Origin: Megasphaera hutchinsoni
GTDB lineage: Bacteria; Bacillota; Negativicutes; Veillonellales; Megasphaeraceae
DNA: 64,000 nt
Assembly (NCBI RefSeq): GCF_001553405.1
Contig: NZ_KQ960925.1
Coordinates: 1 to 64,000 of the forward strand
Reading direction: 5' to 3'
Shown one piece after another: positions 1 through 64,000 of this stretch. Every line of letters begins with the position of its first letter. Positions within the stretch are counted from its first letter, which is position 1. The position numbers were made by a program, and so were the translations under genes. Under the pieces are notes generated by a model that was not told the origin of the DNA, ran no database searches, and saw nothing but the letters and a program-made list of their open reading frames with translations.

Positions 1-203
1 GTACATCTTAACAAACTCTTTTTCGTTTGTCAAGCGTTTTTTTGATTTTTACAAAATAGCAATAAAATAATTTTTATTCTTTTCTATAACTATGATGTAA
101 CATACAAAAGATTATCACTAAAACGCAAACCTGTCAATACTTCCGGCAAAAATTATACCTATATTTTTGTAGTCTACCAAACACGCTCCACCTTCCCTTG
201 CTA

Positions 204-245
204 AAAAACAAAAAAGATACGATAAATCGTATCTTTTTTGTTTTT
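204..245. terminator. Terminator after niaP
   Basis: The stem GATACGAT/ATCGTATC (216-223 and 226-233) has a 2-base loop and is flanked by A and T runs on both sides. It ends niaP transcription on the minus strand and could work in either direction. Confidence 0.85.
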
Positions 246-265
246 ACCCTATCTTATCTGACCGT

Positions 266-1579
266 TTACAAACTAGCCTCTTCTAATACTTGCTTTTTAC
301 CTTCCCGTCCCAAAAATAAAATAGCAACAGCAATAACGAAAAAGACAAGTGCAAACAAATAGAATATGACATGCATACCCACAGCTTTCCCCAATAAATG
401 ACCTACTAAAAGCGGGGCAACGATGCCGCCAATTCTACCAAAACCGGCAGCCCAACCGCTTCCCATCGCACGAATAGCGGTCGGATATTGTTCCGGTGTA
501 TACGTATATAAAACGCCCCATGCACCTAAATTGAAGAAAGACATGCATACACCCGATATAAGCAGAACGGACACGGAACTAGCATTACCAAAGAAATACC
601 CTGCCACAGCACTTCCTAACAAATACACAGCCAATGTATTTTTTCGTCCCCACGATTCAACTAATAAAGCCGCACTGAAATATCCGGGGAGCTGTGCTAA
701 CGTCATAATCAAGACATATTCAAAGGTCTTTACAATAGCAAATCCCTGCTTAAACACTAACGATGGCAACCACATAAAAATACCATAATAGCTGAAAATG
801 ATGCCAAACCATACGAGCCACAACAAAAACGTCCGTACTCGATAATTCGGATTCCATAAGGTAGAAAAATGAGGTTTTTCCGTAACCGCACCAATTTCCG
901 CAGTCACAGAAGTTGCCACCTGCTGTACGTTTCTTTCTAACGACCGAATAATATCTTCCGCTTCCTTGATCCTGCCTTTATCTACTAAATAACGAATAGA
1001 TTCAGGCATATGAATGCGTGCAAAAAATACATAAAGTGCCGGCAACGCACCGATCACAAAGGTAATACGCCACCCATACTGAGGAATAAAGAAATACGCA
1101 ATGCAAGCCGCTAAAATCCAACCAACAGCCCAAAAACTTTCTAACAAAACAATAAACCGTCCCCGCACACGAGCAGGTACATATTCAGAAACTAACGTAA
1201 CCGCAACGGGCAATTCGCCGCCTAAGCCAAATCCTACCAAAAAACGGCACAATAACAATATATTGTACGTCGGTGCCCATGCACATAACCCCGTAGCCAG
1301 GCTATATAGCAAAATCGTCACACAAAAAACATTTTTTCGTCCCCATCGATCAGCAAGAGAACCTGAGACGACTGCACCTAACGCCATTCCTGCCAAACCG
1401 ATACTACCGACAACCCCCATTTGTGCGGTTGTTAAGCCCCATTCTTTAGCAAGCAAGGGCAATACAAATGCAATCAGCCCCGTATCAAAAGAATCAAACA
1501 TCCATCCTAAGCCAGTTACGAGCAACAATTTATAATGAAACTTGCTAACCGGCAATGCTTCCAAACGTTGTAAAATCAT
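266..1579 (-). CDS. niaP: Niacin transporter NiaP (MFS)
   Basis: This is a major facilitator superfamily permease of about 437 residues with roughly 12 membrane segments. The loop motif DRWGRK lies near residue 77, and the stretch GLGGELPVAVTLVSE and the segment FFNLGAWGVLYTYTPEQYP closely resemble Bacillus NiaP, which imports nicotinate/nicotinamide. I place the start at 1579, not at an ATG 24 codons upstream, because AAAGGTGTG lies just ahead of 1579 and the longer N-terminus is Cys-rich and not transporter-like. The gene follows niaR on the same strand, which supports vitamin B3 uptake. A promoter and imperfect palindrome lie just upstream (1605-1651). Substrate is inferred from similarity and context. 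Confidence 0.9.
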   Translation of the reverse strand: MILQRLEALPVSKFHYKLLLVTGLGWMFDSFDTGLIAFVLPLLAKEWGLTTAQMGVVGSIGLAGMALGAVVSGSLADRWGRKNVFCVTILLYSLATGLCAWAPTYNILLLCRFLVGFGLGGELPVAVTLVSEYVPARVRGRFIVLLESFWAVGWILAACIAYFFIPQYGWRITFVIGALPALYVFFARIHMPESIRYLVDKGRIKEAEDIIRSLERNVQQVATSVTAEIGAVTEKPHFSTLWNPNYRVRTFLLWLVWFGIIFSYYGIFMWLPSLVFKQGFAIVKTFEYVLIMTLAQLPGYFSAALLVESWGRKNTLAVYLLGSAVAGYFFGNASSVSVLLISGVCMSFFNLGAWGVLYTYTPEQYPTAIRAMGSGWAAGFGRIGGIVAPLLVGHLLGKAVGMHVIFYLFALVFFVIAVAILFLGREGKKQVLEEASL

Positions 1580-1604
1580 GTATATCACACCTTTTCTATT
1601 GTCA

Positions 1605-1635
1605 TGACAGCTGTATATACATATAATACACGTCA
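1605..1635. promoter_or_regulatory. Candidate NiaR operator over the niaP promoter
   Basis: This 31-base imperfect palindrome is bounded by TGAC and GTCA, contains the perfect palindrome TGTATATACA, and covers the niaP -10 element. NiaR-family repressors bind inverted repeats near niacin uptake genes when niacin is plentiful. Assigning this site to NiaR is inference from position. Confidence 0.4.
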
Positions 1636-1651
1636 GCACGCAAAAAAGCAA
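1623..1651 (-). promoter_or_regulatory. niaP promoter
   Basis: On the minus strand, TTGCTT (1646-1651) and TATTAT (1623-1628) are separated by 17 bases. This gives niaP its own start within the niaR-niaP gap, about 45 bases ahead of the chosen start codon. Confidence 0.6.
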
Positions 1652-1681
1652 GTGGAGATTTTTCTTTTTCCTTATCCTGCA

Positions 1682-2197
1682 TTATCCTTTATATAAAATA
1701 CCTAAAGCAGCTAATTTTTCTTCAATAACATCTAACTCCTCTTCGGACATAGCAAATATAGAATGCATATGAATGCCGCCGCTTAAAGAAGACAATAAAG
1801 CAGCATGCGATTGTTGCATCAACGTCATATATTGCTGCAAATCACGCCGTGAGCGAAGATTTAATTTTGCTTCTAATTCACCATACACCTCATGTTCCAC
1901 CAACACATTTTCCACTACACCGCCATTATCCACCATCGTTTCTAATTCCAGCTGCATCAATTCCACGCCATGTTTACACACCATTAACCGCCGACAACCC
2001 ACCGGCTCTACGTGCAATAACTGATATCCCCGCGGCGTGGAAATAATATTACGCCCTTTAGCTCTTAACATAGCAATATCCCCGACAATAATTTGTCTAC
2101 TCACCTTGCACATTTTCGCTAACGTCGTTCCATTCACAGGGGCATCGGCTTCATTAAGTATCTCTATAATCTGTTTTCTCCGTTGTACATTATCCAT
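1682..2197 (-). CDS. niaR: NAD biosynthesis/niacin uptake repressor NiaR (3H domain)
   Basis: This 171-residue protein has an N-terminal HTH_11 winged helix (about 1-60; recognition region near 23-48) and a C-terminal 3H domain. The histidines the domain is named for are visible at about H76, H102, H131 and H143/H145, the last within GGIHMHSI. NiaR (YrxA) represses niacin uptake and NAD synthesis genes with nicotinic acid as co-repressor, and the 3H histidines bind metal. The start at 2197 follows GGGGAG. The adjacent downstream transporter is the expected target. Length is typical for the family. Confidence 0.92.
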   Translation of the reverse strand: MDNVQRRKQIIEILNEADAPVNGTTLAKMCKVSRQIIVGDIAMLRAKGRNIISTPRGYQLLHVEPVGCRRLMVCKHGVELMQLELETMVDNGGVVENVLVEHEVYGELEAKLNLRSRRDLQQYMTLMQQSHAALLSSLSGGIHMHSIFAMSEEELDVIEEKLAALGILYKG

Positions 2198-2224
2198 ATC
2201 AATCTCCCCTTTACATATGGTTTA

Positions 2225-2233
2225 ATTATATCA
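2225..2233 (-). promoter_or_regulatory. niaR extended -10 promoter
   Basis: Minus-strand TGATATAAT is an extended -10 (TGnTATAAT) about 28 bases ahead of the niaR start. No good -35 hexamer is visible. Confidence 0.5.
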
Positions 2234-2320
2234 TGAAAGCAAGCCTACTAAAAAATACAACCACCTGAGAACCCTTTTTCCAAAGGATAAAAACCAACCG
2301 GCAACGCCCCTTCGCATAAA

Positions 2321-2369
2321 AACAAGCACCGCCTCCCGTGCATGTGGCACGAAGCAGGCGGTGCTTGTT
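2321..2369 (-). terminator. GC-rich hairpin, probable terminator of the restriction remnant
   Basis: A 14-bp perfect stem (2321-2334 with 2356-2369) has an inner 5-bp stem CGTGC/GCACG. On the minus strand it is followed by TTTTT. It lies downstream of the truncated gene at 2442-2726. Confidence 0.6.
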
Positions 2370-2392
2370 GTCGTCATTACCGGAGGCGTTTG

Positions 2393-2450
2393 ACGGGCAG
2401 CCCGTGTTGTCGCAACGGGCTTCTATAAGAACGAGTACAGTTCAGTTCTT
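2393..2450. repeat. Cluster of short inverted repeats
   Basis: AGCCCGT (2399-2405) pairs with ACGGGCT (2415-2421), and AAGAAC (2427-2432) pairs with GTTCTT (2445-2450). The second arm overlaps the 3' end of the truncated gene. The stretch is more GC-rich than its surroundings and has no recognised function. It may be scar sequence from a lost element. Confidence 0.45.
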
Positions 2451-2726
2451 GGTCACCATAAAACGCTTGGCAAGCGTATTAAAGGAGGAGTTTATTTGTA
2501 CTTTCGTAGAAGGAATAAATACATAGCGCCATTCTTTTTTGTGCCTCTTATAAGACCAGTCGCTTACATCCTCACAATATTTGACGGCTTGTTTTTCTTT
2601 GGCAATCACATCGGCATCTTTTTCTAACACTCGTGCTAATAAAAGTTCGGGCAAACTATCAAACTTAGCCGAAGAAAATACGCTCTCCATTATACCCTGC
2701 ACACACGTTTTCCAGTGAACAGCCAT
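2442..2726 (-). pseudogene. Internally deleted remnant of a type III restriction enzyme Res subunit
   Basis: The 94-residue ORF joins two pieces resembling the C-terminal part of type III restriction Res/helicase proteins. Residues about 18-42 (KFDSLPELLLARVLEKDADVI) match the segment preceding the nuclease core. Residues about 43-94 (KQAVKYCE, then EWRYVFIP, then NSSFNTLAKRF) match the extreme C-terminus. The intervening stretch, which normally carries the PD-(D/E)xK catalytic residues, is absent, as are the helicase and the Mod methylase. I see this as a decayed gene, probably translated poorly or not at all; AGGAAAAC lies ahead of the ATG. The family call is from memory of the motif pattern. 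It could also be a small orphan protein reusing this fold. Confidence 0.6.
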
Positions 2727-2928
2727 TGTTGTTTTCCTATGTTTAATTCATGTTATCATGATTTTGTGCGTATATCAACGCTAAAAGAGTTGTTCTGCTG
2801 AGCGTGCATAGATAAATGCATACGTTTTTTTGTATCCCGTTGTTAAAAGGGGTAACGGATTCCCGGTTTCGCTATTTGCGTAAATCGCATAAGCTCTGTA
2901 TAGATGCGGTTATGCAGCCGCAGCATAC
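2727..2928. other. Non-coding stretch upstream of the restriction remnant
   Basis: About 200 bases with no supported gene. A weak inverted repeat (GCGG with GCCGC near 2906-2921) is visible. Together with 2260-2450 it looks like the footprint of a lost restriction-modification island. Confidence 0.3.
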
Positions 2929-2968
2929 AAAAAAGCGGCGTACGCTGTATGACTACGGAGTACGCCGC
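2929..2968 (-). terminator. lysA terminator
   Basis: Stem GCGGCGTAC/GTACGCCGC (2935-2943 and 2960-2968), followed on the minus strand by TTTTTTG. This is a textbook intrinsic terminator 60 bases past the lysA stop. Confidence 0.9.
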
Positions 2969-3029
2969 TAATTCAAAAAAAGAAATTAGCTACATGTAGC
3001 TGCTTAAGAGATAGAAGCAACTGTATATT

Positions 3030-4283
3030 TTATAGCTGCGAAAAATCTAAGGTCGCAAATAAATCATCTACTGTTTCTGCACGGCGAATGCAAGTAACCG
3101 TGCCATCTTCATGCCAAAGTAACTCAGCTGAACGTAATTTTCCATTATAGTTAAAGCCCATCGAATGTCCGTGTGCACCCGTATCATGAATGACTAAGAT
3201 ATCCCCTTCATCTATTTTCGGTAATGCTCTATCAATGGCAAATTTATCGCAATTTTCGCAAAGGGATCCGGTCACATCATATACATGATCGAGGGGCTGT
3301 GTTTCCTTGCCCAATACGGTAATATGATGATACGCACCATACATCCCCGGACGCATCAAATTAGCCATACAAGCATCTACGCCAATATATTCTTTCCAAA
3401 TATGTTTATGATGAATGGCTGTCGTCACCAAATAGCCGTAAGGGCCTGTAATAGCACGGCCGCATTCAAATGCCAATTTCACTTTATCTAACCCGTGCGG
3501 ACGCATTATTTCTTCAAAATATCGCTTGATGCCTGCACTAAGTTCATCATAGTCAACAAATGATTCTTCCGGGCGATACGGCAAGCCTATGCCGCCGCCA
3601 AAGTCAATGAAGTCTACGGCAATGCTCAGTTTTTCTTTTACTTCCACAGCTAATTCAAACATCATTTTAGCTGTATGAATAAGACCTGACACATTCAATT
3701 CGTTGGAAACAACCATCGTATGTAAGCCAAAATGTGAAACTCCTTTTTGTTGCAATTCCTGAAAGGCTGCAAAAATTTGCTCTCTTGTTAATCCGTATTT
3801 TGCTTCTTCCGGTTTACCAATAATGGCGTTTCCTTCTTGTAACAACGGGCCCGGATTATACCGTACACAAATAGCATCGGGCAAGGGTCCCATTTCTTCT
3901 AAATAAGCAATCATGGAGATATCATCCAAATTGATGAGTGCTCCCATTTCCATGGCCTTTTGATACTCGATCTTGGGTGTATCGTTAGAGGAAAAAACAA
4001 TATCTTTTCCCGTAATGCCCACTTTTTCACACAATATTAATTCTGCCAGGGAACTGCAATCCGCACCTACTCCTTCGTTTTGCAATACACGCATAATGTA
4101 CGGATTAGGCGTGGCTTTCACGGCAAAGTATTCTTTAAATGACGGTGCCCACGCAAAGGCCTTTATCAGTTTTCGTACATTCTGAACAATGGCCTTTTCA
4201 TCATAAATATGGAACGGCGTTGGATATTGCTTAATCATGTCGCGAATTTGCTTTTCTGTAAAAGGAACTATTTTCTTATTCAT
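3030..4283 (-). CDS. lysA: Diaminopimelate decarboxylase family protein
   Basis: This is a fold-type III PLP decarboxylase of 417 residues. The Schiff-base lysine is in EYFAVKATPNP (about K56), a glycine-rich phosphate-binding loop DFGGGIGLP follows mid-protein, and the C-terminal active-site cysteine is in GSLCENCD. It would convert meso-diaminopimelate to lysine. Two motifs differ from the commonest LysA form: FGLHTMVVSNE replaces the usual HCHIGSQ region, and ECGR replaces EPGR. It is therefore a divergent LysA subgroup, and another amino-acid decarboxylase is possible. The start at 4283 is chosen because AGAGGGATAGGT precedes it; a longer frame to 4343 lacks a site. It is divergent from a LysR regulator. 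Confidence 0.82.
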   Translation of the reverse strand: MNKKIVPFTEKQIRDMIKQYPTPFHIYDEKAIVQNVRKLIKAFAWAPSFKEYFAVKATPNPYIMRVLQNEGVGADCSSLAELILCEKVGITGKDIVFSSNDTPKIEYQKAMEMGALINLDDISMIAYLEEMGPLPDAICVRYNPGPLLQEGNAIIGKPEEAKYGLTREQIFAAFQELQQKGVSHFGLHTMVVSNELNVSGLIHTAKMMFELAVEVKEKLSIAVDFIDFGGGIGLPYRPEESFVDYDELSAGIKRYFEEIMRPHGLDKVKLAFECGRAITGPYGYLVTTAIHHKHIWKEYIGVDACMANLMRPGMYGAYHHITVLGKETQPLDHVYDVTGSLCENCDKFAIDRALPKIDEGDILVIHDTGAHGHSMGFNYNGKLRSAELLWHEDGTVTCIRRAETVDDLFATLDFSQL

Positions 4284-4351
4284 ACCTATCCCTCTTTTTA
4301 TATAAAAATTAAATAAAAAAGTACCACAAGAATTGTCTACCATTATTTTTT

Positions 4352-4380
4352 ATTATATAATATCCATATGCAATGTGTAA
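4352..4380 (-). promoter_or_regulatory. lysA promoter
   Basis: Minus-strand TTACAC (4375-4380) and TATAAT (4352-4357) are 17 bases apart, in the 148-base divergent gap between lysA and lysR, where a LysR protein would be expected to bind. Confidence 0.6.
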
Positions 4381-4431
4381 AATAGATTATTCTAATTACT
4401 ACAATTCGTTTTTATGATTATTGGAGGATAT

Positions 4432-5286
4432 ATGGATACGACCACCTTACGCACGTTTCTCGCTCTAGCACAAATCAAAAATTTCACCAAAACGGCTCGC
4501 CAACTTTATGTAGCCCAATCTACGATTACCAACCGCATGCAAGATTTAGAAGCGGAATTAGGGGTATCGCTGTTTGCTCGCAATCACAAACAAGTAACCT
4601 TAACCACCGCCGGTCAAAAATTTCTTCCTTATGCACAACATTTTATTCGCCTGGAAACGACAGCCTTACAAGAAGTGACACAATCTCCTACGTATGCACA
4701 GCACATCCATCTAGGCACGACAAATACGATTTACGAATGTCACTTACAAAAAAAGATCCGTTCCTTTTTGGCCACAAAGCCGAATATTTCCTTAGCTATC
4801 ACGATCAGTCATACGCCGGATATGCTCTTGCAGTTGCAAGAAAATATGTTGGATGCGGTCTTTTCTTTTAGTCCTTTATTTCGCGATGGCTATATTTCTC
4901 GGCCTTATCGTACGGATCCGTTGGTGTTAGTGTGCCATAAAAAAATAACCGATTATGCCGAAGGTATTTCTAAAAATGATTTGCCCCATATTGATTATTT
5001 ATTTTGCAATTTTGCCTTACAAGGAGTAGGTATATATATTCAAGATTTATTTCCCAAGCATCATCGTTTTTCTATGGAAATAGATAATAGCACCAAACTG
5101 CCCCAATATATCCTCGATGGCTTGGGTTATACGTTTTTACCCAGAAGCTTAATTGAAGATGATATAAGGCAGGGTCATCTGCGTATTATTCCCTTGTTAG
5201 ATTTCGCTCCGCCCAAGGTGGATAGCTACTATATCACGCATAATCCTTCGCCTGTACCGGAGGAACTCATTCGCCATTTACGGTAA
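4432..5286 (+). CDS. LysR-family transcriptional regulator
   Basis: A 284-residue LTTR: N-terminal winged HTH (about 1-60, with FTKTARQLYVAQSTITNRMQDLE and LFARN) and a periplasmic-binding-protein-like effector domain after about residue 90. GGAGG at 4423-4427 is close to the ATG at 4432; an ATG at 4414 has no ribosome site. It is divergently transcribed from lysA, the same geometry as lysR-lysA in Escherichia coli, so control of lysine synthesis is a reasonable inference. The effector is unknown. Confidence 0.88.
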   Translation: MDTTTLRTFLALAQIKNFTKTARQLYVAQSTITNRMQDLEAELGVSLFARNHKQVTLTTAGQKFLPYAQHFIRLETTALQEVTQSPTYAQHIHLGTTNTIYECHLQKKIRSFLATKPNISLAITISHTPDMLLQLQENMLDAVFSFSPLFRDGYISRPYRTDPLVLVCHKKITDYAEGISKNDLPHIDYLFCNFALQGVGIYIQDLFPKHHRFSMEIDNSTKLPQYILDGLGYTFLPRSLIEDDIRQGHLRIIPLLDFAPPKVDSYYITHNPSPVPEELIRHLR

Positions 5287-5321
5287 AAAAAAAGTATTCA
5301 CGCGGTGAATACTTTTTTTAC
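5285..5321. terminator. Bidirectional terminator between lysR-type gene and metallochaperone
   Basis: GTATTCAC (5294-5301) and GTGAATAC (5305-5312) are flanked by nine A and seven T. The element serves two converging genes. Confidence 0.9.
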
Positions 5322-5328
5322 GCTATAT

Positions 5329-5580
5329 TTAATGAATAGATGTAACTTGATAGCCTGCCTCTTCAACGGCTTGTTTCATCATGTCGTCCGTCACGTCATC
5401 GGCGATAATCACACTTGCTTGTCCCGCCGCTAAAGATACATCTACTTTCTTTACGCCCTGTATTTGTTGCAAGGCCTCTTTAACATGCTTCACACAATGT
5501 TGACAAGTCATCCCCGTAATAGAAATTTGTTTTTTTATACCTGTTGGTTCATGCTTAAAAAGTGAACTAATAAATCCCAT
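5329..5580 (-). CDS. Heavy-metal-associated (HMA) domain protein, CopZ-like
   Basis: An 83-residue single HMA domain with the metal-binding motif GMTCQHC (Cys at about 26 and 29) and the usual beta-alpha-beta-beta-alpha-beta pattern. Such proteins carry Cu(I) or a similar soft metal to P-type ATPases. Residues 1-15 form a short extension before the domain. The start at 5580 follows AGGGGTGA; the ORF upstream of it has no site. No ATPase or copper regulator lies next to it, so the metal and partner are not shown here. Confidence 0.85.
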   Translation of the reverse strand: MGFISSLFKHEPTGIKKQISITGMTCQHCVKHVKEALQQIQGVKKVDVSLAAGQASVIIADDVTDDMMKQAVEEAGYQVTSIH

Positions 5581-5711
5581 AAAATCACCCCTAGTTGAAT
5601 ACATAAATTATATTTTATTATAAGCAATACCCATAAAGAATGCAAGTTGTCCGCGGTACACCCTGGTTACAATGGCTATGAATATCCGTATAGGTGTACC
5701 CATAACGATAT

Positions 5712-5747
5712 AAAAACAGCAGTTGATATATATCAACTGCTGTTTTA
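5712..5747 (-). terminator. dap operon terminator
   Basis: A 16-bp perfect stem (5713-5728 with 5731-5746) ends in A/T runs just past the dapA stop. It closes the long minus-strand run. Confidence 0.9.
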
Positions 5748-5755
5748 TGTTTACC

Positions 5756-6649
5756 TTACGAAGGGGATATAATCTGTGCCTTCTCTAACATGGTACGTAA
5801 AAATGCTTTCTCTGCGGCTGACGCTTTCACCATGGGCAACCGAAATACTTCTTCGGCTAAGCCAAGCATATGACAACATGTTTTAACGGGTATCGGATTA
5901 ACCGTACAAAAAACACCGTTACATACATCCAACAGTTGCTGATGCAACCGGCACGCCTTTGTTACATCTTGTTGTTTATATGCAACTATCATTTCTTGCA
6001 ACGCCTGGCCAATAAGATGGGAAGCCACACTAATGATACCGCAGCCGCCGACCGCTAATAAGGGTAACGTCAAATTATCTTCCCCACTATATAGCATAAA
6101 ATCGTCCGGCGTATCTCTAGCAATCATCGTAGCGGCTACCAAATCGCCACTCGCTTCTTTTATGCCCACAATATTCGTAAAATCACGGGCCAAACGCACC
6201 ACCGTTTGTGCTTCCACTTTTCCCCCCGTACGACCGGGAACATTATACAGAATGATGGGTAAGGAAACCGCTTGAGCAACCGCTGCAAAATGGGCATAAC
6301 AACCGGCTTGATTTGGTTTATTATAATACGGCGTAATAACCAGTAACGCATCTACCCCCGTTTTTGCCGCTTTTTGTGCAAACGCAATCGTTTGAGCCGT
6401 ATTATTACTTCCTACGTTAGCAATCACGGTGGCCTTTTTCCCTAGGGCATCCACAATCGTTGTAAACAAGGTCAACTTTTCCTGTTCTGTCAACGTAGCA
6501 CCTTCACCCGTAGTACCTGCAACTAATACCCCATCAGAACCGTGTTCACACAAATACGTTGCCAAGGAAGCCGCCGCTTCATAATCAACGGATCCATCCG
6601 CATGAAAAGGGGTAATCATCGCCGTAATAACATTACCAAAATGATTCAT
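5756..6649 (-). CDS. dapA: 4-Hydroxy-tetrahydrodipicolinate synthase
   Basis: A 297-residue class I aldolase-fold enzyme condensing pyruvate with aspartate semialdehyde, the first committed step to diaminopimelate. The Schiff-base lysine is in GIKEASGD (about K164), the catalytic tyrosine is in LYNVPGR (about Y135), and the TTGEG loop lies at about 46-50. It is the last gene of dapB-asd-dapA; the gap to asd is 14 bases. Length is normal for the family. Confidence 0.97.
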   Translation of the reverse strand: MNHFGNVITAMITPFHADGSVDYEAAASLATYLCEHGSDGVLVAGTTGEGATLTEQEKLTLFTTIVDALGKKATVIANVGSNNTAQTIAFAQKAAKTGVDALLVITPYYNKPNQAGCYAHFAAVAQAVSLPIILYNVPGRTGGKVEAQTVVRLARDFTNIVGIKEASGDLVAATMIARDTPDDFMLYSGEDNLTLPLLAVGGCGIISVASHLIGQALQEMIVAYKQQDVTKACRLHQQLLDVCNGVFCTVNPIPVKTCCHMLGLAEEVFRLPMVKASAAEKAFLRTMLEKAQIISPS

Positions 6650-6663
6650 CTACCATCACTCCT

Positions 6664-7698
6664 TTATAAGAGTAAATCATGAGCTAACATATATTCTGCA
6701 ATTTGCAAGGCATTTAACGCTGCCCCTTTGCGAATTTGATCCCCGCAAACCCACAAATTAACAGCTTTTTCATTATATAAATCCTTACGAATTCTACCGA
6801 CATAACAATCATATTTTTCTGATGTATATAACGGCATAGGATACTTCATATGTACCGGATCATCTTCTACTTGCACGCCCGGAAACGCATCAAGTGCCTG
6901 CCGAACGGCCTCTACGCTAACGGGTTCTTCCGTTTCCACATATATCGATTCGGCATGACTGCGAAATACGGGAACTCGTACCGTCGTTGCCGTAATGGCA
7001 ATCGTATCCTGATGTAAAATTTTATGCGTTTCATGTACCATCTTCATTTCTTCCTTAGAATAATCGTTATCTAAGAACACATCTATATGGGGAATAAGAT
7101 TAAAGGCAATCGGATAATGCGTATCTAAACTTTTCGTAGGCAAGATATGTGCTTGCATTTCTTTGCCCTGTAAAAAGTCTTTCACTTCCGTTTCCAATTC
7201 TTCAATGCCTTCTTTACCTGCTCCGGATACGGCTTGATACGTGCTAACGATGATTTTCGTAATGGGCGACAGGTCATAAATCGGCTTTAACGCCATGAGC
7301 ATAATAATGGTCGAACAATTTGGATTGGCGATAATGCCTTGATGCATGGCAATATCTGCCGCATTGATTTCAGGGATAACCAATGGTACCGTTTTATCCA
7401 TACGAAAGGCACTTGAATTATCAATGACAACACAGCCCCGTTTCGCTGCTTCAGGTGCTAAGGTCTTACTAATAGCGCCGCCCGCAAACAGCCCTATATC
7501 GACACCCGTAAATGACTCCGGCGTGGCTTCTTCTACGGTATATACGTGGCCATTAACACTCATTTTTTTTCCGGCCGAACGCGATGATGCCAACAAAATC
7601 AACTTACTATAAGGGAATTGGCGTTCCTCAATTAAGCGAATAAATTCTTGTCCTACTGCCCCGGTGGCACCCAAAATAGCTACAACAGGCTTTTTCAT
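6664..7698 (-). CDS. asd: Aspartate-semialdehyde dehydrogenase
   Basis: 344 residues. An N-terminal NADP-binding Rossmann motif GATGAVGQEF (about 10-19) and the catalytic cysteine in NPNCST (about C128) are visible, followed by the C-terminal dimerisation/catalytic domain. It reduces aspartyl phosphate to the semialdehyde used by DapA. It lies between dapB and dapA in one transcription unit, which directs flux to lysine and peptidoglycan. No aspartokinase is in the window. Confidence 0.97.
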   Translation of the reverse strand: MKKPVVAILGATGAVGQEFIRLIEERQFPYSKLILLASSRSAGKKMSVNGHVYTVEEATPESFTGVDIGLFAGGAISKTLAPEAAKRGCVVIDNSSAFRMDKTVPLVIPEINAADIAMHQGIIANPNCSTIIMLMALKPIYDLSPITKIIVSTYQAVSGAGKEGIEELETEVKDFLQGKEMQAHILPTKSLDTHYPIAFNLIPHIDVFLDNDYSKEEMKMVHETHKILHQDTIAITATTVRVPVFRSHAESIYVETEEPVSVEAVRQALDAFPGVQVEDDPVHMKYPMPLYTSEKYDCYVGRIRKDLYNEKAVNLWVCGDQIRKGAALNALQIAEYMLAHDLLL

Positions 7699-7721
7699 GG
7701 TCTTTCAACTTCCTCTCTTGT

Positions 7722-8519
7722 TTATAAATAATGCTCTAACCCAAATGTCAATCCTATCTTTGTCTGAACTTTTTTTATCGCTAAGATCACACCGGGCATA
7801 AACGATTTACGATCTAGTGAATCATGTCGAATCGTCAATAATTCTCCATAGCCACCAAACAGCACTTGCTGATGAGCAACATACCCGGGCAACCGTACAC
7901 TGTGGACAGGAATACCGGCTACTGTCGCCCCTCTAGCCCCAGCCAAGCTTTCTTGCGTCCGATCAACGGCGGCTTCCACCTTAGCGGCTTGCCGTGCTTC
8001 CGCAATATAATTGGCGGTCATAATCGACGTTCCTGAAGGTGCATCTAATTTATTATTATGATGCAATTCAATAATTTCTACATCCGGCAAATAAGGTGCC
8101 GCTTCTTTAGCAAATCGCATCATAAGTACTGCCCCAATGGAAAAATTAGGTGCAATAAAAATACTTACCTCTTTCGCTGTGGCTAATTTGCCTAACTGTT
8201 CACGCTGTGCTGCCGTCAGCCCGGTCGTACCGACAACCATATTAACACCCTGCTGTAAACAAATTTCCGCATTTTTATAAATGGCGGCAGGCGTTGTAAA
8301 ATCAACGACAACCTGTGGTTGATATAGTTGTAACGCCTTTTTAAGATCATCCACTATACACAGGCCTGTGTAGGGAATACCAATGACCGTACCTATATCT
8401 TCACCGACATGAGATAAACTAACCCCACCGACTAACCTTAATTCCGGATCAGCTATTACGGCTTTGACAACTTCACTTCCCATTCGTCCATCTGCACCAT
8501 TGACAAGTACACTAATCAT
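7722..8519 (-). CDS. dapB: 4-Hydroxy-tetrahydrodipicolinate reductase
   Basis: 265 residues. The N-terminal nucleotide-binding motif NGADGRMG (about 7-14) and the signature ELHHNNKLDAPSGT, with catalytic His153/His154 and Lys157, identify DapB. It reduces the DapA product with NAD(P)H. It heads the dapB-asd-dapA set. The start at 8519 follows AAGGATGGTGA. A 59-base gap separates it from recN, too short to hold a lysine riboswitch. Confidence 0.97.
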   Translation of the reverse strand: MISVLVNGADGRMGSEVVKAVIADPELRLVGGVSLSHVGEDIGTVIGIPYTGLCIVDDLKKALQLYQPQVVVDFTTPAAIYKNAEICLQQGVNMVVGTTGLTAAQREQLGKLATAKEVSIFIAPNFSIGAVLMMRFAKEAAPYLPDVEIIELHHNNKLDAPSGTSIMTANYIAEARQAAKVEAAVDRTQESLAGARGATVAGIPVHSVRLPGYVAHQQVLFGGYGELLTIRHDSLDRKSFMPGVILAIKKVQTKIGLTFGLEHYL

Positions 8520-8578
8520 ACTATCACCATCCTTATATTCATAAAAAAGGTAATCCTACTATATACCCTTTATTCAAT

Positions 8579-10285
8579 TTACGTCAAGGAATTTCCCTTT
8601 TCATCTGCATCTTTACTTTGGCGAATTAACGTTCGTGCCGCCTCTATCCCTTCTTCTCGCACATCATCGCCCGTAAACATACGTGCAATCTCTTGCACAT
8701 GTTCTTGTGGTGAAAGCAATTTAACTTGTGAAATCGTCCGTCCCTTTTCTTCTTTTTTATAAATAACATAATGCTTATCTGCCGCAGCTGCCGTTTGCGG
8801 CAAATGCGTTATACAAAAAACCTGTTCCTGCTGACATAATTGATGCATGTGCTTCGCCACTTGTACCCCCGTTTGACCGCTAATACCGACATCAATTTCA
8901 TCAAAAATCCTTGTTTTATCGGATTGCTTCCGCTCCCCGATGGATTTTAAAGCCAGGGCAATACGCGAAACTTCCCCGCCCGAAGCAATTTTCGCTAATG
9001 GTTGAACCGCTTCCCCTTTATTGGCGGAAAAATACAATTCGACTACCTTCGCCCCTATCGCCGTTACCGTTTCCATCGGTTCGATGTGAAACCTGATTTG
9101 ACTATGCGGCATGCCTAATTTTCCCAGCGTTTCTGTCATCGACTGTTGAAACTGCTTGGCTACGTGAAGACGCACGTCATATAATGCTTGTGCTTTTTCT
9201 TTTGCCTGCTGCTGTGCGGCGACCAATTTCTTTTTTACCCGTGCCAGCTGATTATCCACATCTTCTAATTTCTGATATTCTTGCTTTGCGTGTTGTAAAA
9301 ACGCTAAAATATCCTCAATGGAAGGCCCATATTTTCGTTTTAACTTTTCCATTTTCGCAAGTCGTTCTTGCATTGCATCAAGGGCCTGTTCATCAAACTC
9401 AACGTCATCAGCATATGTCACGAGGCTCTCATAGACATCTTTCAGCTCATACACCAGCGTTTCCCAGCGTGCTTCGACTTGTTGAAACAAGGGTTCATAC
9501 GTCCCCATCTTTCCTAACAGGCGTTGCACCGTTTCCGCTTGTTCTAAGACCCCGGCTTGCCTATCACTACCGTCAAACGTATATACCAACTCACGCATAT
9601 TATTTTTGATATGTTCGCCCTTTGATGCTAGTCGAACTTTTTTCTCTAATGCTTCATCTTCGCCTATTTTTAAGTTATGCTTTTCAATTTCTTTTATCTG
9701 AAAATCCAACACCGATAACAGACGTGCTTTTTCACTTTCATCATGACTTAATTTTTTTACCTCATGGGCAAGGGTTTGCCATGTGCGATACACCTCATCA
9801 TAAGCAGCACGTGCCGCCTGTACCTCCGGTGTTAAGCCGTCCAATAAATCGACATGATACAAGGGATCAAAAATCAAGCGATTATCGTATTGCCCATGAA
9901 TATCTAAAAGATAATCGCCGATTTGTTTTGCCACCACAAGCGGTACCAGTGTCCCATTAACCAACACCGTTCCTCGTCCATTGCGCTGCCATTTTCTTGC
10001 AATGACCAATTGGCCATCTTCCATTTCAATATGATTTTCTAACAAAATGCGTTGTAATGCTTCATCTGGTGTAGATAGAAAAAAAGCGCCTTCAACCCAA
10101 AATGACTCCGTGCCTTGTCGCACGAAGGAAGCTGAAGCACGCTTTCCGGCTAACATTCCAATAGCATCAAGAAGAATCGATTTACCTGCACCCGTTTCAC
10201 CGGTAAAAATCGTCAATCCATCGCCAAAGTGAATGTGTACATCTTCAATCAACGCAAAATGCTTAATATGAAGATACTGTAGCAT
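8579..10285 (-). CDS. recN: DNA repair protein RecN
   Basis: A 568-residue SMC-like ATPase of double-strand break repair. Walker A GETGAGKS lies at about 29-36. Two long coiled-coil arms fill about 150-370. The signature ASGGEVSRIALALK and Walker B RIFDEIDVGISG follow near the C-terminus. The start at 10285 is preceded by AATGAGG; the ATG at 10300 has no site and sits inside the end of argR. Downstream of argR, as in many Firmicutes (argR-recN). Confidence 0.96.
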   Translation of the reverse strand: MLQYLHIKHFALIEDVHIHFGDGLTIFTGETGAGKSILLDAIGMLAGKRASASFVRQGTESFWVEGAFFLSTPDEALQRILLENHIEMEDGQLVIARKWQRNGRGTVLVNGTLVPLVVAKQIGDYLLDIHGQYDNRLIFDPLYHVDLLDGLTPEVQAARAAYDEVYRTWQTLAHEVKKLSHDESEKARLLSVLDFQIKEIEKHNLKIGEDEALEKKVRLASKGEHIKNNMRELVYTFDGSDRQAGVLEQAETVQRLLGKMGTYEPLFQQVEARWETLVYELKDVYESLVTYADDVEFDEQALDAMQERLAKMEKLKRKYGPSIEDILAFLQHAKQEYQKLEDVDNQLARVKKKLVAAQQQAKEKAQALYDVRLHVAKQFQQSMTETLGKLGMPHSQIRFHIEPMETVTAIGAKVVELYFSANKGEAVQPLAKIASGGEVSRIALALKSIGERKQSDKTRIFDEIDVGISGQTGVQVAKHMHQLCQQEQVFCITHLPQTAAAADKHYVIYKKEEKGRTISQVKLLSPQEHVQEIARMFTGDDVREEGIEAARTLIRQSKDADEKGNSLT

Positions 10286-10292
10286 AAAAACC

Positions 10293-10748
10293 TCATTCAT
10301 TCATTAACGAAAACAGAAGTTTTACCAATGGTTTGACTGCTTCTTCGCTACGCATAATAATCAAAATAGTATCATCCCCAGCCAAGGTACCTAAGACATG
10401 TTCCCAACGGGCATGATCAATTGCTGCCGCAACAGGATTAGCCGAACCCGGCAAGGTATGAATAACCACTTGATTTAACGCAGAATCTACCCGTACAACC
10501 GAATCTTGAAATAACCGTACCATACGATTTTTAGACATCAATAAATTCTGTTCAGGCGAAAGAGCATATCGATAATGACCATCACTAGTCGGTACTTTAA
10601 TAAGCATTAATTCTTTTATATCTCTTGAAACCGTAGCTTGTGTCACATCAATGCCTTCTTCTTCCAGGGCCTTAGCTAATTCATCCTGTGTTTCAATAGG
10701 TCTGGACTGTACAATTTCCTTTATTTTTGAATATCGAAATCTCTTCAT
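10293..10748 (-). CDS. argR: Arginine repressor ArgR/AhrC
   Basis: 151 residues: an N-terminal winged helix (about 1-70, with TQATVSRDIKEL) and a C-terminal hexamerisation/arginine-binding domain (LAGDDTILIIMRS). It represses arginine synthesis with arginine as co-repressor. The recN start lies 8 bases past its stop, so the two are probably translated from one message. No arginine genes are in the window. Confidence 0.95.
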   Translation of the reverse strand: MKRFRYSKIKEIVQSRPIETQDELAKALEEEGIDVTQATVSRDIKELMLIKVPTSDGHYRYALSPEQNLLMSKNRMVRLFQDSVVRVDSALNQVVIHTLPGSANPVAAAIDHARWEHVLGTLAGDDTILIIMRSEEAVKPLVKLLFSLMNE

Positions 10749-10778
10749 GTTTTAAACCTCTCCTTTTTTCCGGTAAGC

Positions 10779-11360
10779 CTATCGTCCTTTTGTTTTTCTT
10801 TTTTGAATAATATATAAAATGGGCGGTTCATGTATTTGATTTAACGGGTTCCATAAAGATACATGAAACATCGACTGCGGTAGTTTTTGTAAAAAAGAAG
10901 CAAGCCCCAATGCTTCCTCTTTACCTATGGGTGTACCTGGATATGCAGCTACCATAATTATCCCATTTTCAGAAAGTTTATGCAAGCAAAATTTAATAGC
11001 TTTTATGGTAGTGGCACATGTAGTTTGAATGTCATGATTGCCTTTTGGCAAATAACCTAAATTAAACACGCAAATATCAATATTTTCTTCTATTGCCAAG
11101 ACCAATTGTTCATGCGAGCCACACCGCAAACAAATCGACGGATCCCACACCTTCGCCTGAAGCAATCGCTCTTTTGTTCGTGCTATGGCCACCGGCTGTA
11201 TATCAAAGGCATACAAGCGTGCGCCATCTTGCATGTATCGCTTTAAAAACACCGTATCCTTGCCATTACCGCAAGTCATATCCACCACGACATGTGCCTG
11301 TTGCAGATAGGGACGTAAGAGCATATGACAAAGGGATACGGCATGATGTAACATTTCCAT
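10779..11360 (-). CDS. mnmM: SAM-dependent methyltransferase of the MnmM/YtqB family
   Basis: 193 residues with a class I methyltransferase fold. The SAM-binding motif VVDMTCGNGKDTVFL is at about 24-38, and NLGYLPKGNHDI, typical of the YtqB family, is near 115. In Bacillus and Staphylococcus YtqB was shown to be MnmM, the methylase that completes mnm5s2U at tRNA position 34. Assignment to that activity is by family resemblance. The gene sits between nadK and argR in the same run. Confidence 0.82.
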   Translation of the reverse strand: MEMLHHAVSLCHMLLRPYLQQAHVVVDMTCGNGKDTVFLKRYMQDGARLYAFDIQPVAIARTKERLLQAKVWDPSICLRCGSHEQLVLAIEENIDICVFNLGYLPKGNHDIQTTCATTIKAIKFCLHKLSENGIIMVAAYPGTPIGKEEALGLASFLQKLPQSMFHVSLWNPLNQIHEPPILYIIQKRKTKGR

Positions 11361-11365
11361 TACGC

Positions 11366-12247
11366 TTAACTCTTTCCTGCCAACTTCGTAAATAAATTAG
11401 TATAAAAATACTTTTCTGTAAATCTAATCATTTTCAATGCATAGTCAGACCGACTTACCCGCAAGGATACCGTACGCGGAAGTTCTTGATCCGTCATCCC
11501 GTCAATGGAAATGCGAACACTATTCCGACTCGGGGCAGAAGAAAATGTAAGCACCGCTTGTTCGTCCAATATAAACGGCGTCTTTAAGAGTAAATGGGGA
11601 CAAATCGGCGTAACCATCAGGCATTTTACTTGTGGGGCGACAATCGAACCTCCCCCGGAAAAGCTATATCCCGTACTCCCCGTAGGCGTAGAAACGATAA
11701 TACCGTCACCGGGATATTGCTGAACAAAATGACCATCAATATACACATCGATCCGCACCATTTTCCCGACATTACCATGGGCGATAACAATTTCATTTAA
11801 CGCCAGGGGCAAGACCTTGCTTACGTTCTCGCCCTCACATAAGGCAGCACTCAGCATCATGCGTTCTTCTATATGATAATCCCCTGCCAATATGCGGGGC
11901 AACCAATATTCTACTTCCGTCGGTTCTACTTCAAATAAAAATCCTAAAGACCCAAAATTAACCGCACACACCGGCACCTGTGCCAGGGCAAATGAACGGG
12001 CCATTTTCAGTACCGTTCCATCGCCCCCTAAAATGAAGGCTATGTCAATCGTTGGCATCAGTTCATCACATGGCTGATAATACGCAGCATCAATGGATCG
12101 ATATATGGCTTGTGTACTTTCTAAAACATAAGAAGGTAATACCACATCCACCCCATGTTTCTCGCATACTTGTATAAACGAAGGGATCCACAACCCGCAT
12201 TCGGGTTTAGTTAAATTCGGAAAAATTCCAATACGCAACCTGCTCAC
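11366..12247 (-). CDS. nadK: NAD kinase
   Basis: 293 residues. GGDGT (about 74-78) and the region GDGIIVSTPTGSTGYSFS are the ATP/NAD kinase signatures. It phosphorylates NAD to NADP. The frame opens with GTG at 12247, directly abutting the tlyA TAG; a TTG three codons later (preceded by AGGTGAGCAGG) could be the true start. Such tight packing implies coupling to tlyA. Confidence 0.95.
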   Translation of the reverse strand: MSRLRIGIFPNLTKPECGLWIPSFIQVCEKHGVDVVLPSYVLESTQAIYRSIDAAYYQPCDELMPTIDIAFILGGDGTVLKMARSFALAQVPVCAVNFGSLGFLFEVEPTEVEYWLPRILAGDYHIEERMMLSAALCEGENVSKVLPLALNEIVIAHGNVGKMVRIDVYIDGHFVQQYPGDGIIVSTPTGSTGYSFSGGGSIVAPQVKCLMVTPICPHLLLKTPFILDEQAVLTFSSAPSRNSVRISIDGMTDQELPRTVSLRVSRSDYALKMIRFTEKYFYTNLFTKLAGKS

Positions 12248-13051
12248 CTACAATTCATGAGACTGCTTAACGACCGCATCGATCATCGTCGGCGTAACAA
12301 GCAGTCGCGGTGTTTCCTCTTTACAAGAAAACAACAAATATTCAATATTACCATCAGCACCTTTAATCGGCGAAAACGTCAACGCTAAGGGGGATATGCC
12401 CTGTGCATGAATGCCCGCAATAACACGCAACAACACCTCACGATGAACGGCTTCATTACGCACAATACCGCCTTTGCCAACGCATTCTCTACCAGCTTCA
12501 AATTGCGGTTTAATTAAGGTGACCATTTGTCCGCCCCACCGTAATAAGGGAACCACCGCCGGCATAATTTTTAAAATCGAAATAAAGGAAACGTCAATAG
12601 AAATAAAATCAACCGGTTCTCCTATATCCTCACAGGTGACATACCGTATATTCGTACGTTCCATATTGACGACCCGTGCATCCGTACGCAACGACCACGC
12701 CAATTGCCCATATCCCACATCCAGGGCAAATACTTTAGCCGCACCATGTTGCAAGGCACAATCTGTAAAACCACCCGTTGAAGCACCGATATCCAGCATC
12801 GTTTTAGCCTCTAAAGAAAGCGAAAAAGAAGCAATCGCCTTTTCCAATTTTAAGCCGCCTCTCCCGACATACGGCATGACCTTTCCCTTTACCGTAACGG
12901 GTGCCGACACGAGTACTTTCGTCCCCGCTTTATCCACGCGCTTATTATCGACATACACCAGCCCGGCCATAATGGTAGCTTTCGCCTTTTCCCTGCTTTC
13001 ACAAAGCCCTTTTTCTACTAAAAGTACATCCAGTCGCTCTTTTTGTTGCAT
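12248..13051 (-). CDS. tlyA: TlyA family rRNA 2'-O-methyltransferase
   Basis: 267 residues: an N-terminal S4 RNA-binding domain (about 5-65) and an RrmJ-like methyltransferase domain with MLDIGASTGGFTDCALQ. TlyA proteins methylate 2'-OH groups of 16S/23S rRNA; the older label haemolysin A is misleading. It lies between ispA and nadK, an arrangement common in Firmicutes. Confidence 0.93.
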   Translation of the reverse strand: MQQKERLDVLLVEKGLCESREKAKATIMAGLVYVDNKRVDKAGTKVLVSAPVTVKGKVMPYVGRGGLKLEKAIASFSLSLEAKTMLDIGASTGGFTDCALQHGAAKVFALDVGYGQLAWSLRTDARVVNMERTNIRYVTCEDIGEPVDFISIDVSFISILKIMPAVVPLLRWGGQMVTLIKPQFEAGRECVGKGGIVRNEAVHREVLLRVIAGIHAQGISPLALTFSPIKGADGNIEYLLFSCKEETPRLLVTPTMIDAVVKQSHEL

Positions 13052-13066
13052 AGATACCCTCTTCTT

Positions 13067-13954
13067 TTACCTCACACGTTGCAGCAGATACGTTGCCAGC
13101 TGACGTAAAAACCACGCCTCTTCACCCAATGCAGACACCGCCATAATCGCATTTGTCGCCGCTTCTTGAGCCATCGACCGTGCTTCTGCTAAGGAAAATA
13201 ACGTCACATATGTCGCCTTATGATTTTTGGCATCACTACCGACCGGTTTTCCTAACATAGCTGCATCGCCGGAATAATCTAATATATCATCTGTAATTTG
13301 AAATGTCAACCCTAACTGATAGGCATATGTCCGCAAACAATCTCGAATAGCCGGTGTTGCGTCCGCCAAAATAGCCGCTATTTCAATCGCCGCTTCAAAT
13401 ATAATTCCTGTTTTATGGTAATGCATAAATTGTAATCCCTCTACGCCAATATGCATATTACCTTCAGCATTTAAATCATAGGCCTGTCCGCCTACCATCC
13501 CGGCGGGGCCGGCAGCACGAGCAATAACGGCCATGCATTGGCACCTTTTCGCCGCCTCAATCTGCTGCTGTGCGGCTAATAATTCAAACGCAAACGTAAG
13601 CAACCCATCGCCAGCCAAAATAGCCATACCTTCACCAAACATCACATGATTCGTTGGTTTCCCCCGCCGTAACGCATCATCATCCATCGCCGGCAAATCA
13701 TCATGAATCAGCGAATACGTATGTATGCATTCTAACGCACAAGCCACATCCAGATACGGTGCCGCTGTTTTACCCAACGCTTCTACCGTAGCCAGTAACA
13801 ACGTTGGTCGCACCCGTTTGCCCCCGGCGAGTAAACTATAATTCATCGCTTCATATAACGATGCAAACCCTTTATCCTCCGTATGTAACAAGGTTTGTAA
13901 CCGTGCTTCCACCAACTGTTTTTGCTTTTTTAGATACGCCTCACATGTCGTCAT
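13067..13954 (-). CDS. ispA: Farnesyl/geranyl diphosphate synthase
   Basis: 295 residues of the trans-prenyltransferase family. The first Asp-rich motif DDLPAMDDD is at about 85-93, and the second (QITDDILDYSGD) is near 224. It builds C15/C20 diphosphates for undecaprenyl and quinone synthesis. The ATG at 13954 with GGAG ahead is preferred; the longer frame to 14044 overlaps xseB and encodes a His/Arg-rich unlikely N-terminus. The start overlaps the xseB stop by 14 bases, indicating translational coupling. Confidence 0.94.
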   Translation of the reverse strand: MTTCEAYLKKQKQLVEARLQTLLHTEDKGFASLYEAMNYSLLAGGKRVRPTLLLATVEALGKTAAPYLDVACALECIHTYSLIHDDLPAMDDDALRRGKPTNHVMFGEGMAILAGDGLLTFAFELLAAQQQIEAAKRCQCMAVIARAAGPAGMVGGQAYDLNAEGNMHIGVEGLQFMHYHKTGIIFEAAIEIAAILADATPAIRDCLRTYAYQLGLTFQITDDILDYSGDAAMLGKPVGSDAKNHKATYVTLFSLAEARSMAQEAATNAIMAVSALGEEAWFLRQLATYLLQRVR

Positions 13955-14180
13955 CGCTTGACTCCTGTGCCGAAATCCCTTGCACCTCGGCCAATGCCTG
14001 TACGCGTTGGCGTGCATGTTCCAATGCCTGGGAGCAAGCAGCACCCATTTTCATTGCTTTTTCATATACTTCTAACGATTCCATCAACGTCAAATCTTTG
14101 CTTTCCAAGGTTTTGACTAAGGATTCTAACGCTTCATAATTCGCTTCAAAATCGGTTAATTGTTTACTGCCCCTTATCAT
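13941..14180 (-). CDS. xseB: Exodeoxyribonuclease VII small subunit
   Basis: 79 residues, mostly two helices (FEANYEALESLVKTLES and LTLMESLEVYEKAMKMG, the family hallmark). It assembles in several copies with XseA to degrade single-stranded DNA. It overlaps xseA by 17 bases and ispA by 14. Confidence 0.93.
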   Translation of the reverse strand: MIRGSKQLTDFEANYEALESLVKTLESKDLTLMESLEVYEKAMKMGAACSQALEHARQRVQALAEVQGISAQESSDDDM

Positions 14181-15372
14181 ACGGTTTCACTCCTTTTACT
14201 ACTGTTTGAATTTGCCCATCAACCAGTTGAATGTCTAACAAATCGCCAACGGATACCTCCGCTATTCGTTTTACCCGTTGCCGCCTGCAACACACTTGGC
14301 CATACCCCTTGGCAGCTAACCGTGCCGGATTATCTCCATTAAGCCGTGCCATAAGTGTTTCCAATTGCCCTTGTTTCTGTTCATAAATGTAGGCTAACCG
14401 CTGTGTCATCAGACGCAACTGTGCCTCTACCTGTTCCTGACGTAACGACAATACGGTCTTATATTGTTCAGGACGCACGGACAGCAGCGTCCGTTCTACC
14501 TTATGCATATAATCATCTATATACACCTGTATACGCTTCGTTGCCACATCCATCATTTGAGCAATCGTCATTTCTATATCCGTAATGGACGGAAAAGCCA
14601 ACTCGGCGGCATGCGTAGGTGTCGCCGCCCGTACATCCGCCGCATAATCCACTAACGTAGTATCCGTTTCATGCCCAATCGCCGTAATAATAGGTACCTT
14701 TGTCTGAAATACGGCACGCACGACCTGTTCATCATTAAAGCACCATAAATCTTCTAACGAACCGCCGCCACGAGCTAAAATCAATATATCCAACCGTTCA
14801 TTATTACCTGCTTCATGTAAGGCCTGCACAATTTCCGGAATAGCCGCCTCGCCTTGCACCGGAATAGGATACAAACAAATGTCAATATACGGATTTCGCT
14901 CTGCCGCAATCTTATGAATATCATGTAACACCGCCCCTGTTTTTGACGTTAATACCCCTACACGCCACGGAAAACGGGGTAGCATTTTTTTATGTGCTTC
15001 ATCAAAAAGCCCTTCTGCGGCAAGTGCTTTTTTACGTGCTTCCAATTGCTGTTGTAGCGTGCCTATGCCCTGGGAAAAAAGTCGTTCAATAATAAACGAT
15101 ACAGAACCTCCTTTTTCATATACATTTAACGATCCTACAACAACTACTTGATCGCCCTCTTTGACGGCATCCATCATAGCTCCTACACGACCTCTAAAAA
15201 AAATGGCCCGTATGGAACATTGTTCATCATGTAAAGACATGTAATAATGTCCGGCCGAAGCTCGTTGCAAGCCTAAAATATTGCCTACCATCGCAATATT
15301 TCGCAACGTATAATCACCTTCTACATTATGCTTTAAACGGCGAACTACCGCCGTAACGGATTCACACTCCAT
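14164..15372 (-). CDS. xseA: Exodeoxyribonuclease VII large subunit
   Basis: 402 residues. An N-terminal OB fold (about 1-100) is followed by the catalytic domain (VGVLTSKTGAVLHDI, LARGGGSLEDLWCFND, AIGHETDTTLVDYAAD) and a coiled-coil C-terminus that binds XseB. The start at 15372 follows AAGAGGC; the frame to 15417 lies within the upstream gene. XseA and XseB form the ssDNA exonuclease. Confidence 0.95.
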   Translation of the reverse strand: MECESVTAVVRRLKHNVEGDYTLRNIAMVGNILGLQRASAGHYYMSLHDEQCSIRAIFFRGRVGAMMDAVKEGDQVVVVGSLNVYEKGGSVSFIIERLFSQGIGTLQQQLEARKKALAAEGLFDEAHKKMLPRFPWRVGVLTSKTGAVLHDIHKIAAERNPYIDICLYPIPVQGEAAIPEIVQALHEAGNNERLDILILARGGGSLEDLWCFNDEQVVRAVFQTKVPIITAIGHETDTTLVDYAADVRAATPTHAAELAFPSITDIEMTIAQMMDVATKRIQVYIDDYMHKVERTLLSVRPEQYKTVLSLRQEQVEAQLRLMTQRLAYIYEQKQGQLETLMARLNGDNPARLAAKGYGQVCCRRQRVKRIAEVSVGDLLDIQLVDGQIQTVVKGVKPYDKGQ

Positions 15373-15373
15373 A

Positions 15374-16321
15374 TTAGCCTCTTTCTTGCCAGGCCGCCCA
15401 AAAAGCGGCACCCGCACTATTATCAGAACTATATCCGGGAGGTGCTAAGACAAGTTGAATGCCTCTTTGTTGACAAAAGGCTTCCATCTGGCTGCGAATA
15501 TACCTATTCGACATGACCCCTCCTACGGCAACTAAACGCGTCATCCCCTGTGCAAGTGCCGTTTCTAATAAGCGAACAAGCCCATTCCATACCGTCACCA
15601 GCGTCCACTTACAATAATATGCATGCGGATGCCTTCCTTTTTTTATCTCTCTTTGCACCTGCGATTCCGGTCCGGAAAAACTAATATACCCATCCTTAAA
15701 AAACACGACATCCCCTTTTACTGCTTCTCGTTCAGCTAGTGCCTCTTGCTCCACATGCACACCCGCAGGAAAGGAAAAGCCTAAGGCTACGCCGATGCGA
15801 TCAATAAATTGGCCCGCACTCACATCACTCGTACCGCCGATACAAGTTGCCTGCCACACCGCAGACTGCCGTAAGAAGCGAATTAACTCGGTCGTTCCTC
15901 CCGATACGTGCAACGCAAAAAACGGCTCTTCCCATACCGCCCCTAACGAACGCATAGCTGCTAACACATGATTTTCTTGGTGACTAATCGTATATAAGGG
16001 TATCCCCAATAAAGCAGATAAAGAACGGCCATAGCCCAATCCGGCTAAAAAAGCCGGCATATACGAATGTTCATTACGCCTCGGCTGATTCGTCACGCCT
16101 ATGCCCGCAACCGCATATTGTTTAAACAACGGACGCAATCGTTCAAATAATTCAGGCAGATTACGCGTATGTTGATAAACCATATTCGATTGTGACAAAC
16201 CACGCTTACCGACCGGCACTTGCAACACTTTACGGACATCTGCTAACACCCGAAACTTCGCATCTACCAGACAAAGGGAAGTCGTATAACAACTCGTATC
16301 AATTCCTATAAATGCTTTCAT
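15374..16321 (-). CDS. TsaD/Kae1-family paralogue of unassigned role
   Basis: 315 residues with the ASKHA fold of TsaD. The HxxxH metal pair is kept (SHQENH, about H114 and H118), as are HVSGGTTEL near 138-146 and a terminal SSDNSAG that would supply the Asp ligand. The protein is shorter than TsaD (about 335-345) and sequence between motifs differs (ATCIGGTSDVSAGQFIDRIG). It sits between nusB (4-base overlap) and xseA, not with tsaB/tsaE. It may be a second, specialised TsaD-like enzyme or a regulator. True TsaD is expected elsewhere in the genome. Function is not known to me. Confidence 0.8.
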   Translation of the reverse strand: MKAFIGIDTSCYTTSLCLVDAKFRVLADVRKVLQVPVGKRGLSQSNMVYQHTRNLPELFERLRPLFKQYAVAGIGVTNQPRRNEHSYMPAFLAGLGYGRSLSALLGIPLYTISHQENHVLAAMRSLGAVWEEPFFALHVSGGTTELIRFLRQSAVWQATCIGGTSDVSAGQFIDRIGVALGFSFPAGVHVEQEALAEREAVKGDVVFFKDGYISFSGPESQVQREIKKGRHPHAYYCKWTLVTVWNGLVRLLETALAQGMTRLVAVGGVMSNRYIRSQMEAFCQQRGIQLVLAPPGYSSDNSAGAAFWAAWQERG

Positions 16322-16743
16322 CGTGTTCTCTTCCTGTAAAACGTTCCTAACATCCCATTAATAAACCGAGCCGCTTTTTCACCGCAAAACTCTTTTGCCA
16401 GCATAACCGCTTCATTCAAGATGACCGCTGCAGGGATTTCTTCTGTATTATACACCAATTCCGCTAAGGCTAACCGCATGATATTTTTTTCCGTATAATT
16501 AAATCGCGTAATATCCCAATCGATAGCCAATTCAGAAATAATCGCATCTAATTCCGCTTTATGGTCAGTCACCGTCTGCACTAACTGCGTAACATAGGAT
16601 GCGAGCGGCGCTGTTTGCTCACTCCCCTCTGCGACAACATCATCCAATATTTCTCGCTCTGCAAACTGCACATCTCCCGGCAAGTGAAATTCCCGCGAAT
16701 ATAAAATTTTTAACGCTTCCTGTCGCTCTTTATGTCTACTCAC
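16318..16743 (-). CDS. nusB: Transcription antitermination protein NusB
   Basis: 141 all-helical residues with the NusB pattern (RQEALKILYSREF near the N-terminus, MRLALAELVYNTEEIPAAVILNEAVMLAKEFC near the C-terminus). It binds boxA with NusE/S10 for rRNA antitermination. Its end overlaps the TsaD-like start by 4 bases. YqhY lies directly upstream, as in many Firmicutes. Confidence 0.95.
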   Translation of the reverse strand: MSRHKERQEALKILYSREFHLPGDVQFAEREILDDVVAEGSEQTAPLASYVTQLVQTVTDHKAELDAIISELAIDWDITRFNYTEKNIMRLALAELVYNTEEIPAAVILNEAVMLAKEFCGEKAARFINGMLGTFYRKRTR

Positions 16744-16751
16744 GCTACCTA

Positions 16752-17141
16752 TTATCCCCTTTCACCGTCGCCATCACCGCTTGTCACCGGATGGTCAAAA
16801 TCAATGCCCTGTACATCAATATGCACCGCGCTTACCTGATACGCCGTCATCTGTTCCACCTCGTGTTTCACCTTTTGTTGTACTGCTAAAGCCACATCAG
16901 GTATACGAAAACCATAACAAATAACCAGCCGTAACGTAATCTCCACTTCCTGCTCATGTATCATTATCTCTACACCATACGCGGGCTTATGGCGTCCCAT
17001 TTTAAGGGCTGCCGTTTCCGCAAACGTTGCCTCTAAATCAGCTACCCCCGTAATGGTTCGTGCCGCCTTAGCCGCCAGCAAGGAAATCGCTCGCTGCGAA
17101 ATATGAACATCTCCCCACTTAGCCGTTATTTCCTTATCCAT
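16752..17141 (-). CDS. yqhY: Asp23/Gls24 family protein, YqhY-like
   Basis: 129 residues with the Asp23/Gls24 fold (HISQRAISLLAAKAARTITGV and a beta-rich centre). In Bacillus, YqhY is encoded between accBC and nusB and is linked to control of acetyl-CoA carboxylase; here the nusB side is kept. The start at 17141 follows AAGGGAGATAGG. The Asp/Gly-rich tail ends GDGDGERG. Confidence 0.85.
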   Translation of the reverse strand: MDKEITAKWGDVHISQRAISLLAAKAARTITGVADLEATFAETAALKMGRHKPAYGVEIMIHEQEVEITLRLVICYGFRIPDVALAVQQKVKHEVEQMTAYQVSAVHIDVQGIDFDHPVTSGDGDGERG

Positions 17142-17162
17142 ACCTATCTCCCTTAAATTCAC

Positions 17163-17191
17163 AAAAAGCGATGATACACTCATCGCTTTTT
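17163..17191 (-). terminator. efp terminator
   Basis: A perfect 12-bp stem (17163-17174 with 17180-17191) and a 5-base loop between efp and yqhY. It should reduce readthrough from pepQ-efp into the yqhY-nusB run. Confidence 0.85.
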
Positions 17192-17203
17192 AAAACCGCT
17201 GTA

Positions 17204-17761
17204 TTATGCTCTACCCATATATTCGCCCGTACGCGTATCAATTTGAAGTACTTCCCCTTCATTAATAAAGAGCGGCACTTTAACCACATACCCTGTTTCT
17301 AACTTCGCCGGCTTACTGCCACCTGTTGCCGTATCACCGCGTACGCCCGGATCCGTTTCAATAACCTTTAAAGCCACAGCAGCCGGTAAATCGATGCCAA
17401 TAACCTTCCCTTTGAACATCATCACGGATACAGTCATATCTTCTTTTAGAAAATTAATTGCCGTACCAAGATTTTCCTTATTCAATTCAATTTGATCATA
17501 CGTTTCATTGTCCATGAAACAGTACATGCCGTCATTTTCATATAAATACTGCATTTGTCTACGATCAACATGTCCATCTTGCACTTTTTCACCGGCATTC
17601 CAAGTTCTTTCTACAACGGCGCCCGTTTCCAAATTTTTAATTTTCGCCCGAACAAAGGCTGCTCCCTTGCCCGGTTTTACGTGTTGAAATTCAACAACCT
17701 GCCATACTTGACCATCAATTTCAATCGTAACGCCTGGTCGAAAATCATTACTTGTAATCAT
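17204..17761 (-). CDS. efp: Elongation factor P
   Basis: 185 residues in three beta-barrel domains. The tip lysine that is post-translationally modified in many bacteria is in KPGKGAAF (about K32). It relieves ribosome stalling at polyproline. Only 14 bases separate it from upstream pepQ, a common pairing. Confidence 0.97.
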
Positions 17762-17775
17762 CCTTAAAATTCCTC

Positions 17776-18843
17776 CTAAACCAGTTCCATCAATTCTTTT
17801 GATGTCTGTGTTAATAATTCACAGCCTGTCGCTGTAATGGCAAGGGAATCCTCAATACGGACACCATATTTGCCTTCTATGTATAATCCCGGTTCTACCG
17901 TAACTATCATATTTTCTTTTAATGTTTCCGTAGACCGCGGGGATAATACCGGTGCTTCATGAATTTCTAACCCTGTTCCATGTCCTAACGAATGCGTAAA
18001 ATACCTTTCTACCCCATGTTGTGCAAAAAACGCTCGTACTTGTGCATCTATATCCCGACAAGAGGCCCCCACATGAAGTAACGACACGCCCAGGCGTTGC
18101 CCTTCCTGTACCAACGCATACCATTCCTTTTGTTCCGTTGAAGCACGCCCCATAACAAGCGTACGCGTCATATCAGAATGATAGCCATGGCACACGGCAC
18201 CGAAATCGAACGTCACAAAATCGCCCACTTCAATCACTTTATCCGTAGCTGTACCATGAGGCATAGCCGAACGGGTACCTGATGCCACAATTGTCGTAAA
18301 CGATTTTTCTTCTGACCCCAACAAAAGCATCTTACTTTCTAACATCGTTGCCACTTCACGCTCCGTCATACCTGCGTGAAGTTCCGCTACCGTTTGGGCA
18401 AACGCCTTATCGGCAATAGCACACGCACGGCGTGTATAGGCGATTTCAGCCCGTTGTTTAACGGCTCGCAAGGACACCACATCAGCAGGAACAAAGGAAC
18501 TTGTCGTTTCTTGTGCTAAGGCTTCATACATAAAATACGTAAGCCCCTGTGGTTCATATGCCACGGTCGCCACCTGTTCAACCGTCAACGTCCGGGCAAT
18601 ACAAGATGCCAATTTTCCTTGATGATTTTTAATTTCATATAACAAGCCGGCTTGTTGGGCCGCTTGCTCTAAATAGCGTGCATCCGTCCATAATTCCGCT
18701 CGTGTTGCCGTAACGACAAGTGCACCTTCGCCACCCGTAAACCCACTAAAATAAAGGATATTTTCTGGTTGCAACAACAACACAGCCGTAGCTTGAATGG
18801 ACTGCATATACGCTCGTAATCGCGTTACATTTTCTTGTACCAT
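17776..18843 (-). CDS. pepQ: M24 family Xaa-Pro aminopeptidase/dipeptidase
   Basis: 355 residues: an N-terminal creatinase-like domain and a C-terminal pita-bread metallopeptidase. Metal ligands are visible in [19 protein letters not shown] (two Asp), [13 protein letters not shown] (His), VTVEPGLYI (Glu) and GVRIEDS (Glu). It cleaves peptides with proline at the second position. AGGAGAATC precedes the start. Whether it is aminopeptidase or dipeptidase cannot be told from sequence. Confidence 0.93.
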
Positions 18844-18906
18844 TTATGATTCTCCTACATCTACTGTACATCTTATCATACCATATTGAAACTATTTTGA
18901 ATAGAA

Positions 18907-19623
18907 TTATTTACATACAAAAGGTAACTCTCTTTCTTCTGCTGTTAATTTTCTCCATGCACCCATAGGCAAGGTATCATCTAGTACTAATCCCCCAATA
19001 GCACGGCGATGCAAGTGACACACCCTAAGCCCTACGGCTGCACACATCCGTTTTATCTGATGATACTGCCCCTCATAAATGGTGATGTCTAAGACATTCG
19101 CTTCCTGTATCTGCACCTGTGCGGGCTGACAAACCGTGCCATCACGCAACACCAAGCCAGCGGCAAAGCACGTTTGGATATCCGCAGGGATCTGGCCTGC
19201 AACAACGGCTTCATACTTTTTCGCCGTATGTTTTTTAGGCGACATAATACGATGGGCCCACGTCCCATCATTCGTTAATAGCAACAAGCCGGTCGTATCC
19301 TTATCCAAGCGGCCGACAGGAAACACACCGGCATGAGCATATAGCGGGGGCAATAAATCCACGACGGTTTTTTCCTTTTCATCACGCCTAGCCGATATAA
19401 CGTCCTTCGGCTTATGCAACAGGAGATAATAATGGGCTTCATACGAAAGTACTTTCCCCTGCACGCGAATATCAACCGCTTCGGGCTGCACGAGCAAGCT
19501 ACTATCCCTGCAAACCACGCCATCCACCGTTACATTCCCCTGTTTACAAAACGCCTTTATGTCTTTGCGACTACCATATCCACTATGACTTAATATCTTA
19601 TCTAACCGCATTGATTTTTTCAT
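18907..19623 (-). CDS. rsuA: 16S rRNA pseudouridine synthase, RsuA family
   Basis: 238 residues: an N-terminal S4 domain (about 5-60) and an RsuA/RluB/E/F catalytic domain with the active Asp in PVGRLDKDTTGLLLLTNDG (about D107). RsuA makes pseudouridine 516 in 16S rRNA. The domain layout and length favour RsuA over RluB. It lies 8 bases downstream of cobC. Confidence 0.9.
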   Translation of the reverse strand: MKKSMRLDKILSHSGYGSRKDIKAFCKQGNVTVDGVVCRDSSLLVQPEAVDIRVQGKVLSYEAHYYLLLHKPKDVISARRDEKEKTVVDLLPPLYAHAGVFPVGRLDKDTTGLLLLTNDGTWAHRIMSPKKHTAKKYEAVVAGQIPADIQTCFAAGLVLRDGTVCQPAQVQIQEANVLDITIYEGQYHQIKRMCAAVGLRVCHLHRRAIGGLVLDDTLPMGAWRKLTAEERELPFVCK

Positions 19624-19631
19624 CTTCCCAC

Positions 19632-20285
19632 CTATAATCTATTCGTATTCGTCCAATTCGTTTGACACCCCGTAGTGCCTTCTAAATGAGCAATACCATT
19701 AATCAATGTCGCCACATTCCGCTGACCATAATACTCAATGATATTATACGCCGTATTATACTGTTGAAACCGCCAAATACGTGACATTTCCAAATCAAGT
19801 AAGCCAAACAACATACACCGAATAGAAGCTCCATGCGAAGCAATCATCACCTGATCGCCATCATGATGTTGCTGCATAAGCTCATGAATTTTCGCTACCG
19901 TCCGTTCCTTGACATCACAAAAAGATTCGCCGCCCGTGGCACGCTGCGTACCATGAGAGCGATAAAAGGCATCAATTTCACCGGGCCACAACTGCTGAAT
20001 TTCTTCGTATGTATGCCCTTCCCATGCACCAAAATTAATTTCGCTTAATTCCGCATACGGTTGTACCTTAAGACCATGCGGTGCCGCAACAATCTCCGCC
20101 GTTTCTTTGGCCCGCGAAAGGGTACTACTATAAATCGCCGTAAAGGGAATCGACGCAAAATAATGACTCAAGGCCTTTGCTTGTGCTCGCCCTCGCTCAT
20201 TTAAGGGGATATCCGTTGTTCCTTGATACCATCTATTCACATTGCCATCCGTCTCACCATGACGAACTAAATATAACCTAATCAT
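19632..20285 (-). CDS. cobC: Histidine phosphatase, probable alpha-ribazole phosphatase
   Basis: 217 residues. The catalytic RHG is at about 8-10 (LVRHGETDGN), and the second histidine is in IASHGASIR. The fold is phosphoglycerate-mutase-like. The family is broad, but its place directly after cobU and cobS argues for dephosphorylation of alpha-ribazole phosphate in the nucleotide-loop pathway of cobalamin. GGAGG precedes the start. Confidence 0.85.
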   Translation of the reverse strand: MIRLYLVRHGETDGNVNRWYQGTTDIPLNERGRAQAKALSHYFASIPFTAIYSSTLSRAKETAEIVAAPHGLKVQPYAELSEINFGAWEGHTYEEIQQLWPGEIDAFYRSHGTQRATGGESFCDVKERTVAKIHELMQQHHDGDQVMIASHGASIRCMLFGLLDLEMSRIWRFQQYNTAYNIIEYYGQRNVATLINGIAHLEGTTGCQTNWTNTNRL

Positions 20286-20309
20286 CCTACATTCCTCCCA
20301 TATATATGA

Positions 20310-21056
20310 TTACCCTATGCCTACTTGTGGTAAGACTACAGCCAACCCCAACAAAAGCATTTCTATTAACTCCACCACGGCACCATACGTATCGCCCGTA
20401 AGGCCACCTAAGAGCGACGTAATATATCGATTCACCACTAAGGAAATACATATAGAAAACCCAAGTAAAACCAAATAAAACATGCCCCCCACCACACAGG
20501 GAAGAAGTGCCAACACAATAGCCCCCCCTAACGTATATGCCGGTGCATAGGTTTTAAAAATCTGCCCCAACCCCGTTTTACGTGCATAGGGAAAACAAGA
20601 AACGCCCGTAACCGTGGCCAGCCGTGCGGCTGCGGGAACCCCCACCAAGACGCTACTCATAAGCCGCGGTGACACATTCGCCAAAAAGCACACCTTCAAC
20701 AATACGAGAAAAACAAAGGCCATCACGCTATTTGCCCCGACATGACTATCTTTTAAAATAGCAAGCATCGTCTGCCTATCCCGTCCTGAGAAGATGCCGT
20801 CCGCCGTATCCATATAGCCATCCGCATGAATGCCCCCCGTAAGAAAAAGCCACGTTCCCGTCACGATAATAGCTACGTAAAACGAATCCAGCCACTGTAT
20901 CCATACGGCATACCAGCCCCACAACAGCAAGCCGAGAACCATCCCGACAAGCGGAAAAAAGACAAGACAACGCCCAAAGCGTTCATTCGTCCATATGACG
21001 CCCTTCGTAACGGGAATCCGCGTTAAAAATTGCAATGCTACTAAAAATGCTATCAT
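20310..21056 (-). CDS. cobS: Adenosylcobinamide-GDP ribazoletransferase (cobalamin synthase)
   Basis: 248 residues, polytopic membrane protein. The hallmark GGIHADGYMDTADG (about 74-87) precedes a helix-rich remainder. It joins adenosylcobinamide-GDP and alpha-ribazole (phosphate). The ATG overlaps the cobU TGA by 4 bases, so the two are coupled. Confidence 0.96.
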   Translation of the reverse strand: MIAFLVALQFLTRIPVTKGVIWTNERFGRCLVFFPLVGMVLGLLLWGWYAVWIQWLDSFYVAIIVTGTWLFLTGGIHADGYMDTADGIFSGRDRQTMLAILKDSHVGANSVMAFVFLVLLKVCFLANVSPRLMSSVLVGVPAAARLATVTGVSCFPYARKTGLGQIFKTYAPAYTLGGAIVLALLPCVVGGMFYLVLLGFSICISLVVNRYITSLLGGLTGDTYGAVVELIEMLLLGLAVVLPQVGIG

Positions 21057-21616
21057 AAAGACTCCTTAAGAACCACTTGCTGCTGCTTAATTTCCATGGT
21101 AATACCACTAACCGAAAAGTACACCGACTGTGCCTGCTGTGCCAAATACTGATTTACCTTCCCGGCTATATCTCGATATAACCGCGTCATCGCATCAGCC
21201 GGTACAATCCCGCTCCCTAATTCATTGGTCACCATAATCAGCGACTTATAATCATACGAAAAAAAATCAGCTAGCAACTGTTTTATATCTGCTAAAATAT
21301 ACGTTTCAAGCTCATCATCAGGATGCGTCCCCCAAACATTTGCCAAATACAAGGTAATACAATCCACCAACACGACATCAGCCGTTTGCCATAATAGCCG
21401 TACCGTCGGTGCTAACCACGATGTCGTCTCCACGGTCTGCCAGGCAGCCGATCGCCGCTTAACATGCAAGGCCACTCGTTGTTGCATTTCCTCATCATCT
21501 ACGCGTGCCGTTGCTACATATACATGCCTGCCTGGCAGGGTCATCGCCAAGCGTTCGGCAAACTCGCTTTTACCGCTCCTCGTACCGCCCGTACATAAAA
21601 AAAAAGATGATTTCAT
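21053..21616 (-). CDS. cobU: Adenosylcobinamide kinase/guanylyltransferase
   Basis: 187 residues. The P-loop GGTRSGKS is at about 10-17, ATARVDDEEM follows, and VTNELGSGIVP is typical of CobU. It phosphorylates and guanylylates adenosylcobinamide. It heads cobU-cobS-cobC. The 74-base gap upstream holds the terminator of the preceding gene and no visible cobalamin riboswitch. With no ring-synthesis genes nearby, this set may serve corrinoid salvage. Confidence 0.95.
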   Translation of the reverse strand: MKSSFFLCTGGTRSGKSEFAERLAMTLPGRHVYVATARVDDEEMQQRVALHVKRRSAAWQTVETTSWLAPTVRLLWQTADVVLVDCITLYLANVWGTHPDDELETYILADIKQLLADFFSYDYKSLIMVTNELGSGIVPADAMTRLYRDIAGKVNQYLAQQAQSVYFSVSGITMEIKQQQVVLKESL

Positions 21617-21642
21617 ACGACTCCTTTCTCTCTTCTACCGTC

Positions 21643-21678
21643 AAAAAACGTTTCCTCTTCGATAAAAAAGAGGAAACG
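21643..21678 (-). terminator. Terminator after the moaB/mog gene
   Basis: CGTTTCCTCTT (21649-21659) pairs with AAGAGGAAACG (21668-21678), and the minus strand runs into TTTTTT. It separates the upstream gene from cobU. Confidence 0.85.
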
Positions 21679-21690
21679 CTTACATACCAC

Positions 21691-22179
21691 TTATTTCTTT
21701 ATTTCTCCATACAAATGATTGGCTTCCGGTAAAATAATCTGTTCCATGCCTATTTTAATTAAACTGGGCAACCCCGGTAAGGCAAATACCAAACATTGAT
21801 GAATTAACCCTGCTACCGAACGATACGCTAAGGCCTCCACTCCGCACGAGCGGCGATACGCAAAGAAAAGCAACATCTCTGCAAAGCCGGGAATCGTCTT
21901 TTCCATCATCGGCGTAAGCGTTTCCAAGGTCACATCCCGTTCAGCTAAGCCTGTTCCACCACTAGTAATAACCATATCTACACTGCATACCCATTCATGA
22001 ATATGTCGTGTAATGGCATCACGATCATCCTTAACAATAGCATAATCCACGACATGATGCCCATAATTCGTAAGGGCTGACTGAATCATTAAACCATTGG
22101 TATCATCAGAAAACGTACGACTATTACTAATCGTCAATATGGCCGTACGTAACGGTCGTTCTCCCTTCCGTTCCAGCAA
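21691..22179 (-). CDS. Molybdopterin adenylyltransferase-type protein (MoaB/Mog family)
   Basis: 162 residues with the MoCF-binding fold: TILTISNSRTFSDDTNG near the N-terminus, TSGGTGLAERDVT, and the ALPGLP element. These proteins bind or adenylylate molybdopterin. I choose a TTG start at 22179 because a perfect AAAGGAGG precedes it; the longer TTG frame to 22206 would place that site inside the coding region. No other molybdenum cofactor gene is nearby. Confidence 0.85.
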   Translation of the reverse strand: MLERKGERPLRTAILTISNSRTFSDDTNGLMIQSALTNYGHHVVDYAIVKDDRDAITRHIHEWVCSVDMVITSGGTGLAERDVTLETLTPMMEKTIPGFAEMLLFFAYRRSCGVEALAYRSVAGLIHQCLVFALPGLPSLIKIGMEQIILPEANHLYGEIKK

Positions 22180-22206
22180 TTCACTCCCTCCTTTATTCCG
22201 TTGCAA

Positions 22207-22446
22207 CTAAGTGTCTTTTTTTATTATACCATTGATACGGCGTAAAGAAAATGTCTTTTTTATGGCAAGATACATTTATCAAAAAAATATCCCCGTCCTT
22301 ATTCCTGCACAATACCCCCACAAAAGCATGGTCCCTACGCTATATTCTTACGGTATGCATGTACCTGAACCGAAAAAAAGGGTAACCCTATGTCCTCCAT
22401 GCAAGGGATAAGCCATATAAAATACACAAGGGATAAGCCATAAAAA
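22207..22446. other. Intergenic region with a short tandem repeat
   Basis: About 240 bases between the moaB/mog gene and the porin terminator. A 66-codon plus-strand frame at 22211-22411 has no ribosome site or recognisable sequence. The only structure is the 24-base tandem repeat listed separately. Confidence 0.4.
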
Positions 22447-22450
22447 ATAC
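22402..22450. repeat. Two-copy 24-base tandem repeat
   Basis: Unit 1 (22402-22425) and unit 2 (22427-22450) share CAAGGGATAAGCCATA then AAAATAC with one mismatch, separated by one base. Unit 2 runs into the porin terminator stem. Confidence 0.85.
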
Positions 22451-22484
22451 GGCGTAATCAGTATCATTACTAATTACGCCGTAT
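22442..22484 (-). terminator. Porin gene terminator
   Basis: ATACGGCGTAAT (22447-22458) pairs perfectly with ATTACGCCGTAT (22473-22484); the minus strand continues into TTTTTT. It lies 58 bases after the porin stop. Confidence 0.85.
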
Positions 22485-22542
22485 ATCGGGTGAAATTATA
22501 TTCCTATATAAAAGCACTTACAAATGTGCTTTCCAGTCCTTA

Positions 22543-23934
22543 TTAGAACGAGAAGTTCAACGAAACTGTCGTATATTCTGCCGGTGATTCAACCGTCGTC
22601 GTTGTACCGCCATCTTTCTTTTCGCCCGAAACCTTTTTATTGATGTACTTCGAGCCTAATGTTTGAGCTGCTTTTAAAACAACATTCTTAGAAAGGGTGT
22701 AATCTACCCCAATGCCCCAAGATTTAACATTTTCCGTATCTGCACGCCATGATGCGGAAGAGTTTCCTACCATTGCACCATCTTCAGCGTGGAGATATTC
22801 TACCCATGCATCCCAGCTACCAGCTTTTTCTTGATCTACATCATTAAATTTGAGTTGACCAACCCATACAGCCGGGGATTCTTTTTGACCAGCTTTTTTA
22901 GCTGCATCTTTAGCCGTTTTGGTCTGGTTAACCTGTTCGTAATTAACCATAGCACTTACATTGCCGCCTACTTTAGCTGTAGCATAAGCACCCCATAAAG
23001 ATTCGGCTTTTAAGTCATCAAGTTTATTGAAGCTATTATAATATACGCCGGCTGCGGCACCATCACCGAAGAATCCTTCTACTTCACCAAAACCAGTTTT
23101 TACTTTCGGGTTCGAAGTAACTAATTTACCATAACCTGCCGTAATAGCGAACTGATCATTTTGCTGTTTAACGATAGCACCGTCTAAAACGTCACCATAT
23201 TGATAGCCATAAGCATTACCCATGGTGTATCCATCAATACGACCAATTTGTAAATTCAAGCTATCCGTAGGTGCATATTCGATATTTGCATTGTTAACAA
23301 AGGCATGCAATTCATCTGCTTTAGCATCGCTGGCAAATCCCTGATCATCCGTAAATACACCGAAATGCACGGTTGTTTTATCATTGACTACGGCATCTGC
23401 ATTTAAATGTACATTGTAATCCCACGCTGCATCACCAGATATTTGAGCGTCTTTTTTTGTCTTGGTAGCAGCACCATCAGCAACAAATTCGTTAGCCTTT
23501 TCTCCCGCTTTCCATTTCTGTGCTACACTTTCTTCTCCGGCTTGATGACGGAAACGAACCCGTGCATCACCCGAAAGTTTTACCGTGCCTACACGAGATT
23601 CCAAATCGGAAACACGTACGCCCAAATTATTCAATTCGCTTGCAAATTCTTGTGCTAAACGATTGATAACAGCACGTTGTTGTGCATTTGCACGATTCGC
23701 ATGTGCCAACGCTTTAGCCGTGATTTCAGCTGCTTCATAACGAGTAATGTTACGATTACCTTCAAAATGTTTGCCATCTACACCCTGGATAATACCGGAG
23801 TTAGCAATAGAAACAACAGACTGATAAGCCCAGCTATCAGCAGGAACATCAACAAACGGGTTAGCTGCAAAAGCACATGTAGCACCAACAGCCATCGTAG
23901 CTACTAACGCAGCTAATACTTTGTTTTTCTTCAT
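22543..23934 (-). CDS. ompM: SLH-domain outer-membrane porin (OmpM type)
   Basis: 463 residues. A signal peptide (1 to about 23, ending AFA) is followed by one SLH domain (about 25-75: NPFVDVPADSWAYQSV, ITRYEAAEITAKAL), a short helical coiled-coil linker (about 80-115), and a beta-barrel ending SLNFSF, the terminal Phe expected for BAM insertion. OmpM proteins of Negativicutes tether the outer membrane to polyamine-bearing peptidoglycan through the SLH domain and form pores. The start at 23934 with AAAGAGG ahead gives a clean signal peptide; the longer frame does not. This gene is the main evidence for a diderm Firmicute. Confidence 0.94.
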   Translation of the reverse strand: MKKNKVLAALVATMAVGATCAFAANPFVDVPADSWAYQSVVSIANSGIIQGVDGKHFEGNRNITRYEAAEITAKALAHANRANAQQRAVINRLAQEFASELNNLGVRVSDLESRVGTVKLSGDARVRFRHQAGEESVAQKWKAGEKANEFVADGAATKTKKDAQISGDAAWDYNVHLNADAVVNDKTTVHFGVFTDDQGFASDAKADELHAFVNNANIEYAPTDSLNLQIGRIDGYTMGNAYGYQYGDVLDGAIVKQQNDQFAITAGYGKLVTSNPKVKTGFGEVEGFFGDGAAAGVYYNSFNKLDDLKAESLWGAYATAKVGGNVSAMVNYEQVNQTKTAKDAAKKAGQKESPAVWVGQLKFNDVDQEKAGSWDAWVEYLHAEDGAMVGNSSASWRADTENVKSWGIGVDYTLSKNVVLKAAQTLGSKYINKKVSGEKKDGGTTTTVESPAEYTTVSLNFSF

Positions 23935-23962
23935 GACAATCAACCTCTTTTCATAAAATAGT

Positions 23963-24050
23963 TGATGTTGTCCTTGCTTTCCCATGAAGTTCATTGGCGA
24001 GTATTCCTTGTTTCCTCTCTTTTACTATTCATGGTCTACCGACAACATCA
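23963..24050 (-). promoter_or_regulatory. Structured porin 5' leader
   Basis: The porin message has a leader of about 135 bases. TGATGTTGTC (23963-23972) is the exact complement of GACAACATCA (24041-24050), so the leader can close a long 10-bp stem that spans most of it and ends about 28 bases before the start codon. A regulatory or stabilising role is inference. Confidence 0.5.
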
Positions 24051-24051
24051 T

Positions 24052-24075
24052 ACTGTATCACTTTAGTGATACAGT
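24052..24075. promoter_or_regulatory. Perfect palindrome at the porin transcription start
   Basis: ACTGTATCACT, TT, AGTGATACAGT: two 11-base arms directly after the porin -10. It covers the expected +1. It could be a repressor operator or a 5'-end mRNA-stabilising hairpin. Confidence 0.65.
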
Positions 24076-24076
24076 C

Positions 24077-24104
24077 ATTATAACACACTTTACTATATTG
24101 TCAA
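24077..24104 (-). promoter_or_regulatory. Porin promoter
   Basis: Minus-strand TTGACA (24099-24104) and TATAAT (24077-24082), both exact consensus, are 16 bases apart. This predicts strong sigma-70-type expression, as expected for a major porin. Confidence 0.85.
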
Positions 24105-24327
24105 ACTTTTTGAATGTTATTTTCATTAATATGCGTCCTTTTCTGTTTTCTCATTACGTTTAGGTTACGGTAAATCACTGCTTTCTCGTATCCCTTCCTA
24201 AAAAAAGGTCTTACAAAATAGAAAAAAAATTCATTTATATTACCCTATTGCTCGTTAGTAATTCCCAAACATGCTGTATAAATACTATACTTTTATTATA
24301 AATAGCCCTTTTATCATTTTCTTTACA

Positions 24328-24475
24328 CAAAAAAAGCACAGCCGACAAAAGATTGCCTGCTGTGCTCTTTTTGTAGGTTTCGCAATCGAAATGGTAAAGG
24401 AGAGGGGTCCTATGGGGTAGTGCCATTTCATCATTACGAAACACTATTATCATTACGGGGATAATGATAATTACA
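24328..24475 (-). ncRNA. Candidate small RNA with long stem, C-rich loop and terminator
   Basis: Read on the minus strand, the stretch holds three elements. First is a 10-bp hairpin (24462-24471 with 24446-24455). Second is a long stem formed by GTTTCG, AAT, GAAATGG pairing with CCATTTC, ATT, CGAAAC (24442-24423 with 24394-24377). Third is an intrinsic terminator, AGCACAGC/GCTGTGCT (24366-24359 and 24342-24335) followed by seven T. The 28-base loop of the long stem contains ACCCC and CCCCTCTCC, which could pair with ribosome binding sites. A TATACT lies at 24481-24486, with no good -35. No ORF fits. It may be a free small RNA or part of the 3' region of the AraC message. Confidence 0.5.
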
Positions 24476-24568
24476 GATATAGTATATCCCATCCCTATTA
24501 CCAATTCTACTCCAAACAGTCACAAAATAATCCATTTAGACATTTATTTTTATTTTATTTCTTTTGTC

Positions 24569-25540
24569 TTATTCCTGAAATTTTTTTCTATACTCTTTCG
24601 GCAACATGCCCGTTCCTTTTTTAAAGGCCACAGCAAATTTACTGCTATTTTCATATCCCACATGATTGGCAATAGCCAAAATGCTCTCATCACTTAATTG
24701 TAACTTCCGCTTGGCTACGGCAATACGAAAATCCTTAATATATTGCCCAATCGTACTACCATACACACTTTTAAAACACCGTTTTAGCGTTGTAGGTGCA
24801 ATACCATATTTTTCCGATAACCGTTCAATCGTCACGCGTTCTTTCATCCGCGAAGTTAATTCCTCATGCACGGCTTTTACTACATCAACCTGACGTTTTG
24901 TCAAATACGTGCGTTGTGTTTCCTGTTCCGGTTTAAGCGTACCCAAAAAGAGCAAGATTTCTAGCACCTTTAACCGCGTATAGCGAAAGCGAATCGACTC
25001 AGGCACATGATACAATTCATAAAACAAGTGTTTCATATTCGGATTTTCGTCCAACAACAGGCCAAACGATGAATGCCCACAAAAGCGATTGCACAACGCG
25101 CTCAACTCCAACGCGGGATCATCCAATAATTGACGAATCGTCGCTTCTGCTTTTCCCACATCTATCTTTAACGATAACCCGCGATAAAAAGAAGAGGGAA
25201 AATACGATGTATGGCAATACTCGCCATGATCACGCCAACTAATCGACATATCCCCACGACTCATATACAAATACTCGCCATTATTGAATTGGCACTCGAC
25301 CCGCCCGTCCTCGCAATGATTAATAGCAAAAACATTGGGTAATGGCGGTCCCCCAAACGAAAACGACTCAATATGTGCGTCAATATACATCACATCTACC
25401 CCGGGAAATACGGGACAACGCGTAAGCGTCACTTCGCCTTCCTTATTTTTAAAAGAAACAATCGTTCGTTCCTTAGTCGATTCAATAACTTTCATGTCCC
25501 CCATACCATTTACATGCATTTTTTTTTCGCAATCTGTCAT
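24569..25540 (-). CDS. AraC-family transcriptional regulator
   Basis: 323 residues with a C-terminal double HTH (about 215-320: TIERLSEKYGIAPTTLKRCFKSVYG and ILAIANHVGYENSSKFAVAFKKGTGMLPKEYRK). The N-terminal domain is long and resembles PchR-type siderophore-responsive members in layout (ECQFNNGEYLYMSRGDMSIS). GGAGGGG precedes the ATG. It lies 51 bases downstream of the PPOX gene, probably in one message. The effector is unknown; an iron or haem link is only suggested by the neighbour. Confidence 0.87.
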   Translation of the reverse strand: MTDCEKKMHVNGMGDMKVIESTKERTIVSFKNKEGEVTLTRCPVFPGVDVMYIDAHIESFSFGGPPLPNVFAINHCEDGRVECQFNNGEYLYMSRGDMSISWRDHGEYCHTSYFPSSFYRGLSLKIDVGKAEATIRQLLDDPALELSALCNRFCGHSSFGLLLDENPNMKHLFYELYHVPESIRFRYTRLKVLEILLFLGTLKPEQETQRTYLTKRQVDVVKAVHEELTSRMKERVTIERLSEKYGIAPTTLKRCFKSVYGSTIGQYIKDFRIAVAKRKLQLSDESILAIANHVGYENSSKFAVAFKKGTGMLPKEYRKKFQE

Positions 25541-25591
25541 ATTGGCCCCTCCCGTTAGGTTTTACCGCTACTACCTTCTTTCCTCTTGCTA

Positions 25592-26398
25592 CTAAGCAAA
25601 CACATATATCTGACTAGGTGCTTTATGTTCTTTCATAAAGCCGCCCCACAAAAAGCGTGCTTTATGCGGTGTAATTTCAATAACATGCAACATGACGGCC
25701 ATCTTGTTTAATTTTTCCAACGTAAGCCCACGTGCCGCCGCAATACCGGCATATTCCTCATCATCCGGTTCGATGAACCGTGCTGTGCCGTCTATTTGCA
25801 AACCACCAATCGTTTGAAAATCCGTAAACGGATCAAATATGGACACACTCGCATAACGATTGCGATACAAATACGCAAACTTTCTACCGCCTTCACTAAA
25901 CATATACAACTTACCCTGATGATAAATATATTCAATAGGCGTAGAATGTACATTTTCACCCCAGCCCGTCGCTAACGCACACGTATTATGGGCCTGTAAA
26001 AACGTTTCCATTGCCTGTAATACATCGGGATCATTTTTATGCGGCAGCTTAATCGCTCTCGTCATCCCTTCAGCAGCAACAATCGCTTCCTGTTCCAACA
26101 CCGTTTTATCAACAAAGGCCGTAAAGGAAAAATCGCCTAAATTAGGAATATTCATCATATATTCAGCATGACTTCCTACTACTACCAAACCCAACCATTT
26201 TGGATGATCTTCCGGCATCGCATAGGTTGCTAACGCAGCCACTTCATTTTCTTCCAGCACGAATACCAACCGTCCGTACGACTTCATATTCACCGTAGCT
26301 GCTAAGGGTGCATACCGTCCCATGCATACAATACTGCTCATCATACATGCCACCCGCTTAGCATCTTCTCCTTTATACAAAAATAATGAATTTGCCAT
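25592..26398 (-). CDS. Pyridoxamine 5'-phosphate oxidase-like (FMN split-barrel) protein
   Basis: 268 residues. The C-terminal half (about 130-265) is a PPOX/FMN split barrel (CALATGWGENVHSTPIEYIYHQGKLYMFSEGGRKFAYLYRNRYASVSIFD). The N-terminal half has no motif I recognise. Related proteins include HugZ-type haem-degrading enzymes and uncharacterised flavoproteins. Co-location with a PchR-like AraC gene would suit haem or iron use, but no haem ligand can be assigned. Promoter at 26443-26471. Confidence 0.8.
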   Translation of the reverse strand: MANSLFLYKGEDAKRVACMMSSIVCMGRYAPLAATVNMKSYGRLVFVLEENEVAALATYAMPEDHPKWLGLVVVGSHAEYMMNIPNLGDFSFTAFVDKTVLEQEAIVAAEGMTRAIKLPHKNDPDVLQAMETFLQAHNTCALATGWGENVHSTPIEYIYHQGKLYMFSEGGRKFAYLYRNRYASVSIFDPFTDFQTIGGLQIDGTARFIEPDDEEYAGIAAARGLTLEKLNKMAVMLHVIEITPHKARFLWGGFMKEHKAPSQIYVFA

Positions 26399-26442
26399 AT
26401 TATCGCCCCCATGTTAGTTACATAATAAAACGTATCATATTT

Positions 26443-26471
26443 ATTATGAAGACATCGATAGAAATTGTCAA
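26443..26471 (-). promoter_or_regulatory. Promoter of the PPOX-AraC operon
   Basis: Minus-strand TTGACA (26466-26471) and CATAAT (26443-26448) are 17 bases apart. A near-palindrome TCATATTTATTATGA (26436-26450) overlaps the -10 and may be an operator. Confidence 0.6.
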
Positions 26472-26587
26472 TAAAAAAACATCAGCACGAAACATATTTC
26501 CCTCATTCCCTTCCCCCGGACAAAACAACTACCTCCCCCTTTCCCATTATGCGGCCTTGTGCAAAAGCATGATCCCCGCTTCATCAT

Positions 26588-26622
26588 AAAAGACCTCCTC
26601 GCGCCTAAAAAAGGAGGCCTCT
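26588..26622 (-). terminator. Terminator of the accessory cassette
   Basis: AGACCTCCT (26591-26599) and AGGAGGCCT (26612-26620) form a stem with one mismatch, and the minus strand then runs into TTTT. It follows the sigma-like gene. Confidence 0.7.
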
Positions 26623-26689
26623 TATACTACCGTTTTTCCTTATACACACATCACCGGGAAACGTAGATTGACAAGTTTAACGCTACGTG

Positions 26690-27226
26690 TTATTTTTTCC
26701 ATTCCCTACGCAGTTCCTCCAGCAACCGATGAACAATACGGCTAGCTTTTTTGGCAGTGATGTTATATTTTTTCCCTAAATCTCGAAATGTATAAGATCT
26801 ATGTAGATAATCACGAATAATGTCTTTTTCCATAGGAGTTTTATCTTTGATCACTTCTTCAATAAAGTATACTAATTGAGCATACGCAATATCATCAACC
26901 GGACAAACGAAATATTGCACTTCTTGTTGCTCTCCTTTACGTAATTGCATCCGCATAAGGAGGGTACGCCGTATCTCTCGGCGAACGGCATTACTCATTT
27001 TACTAAAGAAATAATAAACAGCTTTCACGTCACTGGCTAAATCGTATTCTTTCGCCCCCTCAAAAACAGCGATAGTACAAATACTTTGGATCTCATCTTG
27101 TTCCAAAATATCACGATGTTGCCTGGTTAGCTTCCACATGAAAGGTTGAAACATCTCAATTAATGTACCCACGTTGCGCATATCACCTTGTTGCATTTCT
27201 CGTATATAGTGCCTTATTGTGTCCAT
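26690..27226 (-). CDS. Small sigma-factor-like protein
   Basis: 178 residues with sigma-70 layout: a region-2-like helical block (about 5-95, MWKLTRQHRDILEQDEIQSICTIAVFEGAKEYD) and a region-4-like HTH at the end (about 140-175, YTFRDLGKKYNITAKKASRIVHRLLEEL). Size and divergence resemble group 5 (TcdR/UviA) or SigO/RsoA-type factors, or phage late regulators. Start at 27226 with a perfect AAGGAGG. It is the last gene of the cassette. It may direct transcription of the cassette itself, which lacks a clear sigma-70 promoter. That is inference. Confidence 0.7.
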   Translation of the reverse strand: MDTIRHYIREMQQGDMRNVGTLIEMFQPFMWKLTRQHRDILEQDEIQSICTIAVFEGAKEYDLASDVKAVYYFFSKMSNAVRREIRRTLLMRMQLRKGEQQEVQYFVCPVDDIAYAQLVYFIEEVIKDKTPMEKDIIRDYLHRSYTFRDLGKKYNITAKKASRIVHRLLEELRREWKK

Positions 27227-27289
27227 TGATCTAACCTCCTTAAAATGAGGGGTGCCGCCAGGATATAACGGCACCGCCATATTCTTTTA

Positions 27290-27511
27290 TTAGGCTATCG
27301 GTTCTACTGTACGACGTACCATGATCGCCTCTTTTAAGGTCATTAAGTCATGCCCGTCTACGGCAAAAATCTTCGCTTCTAACAGCGTTTTTACGCCTTC
27401 TTCTACGGCTTGTTTCGTTAAATCATTTTTCGGTTTTTTTAACGAATAGCGTACGCATTTGCCTGTTTCCGTTGCCAACGCAATTTGTAGGGTACTAGTA
27501 ATTTTATTCAT
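27290..27511 (-). CDS. DUF2922-family small protein
   Basis: 73 residues matching the DUF2922 pattern: a beta hairpin (LQIALATETGKCVRYSLKKPK), a helix (AVEEGVKTLLEAKIF) and the ending GHDLMTLKEAIMVRRTVEPI. The function of the family is unknown; it usually occurs beside DUF1659, as here. GGAGGTGG precedes the start. Confidence 0.8.
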   Translation of the reverse strand: MNKITSTLQIALATETGKCVRYSLKKPKNDLTKQAVEEGVKTLLEAKIFAVDGHDLMTLKEAIMVRRTVEPIA

Positions 27512-27560
27512 CTACTCCACCTCCTTTCTTCATGACACCACCTGCTGACACGTTATTAGC

Positions 27561-27761
27561 TTAGCCTTCAATTTTCGTGTCCACGATTTCATGCACTTCT
27601 GTCACATCACCTTCTTGCCATGCACCCACAGCCTTGCCTACGGCATAAATTTGCTGTGGATTAGCATCGCTTTTCAGCTTCGCCATCGTAAACGAATGGT
27701 TTTTACCATTAGCTACCATGCACACTTTCATTTTTGCAGTTACGCTTTTTTGTTCTGACAT
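27561..27761 (-). CDS. DUF1659-family small protein
   Basis: 66 residues resembling DUF1659: a short beta pair (KMKVCMVANGKNHSFTMAKLK), ANPQQIYAVGKAVGAWQ and the end VTEVHEIVDTKIEG. Function unknown. The ATG at 27761 follows AGGAGGTG; this ribosome site overlaps the amidase stop, so translation is likely coupled. Confidence 0.75.
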   Translation of the reverse strand: MSEQKSVTAKMKVCMVANGKNHSFTMAKLKSDANPQQIYAVGKAVGAWQEGDVTEVHEIVDTKIEG

Positions 27762-27775
27762 ATATTTCACCTCCT

Positions 27776-28315
27776 TTAGCCCTTTTGTGCGTGATTCGTT
27801 AGGGTCGGATATTGCATGATCCCTGTGGCAATAGCTTTGGCACAGGCATCTTCTTTCCCTGTATACATACGCACATCAGCATTATTATCAATAAAACACG
27901 GTTCAACTAAGACGGCCGGCATGATCGTTTGTCGGAGAACGAACAGCTCCATTCGTTCCTTAATCCCCCGATTAGGCAAGGGCAATACAGCGTGTATATG
28001 GGAAAGAATGATATGACCTAAAAGTACACTCGGCGGTGTATTGCTCACGAATACCTCTGTCCCACTGGAACGCGTATTAAATGCATTAAAATGCAAGGAT
28101 ACAAAGAGATCTGCCCCGCTTTTGTTGGCGTGTTCACAAACCTCATAAAGATTGTCTTGTTGTTCCATTTCGACTGTCACTTGTTGCTCTTCCAGATAGC
28201 GTTTGACACGAGTACCCAAGTCGTATGCCCAATCGCATTCCCGTAATTTAAGCGTACGATTGATGGCCCCTGAATCAAGCTTGCGATCGTGTCCCGGATT
28301 AAGAAATACTTTCAT
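27776..28315 (-). CDS. N-acetylmuramoyl-L-alanine amidase (Amidase_3)
   Basis: 179 residues, a bare catalytic domain. Zinc ligands H9 (LNPGHD), E26 (LRECDWAY) and H75 (SLHFNAF) and catalytic E138 (LVEPCFIDN) are all present. It cleaves the amide between MurNAc and the stem peptide. No signal peptide or wall-binding domain is visible, which fits a phage endolysin or a protein exported by another route. Start at 28315 with AAAGGAGC; the frame upstream overlaps the previous gene. Confidence 0.93.
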   Translation of the reverse strand: MKVFLNPGHDRKLDSGAINRTLKLRECDWAYDLGTRVKRYLEEQQVTVEMEQQDNLYEVCEHANKSGADLFVSLHFNAFNTRSSGTEVFVSNTPPSVLLGHIILSHIHAVLPLPNRGIKERMELFVLRQTIMPAVLVEPCFIDNNADVRMYTGKEDACAKAIATGIMQYPTLTNHAQKG

Positions 28316-28532
28316 CGTTTTGCTCCTTTCGCGTAGTTGTTCCGTCTTGCTGGACGGACATTTGTACGGCTGCCTCTTGCCCACCAAGGGCAATACCTAC
28401 GAGGGATGTATCTCCCTCGCCGGTCTGCCGTCGAGCCTGCGGAGAAATAGCATAGCGGTCAAAGATAAAGCGTATAACATACACCATGATCTCTCCTACG
28501 GGACTCCTTAAGAATTGAATTATTTTGTTCAT
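28299..28532 (-). CDS. Hypothetical 77-residue protein upstream of the amidase
   Basis: I do not recognise this protein. Residues about 10-30 (SPVGEIMVYVIRFIFDRYAI) are amphipathic to hydrophobic and might touch membrane; the rest is polar, Gln/Gly/Thr-rich. Start at 28532 with AAAGGAGACAGG; its ATG overlaps the preceding gene's TGA (ATGA), and its end overlaps the amidase start by 17 bases. Position before an amidase suggests a holin-like partner, but the hydrophobic part is too short to say so. Confidence 0.65.
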   Translation of the reverse strand: MNKIIQFLRSPVGEIMVYVIRFIFDRYAISPQARRQTGEGDTSLVGIALGGQEAAVQMSVQQDGTTTRKEQNDESIS

Positions 28533-29410
28533 CCTGTCTCCTTTCTTTTTATCGTTGATGCCGCCCATAAAGGGGTAGCACTAATAAACGTTTCTAACCG
28601 TTCGTCACCTCGCCGCATCCGTGTAAACCAACGGCTTTTTTTCTGCACTTCCTTACAGTATGCTTGATACGCATGATGAATTTCAATGCCATACGTACTT
28701 CGCTCTTCCTCCGTAATATCATCCACACAGCGTTTGATGTAATCTGCTTCCGTAAAGGGCATGTATATACGCGGTTTTGGTGACGTACGCTGCGGCGTCG
28801 GTATGGATTCCGGTACGAGGGTAAAGTTCTCTGCCAAGGTTTGACGACAAGCCGCCAACATCGTTTTTACTTCCCCTTTCGCTTGCGTAAAGGGATAGGT
28901 ATCACGCGGCGACATCTTGCGTAGGGCCGTCTTTGTCGGTGCTGCCGCTTTGGTAGCAGCAGTAGCCCCGGTTACCGCTTTGGTAGCAGCTGCTGCGGGT
29001 GGTGTCACCGACGTTTTCGCTGCTGCGGGTGGTGTCGCCTGCGGACTGCCCACAGCACGTGACCGCGACACATCCCGTTTGCTCACGGTTACGCCTTGAA
29101 TTTCGTCCCAAACCAACAACGTGATAACCCCATTTTCATCACGACTAATCAATTCCAGCGACTCAAACAGTGCTAATGCTTCCATGATAAAAGCCGTTTT
29201 TTTACGCAATCGCATGGCAAAGGTTTTCATCGCTACGGGTACACTACCCGTCACGCTGATTCTACCGTGATCATTTACTTTACCTGCGAGAGCCCGTAAG
29301 TAGATCCAAAAAGTAAATAACTCGGCACCTCGTTTTTGTTCTAACATATACATCATGCGTGGATCATCCATGATCCCGATATCGATTTTTAACCATTGCA
29401 GTCGTTGCAT
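28529..29410 (-). CDS. Phage replisome organiser-like protein
   Basis: 293 residues. The N-terminal 110 residues (WLKIDIGIMDDPRMMYMLEQKRGAELFTFWIYLRALAGK, then NDHGRISV) match the winged-helix domain of phage replisome organisers/DnaD-like initiators. A low-complexity Ala/Thr/Pro linker (about 125-175) follows, then a C-terminal part with FTEADYIKRCVDDITEEERSTYGIEIHHAYQAYCKEV. Such proteins load replicative helicase at an origin. It starts the cassette with AAAGGAGCG. No integrase, terminase or capsid genes accompany it. Confidence 0.75.
   Translation of the reverse strand: MQRLQWLKIDIGIMDDPRMMYMLEQKRGAELFTFWIYLRALAGKVNDHGRISVTGSVPVAMKTFAMRLRKKTAFIMEALALFESLELISRDENGVITLLVWDEIQGVTVSKRDVSRSRAVGSPQATPPAAAKTSVTPPAAAATKAVTGATAATKAAAPTKTALRKMSPRDTYPFTQAKGEVKTMLAACRQTLAENFTLVPESIPTPQRTSPKPRIYMPFTEADYIKRCVDDITEEERSTYGIEIHHAYQAYCKEVQKKSRWFTRMRRGDERLETFISATPLWAASTIKRKETG
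28945..29036. repeat. Direct repeats encoding the Ala/Thr/Pro linker
   Basis: CCGCTTTGGTAGCAGC occurs at 28945-28960 and 28975-28990; GCTGCTGCGGGTGGTGTC occurs at 28989-29006 and 29019-29036. The linker therefore grew by in-frame duplication (30-base period). Confidence 0.85.
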
Positions 29411-29927
29411 TTTCGCTCGCTCCTTTGGGTTTACGTGGTTGGGAAATTTACCCTTCTACTATTTATTACCATCGAGCGAGGAAAAAGGGACACTTTTTTG
29501 AAATTACATAAATTTTCTTTTTCTCTTTAATTTTATACGGTATTTTCTATAAAATATTAATTTTTATATGATAATTTATCATAGAACAAAAGATATTATC
29601 CTTCTGCTTTATGTTTCTACTTTCTTTAGGGGTATTTTTTTATCATGCTTAGTTAATTTAATTTATTGGTTGAAAAGATCAAATTTTTATTAATTTATTT
29701 TATTTTTTCTTTTTCTCTTTTCTTCTTCTTTTCTTATCTCTTCTTATCTCTTCTTATATAAGAGATAAAAAAAAGAAATGGCTTACCTAGGGGATTTATG
29801 CCTAAGCAAACAAGCATACTGTGGGACGCTGACACACACATAACACGCTGCGGACATAAGATATACATGTGGACAAGGCGTGTTCTCCCCTTGTTTTAGA
29901 TGACTATATATGCAAAAAAAAAGATAA
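29411..29927. other. Very AT-rich non-coding stretch upstream of the cassette
   Basis: More than 500 bases with no supported gene; from about 29500 to 29770 the sequence is almost only A/T with C in pyrimidine tracts. It contains the TTCTTATCTC repeat and a 9-bp hairpin. It could hold the cassette promoter and/or an origin-like region. No consensus sigma-70 promoter was found ahead of the first gene. Confidence 0.5.
29731..29768. repeat. Iteron-like tandem repeat with inverted repeat
   Basis: TTCTTATCTC is repeated at 29731 and 29741 with a third partial copy at 29751. TTATCTCTT (29744-29752) is the inverse of AAGAGATAA (29760-29768). Repeats of this kind in AT-rich DNA beside a replication-initiator-like gene recall iterons, though copy number is low. 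Confidence 0.5.
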
Positions 29928-29966
29928 AAAAAAAGATGTTACAACCAATGGTTGTAACATCTTTTT
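29925..29966 (-). terminator. tRNA-Arg terminator
   Basis: AGATGTTACAACCA (29934-29947) pairs perfectly with TGGTTGTAACATCT (29949-29962), flanked by A and T runs, directly after the tRNA 3' end on the minus strand. Confidence 0.85.
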
Positions 29967-29969
29967 CTC

Positions 29970-30046
29970 TGGTGACCCGGTAGGGATTCGAACCCTAGAC
30001 CTACTGATTCGTAGTCAGTCACTCTATCCAGCTGAGCTACCGAGTC
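29970..30046 (-). tRNA. tRNA-Arg (anticodon ACG)
   Basis: Acceptor GACTCGG/CCGGGTC with one G-T pair, D arm GCTC/GAGT, anticodon stem ACTGA/TCAGT with loop CTACGAA (anticodon ACG), T arm TAGGG/CCCTA with TTCGAAT, discriminator A and encoded CCA. A34 is presumably edited to inosine. It has its own promoter and terminator. Confidence 0.97.
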
Positions 30047-30064
30047 ACGTTTAGTGACTTATTT

Positions 30065-30093
30065 ATTATACATAAATCATTATACCTTGTCAA
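30065..30093 (-). promoter_or_regulatory. tRNA-Arg promoter
   Basis: TTGACA (30088-30093) and TATAAT (30065-30070) on the minus strand with a 17-base spacer: an exact consensus promoter 19 bases ahead of the tRNA. Confidence 0.9.
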
Positions 30094-30098
30094 GGAAC

Positions 30099-30132
30099 AA
30101 AAAAAGACCCCGGCTAGAGGCCTCTTTTGTTG
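30099..30132 (-). terminator. lysS terminator
   Basis: An A-rich and T-rich pair (AAAAGA with TCTTTT) encloses short GC pairing around GGC/GCC; the minus strand ends in seven T. The stem is imperfect. Confidence 0.55.
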
Positions 30133-30161
30133 TATGGATATATAATGATGTTCCTTGTTTC

Positions 30162-31670
30162 TTATCTTTCCGTTGGCTTCATGGTGGGGAATAATAAGAC
30201 GTCCCGGATGGAAGCACTATTAGTTAAGAGCATAACCAGTCGGTCGATGCCGATGCCTAACCCACCCGTAGGCGGCAAGCCGTATTCTAACGCACGACAA
30301 TAGTCTTCATCCATTTGATGGGCTTCATCATCGCCGCGTTCGCGTTCTTCCATCTGTGCAAGAAAACGATTCCGTTGATCTAAGGGATCATTTAATTCGG
30401 AAAAGCCGTTAGCCAATTCCCGACCGTAGACAAAGGCTTCAAAGCGATACGTAAACAAAGGATTATCCCGTTGTTGTTTCGTAAGTGGTGAAATTTCCAG
30501 GGGATGCCCCGTAATGATTGTCGGTTGAATAAGTTTTTCTTCTACATATTCTTCAAAGCAAGCGTTAATTATTTTACCCACGCCATCAAAGTCCGTATAG
30601 GGTACATGTAATTTATCGGCGATTGCCCGTGCCGTAGTGACATCCGTAATCCCCGTAAAGTCTTCACCCGTATAATGGGCAATCGCTTCGACCATGGTCA
30701 TGCGATTCCATGACGGAGTCAAATCAATTTCGGTGTCCATGTAGGTGATCTTCGTAGTGCCATAAAGAGAGCGTGCCAATTCAGCTACGAGGTTTTCCGT
30801 AATGGCAATGACGTCTTCCAGATCGCCGTACGCTTGGTATAGTTCGACCGTCGTAAATTCAGGATTGTGACGAGTATCAATGCCTTCGTTACGGAAACAA
30901 CGATTAAGTTCGTATACCCGTTCCAAGCCACCCACGATCAAGCGTTTTAAGTGGAGTTCCGGAGCAATTCGCAAATACATTTCCATGTCTAAGGCGTTAT
31001 GATAGGTTTTAAAGGGACGGGCCGCCGCACCACCGGCAATGGTATGGAGCATGGGCGTTTCCACTTCTAAAAATTGTTTTTCTTCCAGGTAATGGCGTAT
31101 GCCTTTGATAATCTTAGCCCGTTTGATAAAGGTGTCTTTCACTTCAGGATTGACGATTAAGTCGACATAGCGTTGGCGATACCGTGTTTCTTTGTCCGTC
31201 AGGCCATGAAATTTTTCCGGCAAAGGACGTAAGGCTTTCGACAAAAGGTTCCACCCTAAGACACGAATGGTCGTTTCCCCCGTATGGGTTGTAAAGACCG
31301 TCCCTTCTACGCCGATGATATCACCAATGTCCAGCAGTTTAAAGAGATCATACGATGCTTCGCCTAATATATCTTTACGGAAATAGAGTTGTATTTCTCC
31401 GCTGATATCACGCAGTACGCAAAAGGCTGTTTTCCCGTGACGGCGTAAAGCCATCAAGCGACCCGCTACGCGTACGGGCGTTTCTTCTTTTTCGAGTGCT
31501 TCCGCGGCTTGTTTTACGTCTTGTGTATGGTGATCCCATTCATATTTTTCACCAAATGGATACATACCCGCGTCAATAAATTGTTGCATCTTATCCCGCC
31601 GTACTTGCATTTGGTCATTTACTTTTTCTATGTCTTGTGTTGTCTGTTCTGTCTGCTTTGTATCTGCCAT
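30162..31670 (-). CDS. lysS: Lysyl-tRNA synthetase, class II
   Basis: 502 residues: an N-terminal OB-fold anticodon domain (about 55-150) and a class II catalytic core. Motif 2 (FRNEGIDTRHNPEFTTVELYQAYGD) and motif 3 (GGLGIGIDRLVMLLTNSASIRDVLLFP) are intact. It charges tRNA-Lys. It follows greA by 16 bases, the usual greA-lysS pair. Confidence 0.97.
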   Translation of the reverse strand: MADTKQTEQTTQDIEKVNDQMQVRRDKMQQFIDAGMYPFGEKYEWDHHTQDVKQAAEALEKEETPVRVAGRLMALRRHGKTAFCVLRDISGEIQLYFRKDILGEASYDLFKLLDIGDIIGVEGTVFTTHTGETTIRVLGWNLLSKALRPLPEKFHGLTDKETRYRQRYVDLIVNPEVKDTFIKRAKIIKGIRHYLEEKQFLEVETPMLHTIAGGAAARPFKTYHNALDMEMYLRIAPELHLKRLIVGGLERVYELNRCFRNEGIDTRHNPEFTTVELYQAYGDLEDVIAITENLVAELARSLYGTTKITYMDTEIDLTPSWNRMTMVEAIAHYTGEDFTGITDVTTARAIADKLHVPYTDFDGVGKIINACFEEYVEEKLIQPTIITGHPLEISPLTKQQRDNPLFTYRFEAFVYGRELANGFSELNDPLDQRNRFLAQMEERERGDDEAHQMDEDYCRALEYGLPPTGGLGIGIDRLVMLLTNSASIRDVLLFPTMKPTER

Positions 31671-31686
31671 AGTATTCCTTCTCCCC

Positions 31687-32172
31687 TTATTCTTCCGGTG
31701 GTAGTATCCGATAGCACAATTCGCCGGCTGGTGCTTTTACACTCACAACGGTAGGTTGTTCCCGATCGATAACTTTACCTAAAATGGCTTTGCCTACGGG
31801 CGATTCGTTGGAAATTTTATTGTTAAAGGGGTCGGCTTCGGCTGTACCTACGACAGTGTACTCAAAGCGTTCACCCGTTTCCACGTCTTCTAAGATGAGG
31901 CGTGAACCTAGTCGTACTTTTGCAGTGCTGTCGTTTGATTCTTGAATGATTTTCGCCGTACGAATTTTTCCTTCCAGTTCGGCAATACGCCCTTCAATGA
32001 AGGCTTGTTCGTTTTTCGCATCATCGTATTCTGAGTTTTCGCTAAGATCGCCTAAGGCAATCGCTTCTTGGATGCGTTTGGATACGGCAATACGGCGAAC
32101 CGATTTTAATTCGTTCAATTCATCTTTTAATTTTTGTAAGCCTTCTTGCGTAATCAATGTTTCGTAATTCAT
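31687..32172 (-). CDS. greA: Transcription elongation factor GreA
   Basis: 161 residues: an N-terminal coiled coil (about 1-75, LGDLSENSEYDDAKNEQAFIEGRI containing the acidic tip) and a C-terminal FKBP-like domain (ISNESPVGKAILGK). It rescues backtracked RNA polymerase by stimulating transcript cleavage. AAAGGAGT precedes the start. Confidence 0.97.
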   Translation of the reverse strand: MNYETLITQEGLQKLKDELNELKSVRRIAVSKRIQEAIALGDLSENSEYDDAKNEQAFIEGRIAELEGKIRTAKIIQESNDSTAKVRLGSRLILEDVETGERFEYTVVGTAEADPFNNKISNESPVGKAILGKVIDREQPTVVSVKAPAGELCYRILPPEE

Positions 32173-32249
32173 GACGGTACTCCTTTATTCAATATATTCC
32201 TTGCTATCTTATCTATAATATTTTTATCGTAAATTTAATTATAGGCAAA

Positions 32250-33254
32250 TCACGTATCTATGTCAAACTTTTCTGCCTCTTCGAGCATTTCTTGGACGAC
32301 GGAACGAAAGGCTGCCGCCGAACGAGTGCGATTAATGCGTTCGCGTAAGGCCGCGGCTCCGTGTAGACCACGAGTATACCAAGAGGCATGGGTACGCATT
32401 TCACGGATACCGATATATTCACCTTTATAGGCGAGTAACGCCTCAAAGTGAGCAAGCATTTGCTTGTATTTTTCTACGGGTGTGGGTGGTGGTTCTTCCT
32501 TGCCCGTAGAGATATAGTGATTTACTTGGGAAAAAATCCACGGATTTCCCTGAGCGGCACGGGCAATCATAACGGCGGCACAGCCGGTCTGCTCCAAGCA
32601 GGATACAGCCGTGGGGCCACTACGAATGTCGCCATTCCCGATGACGGGAATGGTCACTGCCGCAACGACATCTTTGATGACCGACCAATCGGCGGTACCG
32701 CTGTATAAGGCTTCCCGCGTGCGACCATGGACGGCCACAGCAGCCGCACCGGCGGCTTCTGCTCGTTTGGCAAGTTCGGGGGCGACAATATGCCGGTCAT
32801 CCCAACCGGTACGCATTTTGACGGTGACGGGAATATGTACAGCCCCAACAACGGCTTTAATGATGGCTTCTGCCCGTGGCAGGTCAAGTAGCAGTGCAGC
32901 ACCACTACCGTTTTTGACTACTTTTTTCACCGGACACCCCATATTGATGTCAACAATGTCCGCACCGGCTCGCTCAACCGCTTCGGCCGCATGGGCCATA
33001 GACGTGGGATCGGAGCCGAAGATTTGCAGGGACACAGGATGTTCGTCCGCATCGAGGGCGAGCATCTCCTGCGTGCGTTCATTGTGATATAAAAGGCCCT
33101 TATCGCTCACCATTTCGGTACAAACAAGAGCCGCACCATGTGCACGTGCAATAAGGCGATATGGTATATCGCATACCCCTGCCATCGGGGCTAAGATCAC
33201 CCGTGCATCAAGACAAACATCACCAATCTGCAAGGGCTTAGCGATTTCGTTCAT
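32250..33254 (-). CDS. dusB: tRNA-dihydrouridine synthase (DusB type)
   Basis: 334-residue FMN-dependent TIM barrel. [13 protein letters not shown] lies near the N-terminus, the catalytic cysteine is in NMGCPVKKV, and VKMRTGWDD and VHGRTR follow. It reduces uridine to dihydrouridine in tRNA D loops. Its start overlaps the coaX end by 17 bases. Confidence 0.95.
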
Positions 33255-34002
33255 AAATAACTCTCAATCCTTCCAAGGTAAGCAACGGTTCGACAACGTC
33301 AATCGATTTGGTTGCCGGGGCAATAACAACGGCAAGACCGCCCGTGGCAACGACTTTTGCCTTAGCACCGAGTTCTTCCCGTATCCGCGAAATCAACCCA
33401 TCCACTTGACCGACAAAGCCATAGAAGACGCCTGCTTGCATGCTCTCTACGGTGTTCCGGCAAATGACGCGCGGTGTGCGTTTTATTTCAATACGTGGCA
33501 ATTTAGCCGTACGCTGCACGAGGGCTTCGGTAGATATGCCGATGCCGGGGCAAATGGCACCACCGAGGTAATTGCCTTTTTTGTCGACAGCACAGAAGGT
33601 TGTAGCCGTGCCAAAGTCAATGATGATCACCGGTCCACCGTATTTATGATAAGCACCGACAGCATTCACAATGCGATCGGCACCGACTTCACGCGGATTA
33701 TCGTATTTAATATCCATACCCGTTTTAACTCCCGGCCCGATAACAAGTGGCACCAGTCCAAAATACCGTTGGCACATCCGTTCTAACGTGGGCATCACCG
33801 GCGGTACCACCGAAGAGATGATAATCGCATCAATCGCATCAGCATTGACCCCGTTTAAGTAAAATAAATTGCGTATCAAAACACCATATTCATCAGTCGT
33901 CCGCAACCGTTCTGTCGAAAGACGCCAATGATCTAATAATTCTTCACCTTGAAAAACACCTAATACGATATTGGTGTTACCTACATCTATAACTAATAAC
34001 AT
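33238..34002 (-). CDS. coaX: Type III pantothenate kinase
   Basis: 254 residues, ASKHA fold. Motif 1 DVGNTN is near the N-terminus (about 6-11), [10 protein letters not shown] near 128, and [13 protein letters not shown] follows. It phosphorylates pantothenate, the first step to coenzyme A; the type III form is not inhibited by CoA. First gene of coaX-dusB. Confidence 0.96.
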
Positions 34003-34092
34003 ATGGAAAACTCCCCTATACTAAAATAACTACGTCTACTATAATAACAAAGTTTTCTGTTCTTGAATAGCTTTTGTGTATTATTTCACAAT

Positions 34093-34133
34093 AAAAAACA
34101 TAGACTTATTTATCGTAGAAAATAAGTCTATGT
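34093..34133 (-). terminator. birA terminator
   Basis: ACATAGACTTATT (34098-34110) and AATAAGTCTATGT (34121-34133) pair exactly, and the minus strand ends in TTTTTT. Confidence 0.88.
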
Positions 34134-34149
34134 CACGCTTACAATTAGA

Positions 34150-35121
34150 TTATTCGACAGAGCGAACGTGAATATCGCCGGCTAACACGCGTTCCATTCC
34201 CGCTGATGTTTCGACTAAAAGGTTGCCACATTCATCTAAATCAACCGCTTTACCCTTAAATACGCGGTCGATGGAGGATACTTCTACCTCTTTTCCGAGC
34301 ATGCAAGAAAGGCGTTTCCATTCTTCGAGAACGGATGTAAATCCTTGTTCGGCAACGGTGAAATAAAGGCGTTCAAAGGCAACAAGTATCTCTTTTAAGA
34401 GTTCATTCCGTTTGACGTCCACATTTTCAATGGCAAAACTGGTGACAATTTTTTTGAGGTCACGCGGTATTTTTTTCTTCTGAATGCCCGTATTGATGCC
34501 AATGCCCATGACAACGTAATTAATCTGTTCCACCGATGCGTTGAGTTCGGTTAAAATGCCCACGACTTTTTTACCGTTTACTAACACATCATTCGGCCAT
34601 TTGATACCGCAATCAATAAGGCCGGCTTTACGCAATACTTGAGTGACTGCCACGGCCGCAAGCAACGTCAGTTTGGATACTTCCAGCGGCGATACGTGCG
34701 GTCGCAAAATGAGAGAAAACCATAGCCCTTGGGCATAGGGGGATAAAAAGGAACGGTTTAGACGACCGCGTCCTCCCGTTTGTTCTTCGGCGATAACGAG
34801 TGTTCCTTCCGGAGCACCTGCATCAGCCAATTTTTTAGCGTAGTTATTCGTTGAATCGATCCGTTCTACGTATTCAACCCGTTTACCAAAGACGGCCGTA
34901 CCAGGTTGTTCCATGATTTCTTTCGGAACGATTAATTCCGGTGCTTCTCGTAAACAATAACCGCGTTTGGTATACGATTCAATGCTATAACCACGTGCTT
35001 TCAACACCCGTATATGTTTCCAAACGGCGGTCCGCGATATACCTAATGCTTCAGAAATATGTTGTCCTGATATAAATTCCCCTTGATGGGCTAATAAGTA
35101 ATCTAAGATATCTTGTCTCAT
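34150..35121 (-). CDS. birA: Biotin protein ligase/biotin operon repressor BirA
   Basis: 323 residues: an N-terminal winged HTH (about 1-60, ISGQHISEALGISRTAVWKHIRVL), a biotin ligase domain with GRGRLNRSF, and a C-terminal SH3-like domain. It activates biotin to biotinyl-AMP and transfers it to carriers such as the pyruvate carboxylase encoded near 51.5-55 kb. The HTH implies it also represses biotin genes, none of which are here. Confidence 0.96.
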   Translation of the reverse strand: MRQDILDYLLAHQGEFISGQHISEALGISRTAVWKHIRVLKARGYSIESYTKRGYCLREAPELIVPKEIMEQPGTAVFGKRVEYVERIDSTNNYAKKLADAGAPEGTLVIAEEQTGGRGRLNRSFLSPYAQGLWFSLILRPHVSPLEVSKLTLLAAVAVTQVLRKAGLIDCGIKWPNDVLVNGKKVVGILTELNASVEQINYVVMGIGINTGIQKKKIPRDLKKIVTSFAIENVDVKRNELLKEILVAFERLYFTVAEQGFTSVLEEWKRLSCMLGKEVEVSSIDRVFKGKAVDLDECGNLLVETSAGMERVLAGDIHVRSVE

Positions 35122-35255
35122 CGTTTCACCTCAACTCGTGCATGCAGATCCGTTCTATTATCGCAATTTATGTTCATGTTGTTAATAACCTATCATAATT
35201 CTAGCATAGATATTAATTATGTCAACATTGTTACAAAAGGGGACGATTATGTTAC

Positions 35256-35294
35256 AAAAAAAACATTCTCCTCACGCCTCTGTAAGGAGAATGT
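35256..35294 (-). terminator. ftsH terminator
   Basis: ACATTCTCCT (35263-35272) pairs with AGGAGAATGT (35285-35294), and the minus strand continues as eight T. Confidence 0.88.
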
Positions 35295-35302
35295 ATGATT
35301 TC

Positions 35303-37222
35303 TTAATTATCTGCAGTGTCTTGATTATCGAAGCCGACTTCTTTACTCCGATCGGAAGGTTCTTCTTCACCGTCGGCACCGCTTGTTGTTTGAGCAACGG
35401 GTTCTTCCGTTTTAGCCGTCGGTTCCGTCAACGTTCCATAGCGAACTAAGTTATCTACTTCTTTACTGTTAATCGTTTCTTCTTCGATCAAAGCATCCGA
35501 CATACGTTGCAGCGTGTCACGATGGTCACGCAGCATTTGTAATACGTCTTTATATTCGGTGCTGACAATGTCATGCATTTCCTGGTCGATAAGTTCTGCT
35601 ACGCCTTCTCCGTAATTTCGTTCGTGACCTAAGTTTTTGCCCAGGAAAACTTGTTCTTGTTGTTCTCCAAAAATCATAGGTCCTAATTTTTCGCTCATGC
35701 CTAAGCGAGTAATCATTTGTCGAACGATGTTGGTTACGTTTTGTAAATCGCCGGAAGCACCACTACTGATTTCGTTGAAGTATACTTCTTCAGCCGCACG
35801 GCCACCCAAGGCAACGCGAATTTGGGCAAGATAGTACGATTTTGTTTCGTATGAACGTTCTTCTTCAGGTAACATCATTGTGTAGCCACCCGCACGTCCT
35901 CGTGGAATAATCGTTACTTTATGTACCGGATCGGCTTCCGGCAGTAAGTAAGCAATTAAGGCGTGGCCTGATTCGTGTACAGCCGTTAGCCGTTTTTCTT
36001 TTTCACTGATAATATGACTCCGCCGTTCAGGCCCAAAGCAAACTTTTTCACTTGCTTCTTCCATTTCCGGCATGTTGATAATTCGTTTGTTGGCACGAGC
36101 TGCCAGCAAGGCAGCTTCGTTTAGCAGGTTGCTCAAGTCGGCACCCGTAAAACCGGGTGTCTTTTTCGCAATCGTCCGCAAATCTACGTCAGAACCCAGG
36201 GGTTTACCCTTGGCATGTACTTCCAAAATAGCTTGCCGTCCCCGTAAGTCAGGACGATCGACCGTGATTTGACGGTCAAATCTACCCGGACGCAACAAGG
36301 CCGGATCTAAGATGTCCGGACGGTTCGTGGCCGCAATGGTGATAATACCTTCGTTCGCACCAAAGCCATCCATTTCAACGAGTAATTGATTGAGCGTTTG
36401 TTCCCGTTCATCATGCCCACCGCCAAGACCGGCACCACGTTGCCGTCCAACCGCATCAATTTCATCAATAAAGACAATACAAGGTGCATTTTTCTTGGCT
36501 TGTGAAAAGAGGTCACGCACACGTGAAGCCCCGACACCCACAAACATTTCCACAAAATCGGAACCGCTAATGCTAAAAAATGGCACGCCAGCTTCGCCGG
36601 CAACGGCACGAGCCAAGAGAGTTTTCCCTGTCCCGGGAGGCCCAAATAAGAGAACCCCTTTGGGTATCTTCGCTCCAATGTCATTATATTTTTTAGGATT
36701 TCGCAAAAAGCCTACAATTTCAGCCAGTTCTTCTTTCGCTTCATCCGCACCGGCTACGTCCGCAAAGGATACTTTAATTTTTCCTTCACCATGCAGCTTA
36801 GCATGACTTTTGCCAAAGTTCATGATACGGCCGCCCCCACCTTGGGTTTGTTGCATAATGAAGAACCATACCCCGATGAGGATAATAATCGGCAAGGCCG
36901 AACTGAGTAAGCTCATCCACCATGATGGTTGTTTTGGCGGTTTAGCGACAATGTTCACATTTGCTTCATGCAATGCCGGTAGCAAGGCAGCATCCGTTGG
37001 TGCATACGATGTAAAAGCCGTGCCGTCTTTTAATTGCCCCTCAATTTGGTGATCCGCCGTAATTTGTACGGCATCCACTTTTTTCTGTTGTATTTGATTT
37101 AAAAAATCAGTGTACGATATTTCTGTCTTATCAACATGACGCCCCATTAATGCGTTAATAATAGTAACGGCTGCTACAATAATTAATAAGTTCAAAAGTA
37201 CATTACGTGCAAATTTACTCAA
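35303..37222 (-). CDS. ftsH: ATP-dependent zinc metalloprotease FtsH
   Basis: 639 residues. Two membrane segments (about 7-26 and 106-125) flank a small extracytoplasmic domain. The AAA module has Walker A GPPGTGKT (about 194-201), Walker [12 protein letters not shown] and the [13 protein letters not shown]. The protease has HESGH (zinc site, about 420). The acidic, disordered C-terminus is typical. The start codon is TTG at 37222 with GGAGCAG ahead. It degrades misfolded membrane proteins and selected regulators. Downstream of hpt and tilS, the common Firmicute order. Confidence 0.97.
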
Positions 37223-37354
37223 AATACTGCTCCTTTCGCATCGTATTTATATACGCGCCATTCAAATTATATGGTTTTATCTTACCACAATTCATAAGAA
37301 GCAACAACTATTTTATAAAACATCCCCATTTATCCGGGAACATTCATATATATT

Positions 37355-37894
37355 TCATTTTGTATAAACCGCTTCTTTTAGAATGCCAATATACGGTAAG
37401 TTGCGATAATTGCCGGCGTAATCGAGGCCATACCCCACGACAAAGGCATCGGGAATGTCAAAGCCATTATAGTCAACGTGCACGTCTACTTGCCGCCGTG
37501 ATGGTTTACTGAGCAGCGTTGCCAATTTCACCGAATGAGCGCCGCGTTCTTGCAGGTGTTTGACAAGATGATGTAAGGTAATACCCGTGTCAATGATGTC
37601 TTCAACGATTAAAATGTCTTTGCCCGCAACGTCTGTGTCCAAGTCTTTGCGAATCACAATATTTCCCGTTGAGGTAACCCCATCGCCATAGCTGGAACAG
37701 CTCATAAAGTCAAATTGGACAGCACCGTCAATCCGTCTTGCCAAGTCGACAAAAAAGGTAACGGCCCCCTTTAAAATACCGCATAAGAGAATTTCTCTAT
37801 TAGCGTAATCTCGTGAAATTTCCGCACCTAATTGATCTACCCGTGCTTGAATTTGTTCTGCTGTAAATAGTATTTCTTTAATGTCTTGATGCAT
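37355..37894 (-). CDS. hpt: Hypoxanthine phosphoribosyltransferase
   Basis: 179 residues. The PRPP-binding motif is VEDIIDTGITL, with ISRDYANREILLCGILKGA upstream and VVGYGLDYAGNYRNLPYIG at the end. It salvages hypoxanthine and guanine. It overlaps the tilS end by 17 bases; TAGGAGGC precedes the start. Confidence 0.96.
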   Translation of the reverse strand: MHQDIKEILFTAEQIQARVDQLGAEISRDYANREILLCGILKGAVTFFVDLARRIDGAVQFDFMSCSSYGDGVTSTGNIVIRKDLDTDVAGKDILIVEDIIDTGITLHHLVKHLQERGAHSVKLATLLSKPSRRQVDVHVDYNGFDIPDAFVVGYGLDYAGNYRNLPYIGILKEAVYTK

Positions 37895-39251
37895 CTACCG
37901 TGCCTCCTACTAATGTGATTCTGCCAATGTGTGTCGTGTCATGTTGTATGGCTATTGCCGGAAACGGCGGAAAGCCGTATATCCATAGTACTTGTGAACC
38001 GTTGCATAAAAGGGGCAACTGTCCCCGTCTTGCAGCGGGTATTTTTTTTTCTTGTAACCATTTTTTTAGCGTTTTTGTATACCCGTGATAACACAGGTAA
38101 TCCCCCGGTTTACGATAGCGAAAAACCGCACCGTCCGGTATCCGTGCGTAATCGATTTGCCCATCCGTACATGCGTTGCCATACAGGCGGTCAATATCCA
38201 GGTGTATCCTTACCATGCCTAAGTCATAATCGCCCGCACCGTCAATAGGCACGCTGGCTGTATCGTCACGTAAGGGCGTGTTGCTTTGCCTCGTCAAGAT
38301 GACTGCATCGTACGTGCGTACAGCTCGCCATTGACGGGTAAAAAATTGTTTCCCCGTTTCTTTCTGAAATAAAGCACGCAAGGTTTCAACGTGTGTAAAG
38401 GAAAGACCTTGTCGCTCACCGCAAAGGGTTTCACAGGCGTACCGAAGAAGACGCCGTTGTAACGCTACCGGGCATGCAAGAAAAGGGGGTTGCTTAATGT
38501 ATATATCCTCGCCTTGACGTTGTACGATATGACGAGCGGACGTTTGGACCATCGTTTGGATCCACGTTTCTTCCGCTTGAAGTATGGTTGTCATGTGACT
38601 GATGTCGGTCACGCATGCAGGATTGATCTGCTGTAATAAGGGAAGCACGTCCCACCGTAAGCGATTGCGTAAATAGGTCGTGTCCCGATTCGTTTCATCT
38701 TCCCGTGGCTGTAAGCCTTGTTCTTGTACATACTGCATAATTTCCGTACGAGATACACCAAGCAGGGGGCGAATGATGTCGCCTGTCCGTGGTGCCATGC
38801 CACATAAGCCGGTCAAGCCGCTACCACGCAAGAGATGGTGTAGCACCGTTTCCGCTTGATCGTGTTGATGATGTGCTACGGCAATGGCCGTAGCACCTTG
38901 CCTATCTTTAGCTTCTCGCAAGAGACGATACCGTTCTTGCCGTGCCACCGTTTCTACCGATTGTTTACGTGCTTTTACCAAGGCCGGCACATCCACGCCT
39001 AACGTCATAAAAGGGCATTGCCGTTTGGCTGCTTCTGCTTGTACAAAACGCACTTCTTCATCCGCCGCAGCACGCAGATGATGATGGATATAAACCACCA
39101 TCAACTGCAATGCATATATTTCACGTAGTTGGGCCAATATGTCCAGTAACACCAGTGAATCGGGGCCACCTGAACAAGCGACAATAAGTCGCTCTCCCTG
39201 CTCAAGTAAATGAAATTGCCGGCAATAAGCGAGTATTCGTTCTTTCATCAT
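37878..39251 (-). CDS. tilS: tRNA(Ile)-lysidine synthase
   Basis: 457 residues. The PP-loop SGGPDS (about 27-32) opens an ATP-pyrophosphatase domain; C-terminal TilS domains follow (FRYRKPGDYLCYHGYTKTLKKWLQEKKIPAARR). It makes lysidine at C34 of tRNA-Ile(CAU), an essential decoding step. The first ATG overlaps the ppx TAA; an ATG one codon later is equally possible. Confidence 0.96.
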   Translation of the reverse strand: MMKERILAYCRQFHLLEQGERLIVACSGGPDSLVLLDILAQLREIYALQLMVVYIHHHLRAAADEEVRFVQAEAAKRQCPFMTLGVDVPALVKARKQSVETVARQERYRLLREAKDRQGATAIAVAHHQHDQAETVLHHLLRGSGLTGLCGMAPRTGDIIRPLLGVSRTEIMQYVQEQGLQPREDETNRDTTYLRNRLRWDVLPLLQQINPACVTDISHMTTILQAEETWIQTMVQTSARHIVQRQGEDIYIKQPPFLACPVALQRRLLRYACETLCGERQGLSFTHVETLRALFQKETGKQFFTRQWRAVRTYDAVILTRQSNTPLRDDTASVPIDGAGDYDLGMVRIHLDIDRLYGNACTDGQIDYARIPDGAVFRYRKPGDYLCYHGYTKTLKKWLQEKKIPAARRGQLPLLCNGSQVLWIYGFPPFPAIAIQHDTTHIGRITLVGGTVDASRH

Positions 39252-40177
39252 TACTTCGTGTTAGGTCCATTCCGCCACGCTGCATCATGGAAGGCGTGAC
39301 GATAAAACACACCTTCCATCAAATCACAGTCACTGACGATAATATTCATATACTTATAGTGACTCATAAAGGACCAAAGAATAAGCAACCCCGGTATAAT
39401 GATATCGCGTCGTTGTGGCGGTAAGCCCCGTATGGCTAGACGCTCTTCTTGCGAAAGGGCAGAAAGCCGCGGAATGAGTTCAATTACATCCTTAAGTGCT
39501 AAAGAATAGTTATTAATTTTTTGGGGATCGTAGACGTCAAGTTTTTGTACCATCGCCGCCGCGGTGGTAATGGTGCCGCCTATCCCCACGATATGCGTGG
39601 GCTTCACATCCATTGGCACCCAAGTTTCATTGCAATGTGCGACTGCCTTTTCAAAAGATTGCAATTCGGTTTCCCACCGTTCTTTTAATCGTACTGCCCC
39701 CATGTCATAACTATGTGACCAATGGACATTGTTCCTTGTACCGACAGCGACTTCCGTGCTACCACTGCCTATATCAAGGGTCAATATACAGGCCTTCGGG
39801 TCCATGTTGGCAGTTGCACCGTAAAATCCCAATAAAGCTTCCTCGCTGCCCGTAATAATACGACAATGCCAGCCAAAACGTGCACGCACTTCAGCTAAAA
39901 AAGCATTCCCATTGCTAGCGTCTCGCACGGCACTCGTTGCCACGACACAGACGGGAACATACAACAAGCGACTCCGCCATGTGGCTAAGGCCTCAAACGT
40001 GCGTTCCATACTCTCTGCGGAAAGAGCCCCTCCTTTGTCGACGCCTTCACCTAACCGAGTCATGATGACATCCTTAGGTGTAAATCGCCAAGGTTTAGCA
40101 TCGTCTGCCTTTACACCGATCATAAGGCGAATAGAATTAGACCCCATATCAATTACTGCATACTCTTGCACGTTCAT
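39251..40177 (-). CDS. ppx: Ppx/GppA family exopolyphosphatase
   Basis: 308 residues, ASKHA fold. The N-terminal phosphate loop is AVIDMGSNSIRLMIG, the second is LTLDIGSGSTEVAVG, and GIGGTITTAAAM follows. It removes phosphate from polyphosphate or converts pppGpp to ppGpp. The short form lacks the C-terminal HD-like domain of E. coli Ppx. The ATG at 40177 with GGAGTGG is chosen over an upstream GTG. Confidence 0.9.
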   Translation of the reverse strand: MNVQEYAVIDMGSNSIRLMIGVKADDAKPWRFTPKDVIMTRLGEGVDKGGALSAESMERTFEALATWRSRLLYVPVCVVATSAVRDASNGNAFLAEVRARFGWHCRIITGSEEALLGFYGATANMDPKACILTLDIGSGSTEVAVGTRNNVHWSHSYDMGAVRLKERWETELQSFEKAVAHCNETWVPMDVKPTHIVGIGGTITTAAAMVQKLDVYDPQKINNYSLALKDVIELIPRLSALSQEERLAIRGLPPQRRDIIIPGLLILWSFMSHYKYMNIIVSDCDLMEGVFYRHAFHDAAWRNGPNTK

Positions 40178-40219
40178 AATTACCACTCCAGTCTATAATA
40201 ATTAAAATAAAAGAAAAAC

Positions 40220-40291
40220 CTCAAAGAGATAATGAGAAACCACAAAGAGATAACAAGAACAAAGAAATAACAAGAACAAAGAGATAACGAG
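40220..40291. repeat. Four-unit 17-base tandem repeat
   Basis: Units at 40220-40236, 40241-40257, 40258-40274 and 40275-40291 share the core CAAAGAGATAACAAG with one to three changes each; a 4-base AAAC separates units 1 and 2. It lies between the S1-gene terminator and ppx. Confidence 0.85.
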
Positions 40292-40296
40292 AAACC

Positions 40297-40328
40297 AAAA
40301 AGAGCATTCCAAGCAGGAATGCTCTTTT
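40297..40328 (-). terminator. Terminator of the S1-domain gene
   Basis: AAAAGAGCATTCC (40298-40310) pairs with GGAATGCTCTTTT (40316-40328) around a 5-base loop. Confidence 0.88.
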
Positions 40329-40351
40329 GCCCCTAAATTCCTCATTCGAAA

Positions 40352-40777
40352 TTAATCAGCATGCCGTGCGCCACGGCCACCTCGTTTCGATTCCGTATTT
40401 CGTTTCAAATCCATAAGGCGTTCATCGCTTTCTTTTAAGAATTTGCTCAACCGATCTTCAAAAGATGAAGAGGTAGAAACATGTCGATGCTCACCATTGG
40501 TGTGAAACTCACGATGCGGACGAACTGCTTTTCTTTCCGGAGCTGACTGTGCCTGCTTGATAGATAATCCAATTTTTCCTTTTTCATCTATCGCTAAAAC
40601 TTTTACTTGTACCTTGTCTTGCACTTTTAAGAAATCATGAACATCTTTTACATATTCATTGGCCACTTCAGAAATATGTACTAAGCCTACCTTTTTATCA
40701 GGTAATTCTACAAATGCGCCAAATTTTGTAATGCCTGTAACGATTCCTTCAAACACCTTACCCACTTCGATTGTCAT
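40352..40777 (-). CDS. S1-domain RNA-binding protein, YabR-like
   Basis: 141 residues. A single S1 domain (about 1-75: VGKVFEGIVTGITKFGAFVELPDKKVGLVHISEVA) is followed by a basic, disordered tail (RKAVRPHREF, RGGRGARHAD). It resembles YabR, encoded beside divIC in Bacillus, and likewise lies next to divIC here. Likely binds RNA or the ribosome. Confidence 0.9.
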   Translation of the reverse strand: MTIEVGKVFEGIVTGITKFGAFVELPDKKVGLVHISEVANEYVKDVHDFLKVQDKVQVKVLAIDEKGKIGLSIKQAQSAPERKAVRPHREFHTNGEHRHVSTSSSFEDRLSKFLKESDERLMDLKRNTESKRGGRGARHAD

Positions 40778-40884
40778 GCTGATTTATATTCCTCCTTGTA
40801 TGCTCAGCATTATTGCTAAAGCGTATATCGTTATTATACTCAAAAAGCTAAAAGATTTCAATAAAAAATATACTAACTTCTAAT

Positions 40885-41205
40885 TTATTTCTTATAAGGA
40901 ATTTCCCCCGGTTTAGCAAGGCCAAATCGTTCTCTTGCTTCTTTTTCAATTTCCTGTGTATCATTGAGTTGTTCTTTTCGTTGTTTAAGTTTTTGATTTT
41001 CTTTTTGCAAAACTTGTTTTTGTTGTACCGTTACTTGCATATTCTCATGAATCTGCCACAGTGAAAAAAAGCGATATCCTAAGAAAAGACAGCCGATAAT
41101 GATAATAAGAAGAAGTATTTTATGATATAGGTAGGCCACTTTATCTTTTTCTCTTTTTCTTCGTCTTATAGCCCGTATGGGACGGCGTCTATTTTCTTGT
41201 GCCAC
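40885..41205 (-). CDS. divIC: Septum formation initiator (DivIC/FtsB family)
   Basis: 106 residues: a basic cytoplasmic N-terminus (ENRRRPIRAIRRRKREKDK), one membrane helix (ILLLIIIIGCLFLGY), an extracytoplasmic coiled coil (VTVQQKQVLQKENQKLKQRKEQL) and a conserved C-terminal block (EARERFGLAKPGEIPY). It acts in the divisome with FtsL and DivIB/FtsQ. I choose GTG at 41205 with AAGGGAA ahead; the ATG at 41268 lies in what looks like the promoter (TGGTATACT). Confidence 0.88.
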   Translation of the reverse strand: MAQENRRRPIRAIRRRKREKDKVAYLYHKILLLIIIIGCLFLGYRFFSLWQIHENMQVTVQQKQVLQKENQKLKQRKEQLNDTQEIEKEARERFGLAKPGEIPYKK

Positions 41206-41388
41206 GACATATTCCCTTCCTTTAATTTGCCTAGGATAATTCCAATATATGTAGTTAGTATACCACATATTCTGAAAAATAGTCTATTTCTCGCTTTGGC
41301 TCAATTCGATTTGTTCATTAAAAAGACTATCTTATTTAGCAAAATTCTATATAATAGAAGTAAAATAACTAATTAAAGAGGGATCGGA

Positions 41389-42792
41389 ATGACGTATCAA
41401 AAATTAACAGAAAAAACCTTAAAAAAGCTTGCCTCTATCGTTGGCGAGGAGTTTGTCCGTACGCAGCCGGACGTGTTGCAAACGTATAGCCATGATGAAG
41501 TCAGTGATACGACGTACCATCATTTACCTGAGGCAGTCGTCTTTCCCCAATCGACCGAAGAGATTGCCGCTATCATGAAATTGGCAAATGTCGCCCATTT
41601 TCCCGTAGTACCCCGGGGCGGTGGTACGGGGTTAGCCTGTGGTGCCGTTCCCCTGTATGGTGGTGTCGTCCTAAGTACGGAACGAATGGATCGCATTCTC
41701 GCGCTTGATCCTGCGGGACTATATGCCATTGTCGAACCGGGTGTACGCACGGCAGATTTACAAGCCGCAGCCGCAGCTAAGGGATTATTTTATGCCGGTG
41801 ATCCATGTAGTAGTGATTCTTGCTGTATTGGTGGTAATATTGCGACCAATGCGGGCGGTAATCGAGCCGTCAAATACGGAACAACCCGTCATCAGATTTA
41901 TGCACTTACGGTTGTGACACCCACAGGAGATATCATACAGACGGGAGCACGCTTAAAAAAACAATCGACCGGCTATTGTTTAGAACAGCTCATAGCCGGT
42001 TCGGAAGGCACGCTGGGTATCATCACGCAAGCAACGCTCAAGCTTTTGCCAAGGCCTAAACAGATTGTCGATATTCTCGCCATTTTTCCCACGCCAACGA
42101 AGGCGATCGACACGGCGGCTTGTTTGTTACAAGCGGGCTTGTTGCCGACATGTATAGAGTTTATGGATGAACCGACCTTACGTTCTATTGAGGCCTATTT
42201 GCATGAACCTTTACCGGGAAAGGACAAACGCAATTATGTCATCATCGAAATGGACGGTACGGAAGAGGAAATGGAGCCGGCCCTGGAAAGCATCGACACG
42301 ATTTGTCAGCGCCAAGGAGCAACGGATATTCTCGTTGCCGATTATAAAAAGATTTGGCGTGCCCGTAAGGCCTTTGCTGAAGCCGTACGGGCAGAAAGTT
42401 TACTCGTCAGTAAAGAGGATGTAGTCGTTCCCATAGAAAGGCAAGGCGAGTTTTTCCACATCATTAACGACCTGGCACATAAGTATAACCTTATCACGCG
42501 CATTGCCGGTCATATTGGCGATGGCAATATTCATCTTAATATTTTAAAACCAGCGGAAGAATCATATCTTACCTGGCAAAAACGAGTCACCGAAAATCAA
42601 ACGGCACTGTACACGGCCTTATATCAACTAGGCGGGCGTTTATCCGGCGAACACGGCATCGGTGCCAAACGGCGTGATTTAATGGAGCGGTTTACCGATC
42701 CTGCCACGTTAGCACTGATGAAAACGATAAAAAAAGCCTTAGATCCACAATATGTACTGAATCCGGGCAAAATCTTTGATATATCAAAATAG
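41389..42792 (+). CDS. FAD-linked oxidase, glycolate oxidase GlcD/D-lactate dehydrogenase type
   Basis: 467 residues. The PCMH-type FAD-binding domain (VVPRGGGTGLACGAVPLYGGVVLS; GNIATNAGGNRAVKYG) occupies the first half; the C-terminal FAD-oxidase domain ends GRLSGEHGIGAKRRDLM and DPQYVLNPGKIFD. It oxidises 2-hydroxy acids such as D-lactate or glycolate; the exact substrate is not evident. A plus-strand single gene with GAGGGATCGGA ahead, converging on rex. Electron-transfer partner genes are absent. Confidence 0.92.
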   Translation: MTYQKLTEKTLKKLASIVGEEFVRTQPDVLQTYSHDEVSDTTYHHLPEAVVFPQSTEEIAAIMKLANVAHFPVVPRGGGTGLACGAVPLYGGVVLSTERMDRILALDPAGLYAIVEPGVRTADLQAAAAAKGLFYAGDPCSSDSCCIGGNIATNAGGNRAVKYGTTRHQIYALTVVTPTGDIIQTGARLKKQSTGYCLEQLIAGSEGTLGIITQATLKLLPRPKQIVDILAIFPTPTKAIDTAACLLQAGLLPTCIEFMDEPTLRSIEAYLHEPLPGKDKRNYVIIEMDGTEEEMEPALESIDTICQRQGATDILVADYKKIWRARKAFAEAVRAESLLVSKEDVVVPIERQGEFFHIINDLAHKYNLITRIAGHIGDGNIHLNILKPAEESYLTWQKRVTENQTALYTALYQLGGRLSGEHGIGAKRRDLMERFTDPATLALMKTIKKALDPQYVLNPGKIFDISK

Positions 42793-42839
42793 GTCAAAAA
42801 AAAAACCTTTTTCTATATGAAAAAGGTTTTTTTTTTGAC
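42793..42839. terminator. Bidirectional terminator between the FAD oxidase and rex
   Basis: A 20-bp perfect stem (42793-42812 with 42820-42839), nearly all A/T, with long A and T runs on both strands. Confidence 0.9.
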
Positions 42840-42860
42840 GTTATGCTTGTACCTGTATTA

Positions 42861-43514
42861 TTAAAAAGTATCTGTTTTATCTGAATAATTTGTCAAGTAA
42901 TAAGAAATTCGACTCAACCCGATAGAGAGGTCTTCCCGAAAGACAAAAATGTTATTAGGTACATTTAATCGTAACGGGGCAAAGGTCAATATCCCCTTGA
43001 TTCCAGCGGCGACCATGTCATCGGCCACTTGTTGGGCTACCGATGCAGGAGTCGTAATAATGCCGATTTGAATTTGTTGTTCCCGAATAATCTTCCCCAT
43101 ATCAACACTTGATGTTACGGTAATGCCACCGACGTTTTGTCCGATAATCCGATGATCCACGTCAAATAACCCCATCGTGCGAAAGCCTAAGCGTTCAAAG
43201 GTCTTATAGTTAGCAAGGGCCCAACCTAAATGGCCAATACCCGCAATGCCTATTTTCCAATGTTGTTGCAAACCGATAATTTCGACAATTTGTTGACACA
43301 GCTCACTAACATAATATCCTACCCCTTTTTTGCCAAACGCGCCAAAACAGGTTAAGTCTTTCCGAATTTGTTCAGGTGTAATGCCTAACCGTTCCCCCAA
43401 TCTTTCTGAGGAAATAATATCAATACCCGCATCTCGCAATAACAATAAATCTCGATAGTATAATGGTAATCGTTCAATTACGGCATCCGATATTCCTTTT
43501 TTATGTCTCATCAC
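42861..43514 (-). CDS. rex: Redox-sensing transcriptional repressor Rex
   Basis: 217 residues: an N-terminal winged helix (about 1-80, IISSERLGERLGITPEQIRKDLTCFGAFGKKGVGY) and an NAD(H)-binding Rossmann domain (GIAGIGHLGWAL). Rex senses the NADH/NAD ratio and represses fermentation genes. The frame opens with GTG at 43514, with an ATG at the next codon; GGAGGAATG precedes both. A Rex-like site lies about 95 bases upstream. Confidence 0.96.
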   Translation of the reverse strand: MMRHKKGISDAVIERLPLYYRDLLLLRDAGIDIISSERLGERLGITPEQIRKDLTCFGAFGKKGVGYYVSELCQQIVEIIGLQQHWKIGIAGIGHLGWALANYKTFERLGFRTMGLFDVDHRIIGQNVGGITVTSSVDMGKIIREQQIQIGIITTPASVAQQVADDMVAAGIKGILTFAPLRLNVPNNIFVFREDLSIGLSRISYYLTNYSDKTDTF

Positions 43515-43603
43515 GTATCATTCCTCCAACTAGCGTATTCCCCCTATATTATGAGTATACATACGATAGTACATCCTATTCTATTCTATGATATTATTAT
43601 ATA

Positions 43604-44842
43604 TTAGTGTGAATTATTTCGCAAATTATTTTCGCTAAACCAATTGGCAAATATACCGCACCACAGCCAAAAGGTCATGGATAGTTGCGTTGCAAACAGG
43701 TCAAAATCACCTATGCCACAAACGGTCGTACCGATGATAATGCCCCCCATGAGTAAGGGGATGTAGCTTTCTTGATGGTTATGAATGTCGTAACACCGTG
43801 CGTAATACCAGTTTCCTCCATAAAACCACAGGAAGAAAAAAAAGCCGGTCATGCCCGTTTCGGCGAGGATATTTAAAAACATGTTATGTGCATGATAGAT
43901 GCAAATGCCGGCATGCTTAATGAACCAATTGTACTGGGGATAAATCGTTTTAAATTCGCCCCAGCCAATACCCAAAATGGGATGCGTGCCGGCCATGGTA
44001 AGGGCTGCTTTCCACATGGACCACCTCATAGCAAGGGAGGTGTCTTCTTGGCTCACGGAAAAAAGAGATATCCACCGTGCATAGAGGGTGTCATGGTACC
44101 AACCAAAGAGAAGGGGGACACACAAAAACCACAGCCACCAGCGTTTATTTTCTACCCATCCCAAATACAAGCACAAGGCGGCCAAGGCGAGCCAGGCACC
44201 GCGAGAGTAGGTTAAGATCACCGCACCGACCAACGCCAACGTAAGGATGCGTTTGCCCCATACCAGATAGGGATGCTTGCAAGGCACACTAATACTGACG
44301 CAAAGGGCAATGACTAAAAATTGTGCCAATAAGTTCGGGTTATATAAGGGTGCATACATCCGCCGCGACAAGAGGGGAAAGGCGTCTTTATCCACCCATA
44401 TATTCGTTTCGACAGGCGAAAGGATGTATTGCCCAAAGCCGCAAACCGTAACCGCCGCAGCGGCAAGTAAAAAAACATAACACAGTTGCTTTCGTTCCCC
44501 GGCTCCACGGACAAAGGTTTGTACCACATAATATAGTGCCAAATATTGCCCTAGCGTATAAATGTAAAAAGCCGTGCTACGTAAGGGTGTCGCCGTTGCA
44601 TGTAGGGATAGTAGGGCAACGATACCAAAGCATATGGCCGGTAAGTTTAAGGGTTGGCTGCTCTGCCGTGGTCTTCCATACCGTGCCATATAATAAATGG
44701 CTAAACCCAACGTAAGGATAAAACACACTTCCATCGCTATCAGCTGCAAGGGCATAAAGAAGATGGTTCCTGCCAACGCGTACAAAATATGCTGCCGTGC
44801 TTTTTCTTTTTGGTCTTGTACATGAGATGTAAAAATACCCAT
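43604..44842 (-). CDS. O-antigen ligase/polymerase family membrane protein
   Basis: 412 residues with 10-12 membrane segments and the Wzy_C motif region (ILTYSRGAWLALAALCLYLGW, then a loop with HPILGIGWGEFKTIYPQYNW and HAHNMFLNILAETGMTGFFFF). Such proteins ligate O-antigen to lipid A-core or polymerise glycans at the outer face of the inner membrane, consistent with a diderm envelope. Which activity applies here is not decidable. No glycosyltransferases lie beside it. Confidence 0.85.
   Translation of the reverse strand: MGIFTSHVQDQKEKARQHILYALAGTIFFMPLQLIAMEVCFILTLGLAIYYMARYGRPRQSSQPLNLPAICFGIVALLSLHATATPLRSTAFYIYTLGQYLALYYVVQTFVRGAGERKQLCYVFLLAAAAVTVCGFGQYILSPVETNIWVDKDAFPLLSRRMYAPLYNPNLLAQFLVIALCVSISVPCKHPYLVWGKRILTLALVGAVILTYSRGAWLALAALCLYLGWVENKRWWLWFLCVPLLFGWYHDTLYARWISLFSVSQEDTSLAMRWSMWKAALTMAGTHPILGIGWGEFKTIYPQYNWFIKHAGICIYHAHNMFLNILAETGMTGFFFFLWFYGGNWYYARCYDIHNHQESYIPLLMGGIIIGTTVCGIGDFDLFATQLSMTFWLWCGIFANWFSENNLRNNSH
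43608..43623. promoter_or_regulatory. Candidate Rex operator
   Basis: TGTGAATTATTTCGCA matches the Rex consensus core (TGTGAAnnnnTTCACA) with one mismatch. It lies upstream of rex, just past the O-antigen-family gene stop, so it could mediate autoregulation. Inference only. Confidence 0.35.
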
Positions 44843-44895
44843 TGTCCGTTTCCTCCTCGTGTTATTATACTAAACCGGACGCTTTCTGACTAGCT

Positions 44896-44926
44896 AAAAA
44901 AAATGACGGAAAGCCGCCATTTTTTT
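44896..44926. terminator. A/T-flanked hairpin
   Basis: AAATG, CGG and CCG, CATTT pair around AAAG with one A-C mismatch, with A and T runs on both sides. Probably a second stop between the HTH gene and the O-antigen-family gene. Confidence 0.6.
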
Positions 44927-44941
44927 CTATTTTCCGGGTCT

Positions 44942-44985
44942 ACCAAAAACACCTATCCTACAAATGTAGGATAGGTGTTTTTGGT
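44942..44985 (-). terminator. Terminator of the small HTH gene
   Basis: A perfect 20-bp stem (44942-44961 with 44966-44985) and a 4-base loop, 16 bases past the HTH stop. The core resembles the terminator at 51511-51546. Confidence 0.88.
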
Positions 44986-45001
44986 AATTTGTACATTAAC
45001 G

Positions 45002-45280
45002 TTAGTGTTTTTTTGTTATTTCAATCGTGTATCCATGCTGTTCAACAATATCGGCTAATTCGGTATAGCGAATTGTCGCATTACGCATCTTAGCATTAAA
45101 GGCTTGCTGTGATAAGCCTATTTCTCTAGCAATATCTACTTCTGACTTATTGATATCAAACAACCAATTTTTCCACATTTTAATAAATTTGCGTTTTCGT
45201 TCTAACTTGATCGTGTCATTTTTTTTCTTCGTCTTTCGTTGAACCGGTTCCATTTCTACTGCTTCACTCTGCTTGTTCAT
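45002..45280 (-). CDS. Small helix-turn-helix protein
   Basis: 92 residues. A Lys/Arg-rich N-terminus (QRKTKKKNDTIKLERKRKF) precedes an HTH (about 48-80: SEVDIAREIGLSQQAFNAKMRNATIRYTELADIVEQHGYTIEI) that resembles Xre-like repressors. Single gene with its own strong terminator; the ribosome site is weak (AAGG). Target unknown; it might be a phage-derived regulator. Confidence 0.7.
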   Translation of the reverse strand: MNKQSEAVEMEPVQRKTKKKNDTIKLERKRKFIKMWKNWLFDINKSEVDIAREIGLSQQAFNAKMRNATIRYTELADIVEQHGYTIEITKKH

Positions 45281-45473
45281 CCTTATTCATCACCCATTCA
45301 TATTACACAATATTTATACACGAAAATATACATCCTTGCACAAATTCCGTATATACTTAAATATTATGTTTTTATTATACTCATTTTTTTGTTTTTTGTA
45401 AACTTTTTTTAACACATTTTCATGACAAAAGCACTACAATTTAACAACAAAATTAATGTATACACGTTCTTAC

Positions 45474-46778
45474 TCATAGACTTGCCTGATAGTGTTCACG
45501 CAGATAGGCTCGTACAACACCTTGCATATAAAGGGAACCAACAAGGCAAATAACATCTTCAGCCGTTGCGTGTGTAAACGCCCGATCAACCGCCTCTTCC
45601 AAAGATTGACACGGCGTAGCGTGACAAGGCAATTGCGGACATAACACCTTTGGATCGGCCGTACGCGGATTGGGTACGGGAGCTACATAGACCTCATCAT
45701 CTGAACGAAACAGTTCTTGTATCATGTGCGTGTAATCCTTATCGGCTAGTACGGAAAAGACGAATATCCGCGGTCTACGTGCAAATACCTGTTCATAGGT
45801 CTGACAAAAGGAGGTAATCCCTGCGGGGTTATGTGCACCATCAATGACCACTTGCTTGCCTTGTACCGTCAGTACTTGGAAACGACCGGGCCAACGCACG
45901 TGGGCAAGTCCTTGGCAAATAGCGGTACGTGTCAATGCCTTGCGTGTACGTGCCAGTTCCAGTAGTGCCATCACTGCGGCGGCACCGTTCTGCTGCTGAT
46001 GCTGTCCTAATAAAGGCAAGGTCACGTCAATGGTTTTGCCTGCGGTTGTCGTCACCCGTATCGCTTGGGTCGTCTTATCTTCCCCCGGCGGTAACGGCAT
46101 GACGTCAAAACCATGATGCAATGCGTACAGGCGACTTTGTTTCGCATACGCCCTTTTGGCTATGACCTGTAAGGCCTCGCCCGTAGCCGTTGTCACCACG
46201 GGTACACCCGCTTTAATAATCCCTGCTTTTTGCGTAGCTATCTCGCCAATCGTATGCCCACAATATTTCATATGATCAAAATCGACATTCGTAATAATGG
46301 ATACAACCGGTGTGATCACATTCGTTGAATCCAATAATCCCCCTAAGCCAACTTCAATGACGGCGTAGTCTACCTTTTTTTCTGCAAAATACCAAAAAGC
46401 GGCAGCTGTAAGCATTTCAAACGTTGTGGGTGCTTCCTGTCCGGATGCCGTCAATTGGTTGACCCCTTCTTGTACCGTAGCGATAGCATCGGCAAAATCA
46501 GGTGCCGAAATGAGTTGACCATGTACATAAATTCGTTCTCGATACGTTTCCAAATGGGGCGATGTATAGCGACCTACCCGATAGCCGGCCGCTTCTAATG
46601 CCGCTGTTACCATCGCCGTTACGGAACCTTTTCCATTCGTCCCCGTCACGTGTATCGTTTGATACTGCCGTTGGGGATTTCCCAACATATCCAATAAGGC
46701 GGTAATCCGCGAAAGTCCCAGTTGGATACCAAAGGAACTCGCCTGTTCAATATACTGTACCGCTTCTTCATAGGTCAT
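45474..46778 (-). CDS. folC: Folylpolyglutamate synthase/dihydrofolate synthase
   Basis: 434 residues of the Mur ligase family. The P-loop is VTGTNGKGSV, EVGLGGLLDSTN follows, and VIDGAHNPAGI marks the C-terminal domain. It adds glutamates to folates and may also form dihydrofolate. The ATG at 46778 with AGAGGTGACAGG ahead is preferred over a GTG three codons upstream. Directly after valS, the usual valS-folC pair. Confidence 0.95.
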   Translation of the reverse strand: MTYEEAVQYIEQASSFGIQLGLSRITALLDMLGNPQRQYQTIHVTGTNGKGSVTAMVTAALEAAGYRVGRYTSPHLETYRERIYVHGQLISAPDFADAIATVQEGVNQLTASGQEAPTTFEMLTAAAFWYFAEKKVDYAVIEVGLGGLLDSTNVITPVVSIITNVDFDHMKYCGHTIGEIATQKAGIIKAGVPVVTTATGEALQVIAKRAYAKQSRLYALHHGFDVMPLPPGEDKTTQAIRVTTTAGKTIDVTLPLLGQHQQQNGAAAVMALLELARTRKALTRTAICQGLAHVRWPGRFQVLTVQGKQVVIDGAHNPAGITSFCQTYEQVFARRPRIFVFSVLADKDYTHMIQELFRSDDEVYVAPVPNPRTADPKVLCPQLPCHATPCQSLEEAVDRAFTHATAEDVICLVGSLYMQGVVRAYLREHYQASL

Positions 46779-46790
46779 ACCTGTCACCTC

Positions 46791-49451
46791 TTACAATTGC
46801 TTTAATTCTGCTAAGCGATGTGTGAGCATCTCTAATTTATCTTGATAAGACCCTAATTTTTCCTTTTCTTTGTCTACTACATCCGCAGGGGCCTTCGCTA
46901 AAAAGCCCGCATTGTTCAGCTTGTGTTCAAGCCGTTCAATTTCTTTTTGTACTTTTCCCTGTTCTTTGAGTACACGTGCCATTTCTTTATCTACATCAAT
47001 CAAATCTTTCACTTGCACGTACATTTCCATGCCCGGGGCTACTGCCACGACAGCATTCGTCGGTTTATCCGCTTGCGGTGATAAAATCGTTACCTTATCG
47101 GCAAAAGCTAAAATACGGAAATATTGTTCATGTTGTTGTAACAATGTCGCCGCTGTTTCATTAGCCGGTACAAAGATGACCGGTGCTTTTTTCCCCATCG
47201 GCACATGTGATTCGGCCCGCAAATTACGAATGCCTTTCACCGCTTCCATGAGCACTTGCATTTGTTTGGCATCTTCTGTAAATAGCCATTCTGCCTGTGC
47301 CGTTGGCCATGGTGCAAGCATAATGCTTTCGCCTTCATGCGGTACATGTTGCCAAATGTGTTCCGTCACAAAGGGCATAAAGGGATGCAATAATTCGAGC
47401 GTATGCGTCAATACATAGACCAATACGTATTGAACGGTACGACGATCAACGGCATCATCGGATGTATATAAACGTGGTTTGGCCAATTCGATATACCAAT
47501 CGCAGAAATAATTCCAGATAAAATCATACACCTTATCGGCAGCAGCCCCTAATTCAAAGCGATCTAAATCAGCTGTCACCTGTACTACCCGTTCATGGAA
47601 AGTCGTCATAATCCAGCGATCGGCGAGCGTCAACGCATCACGTTGCGGAACATAGGCCGGATCGTAATCTTCCACATTCATCATAACAAATTTTGCGGCA
47701 TTCCAAATTTTATTGGCAAAATTCCGATTGGCTTCCACCCGTTCCATATAAAACCGCATATCATTACCCGGCGTATTGCCTGTCACCAAGGTAAACCGCA
47801 AGGCATCAGCTCCATATTCTTCACATACGCCTAAGGGGTCTACTCCATTACCGAGAGATTTACTCATCTTCCGCCCTTGACTATCTCGTACCAAACCATG
47901 AATAAAGACGTGTTCAAAGGGAATGTCTTTCATAAATTCACACGTCATGAACATCATCCGCGCTACCCAGAAAAAGATGATATCATATCCCGTAACCAAT
48001 ACGCTCGTTGGGAAAAATTGTTCGATATCTGCTGTTTTATCCGGCCAACCTTGCGTGGAAAACGGCCATAAGGCCGAGCTAAACCATGTATCTAACACAT
48101 CCGGATCACGCTGTATGTTGGTGCTTTGGCAATGCATACAATGGGTAATATCTTCACGTGCGACGGAGGTTTTACCACAATCCTCACAATACCAGGCCGG
48201 GATTTGATGGCCCCACCACAATTGACGAGAAATACACCAATCATGCACGTCTTCTAACCAGTGATTATAGGTTTTCACAAACCGTTCGGGAATGAAGGAT
48301 GTCTTCCCCGCGGAAACCGCTTCTAACGCCGCCGTTGTCAACGGTTTCATCGAAACGAACCATTGCTTTGTCGCAAACGGTTCAATCGTCGTATGACAAC
48401 GGGAACAATGGCCTACCGCATGAGATAAGTCTTCTTGGTGATCTAATAAACCAAGCTTCTGTAAATCTGCTACGACTGCTTTACGGCAGGCTTCACGGGT
48501 CATCCCTTCATAGGCACTCCCGGCTTCACTATTCATCGTGCCATCTAAATTCATCACCATAATAGAAGGCAAGTTATGGCGTACGCCCATTTCAAAATCG
48601 TTCGGATCATGTGCCGGGGTAATCTTTACCGCACCTGTACCAAATTCTCGTTCTACGTACGTATCCCCAATAACCTCTACTTCTCGATTAACCAGGGGAA
48701 TACGCACTTTTTTACCGATAAACTGACGTAGTTTTTCATCTTCCGGATGAACCGCCACAGCGGTATCACCCATCAAGGTTTCGGGTCGCGTCGTAGCGAC
48801 CGTAATATATGCATCTTCGCCGACAAGGGGATACTTAATGTACCATAAATGCCCTTGTTCATCCACATGATCCACTTCAATATCACTAAGAGCCGTATGA
48901 CATTGCGGACACCAATTCGTAATACGCGTGCCTTGGTAAATAAGTCCCTTTTCATAAAGCGAAACAAAGACTTCTCGCACCGCCCGAGCACATTGCTCAT
49001 CCATAGTAAAGCGTTTCCGACTCCAGTCGCAAGACGACCCTAAGCGGCGAATTTGCTTTTCAATGCGTTCACCATACTTGTTTTTCCAGTCCCACACGCG
49101 TTCTAAAAAAGCATCTCTACCAATGTCATAGCGTGTTTTCCCTTCCTTTGCCAGCTCTTCTTCGACCTTTACCTGCGTAGCAATACCAGCATGATCCGTA
49201 CCGGGAATCCAATTCGTATTATACCCTTGCATTCGCTTAAAACGAATTAAAATGTCCTGCAACGTATTATCCAACGCATGCCCCATATGCAACTGGCCAG
49301 TAACATTCGGCGGAGGCATAACAATGCTGAAAGCTTCCTTCCCTGCTTCCGGTTCTTGATGAAAATAACCTGCTTTTTCCCAGTGATCATACCACGATGT
49401 TTCTATTTCACCAGGTGTATAACTTCCTAACTTTTCTTTATTCCACTTCAT
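46791..49451 (-). CDS. valS: Valyl-tRNA synthetase
   Basis: 886 residues, class Ia. PPPNVTGQLHMGHALD carries the HIGH motif (HMGH) and KMSKSLGNGVDP the KMSKS. An editing domain lies between them, and a C-terminal coiled-coil arm (about 815-886) is present. A T-box leader with its own promoter lies directly upstream, so expression should rise when tRNA-Val is uncharged. Confidence 0.98.
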   Translation of the reverse strand: MKWNKEKLGSYTPGEIETSWYDHWEKAGYFHQEPEAGKEAFSIVMPPPNVTGQLHMGHALDNTLQDILIRFKRMQGYNTNWIPGTDHAGIATQVKVEEELAKEGKTRYDIGRDAFLERVWDWKNKYGERIEKQIRRLGSSCDWSRKRFTMDEQCARAVREVFVSLYEKGLIYQGTRITNWCPQCHTALSDIEVDHVDEQGHLWYIKYPLVGEDAYITVATTRPETLMGDTAVAVHPEDEKLRQFIGKKVRIPLVNREVEVIGDTYVEREFGTGAVKITPAHDPNDFEMGVRHNLPSIMVMNLDGTMNSEAGSAYEGMTREACRKAVVADLQKLGLLDHQEDLSHAVGHCSRCHTTIEPFATKQWFVSMKPLTTAALEAVSAGKTSFIPERFVKTYNHWLEDVHDWCISRQLWWGHQIPAWYCEDCGKTSVAREDITHCMHCQSTNIQRDPDVLDTWFSSALWPFSTQGWPDKTADIEQFFPTSVLVTGYDIIFFWVARMMFMTCEFMKDIPFEHVFIHGLVRDSQGRKMSKSLGNGVDPLGVCEEYGADALRFTLVTGNTPGNDMRFYMERVEANRNFANKIWNAAKFVMMNVEDYDPAYVPQRDALTLADRWIMTTFHERVVQVTADLDRFELGAAADKVYDFIWNYFCDWYIELAKPRLYTSDDAVDRRTVQYVLVYVLTHTLELLHPFMPFVTEHIWQHVPHEGESIMLAPWPTAQAEWLFTEDAKQMQVLMEAVKGIRNLRAESHVPMGKKAPVIFVPANETAATLLQQHEQYFRILAFADKVTILSPQADKPTNAVVAVAPGMEMYVQVKDLIDVDKEMARVLKEQGKVQKEIERLEHKLNNAGFLAKAPADVVDKEKEKLGSYQDKLEMLTHRLAELKQL

Positions 49452-49459
49452 CTAAACGC

Positions 49460-49695
49460 CTCCTTACAATTAAAAAAGCACACCTTCATCCCCTAGGACG
49501 AAAGTATGCTGCCTTCCGCGGTACCACCTATATTGTCGCCTTGCGACCACTTAATACAGATAACGGCTGTATCCGAACAAGCCTTTCCTCTTGTCAGCTC
49601 ACGGGTGACACAATAGCTATACCGGAGCAACCTCTCAGCTACCGTTGCCTCTCTGACCGCTACGCACTATTTTCTTCCGCTCATTGCTTTTTTAT
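49460..49695 (-). promoter_or_regulatory. T-box leader of valS
   Basis: On the minus strand the conserved T-box AGGTGGTACCGCGG is at 49516-49529. The terminator that follows (GCATACTTTCGTCCTAGGGG, then GATGAAGGTGTGC and TTTTTT) ends near 49472. Upstream, GGTCAG and CTGAC close stem I, and a GTC shortly before the closing strand is the likely valine specifier. Uncharged tRNA-Val pairing with the T-box would favour the antiterminator and so valS-folC transcription. Confidence 0.92.
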
Positions 49696-49703
49696 TGTAT
49701 ATC

Positions 49704-49732
49704 ATTTTAACAAGTTTATTTTTTTTTGTCAA
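49704..49732 (-). promoter_or_regulatory. valS T-box promoter
   Basis: TTGACA (49727-49732) and TAAAAT (49704-49709) on the minus strand, 17 bases apart, just ahead of the T-box leader. Confidence 0.8.
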
Positions 49733-49735
49733 TGC

Positions 49736-49775
49736 AAAAAAAGGATTATCGCATGCAAACGATAATCCTTTTTTT
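49736..49775 (-). terminator. NADH oxidase terminator
   Basis: AAGGATTATCG (49741-49751) and CGATAATCCTT (49760-49770) pair exactly, with A and T runs. It lies just past the oxidase stop and abuts the valS -35 region. Confidence 0.88.
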
Positions 49776-49794
49776 ATCAGGCATAAATTTCCTG

Positions 49795-51132
49795 TTATTT
49801 AGCCGTTAAAGCTGCCATTGTCACATAATTATAAGGTTGATTGAAGTGAGGCATAAAGAACAAGTCTAACAAGGCAATACGATCAATTGTAACTTTTTCT
49901 TGAATAGCTAAGGAGAACATATTGATCTGTGCAGACATATCATACGTTGAAGCCAATTGGGCACCTACGACAACACGGTCGTTTTTACGATACACGATGC
50001 GGATAGAAACCTTTGGATTTTCAACTTCCATAAACGCCGGTTTTTGCGTATCTTCAAAATCGGTATAACTTACTTCAATGCCTGCTTTTGCAGCAGCGGC
50101 AACCGTCAAGCCGACAGTAACCATTTTCAAGTTATAAATGCAAATCCCGCTGGCTCCTTGTACTCCCAGGGATTCAATTGCCGTACCGCATGCGTTATGA
50201 GCAGCCACCACGCCACTACGTACAGCATTCGTAGCCAAAGCAATGTATGATTCTTTTCCCGTTGAATTATCAAATTCGGTCGTGCAATCGCCAATAGCAT
50301 AAATATCTTTTTGACTCGTTTCAAATTTATTATTCGTCAAGTAGGCATTATTAGCAAAACGAGCAAACAAATCGCCACCTAATGCGGAGTTCGGTTTAAA
50401 GCCAACAGCGGAAATAACCATATCTGCTTTATACGTGCCTTTATCCGTAACAACAGCGCAAACCTTACCATCTTTACCTTCAAATTTTTGCACACCTTCG
50501 CCCAAACGAATTTCAATGTTGTGTGCTTTCATGTTTTCCATCATCATATCCGTGAATTTCACATCAAAATTACGTGGCATAATGCGATCAGCCATATCTA
50601 ACATAACCACATGTTTGCCCAAGCGTTCAAAGGCTTCCGCCAATTCTACGCCAATATAACCGGCACCCATAACAACTACATCTTTAATGTCCGGTTGTGC
50701 TTGTAATTTTTCAATAACTTCTTTAGCGTTTTGATACAATTTTACCAATTGGATATTTTCCAAATCATGTCCCGGAACAGGAAGCACTACGGGATTAGAA
50801 CCGGTTGCTAAAATCAATTTATCATAAGAATCTTCTTTTTCTACGCCATCAACGGTAACGGTAATCGTTTTCTTTGTTGGATTAATAGCCGTTACTTCCG
50901 CATTCATATGAATCTTAGCACCTTTTGCTGCTAAGCCTTCGGGTGATGCATAAAAGAGACCATCGCCTGAATGAATTTGTTGTCCAATCCATAAAGCCAT
51001 CCCACAGCCTAAAAAGCTAATATTCGTATTCTTATCGTATACGACGACTTCATTTCCCTTATAATTGTCCAAAATCGTGTTAATTGCTGCTGTCCCTGCG
51101 TGGTTTGACCCTACTACAATAATTTTTGCCAT
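49795..51132 (-). CDS. nox: NADH oxidase/CoA-disulfide reductase family flavoprotein
   Basis: 445 residues. An FAD motif is at the N-terminus (VVGSNHAGTAA), the single redox-active Cys is in SFLGCGMALW (about C43), an NAD motif is VVMGAGYIGVELAEAF, and the second FAD motif is YAIGDCT. The pattern fits water-forming NADH oxidase, which removes oxygen and regenerates NAD; CoA-disulfide reductase is the alternative. Start at 51132 with AAGGAGG. It has its own consensus promoter and terminator. Confidence 0.9.
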   Translation of the reverse strand: MAKIIVVGSNHAGTAAINTILDNYKGNEVVVYDKNTNISFLGCGMALWIGQQIHSGDGLFYASPEGLAAKGAKIHMNAEVTAINPTKKTITVTVDGVEKEDSYDKLILATGSNPVVLPVPGHDLENIQLVKLYQNAKEVIEKLQAQPDIKDVVVMGAGYIGVELAEAFERLGKHVVMLDMADRIMPRNFDVKFTDMMMENMKAHNIEIRLGEGVQKFEGKDGKVCAVVTDKGTYKADMVISAVGFKPNSALGGDLFARFANNAYLTNNKFETSQKDIYAIGDCTTEFDNSTGKESYIALATNAVRSGVVAAHNACGTAIESLGVQGASGICIYNLKMVTVGLTVAAAAKAGIEVSYTDFEDTQKPAFMEVENPKVSIRIVYRKNDRVVVGAQLASTYDMSAQINMFSLAIQEKVTIDRIALLDLFFMPHFNQPYNYVTMAALTAK

Positions 51133-51201
51133 AATACCTTCCTCCTTATATGCTTCACTCAAAATAAAAACCTTACGTTTTTATTTCTACTATTTTACTC
51201 A

Positions 51202-51230
51202 AGTATAAACTTTCACCCCTTGCTTGTCAA
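51202..51230 (-). promoter_or_regulatory. nox promoter
   Basis: TTGACA (51225-51230) and TATACT (51202-51207) on the minus strand with a 17-base spacer. Confidence 0.85.
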
Positions 51231-51510
51231 TAATAGATATCGGAATTGCTAACACATGATATGACTAAAAAACATAGCTAAATGCAAGCGTCCCCAGCAG
51301 CGGCTTACATTATATAAACTACGGCGGAGCCAGGTCGCATTACTCCCCTCCATGTATGCAGCATATCATGTTGGGTACGTCCTTTCTTTGTTCACCTCTC
51401 CCGAAAGCACCGGCATGGCTTATGTCTTTATATACGACCGGTCGCTTCCTTATACGTGTTTACGCATATGAGATCGCCTGTTACTTTTCCCGTTTTATGC
51501 GTCTACAAAA
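51231..51510. other. Intergenic region between nox and pyc
   Basis: About 280 bases with no supported gene on either strand and no tRNA. GC content is higher than in the adjacent promoter. Only a weak inverted repeat (CATGTATGC with GCATATCATG near 51351-51370) stands out. Confidence 0.35.
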
Positions 51511-51546
51511 AAAACACATATCCTACGAATGTAGAATATGTGTTTT
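51511..51546 (-). terminator. pyc terminator
   Basis: A 16-bp stem (51511-51526 with 51531-51546) with one mismatch and loop GAAT, flanked by A/T runs; 16 bases after the pyc stop. Confidence 0.85.
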
Positions 51547-51561
51547 CTGGCCAACTTTATA

Positions 51562-54500
51562 TTATTCAATAATCTCAAGAAGGCAATCACCACTAATGAT
51601 AGGTTGCCCCTTGGTGGCATAAATTTCACCGACCGTACCGCTAAGGGGTGCGGTAATGGTTGTTTCCATCTTCATCGCTTCCGTGACGACTAAAGGTTCA
51701 CCTTTTTTCACTTTTTGTCCCTTCGTGACGAGTATTTTCACGACAGATCCCGATAAGGTAGCACCGATGTCGCCCGGTACGGTTGGATCGGCTTTTCGTT
51801 TTGATACGGTTTGTAAGTCGATACTCTTATCGACAACTTGGATTTCCCGTTCCACCCCGTTAAAGAGGAACGTAATCGTACGAGTACCGCTATCATCGGG
51901 ATCGCTAATGTTGATGAGGGTGATAATGAGGTCTTTCCCTTTTTCAATTTCGACATGTATTTCTTCGTTTTTATTCATGCCAAAGAAAAAAGTGGGGGTA
52001 TCAAGAACGCTCACATCGCCATATATTTTGAGTTTTTCATTATAGTCGCGGAATACTTTGTCGTATTGGCAAAAAGCGTTAACGTCTTCATCGTCATGTT
52101 TATAGCCTGCATCGGCTAATTTTTTGCGGACACCTTCAAAATCTACGGGAACTAACATTTTCCCTGGACGTTCGCTTAACGGCTTTTGACCTTTGAGTAT
52201 AATTTTTTGCAACTTTTCCGGAAAACCGCCATAAGGTACACCTAAGCGACCTTCAAAAAATTCTACGACCGATTGGGGGTAGTCAAGAATATCGCCTTTT
52301 TCGTAAATAGCTTGTTCCGTCAAATTATTTTGCACCATAAAGAGTGCCATATCGCCGACAACCTTAGAAGATGGCGTAACTTTGATGATGTCACCAAACA
52401 TCATGCTCACTTGGTGATACATCGCTTGAATTTCTTGCCACCGCTCGCCTAGGCCTACGGATTTTGCTTGCTGATGTAAATTCGAGTATTGCCCACCCGG
52501 CATTTCATGGAAGTAAACGGATGTACTCGGATAGGCTTCCGCTTTATCTACGCCTTTATAGTAGGGGCGAACGGATGCCCAGTAACGTGACATTTCTTCC
52601 ATCGCCTGAACGTCCAAGTTAAGTTTCCGTGCTTTGCCTTGAATAGCATGATAAAAAGTACTCATGCTCGGTTGACTTGTACCACCGGCAAAGGCAGAGA
52701 ACGTGCCATCGACAATGTCTACGCCTGCATCTACGGCACGGCAGAGCGTACCTACCGCATTACCTGCACCATCATGGGTATGCAAGTGTACCGGTACGGT
52801 AAGGACGTCTTTTAACGCTGAAATCAAGCGATATGATGCTTCCGGTTTAAGTAACCCGGCCATATCTTTTATAGCGACAATGTTAGCACCTGCTTTGGCT
52901 ACTTCTTTGGCCATGTTCACATAGTATGCCAGATCGTATTTAGAACGGGATGGATCGAGTATATCACCCGTATAGCAAAGGGCGACTTCAGCAATTTTCC
53001 CCGTTTCACGGACGGCTTGAATGGTTTCATACATGTTATCCAAACTGTTCAAGCAATCAAAGATACGAAATACGTCAACCCCATTTTTAGCAGCCAATTG
53101 GACAAACTGTTTTACCACATTGTCGGGATAGCTTGTATAGCCAACACCATTGGCCCCGCGAATCAACATTTGTAAAAGGATATTCGGCGATTTTGCACGC
53201 ATTTCTCGCAACCGTTCCCACGGGTCTTCCTGTAAAAAGCGATAGGCTACGTCAAAGGTAGCACCGCCCCAGCATTCATAAGAAAATAGTTGCGATAATT
53301 TTTTGGAAGATGCTTCAAGTACACGCAGCATATCAATGGAGCGAACCCGCGTGGCAAGTAGCGATTGATGGGCATCACGCATAGTGGTATCCATCAAGAA
53401 TATTTGCTCTTGATCGTATACCCATTTGCAAAAGCCTTCTGCACCAAGACTGTCAAAGCGTTGCTTTGTCCCGTCCGGATAAGGTCCTTCAGGAACGGTC
53501 GGCAGTTGTAATGGTTCAAACACAGGTTTTTCCGTATGACCAGCACCACCATAGCCATTGATGGTCGTTTCACCAATATATTTTAAGAGTTTTGTTCCCC
53601 GATCCTGTACTACCGGCAGGTTAAATAATTCAGGATGGTCGTCAATAAAATTAACATCGTACGAGCCATCGACAAAGGATTGTTCTCTTAGTACATTAAT
53701 AAGAAAACCGATATTTGTCTTAACGCCACGAATACGAAATTCTTTTAATGCACGGAGCATTTTCTGTACAGCACCAGCATGAGTAAGGGCATAGGAAACC
53801 GTTTTTACTAACAAGGAGTCATAATAAGGGGTAATAATAGCTCCCGTATAAGCGTTACCGCTATCCAAGCGAATGCCGAAGCCACCACCGCTACGATAAA
53901 CCATAATTTTACCCGAATCAGGCATAAAATTATTCATCGGGTCTTCTGTTGTAATACGACATTGGATGGCATTACCCAAGCACCGTATGTCATCTTGACT
54001 GTGAATACCGATGGTGTCGCTATCTAAGGCATATCCTTCGGCAACCTTGATTTGCGTCTGCACGATGTCAATTCCCGTAATCATTTCAGTAATCGTATGT
54101 TCTACTTGCACACGCGGATTGACTTCGATGAAATAGAAATTGCCATCGGCTGTGACGAGAAATTCTACGGTCCCTGCATTGACATAATTCACGTTTTTCA
54201 TTAGTTTAATGGCAGCTGCACAAATGCGTTGCCGCAATTCAACCGGCAGGGAAAAAGCCGGTGCCACTTCCACGACTTTTTGATGCCGCCGTTGCACGGA
54301 ACAGTCCCGTTCGTATAAATGAATGACATTACCATGTTCATCGCCCATAATTTGTACTTCTATGTGTTTTGGGTTGATGATGCATTTTTCTAAATAAATT
54401 TCATCGTTGCCAAAAGCCAATTGGGCTTCCGATTTTGCCCGATCATACGCATCACGCAAGTCAACCATGTTATTAACCATACGCATCCCGCGACCGCCAC

Positions 54501-54996
54501 CGCCATTTACGGCTTTAAGCATAATTGGCAACCCAACTTCTTTAGCAAAGCGTTCTACTTCTGCATAGTTCATCACGGGACCATCGCTGCCGGGGATATA
54601 CTGAATACCCGCTTTTTTCGCTTGAATACGAGCATTGATTTTATCGCCAAACATGATTAAATGTTCTACGCGTGGACCGATAAAAATGATGCCCTCTTCT
54701 TCACATCGTTTTGCTAAATCAGCATTTTCCGATAAAAATCCATAGCCGGGATGGATCGCATCAACATCATGTTCATGAGCAATGCGAACAATATCTTCAA
54801 TATCTAAATAAGCATCAACCGGTTTTTTCCCTTTTCCTACTAAATAAGATTCATCTGCTCTAAAGCGATGTAATGACAATGAATCTTCTTTAGAATAGAT
54901 TGCAATCGTCCGAATGCCCATTTCGTTACAGGCTCTAAATACGCGAATTGCAATTTCACCTCGGTTTGCAACTAAAACCGAACGAATTTTTTTCAT
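51562..54996 (-). CDS. pyc: Pyruvate carboxylase
   Basis: 1144 residues in one chain: biotin carboxylase (about 1-450, with KAVNGGGGRGMR), carboxyltransferase (about 530-830, with MDTTMRDAHQSLLATRVRS and the metal-site HLHTHDGAGN), a linker domain, and a C-terminal biotin carrier domain with VTEAMKMETT. It makes oxaloacetate from pyruvate and feeds aspartate-derived amino acids, including the dap pathway at 3-8.5 kb, and succinate/propionate routes. Start at 54996 with AGGAGG; the frame to 55110 has no site. BirA at 34 kb is the expected modifying enzyme. Confidence 0.97.
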   Translation of the reverse strand: MKKIRSVLVANRGEIAIRVFRACNEMGIRTIAIYSKEDSLSLHRFRADESYLVGKGKKPVDAYLDIEDIVRIAHEHDVDAIHPGYGFLSENADLAKRCEEEGIIFIGPRVEHLIMFGDKINARIQAKKAGIQYIPGSDGPVMNYAEVERFAKEVGLPIMLKAVNGGGGRGMRMVNNMVDLRDAYDRAKSEAQLAFGNDEIYLEKCIINPKHIEVQIMGDEHGNVIHLYERDCSVQRRHQKVVEVAPAFSLPVELRQRICAAAIKLMKNVNYVNAGTVEFLVTADGNFYFIEVNPRVQVEHTITEMITGIDIVQTQIKVAEGYALDSDTIGIHSQDDIRCLGNAIQCRITTEDPMNNFMPDSGKIMVYRSGGGFGIRLDSGNAYTGAIITPYYDSLLVKTVSYALTHAGAVQKMLRALKEFRIRGVKTNIGFLINVLREQSFVDGSYDVNFIDDHPELFNLPVVQDRGTKLLKYIGETTINGYGGAGHTEKPVFEPLQLPTVPEGPYPDGTKQRFDSLGAEGFCKWVYDQEQIFLMDTTMRDAHQSLLATRVRSIDMLRVLEASSKKLSQLFSYECWGGATFDVAYRFLQEDPWERLREMRAKSPNILLQMLIRGANGVGYTSYPDNVVKQFVQLAAKNGVDVFRIFDCLNSLDNMYETIQAVRETGKIAEVALCYTGDILDPSRSKYDLAYYVNMAKEVAKAGANIVAIKDMAGLLKPEASYRLISALKDVLTVPVHLHTHDGAGNAVGTLCRAVDAGVDIVDGTFSAFAGGTSQPSMSTFYHAIQGKARKLNLDVQAMEEMSRYWASVRPYYKGVDKAEAYPSTSVYFHEMPGGQYSNLHQQAKSVGLGERWQEIQAMYHQVSMMFGDIIKVTPSSKVVGDMALFMVQNNLTEQAIYEKGDILDYPQSVVEFFEGRLGVPYGGFPEKLQKIILKGQKPLSERPGKMLVPVDFEGVRKKLADAGYKHDDEDVNAFCQYDKVFRDYNEKLKIYGDVSVLDTPTFFFGMNKNEEIHVEIEKGKDLIITLINISDPDDSGTRTITFLFNGVEREIQVVDKSIDLQTVSKRKADPTVPGDIGATLSGSVVKILVTKGQKVKKGEPLVVTEAMKMETTITAPLSGTVGEIYATKGQPIISGDCLLEIIE

Positions 54997-55050
54997 GAAA
55001 AAAACCTCCTGATAAGTCATGTAATCAATTAATGGTACGCCTAATATGGC

Positions 55051-55079
55051 ATCGTACACTATGCTTTTTATTATATCAA
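55051..55079 (-). promoter_or_regulatory. pyc promoter
   Basis: TTGATA (55074-55079) and TACGAT (55051-55056) on the minus strand with a 17-base spacer. Confidence 0.5.
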
Positions 55080-55182
55080 ACTGTCCGTACATTACAAGCA
55101 TAGAACGCATAATAAGCGAATATATACTGTATACAAAAAATATTTATACACATTTATATTCTCTCCATCGTTGGTAATCTGC

Positions 55183-55914
55183 TTATGTTTTCTTGTTTTG
55201 CCACGCTAATAACCATATACTAACTTCATATAAGATGAGCATGGGAATAGCAATCATCGTCTGCGTAAAAATATCCGTCGTCGGCGAAATAATTCCAGCA
55301 AAAATAAAGGAAAAGACGATAAAATATTTCCGTTTATGGCGTAAAGTAGACGCAGAAACAATACCTAAACAAGATAAGAAAAAAAAGATAAGGGGCAATT
55401 CAAAAACAATGCCAAACGGTAATAAAAACATAATAAGAAAGGATAAATACGCACCAAACGAAAATAACGGTGCTAATTGGGGCGTAGAAAAGCTCAAAAA
55501 GAAGGTCATCGCCGTTGGTAGCACTAGGATATAGCCAAAGGCAAGGCCTATATAAAAGAGTGCAACACCGCCCGGGACTAAACGCCGCCCTATTTTCCGT
55601 AAATTCGGTTCAAAGGCAGGGGCAAAAAATGCCCACCCTTCATAGACCAAAACGGGTAAGGCGATCAAAAAGCCAAGCCAAAGGGATAGTTTGAGATAGG
55701 CAAAAAAAACTTCTGTCGGCGTTAAAAAATACACTTTGCCCGCCGGCTTGGTAAGCCATCTTACGATGTCTTCAATGTAGTAATAAGCTCCTCCTGATGC
55801 AATGCCCCACCAAAGAACAGCACGAATAATTCGCTTTCGTAGTTCCTGTACATGCCCTTCTACGGGCATTATTTTTTCATCATATGGATGTTGGGGTGTC
55901 CGTACCGTGTTCAT
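55183..55914 (-). CDS. tatC: Sec-independent translocase TatC
   Basis: 243 residues, six membrane segments. The N-terminal HVQELRKRIIRAV and the loop between helices 2 and 3 (YEGWAFFAPAFEPNLRK) are TatC signatures for twin-arginine recognition. Starts within the tatA end (35-base overlap). TatA plus TatC would form a minimal Tat system. Confidence 0.95.
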   Translation of the reverse strand: MNTVRTPQHPYDEKIMPVEGHVQELRKRIIRAVLWWGIASGGAYYYIEDIVRWLTKPAGKVYFLTPTEVFFAYLKLSLWLGFLIALPVLVYEGWAFFAPAFEPNLRKIGRRLVPGGVALFYIGLAFGYILVLPTAMTFFLSFSTPQLAPLFSFGAYLSFLIMFLLPFGIVFELPLIFFFLSCLGIVSASTLRHKRKYFIVFSFIFAGIISPTTDIFTQTMIAIPMLILYEVSIWLLAWQNKKT

Positions 55915-56128
55915 GCCCTCTCCCTTCCGGGTTGTCCGCAGGCGTCGTTTTCGCTTTCTTATAAGACGGCGTGATTTCTACCTCTACTACATCTTCATCG
56001 ATCTCGTTCATCGCTTTTTTATATTCACGCACAGCCTTTCCTAAGGAACGGCTTATTTCCAGTAATTTTTGTGGACCTAGTATAATAAAAGCAACTACCA
56101 TCACGAGTAGCATTTCACTAAACCCCAT
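55880..56128 (-). CDS. tatA: TatA-type translocase subunit
   Basis: 82 residues: one N-terminal membrane helix (MLLVMVVAFIILGPQKL, with the GP hinge), an amphipathic helix (ISRSLGKAVREYKKAM) and a charged tail. The hinge F-G-P is L-G-P here. Whether it acts as TatA, TatB or both is not decidable. AAGGGAGATGG precedes the start. Confidence 0.93.
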   Translation of the reverse strand: MGFSEMLLVMVVAFIILGPQKLLEISRSLGKAVREYKKAMNEIDEDVVEVEITPSYKKAKTTPADNPEGRGHEHGTDTPTSI

Positions 56129-56145
56129 ATAACCATCTCCCTTAT

Positions 56146-56180
56146 AAAAAAGGGACTCTTAACGAGTCCCTGCTTTTTTT
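56146..56180 (-). terminator. Nitroreductase terminator
   Basis: AGGGACTC (56151-56158) and GAGTCCCT (56164-56171) pair around five bases, with A and T runs on each side. It touches the 3' end of the nitroreductase gene. Confidence 0.8.
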
Positions 56181-56676
56181 ACAACCAATGAATGCGTGTT
56201 TCGTCATATCTGGATTCAACCGTTGCCTTTGGTTCGGCCTCATACCCAATAGGGACTATGGCAAAAGGAATGGAATCTGCCGCCGTCTGCAAGGTACGAG
56301 CGGTCGCTTTCATACGGGCTTTGTACGGTGCTAAGGCTAACCATACGCCACCCAGCCCTAAATAAGATGCTTCAATCAATATATTTTCGGTACACGCACT
56401 CAAATCCAGATTGGCAAAGCCGGGAAAACGAACTAGTTTATCCCGCTTACAGACAACAATCGCCGCCGGTGCTTGAGCACAGCAACCTGCATACGGACTA
56501 CATGTGGCAAGGCGTTGCAATACGTCCGGCTCTTGTACCACGTAAAATTCCCATGGATGTTGATTGCCTGCGGAAGGTGCGGCCATGGCAGCTTGTAGCA
56601 ATCGTTCTAATTTTTCTTTCTCTACGGGCTTAGGTAAAAATTTTCGTACACTGTGTCTTGAAAAAATCGCTTCCAT
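56179..56676 (-). CDS. Nitroreductase family protein
   Basis: 165 residues, an FMN-binding nitroreductase domain. FSRHSVRKFLPKPV and AAMAAPSAGNQHPWEFYVV at the N-terminus contact FMN phosphate, and the central YLGLGGVWLALAP completes the site. It is a short member. It likely uses NAD(P)H; the physiological substrate is unknown. Start at 56676 with GGGGGAAAA; the longer frame has no ribosome site. Confidence 0.9.
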   Translation of the reverse strand: MEAIFSRHSVRKFLPKPVEKEKLERLLQAAMAAPSAGNQHPWEFYVVQEPDVLQRLATCSPYAGCCAQAPAAIVVCKRDKLVRFPGFANLDLSACTENILIEASYLGLGGVWLALAPYKARMKATARTLQTAADSIPFAIVPIGYEAEPKATVESRYDETRIHWL

Positions 56677-56764
56677 GATTTTCCCCCTCAGTTTTTTAAT
56701 ATACTTTATTATACCACAGGCACCATAGGATGAAAACGGTATCGCCCTATATGGAGGCATAAAA

Positions 56765-56786
56765 AAAACATCCCGTAGGATGTTTT
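56765..56786 (-). terminator. tRNA-Leu terminator
   Basis: AAAACATC (56765-56772) and GATGTTTT (56779-56786) pair around six bases immediately after the tRNA; the minus strand ends in T. Confidence 0.75.
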
Positions 56787-56788
56787 GA

Positions 56789-56873
56789 TGGTGCCGGAGA
56801 AGGGACTTGAACCCCCACGGTGTTACCCGCCTGATTTTGAGTCAGGTGCGTCTGCCAATTCCGCCACTCCGGC
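56789..56873 (-). tRNA. tRNA-Leu (anticodon CAA)
   Basis: Acceptor GCCGGAG/CTCCGGC, anticodon stem CCTGA/TCAGG with loop CTCAAAA (anticodon CAA), a long variable arm (CGGGTAACACCGT) as in class II tRNAs, T loop TTCAAGT, discriminator A and encoded CCA. Confidence 0.97.
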
Positions 56874-56907
56874 ATGTCTATGGAAAATACTTTTAAAGAC
56901 AAAAACT

Positions 56908-56935
56908 ATTATATCATATAATCTTATTTCGTCAA
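56908..56935 (-). promoter_or_regulatory. tRNA-Leu promoter
   Basis: TTGACG (56930-56935) and TATAAT (56908-56913) on the minus strand with 16 bases between. Confidence 0.8.
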
Positions 56936-56971
56936 GCTTTTTTTATCGCCTTTGTACATGCTTTTTTACAA

Positions 56972-57010
56972 GCAAAAAAAATACAAAACCGAATACTTCG
57001 GTTTTGTATT
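56972..57010 (-). terminator. rplT operon terminator
   Basis: A 13-bp stem (56981-56993 with 56997-57009) followed on the minus strand by eight T. It closes infC-rpmI-rplT. Confidence 0.9.
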
Positions 57011-57018
57011 TTCCTTAC

Positions 57019-57369
57019 TTATTGTGCTTTCGCTAATTCTACTAACTTCGTAAAAGCAGCTGCATCATGAACAGCTAAATCAGCAAGCATTTTCCGATTG
57101 ACCATAACACCTGCTTTTTGCAAACCGTAAATAAAACGGCTATAGCTAAGTCCTTGTGCACGAGTAGCAGCGTTGATACGAGCAATCCATAATTTACGGA
57201 ATTCCCGTTTTTTCGCTCTTCTGTCACGACGTGCATAGAACAAGGCTTTCATTACACTTTCATTTGCTTTTTTAAATAAACGGCTCCGTGTACCACGGTA
57301 TCCTTTTGCCATTTTTACAATTTTTTTATGACGAGCGTGTGCGGTCACACCCACTTTAATTCTAGCCAT
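57019..57369 (-). CDS. rplT: Ribosomal protein L20
   Basis: 116 residues with the L20 hallmarks ([49 protein letters not shown]). An early-assembly 23S rRNA binder that in Firmicutes represses its own operon through the infC leader; a fitting leader is present at 58142-58250. Confidence 0.98.
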
Positions 57370-57409
57370 GATTTTATTCCTCCAACTACTCTATTTAAAT
57401 TCTATTTTC

Positions 57410-57607
57410 TTACATGTAGGGGCACATATTACGCACAGCTTCTGTCATCGTCTTAGAAACGAGTGCTGCTTTTCGTAAATTGCGTTTCCGTTTTGGTGAT
57501 TTGGATTCCAATAAATGGCTCTTATACGGTTTCATACGTTTTATTTTTCCCGTACCTGTTGCTTTAAAACGTTTTGCCGCAGCACGGCGAGTTTTTAATT
57601 TCGGCAT
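57410..57607 (-). CDS. rpmI: Ribosomal protein L35
   Basis: 65 residues, highly basic ([42 protein letters not shown]). GGAGGAAG precedes the start. Middle gene of infC-rpmI-rplT. Confidence 0.97.
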
Positions 57608-57622
57608 AATAACGACTTCCTC

Positions 57623-58141
57623 CTATTGCTTTCCTTTAATCGCAGACATGACCATCGTCATGTTTCTGCCTTCTAATTTCGGTTCTTTTTCTACATGAGC
57701 GACCTCATTAAGCTCTTTAGCGAAACGTAGCAGTAAGTCACGCCCTAATTCGGGGTGGCTCATCTCTCTACCTCGAAACATAATCGTCACTTTGACCTTG
57801 CTTCCATCGCCTAAAAATCGTTGGGCCCCTTTTAGTTTGACATAAAAGTCATGGTCTTCGATATTCGGCCGCAGTTTGACTTCTTTTAATACCAATACCT
57901 TTTGTTTCTTTTTTGCTTCTTTTTCACGCTTTTGTTGTTCGTATCGATATTTGCCATAATTCATAATCCGACAAACAGGCGGCTTGGCATTTGGTGCTAC
58001 TTCTACTAAATCTAAGTGACGTTCTTCAGCAATTTGCAGTGCTGAACGTATCGACATAACACCTAATTGTTCATTCGTATCACTGACGACACGAACTTCG
58101 CGGACTCTAATTTGATCGTTGATACGTGTTTCCTTACTAAT
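57623..58141 (-). CDS. infC: Translation initiation factor IF-3 (AUU start)
   Basis: The first ATG in frame (58057) would give 144 residues and lose the N-terminal domain. The frame is open upstream to ATT at 58139-58141. That codon has GGAGGTG (58149-58155) at ideal spacing and begins ISKETRINDQIRVREVRVVS, the conserved IF-3 N-terminus. The protein is then 172 residues, the normal length. AUU is the known rare start of infC, used because IF-3 discriminates against non-canonical starts and so limits its own synthesis. It binds the 30S subunit and checks start codons. Confidence 0.96.
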   Translation of the reverse strand: MSKETRINDQIRVREVRVVSDTNEQLGVMSIRSALQIAEERHLDLVEVAPNAKPPVCRIMNYGKYRYEQQKREKEAKKKQKVLVLKEVKLRPNIEDHDFYVKLKGAQRFLGDGSKVKVTIMFRGREMSHPELGRDLLLRFAKELNEVAHVEKEPKLEGRNMTMVMSAIKGKQ

Positions 58142-58250
58142 GGTCTTTCACCTCCAAAAAAAAAGAACGAATAGTATCACTATCCGTTCATTGCCTTCAT
58201 CATAAACCTTAGTAACTTGTCGTCTTGTAAGGTGAGAAACGGATAGTTTC
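58142..58250 (-). promoter_or_regulatory. infC-rpmI-rplT leader attenuator (L20-leader-like)
   Basis: On the minus strand a terminator (58189-58165: 11-bp stem with a 3-base loop, one mismatch, then nine T) sits directly ahead of the infC ribosome site. Further upstream, ACTATCCGTT (58247-58238) is the exact complement of AACGGATAGT in the terminator's 5' arm (58188-58179). The two foldings exclude each other, the layout of the L20-controlled attenuator of Bacillus. L20 as the effector is by analogy. Confidence 0.85.
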
Positions 58251-58272
58251 TACTTTATTTTTAACTTGTATT

Positions 58273-58301
58273 AGTTTATCATCTTTGTCTTTTCTTGTCA
58301 A
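58273..58301 (-). promoter_or_regulatory. infC operon promoter
   Basis: TTGACA (58296-58301) and TAAACT (58273-58278) on the minus strand, 17 bases apart. The predicted start near 58265 puts the whole attenuator in the transcript. Confidence 0.75.
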
Positions 58302-58334
58302 TAGCCGTTCTACTACTACCATATTAAATATAAA

Positions 58335-58349
58335 CGATAATTATTTTTA
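58335..58349. promoter_or_regulatory. Possible PerR/Fur-type box upstream of rubrerythrin
   Basis: CGATAATTATTTTTA matches the PerR-type inverted repeat TTATAATnATTATAA at 10 of 14 positions, 25 bases ahead of the rubrerythrin -35. The region is AT-rich, so a chance match is quite possible. Confidence 0.25.
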
Positions 58350-58373
58350 TTTAATATTTGTTTATATTTACTC

Positions 58374-58402
58374 TTGCTTTTATCAAAATCTTCTGTTATA
58401 CT
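58374..58402 (+). promoter_or_regulatory. Rubrerythrin promoter
   Basis: TTGCTT (58374-58379) and TATACT (58397-58402) with a 17-base spacer on the plus strand. Confidence 0.6.
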
Positions 58403-58500
58403 ATCAACATAACAAGTAATTCATATTTGTTAGTTATTATTTTTATATGTTAAAAAACATATCGACATATAAAAGGTGTATTTATATAGGAGGATTTATC

Positions 58501-59049
58501 ATGAAAAAATTTGTATGTAGTATTTGTGGTTATGTATATGAAGGCAGCAACGCTCCTGAAAAGTGTCCCCAATGTGGTGCTCCTCAAAACAAATTCAATG
58601 AATTAACAGGCGATAAAAAAGAATATGCTGATGAACACCATGTAGGTGTAGCAAACGGCGTTGATGAACGCATCGTGGAAGGTCTTCGCATGAATTTCAC
58701 CGGTGAATGTTCAGAAGTCGGCATGTACTTAGCCATGAGCCGTGTTGCCGATCGTCAAGGGTTCCCGGAAGTTGCGGAAGCATATAAACGCATTGCCTTT
58801 GAAGAAGCAGAACATGCAGCTAAATTTGCTGAATTACTCGGTGAAGTGGTAACGGACGATACGCGTAAAAACTTAGAAATGCGTGCCGCTGCTGAACAAG
58901 GTGCTTGCTCCGGTAAAAAGGAATTAGCCACGTTAGCTAAGCAATTAAACTTAGATGCGATTCATGATACAGTTCATGAAATGGCAAAAGACGAAGCTCG
59001 TCATGGTCGTGTGTTTGACGGCTTGTTAGATCGTTATTTCGCAAAATAA
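58501..59049 (+). CDS. Reverse rubrerythrin-type diiron protein
   Basis: 182 residues. The rubredoxin [Fe(SCys)4] site is at the N-terminus (CSICGY and CPQCGAP; Cys 6, 9, 22, 25). The ferritin-like diiron domain follows ([45 protein letters not shown]). This order is the reverse of classical rubrerythrin. Such proteins reduce hydrogen peroxide (and in clostridia oxygen) with NADH-derived electrons. Start at 58501 with TAGGAGGA; the upstream ATG at 58447 has no site. Confidence 0.93.
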
Positions 59050-59120
59050 GGGCTTCAAAAAAGCTTTTATTTTATATTTCGTTTTCAATTTTTGGTATGT
59101 TTATACATACCCTCCAAAAA

Positions 59121-59164
59121 GAAAACACCTTCGTTGTATATGTATTTACAACGAAGGTGTTTTC
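59121..59164. terminator. Bidirectional terminator between rubrerythrin and the VTT-domain gene
   Basis: A 17-bp perfect stem (59121-59137 with 59148-59164). The right arm overlaps the last codons of the minus-strand gene. Confidence 0.88.
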
Positions 59165-59850
59165 TTTATCCGTTCTTTTCGTTGGCGTCGTTTCCGTAGC
59201 CAAATAAGACCATATACCAAGGCGACAAGAACCACTAAGGCAATTAACCGTTGCCAATGTTCTTGTATGCGCAGCAAATCATGTCCGAGCCATACTTCGA
59301 TAATAACCGCAGGGAGTTTCCCCAATGCATCGGCAATAAAGTGATCGCGATACGATACGTTACTTAACGCACCAAATGCAGTCACCAACATATTCGGTGA
59401 ATAGGGAATGGCTCGCCCTAGTAGTAATGTTTTTATACCACTATGAGAGTCCATTTTTTCAAAGACTTGACTGTTTGCTAATAGTTTTTTAGCTTGTTTA
59501 TGAAAAAGTGTTCGCGTCAAGCGAAAACTAATTTCAATGCCAATGACTTCCCCTATCCAAGAAATAATAATTCCCGGAATAAGTCCAAAAATAATGCCAT
59601 TAACCGTTAAAAATAAAATGGATGGAAAACCTACGGCATTAACCAGGGCAAGCATGCCAATACTGACAATAATCGCCGCATAGCCAAAAGATTCAATGTA
59701 TCGGGCCAAGCCGTCTAAATCTCCTTGAAAGATAAGATGGCCCATGGTCATAAAAAAATCAGGTAACCACAATTGCATACCAAAGAGTATGGCTGCAATC
59801 ATGACGATGCCGATACATTTGATAATCCATCGTAATCGTTTATCTGTCAT
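59146..59850 (-). CDS. TVP38/TMEM64 (VTT/DedA-like) membrane protein
   Basis: 234 residues with about five to six membrane segments and the VTT signature region (GFPSILFLTVNGIIFGLIPGIIISWIGEVIGIEISFRLTR, then LLLGRAIPYSPNMLVTAFGALSNVSYRDHFIADALG). Related proteins move lipids such as undecaprenyl phosphate or phosphatidylethanolamine across membranes, but this subfamily is not defined. The Lys/Arg-rich C-terminus is cytoplasmic. Confidence 0.88.
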   Translation of the reverse strand: MTDKRLRWIIKCIGIVMIAAILFGMQLWLPDFFMTMGHLIFQGDLDGLARYIESFGYAAIIVSIGMLALVNAVGFPSILFLTVNGIIFGLIPGIIISWIGEVIGIEISFRLTRTLFHKQAKKLLANSQVFEKMDSHSGIKTLLLGRAIPYSPNMLVTAFGALSNVSYRDHFIADALGKLPAVIIEVWLGHDLLRIQEHWQRLIALVVLVALVYGLIWLRKRRQRKERIKKTPSL

Positions 59851-59921
59851 ACTATATTCTATCCTTTATGGTTATTCCTATCCTGTTCATTATCGTTTAT
59901 CCACTAGCATAAAGCAGCGGA

Positions 59922-60929
59922 TTAATACAAACGCCAAAGCGTTTTCTTATACGCTGCATAAAGTGTTTTAATGGATAAATACAAGATCAGGGTCGTCCCG
60001 AAGAGAAGTAATCCCAGTCCTAAGGCACGTGTCCAAAAAACAGGGTAATCCATGCTGTAATGCAAGACGCCATTAGCAAAGGCCATGGTAGGGAAGCTAC
60101 ATGCCCACCAGCCCATACAGAACGTAGAACGTCGCATCACGTGAACAATCTTGAGTACTACTGGCCAAAACATAAATATGCCCGCATTGATAAATAGTTC
60201 TGTAAAGATATCCGCATGAAATGTCGAAGTATAAGTAATGTATCCCATGCCAAAAGGTGCCATTAAAATCATTAAACTCGGTTGGACCGCATCGGGTACA
60301 TGTTTAGAAAAAATGCTGTGCGTAAATAACAAGGCAATAACAGGTATCCCCGTCACCAGCCCAATGGCGACACAAAACACGGAGATGTCGTGAAACCCCG
60401 GATTTTGCAACATATTTCCTGCTACGGGAATCGTAATCGGTCCGAGTACGGCAAGTAGCCATGCGGGTGTCACCGATTCGACAACTTGATCGTCATACAA
60501 CCAGTGTTTTAGTAAAATCCAGCTAAAGACCATGATTAAAATCATCCCGGCATACCAAAAAAAGCTGGCCAGCGTATGCTGATACGGGGCCAGTACAGCT
60601 GCCAGTAATACGGTCGATACGTTAAAGGTCCCAAAAAAGTTAACTTTCGTTGGACTATTCCATTCAGCAAGTACGGCTGCTGCATCAATACGCCATTTCT
60701 GAAAATACCGCACAAAAATAAGTACATATAAGAGTAAGGCAAACATGCCGAATCCTTCTCCTATAATAGATGGCACTCCCCATAAGTCATGTGCCATACG
60801 CCATCCAAAACAGAGGCCACAATACCCCATAGATGCCGCAAATGTAGATATAGACATAAAATGAACAAATCCAATTCGCCGAATTCGTTCTCGCTCGCCA
60901 CGTTGAATCACTTCAATATGTTTTGTCAA
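59922..60929 (-). CDS. TehA/SLAC1-family transporter
   Basis: About 335 residues with ten membrane segments, the tellurite-resistance/dicarboxylate transporter (TDT) family fold (MSISTFAASMGYCGLCFGWRMA; GPITIPVAGNML; FGMGYITYTSTF). Members carry small anions. The frame reaches a GTG at 60941 without a site; a TTG at 60929 preceded by GGTGG fits better. The substrate is unknown. Confidence 0.85.
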   Translation of the reverse strand: MTKHIEVIQRGERERIRRIGFVHFMSISTFAASMGYCGLCFGWRMAHDLWGVPSIIGEGFGMFALLLYVLIFVRYFQKWRIDAAAVLAEWNSPTKVNFFGTFNVSTVLLAAVLAPYQHTLASFFWYAGMILIMVFSWILLKHWLYDDQVVESVTPAWLLAVLGPITIPVAGNMLQNPGFHDISVFCVAIGLVTGIPVIALLFTHSIFSKHVPDAVQPSLMILMAPFGMGYITYTSTFHADIFTELFINAGIFMFWPVVLKIVHVMRRSTFCMGWWACSFPTMAFANGVLHYSMDYPVFWTRALGLGLLLFGTTLILYLSIKTLYAAYKKTLWRLY

Positions 60930-60979
60930 GCTCTCCCCCACCTATCGTGTCTAATATTGAACATACATATGTTGTTGTC

Positions 60980-61780
60980 TCAGCGAACTATCCCCTGTCG
61001 CACGTTCTCTATTATGAGCTGTCTTCGTGTTGTATTGTAAAACACTTCTTCTAAATATAGTCCATGTGCCGGGGCGGTAGCTCCTAATGCAGTTCGGTCT
61101 AACATATTCAGTATACGCCTAAATTTCATTGTCGTAAACCGATGTAACCCTAAATCGATAAAACCACCAACCATATTTCGTACCATATGATATAAAAAAC
61201 CACTGCCAATAACGTGTATATCTACATTTTCTTTTTCTTGTGTAAACGTAATGGCATACATTGTTTTGACAGGATTCATAGGCGTGGTATTTTTTCCCTC
61301 AAATGACGTAAAATCATGTGTTCCTCGTAATATTTCCGCACCTTCTTGCATCCGTTGCAGATCTAACGGTTTACGAATATGCCACCCATAACGGAGTTGC
61401 AACGGATCGTTGTACGGGGCGTTGATAATTCGATAACGGTAATATTTACCACAGTTGTCATGACGGACACTAAACATTTCCGGCATGATTTGAGCCGTCC
61501 GCACGACAATTGTCGGTGGCAAATAGGCTCGTAAGGCAAAGGGCAATCGCTCAACTGGCATCGGCAAGGTGCCATAAAAGTTGACGACCTGACCGTAGGC
61601 ATGTACACCTGCGTCCGTACGAGCTGCCCCATAGATGCGAATTGGCGTGTGCAACAATTGTGTCAGGCTTTCTTCCAAATATTGTTGAATAGACGGTGCA
61701 TTTGCCTGACGCTGAAAGCCGTGAAAATCCGTCCCGTCATAGGCAACAGTAAGACATATATTCTCTCTTGTTATAGCCAT
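60980..61780 (-). CDS. truA: tRNA pseudouridine(38-40) synthase TruA
   Basis: 266 residues. The catalytic Asp is in GAARTDAGVHAYGQVVNF, with DGTDFHGFQRQ at the N-terminus and FLYHMVRNMVGGFIDLG near the end. It modifies the anticodon arm. Start overlaps the ecfT end by 10 bases, matching the standard ecfA-ecfA-ecfT-truA order. Confidence 0.97.
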   Translation of the reverse strand: MAITRENICLTVAYDGTDFHGFQRQANAPSIQQYLEESLTQLLHTPIRIYGAARTDAGVHAYGQVVNFYGTLPMPVERLPFALRAYLPPTIVVRTAQIMPEMFSVRHDNCGKYYRYRIINAPYNDPLQLRYGWHIRKPLDLQRMQEGAEILRGTHDFTSFEGKNTTPMNPVKTMYAITFTQEKENVDIHVIGSGFLYHMVRNMVGGFIDLGLHRFTTMKFRRILNMLDRTALGATAPAHGLYLEEVFYNTTRRQLIIENVRQGIVR

Positions 61781-62568
61781 CGTAATACCGCCAAAAAAAT
61801 CGTCATCACGATAACGGCTGTAATCGCTATGCCATCACGCCGTGTATAGGTCAATTCATACATGCGCGTCCGTCCTTCTCCCCCGCGATAACACCGTGCT
61901 TCCATGGCGGTTGCCAGTTCATCAGCCCGGCGAAAAGCACTCACAAATAAAGGTACGAGTAAGGGAATCATGTTTTTTCCCCGTTGCCAAATGGAACCGC
62001 ACGTAAAGTTCGCACCCCGTGCAGTTTGTGCCTTCATGATCCGATCCGTTTCTTCTAAGAGGGTTGGAATAAACCGCAAGGCAATCGTCATCATCATAGC
62101 TAGTTCGTGAGCAGGTACTCCCATACGGCTAAACGGTTTAAGCAGATGTTCGATACCATCGGTTAAAACGATGGGCGACGTCGTATATGTAAGGAGTGAC
62201 GAGAAGACAATCAAAAAGACTAGCCGTGCCGTCATTAATGCTCCCTGCGTAAGTCCTTCCCATGTAATGTGTAGTATCCCCCAATGCCATACCAGCGTCC
62301 CGGGCGTAGTAAAAATATGTACGCCCATCGTAAAAGCGATAATCACCCACAATGGTTTTAACGATGAAAGGATTAATTTTGCCGGTAAACGGGATAACCA
62401 AAAATTGCCCATAACAAATACAGCTACTCCGATATATGCCCATAAGGAGTTGGCTAAAAAGATGGCTACGATAAAAATCATCGTTCCTATAATCTTTGCC
62501 CGTGGATCAAGGCGATGCAAAAAAGAGTTTCCCGGGAAAAATTGTCCTAATGTAATATCAGTGAGCAT
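61771..62568 (-). CDS. ecfT: Energy-coupling factor transporter transmembrane protein EcfT
   Basis: 265 residues with about five to six membrane helices. Two Ala-Arg-type coupling motifs (MKAQTARGANF and MEARCYRGG) contact the ATPases. With EcfA1/EcfA2 it powers vitamin uptake by exchangeable S components. It overlaps ecfA2 by 11 bases. Confidence 0.96.
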   Translation of the reverse strand: MLTDITLGQFFPGNSFLHRLDPRAKIIGTMIFIVAIFLANSLWAYIGVAVFVMGNFWLSRLPAKLILSSLKPLWVIIAFTMGVHIFTTPGTLVWHWGILHITWEGLTQGALMTARLVFLIVFSSLLTYTTSPIVLTDGIEHLLKPFSRMGVPAHELAMMMTIALRFIPTLLEETDRIMKAQTARGANFTCGSIWQRGKNMIPLLVPLFVSAFRRADELATAMEARCYRGGEGRTRMYELTYTRRDGIAITAVIVMTIFLAVLRWL

Positions 62569-63427
62569 GCCAATCCTCCCTTATCGCCTGATAAATGGCC
62601 TGTGTTCCTTCTTGTACCGTATGTACTGCCGCCGGTACGGCAAGTCCACGATGCTGCAAGTATTGCAAAACATCCGTCATGGCTGGTACATCAACGCCGG
62701 CTGCCTGTAATTGCTGTCGCCGCTTAGCAAAGACGTCTAGTGGTTCATCGTCAATAATAATTCGCCCTTGTGCAAGGACTAGCACACGATTAGCTAGCCG
62801 TGCAATGTCTTCCATATTATGAGAAATCAAAATAACCGTGACCCCTTTTTGCTGATGTAATTGTTGTATTTGTGCAAAAATTTCACGCCGTCCTACCGGA
62901 TCCAACCCGGCCGATGGTTCGTCTAAGATTAAGTAGGTCGGTTTCATGGCAATCACGCCGGCAATAGCAACACGCCGCATTTGTCCGCCACTTAAATGGA
63001 AGGGGGAACGGTCTTTATAAGTCTGATAATCAAGCCCCACAAATTCCATTGCTTCCTGTACCCGTTTCGTCAAGGCTTCACCTTGTACACCTATATTTTT
63101 AGGGCCAAAGGCGATATCGGCGGCAATCGTTTCTTCAAATAATTGATATTCCGGATATTGGAACACCATACCAACCTTCTTTTTTGCGGCAAGACCCGCC
63201 GCGGTCTTTTCGGCAATATCCTGTCCATCTACCAAAACACGTCCTGTTGTTGGTTTAATTAAGCCGACTAAGCTTTGCACAAGTGTCGATTTTCCCGATC
63301 CGGTATGACCGATGATGCCTATAAAATCCCCATCATGAATCGTTACTTGTAAAGGATCTAAGGCTTTTTTTTCAAAGGGCGTACCCTTTCCATACGTATG
63401 CGATACACCTTCTAATGTAATGGGCAT
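62558..63427 (-). CDS. ecfA2: Energy-coupling factor ATPase EcfA2
   Basis: 289 residues. Walker [10 protein letters not shown] (about 40-48), Q loop [16 protein letters not shown] signature HLSGGQMRR and Walker [14 protein letters not shown]. The C-terminal extension is family-typical. It overlaps ecfA1 by 16 bases. Confidence 0.96.
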
Positions 63428-64000
63428 AATGCATCTCCCAACTCTTCTTTGGTAATAATGGATGCCCCTAAAGGCACCTGTTTCTTCCGTAATTCTGTCG
63501 CAATTTCAGCGGCGACAGGTACATCTAGGCCTAACTGCTGTAAGGTTTCTACTTGTGAAAAAATCTCCCGTGGTGTACCGCTTAATTGTACTTGTCCTTG
63601 GTTCATCACGACCACCCGCTCACCTTGGACAGCTTCTTCCATGAAATGGGTAATGAGAATAATCGTTACGCCATCGCGATGTAATTGCAAAAGCGTTTCC
63701 ATCACTTCACGCCGTCCTTCCGGATCAAGCATCGCCGTTGGTTCGTCCAATACGATACAGGTCGATTGCATCGCCAAAATACCCGCAATAGCAATGCGCT
63801 GTTTTTGACCGCCACTTAATAAATGAGGTCCATGTTTCGCAAAGGCCGTCATGCCTACACGTTCCAAGGCCTCGTGTACGCGTTGCTGAATCATCGCTGA
63901 CGGTACCCCTAAATTTTCAGGGCCAAAGGCCACGTCTTCTTCCACAATAGATGCGACAATTTGATTATCGGGATGTTGAAATACCATACCCACTTGTTGT
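63412..64000 (-). CDS. ecfA1: Energy-coupling factor ATPase EcfA1 (5' part beyond the window)
   Basis: The visible 196 codons begin within the Q loop ([30 protein letters not shown]) and include LLSGGQKQR and [17 protein letters not shown]. Walker A lies outside the window. An in-frame ATG at 63993 is internal and not the start. Partner of EcfA2 in the ATPase dimer. Confidence 0.95.

Follow-up and report, generated by a model that had tools for sequence, protein, structure and literature searches.

What holds together a phage-type replication protein, a peptidoglycan amidase, two DUF proteins and a sigma-like factor on a bacterial chromosome, and to what kind of element do they belong? In the window, i.e., the whole 64,000-nucleotide stretch of Megasphaera hutchinsoni DNA that was analysed, these genes form a cassette of six on the minus strand (26690-29410), overlapping or narrowly spaced with gaps, from REPO to SIG, of -4, -17, +14, +49 and +63 nt, and with AAGGAG or AGGAGG at proper spacing ahead of all six starts (Table 1). 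The tight packing, strong ribosome sites and closing terminator described in an initial annotation agree with these values, and its domain calls (Phage_rep_org_N, Amidase_3, DUF1659 and DUF2922) hold against Pfam.

Table 1. Features of the cassette and its surroundings, in window positions
Feature	Position	Strand	Description
REPO	28529..29410	-	Phage_rep_org_N winged-helix, 293 aa; PF09681 6.7e-16
SMALL	28299..28532	-	77 aa; divergent c6-family member; c6 profile E 0.008, gene position as in relatives
AMI	27776..28315	-	Single-domain Amidase_3; PF01520 8e-36; PHROG endolysin 7e-46
DUF1659 protein	27561..27761	-	66 aa; PF07872 1.4e-7; predicted beta-beta-alpha-beta, model pLDDT 76
DUF2922 protein	27290..27511	-	73 aa; PF11148 2.4e-14; predicted beta-beta-alpha-beta, model pLDDT 90
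SIG	26690..27226	-	Sigma-70-like factor, regions 2 and 4, 178 aa; sigma70-ECF 3.7e-10
Hairpin, attenuator-like, in DUF2922/SIG gap	27251..27275	-	10 pairs; -19.3 kcal/mol, z -3.6
Cassette terminator	26585..26626	-	-20.7 kcal/mol, z -4.4, equal stability in 0/200 shuffles
AT-rich leader	29411..29926	-	28-30% GC; downstream of tRNA-Arg terminator
Decayed promoter-like block TAATAAATAGTAGAAGGGTAAATTTCCC	29441..29471	-	Position as conserved CTTATATAAGTAGAGGGGTAATT of relatives

Alignment of AMI retains the zinc ligands H8, E25 and H74 and the catalytic E137; the protein is endolysin-like and carries no signal peptide. For SIG, the call of a sigma-like factor fares differently for the protein and for its family. 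The single protein falls just under the curated cut-offs (24.0 versus 24.1 bits for Sigma70_r4; 39.7 versus 42.9 for sigma70-ECF), whereas the family profile hits structures of sigma factors, SigF and SigW among them, at 1e-22 to 1e-23, a profile-level assignment that makes the sigma-70 identity of the family (regions 2 and 4) secure. SMALL, a distant member of c6, a family of small proteins in relatives, has an amphipathic N-terminus, with a hydropathy below that of a clear transmembrane helix, and found no family match in domain searches.

Profile matches liken REPO to phage replisome organisers and DnaD-like loaders. The C-terminal half of the window protein has been swapped for an Ala/Thr/Pro-rich linker and an unrelated tail, with zero match to the relatives' profile in that part; the DnaD/DnaB_2-like domain that is weakly detected there in relatives (E 0.03) is missing. 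The window also lacks c7, a loader-like gene present in the cassettes of relatives, which matches a PHROG helicase loader weakly (E 0.049) and for which no significant solved-structure relative was found; neither c6 nor c7 has a significant Pfam match. With its C-terminal domain and loader-like partner both lost, the window REPO is probably a mere DNA-binding regulator, or is decaying, and would not be expected to initiate replication.

The leader had been described as AT-rich and repeat-bearing; the former stands, but the repeats are purine-rich low-complexity runs. No Rfam element other than the tRNA was detected in the leader, its RNA structure was no better than that of shuffles, and no sigma-70 promoter match was found on its minus strand. 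The tRNA-Arg reported upstream is present at 29970-30046 with its own 12/12 promoter and 20-pair terminator, so the cassette is not transcribed from it. Integration at this tRNA was ruled out, since an att-like repeat of its end is absent from the 64-kb window and none of 13 other same-family loci has a tRNA near the cassette (one has a tRNA-Leu ~7 kb off). The tRNA-Arg is thus incidental.

A candidate promoter emerges from comparison with relatives. In eight of them a promoter-like block, CTTATATAAGTAGAGGGGTAATT, precedes the first cassette gene regardless of which gene leads, i.e., REPO or, where REPO is absent, c6, and scores 29-41 against a background maximum of ~13 over 550,640 positions. 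The window's own block, TAATAAATAGTAGAAGGGTAAATTTCCC, is a weak copy (PWM rank 21 of 550,640 positions) and the single occurrence in its genome. Near-exact copies cluster at the cassette, and two genomes possess additional solitary REPO copies carrying doubled blocks. A wider regulon was rejected, as counts outside the cassette copies are about those of a reversed-pattern control. The motif scans thus show a putative promoter site specific to the cassette and placed ahead of its first gene.

Had the six genes failed to co-occur elsewhere, the proposal that they form an unusual cassette, inherited together and having a sigma-like factor of its own, would have fallen; relatives instead carry them together in the same order, which within the family runs REPO, c7, c6, AMI, DUF1659, DUF2922, SIG. 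The cassette is therefore no chance pile-up, and gene-order comparison shows its genes to be co-inherited as one unit. Nearly universal and single-copy in the taxonomic order (DUF2922 occurs in 54 of 60 genomes), it has the DUF1659-DUF2922 pair at 40/40 order loci fetched and SIG at ~24. A DUF1659-DUF2922-YvrJ arrangement was found at 26 of 30 distant loci, with SIG at five of the 30 and AMI at one; YvrJ, which matches a PHROG holin at 1.4e-4, lies downstream of the pair at 0/40 order loci. The distant core is DUF1659-DUF2922-YvrJ, joined in some cases by a sigma factor; amidase and replisome-type genes were added at the family level, the REPO gene being confined to the family and standing outside the true core of the cassette. 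Chromosomal location varies between genomes, and fixed synteny was rejected: the cassette follows lysS at none of 15 family lysS loci, at least 14 of which carry a different conserved block there (the fifteenth contig ends early).

The pair itself is strikingly cohesive. DUF1659 and DUF2922 are co-present in 147 of 299 Bacillota genomes, DUF1659 standing alone in one (Fisher p 3e-87), a co-occurrence pattern that shows an obligate pair, inseparable across Bacillota; in a set of 14 named control genomes, a match came from Thermotoga maritima only. Profile comparison and the predicted folds suggest that the two are ancient duplicates. A literature search found no functional study of the DUF1659-DUF2922-YvrJ cluster (PF07872, PF11148, PF12841).

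An ordinary prophage lysis/replication region, intact or cryptic, would account for an endolysin-like AMI and a phage-type REPO. Integrase, terminase, capsid and portal genes are missing, as the initial annotation had stated, as are packaging and structural genes, from both the cassette and its flanks; the latter hold lysS, greA, dusB, a type III pantothenate kinase, a PNPOx-like protein, an AraC regulator and a porin. The cassette lies outside any annotated prophage, and the second condition that would have overturned the initial proposal thus fails too. Four scans of viral contigs (IMG/VR; for DUF2922, alignment A1 was too divergent and narrower alignments were used) recovered, apart from generic endolysins and a single protein of 22% identity, nothing related to the cassette; for REPO they gave one distant viral relative and for c7 none. 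These scans, the core-gene flanks and the near-universal chromosomal presence, including that of DUF2922 across the order, counter a prophage origin of this kind, which we consider highly improbable; its appearance is instead that of a phage-like switch for release that has been domesticated. It is also unlikely that the cassette is the remnant of a replicating element (phage satellite or plasmid-like), now decaying in the window genome, in which REPO was the initiator, c7 the helicase loader and the other genes served control or exit. The profile matches of REPO and c7, the differing chromosomal sites and the solitary REPO copies with doubled blocks would suit such an origin, whereas an integrase, a helicase, a packaging gene and att repeats are all missing, almost all genomes of the order carry the cassette, and in a single copy, and the pair, SIG and the promoter-like block persist without REPO in three genomes (G004, G005 and G014); the loss of c7 and of the REPO C-terminus in the window and the dearth of viral relatives weigh in the same direction.

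Two further readings concern the pair. The recurrence of a sigma factor and the holin-like YvrJ next to it far beyond the family, a promoter-like block that covers the whole cassette, and its retention in the Veillonella type and Thermotoga, both non-sporulating lineages, make it somewhat doubtful that the pair is an ordinary envelope or developmental module from spore-forming ancestors, with the amidase and phage-type genes as passengers. In favour of such a module are the presence of the pair in about half of the sampled Bacillota and in T. maritima, the core genes that neighbour it, and a phenotype study from 2010 (PMC2955703) that grouped DUF1659 with domains of sporulation. Alternatively, the two proteins could be nucleic-acid-associated, with a phi29 p6/p56-like fold, and serve a DNA-handling cassette with the DNA-binding REPO, as entries for p6 (8pw4) and p56 in the Foldseek lists of both might indicate; TM-scores are mostly <0.5 and none of the matches reaches E <= 0.001, proteins of either family tend to be slightly acidic, with a mean charge of ~ -1, and the pair is mostly found without REPO, so that we hold this to be improbable. 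Naming a function by fold was dropped given the lack of a significant Foldseek match, and no significant solved-structure relative of either protein was found.

The reading that we favour, tentatively and with rather less than even confidence, is that of an old, chromosomally resident, domesticated phage-like operon around the obligate DUF1659-DUF2922 pair, for which we infer an envelope or, by analogy, a release function. SIG, encoded last, would recognise the promoter-like block and so form a self-reinforcing on-switch. Once this is on, AMI with the small amphipathic protein, whose place is taken by the holin-like YvrJ in other Bacillota, would open or remodel the cell wall from inside, in the service of release or the controlled death of some cells. 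DUF1659 and DUF2922 would act jointly as a heteromeric partner or regulator, and REPO would be a borrowed DNA-binding part. AMI and SIG are missing at many pair-bearing loci; thus, lysis cannot be the basic job of the pair. The earlier suggestion of a domesticated phage or plasmid core, or of a switched lysis module, was in the right area, but its core is the DUF pair and not the replisome gene.

A broader proposition, which we advance as speculative and rather unlikely, is that the pair is an obligate, duplicated two-protein machine of about half of the sampled Bacillota, served by a sigma factor of its own and a promoter private to the cassette and equipped with envelope parts of phage origin; it would be a previously undescribed chromosomal wall-opening/release switch that has recruited phage genes repeatedly. 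In any case, what were two DUF labels can now be tested as one system that comes with a named candidate promoter: the two families are inseparable throughout the sampled phylum, seem to be homologous to each other, and are repeatedly accompanied by sigma and holin/amidase genes. Were the release reading correct, it would illustrate how non-sporulating Negativicutes retain a phage-derived lysis/export switch in the absence of a prophage.

Several known systems share parts of this architecture. SPP1-type replication modules pair an initiator (G38P) with a loader (G39P), which REPO and c7 of the relatives resemble in type and order; there is, however, no helicase in the cassette, and the window lacks the loader gene and the REPO C-terminus. 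PBSX-type defective prophages (Xpf, XhlAB, XlyA) hold a sigma-like positive factor with a holin and amidase in the host chromosome. Their lysis region resembles the cassette in its chromosomally kept sigma-like factor beside lysis genes and differs in that the cassette has no tail, terminase or capsid genes; one PBSX-like region with Xpf and BhlA/amidase is described (PMC9406221). SigO-RsoA, which transcribes yvrJ in B. subtilis (PMC8103513), is likewise a small special-purpose sigma, reading its own operon as well as yvrJ, but is split and oxdC-linked, and the pair is unmatched in 13 of the 14 control genomes. The part list of sigma, holin and amidase also occurs in Bcn5/UviAB and clostridial toxin loci (PMC9527704). 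The likeness to UviA-UviB-amidase (Bcn5) and the toxin loci lies in a dedicated sigma-70 family factor, a small protein (a membrane protein in UviAB) and a signal-less amidase; in contrast to the UviAB/TcdR-TcdE type, the window operon has no bacteriocin or toxin gene and no clear holin, and carries DUF1659 and DUF2922 instead. With the DUF1659-DUF2922-YvrJ cluster of Bacillota, the cassette has the adjacent pair in common and sometimes a similar sigma type, while in the window an amphipathic c6-type protein replaces YvrJ, and an amidase and replisome-type genes are added.

All six minus-strand genes described in the initial annotation were recovered in that layout, from the replisome-organiser-type gene REPO to the sigma-70-like factor SIG, with spacings of -4, -17, +14, +49 and +63 nt between successive genes; its near-perfect ribosome sites correspond to a strong site at every start, and the terminator it had placed at the cassette end is present. 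Its Phage_rep_org_N, Amidase_3, DUF1659 and DUF2922 calls hold above the Pfam cut-off, with sigma region 4 of SIG missing it by 0.1 bit, and PHROGs matches denote a replisome organiser, an endolysin and a sigma factor. The tRNA-Arg upstream of the cassette is a separate unit, since it carries a promoter and a terminator of its own. A strong hairpin just 5' of the SIG ribosome site is a possible attenuator or translation control of SIG.

Features of the window cassette
Feature	Position	Strand	Basis
REPO	28529-29410	minus	gene call; Pfam Phage_rep_org_N
SMALL (77 aa)	28299-28532	minus	gene call; divergent c6 by profile
AMI	27776-28315	minus	gene call; Pfam Amidase_3
DUF1659	27561-27761	minus	gene call; Pfam DUF1659
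DUF2922	27290-27511	minus	gene call; Pfam DUF2922
SIG	26690-27226	minus	gene call; sigma region 4 near Pfam cut-off; PHROGs sigma factor
Terminator	26585-26626	minus	-20.7 kcal/mol, z -4.4
Hairpin	27251-27275		between DUF2922 and SIG
Repeats in REPO	28945-29039		GC-rich, 30-nt period
Block copy	29441-29471		same place as in relatives

Among 40 neighbourhoods retrieved from relatives and compared, all contain the DUF1659-DUF2922 pair and ~24 contain SIG. The cassette order recurs in the window's family, where the complete form runs REPO, c7 (~180 aa), c6 (~70 aa), AMI, DUF1659, DUF2922, SIG; c7 may be loader-like, given a weak PHROG helicase loader match (E 0.049) and its place after REPO. Compared with this order, the window cassette lacks c7, and its SMALL matches the c6 profile as a divergent member (E 0.008). 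The window REPO keeps its winged-helix half; its C-terminal half, which opens with an Ala/Thr/Pro-rich repeat, has no match to the relatives' REPO profile. Together, the missing c7 and unmatched half indicate that, in this genome, damage has hit the cassette's phage-replication half. The tabulated repeats encode the Ala/Thr/Pro-rich linker, at which position the relatives' REPO runs on towards a DnaD-like domain. In another family of the order, two genomes (L060, L065) carry the sigma-like gene on the opposite strand just past the pair, so the sigma-pair association outlives a changed operon layout.

DNA 5' of the first cassette gene is mostly unalignable across relatives, with one kept block, CTTATATAAGTAGAGGGGTAATT, ~35-65 nt ahead of the start codon (11 sites, nine loci, eight relative genomes). 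It stands before REPO in G003, G010, G012, G013 (two REPO copies) and G015, and before c6 in G004, G005 and G014, all without REPO; this presence before whichever gene is first argues that it belongs to the cassette, not to REPO. Sites score 29-41 against a background top of ~13 among 550,640 positions, and near-exact copies in 17 family genomes are concentrated at the cassette, others being at about the control count. The window copy is weaker (rank 21 of 550,640) and unique within its own genome. The family members G001, G002, G006 and G011 have no clear block, and their SIG is very divergent (15-20% identity to window SIG). We infer that SIG recognises the block as a candidate promoter. Lone extra REPO genes, with the rest of the cassette not nearby, occur in L283 (~2588-2990) and L284 (~1591-1997, reverse strand), each with two upstream block copies ~340 nt apart.

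Across 299 Bacillota genomes, DUF2922 was found in 147 and DUF1659 in 148; by eye comparison of the two presence lists, the sole genome with one family alone is G270, which has partial DUF1659 matches. Coupling is close to perfect (147/0/1/151; Fisher p 3e-87, inflated by genome relatedness). The two genes of the pair are neighbours at 30 distant loci, with YvrJ next at 26, SIG beside them at 5 and an amidase at 1; YvrJ passes its Pfam cut-off there, one copy of it hitting a PHROG holin at 1.4e-4. Comparing the two DUFs profile to profile gave P 8.5e-6 (probability 83%), whereas ten column-shuffled controls had P > 0.1 and the reversed profile P 0.19; AlphaFold models of both are strand-strand-helix-strand (pLDDT 90 for DUF2922, 76 for DUF1659). 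We read them as probable ancient duplicates that would act jointly. Some genomes (G025, G239, G264, G088 and G330) have 4 to 8 copies of these families, Selenomonas ruminantium WCT3 has two pairs in tandem (L101, 11016-11983), and in one distant Bacillota genome (L084:2030-2680) a staphylococcal-nuclease-type gene lies between YvrJ and amidase, beside the pair.

An ordinary prophage is contradicted by the flanks (lysS, greA, dusB, type III pantothenate kinase, an AraC-type regulator, a PNPOx-like protein and a porin), by non-exhaustive scans of viral contigs and by DUF2922 in 54/60 genomes of the order, mostly single copy. The scans, run with profiles of amidase, REPO, DUF2922 and c7 and dependent on short peptide patterns, yielded no cassette, only generic endolysins and a single REPO relative at 22% identity. 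DUF2922-negative genomes of the family are 78-88% complete, G010 excepted; there REPO-c7-c6 lie at the extreme contig end, so the absence is probably an assembly break. Cassette position varies among family genomes. In at least 14 of 15, lysS is followed by one and the same conserved gene block, different from that of the window (the 15th contig ends too early to tell). Comparing window 30162-26398 with L268-L282, only the window genome has tRNA-Arg and cassette after lysS, so its chromosome was rearranged at this point.

In the best-supported reading, SIG would turn on its own operon, and AMI, whose zinc and catalytic residues are intact and which bears no signal peptide, would work on the cell wall from inside, assisted by a small amphipathic protein or, in other loci, YvrJ; the pair would be a constant partner or regulator. 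An older domain-frequency study grouped DUF1659 with endospore domains (PMC2955703), which may reflect a developmental role. Carriers include non-sporulating lineages, which disfavours a strict spore role.

The DUF1659-DUF2922 cluster is already in databases; our full-text literature search found no functional study of it, and nothing in the literature searched appears to describe the near-perfect coupling and probable common origin of the DUFs, a promoter-like block specific to the cassette, or amidase and replisome-type genes recruited at family level. Bcn5/UviAB and large clostridial toxin loci combine sigma factor, holin and amidase as a known kit (PMC9527704), and B. subtilis SigO-RsoA transcribes yvrJ (PMC8103513); these are analogies to the cassette, not membership. 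Unlike Bcn5/UviAB and the toxin loci, the window cassette is without a toxin or bacteriocin gene or a proven holin.
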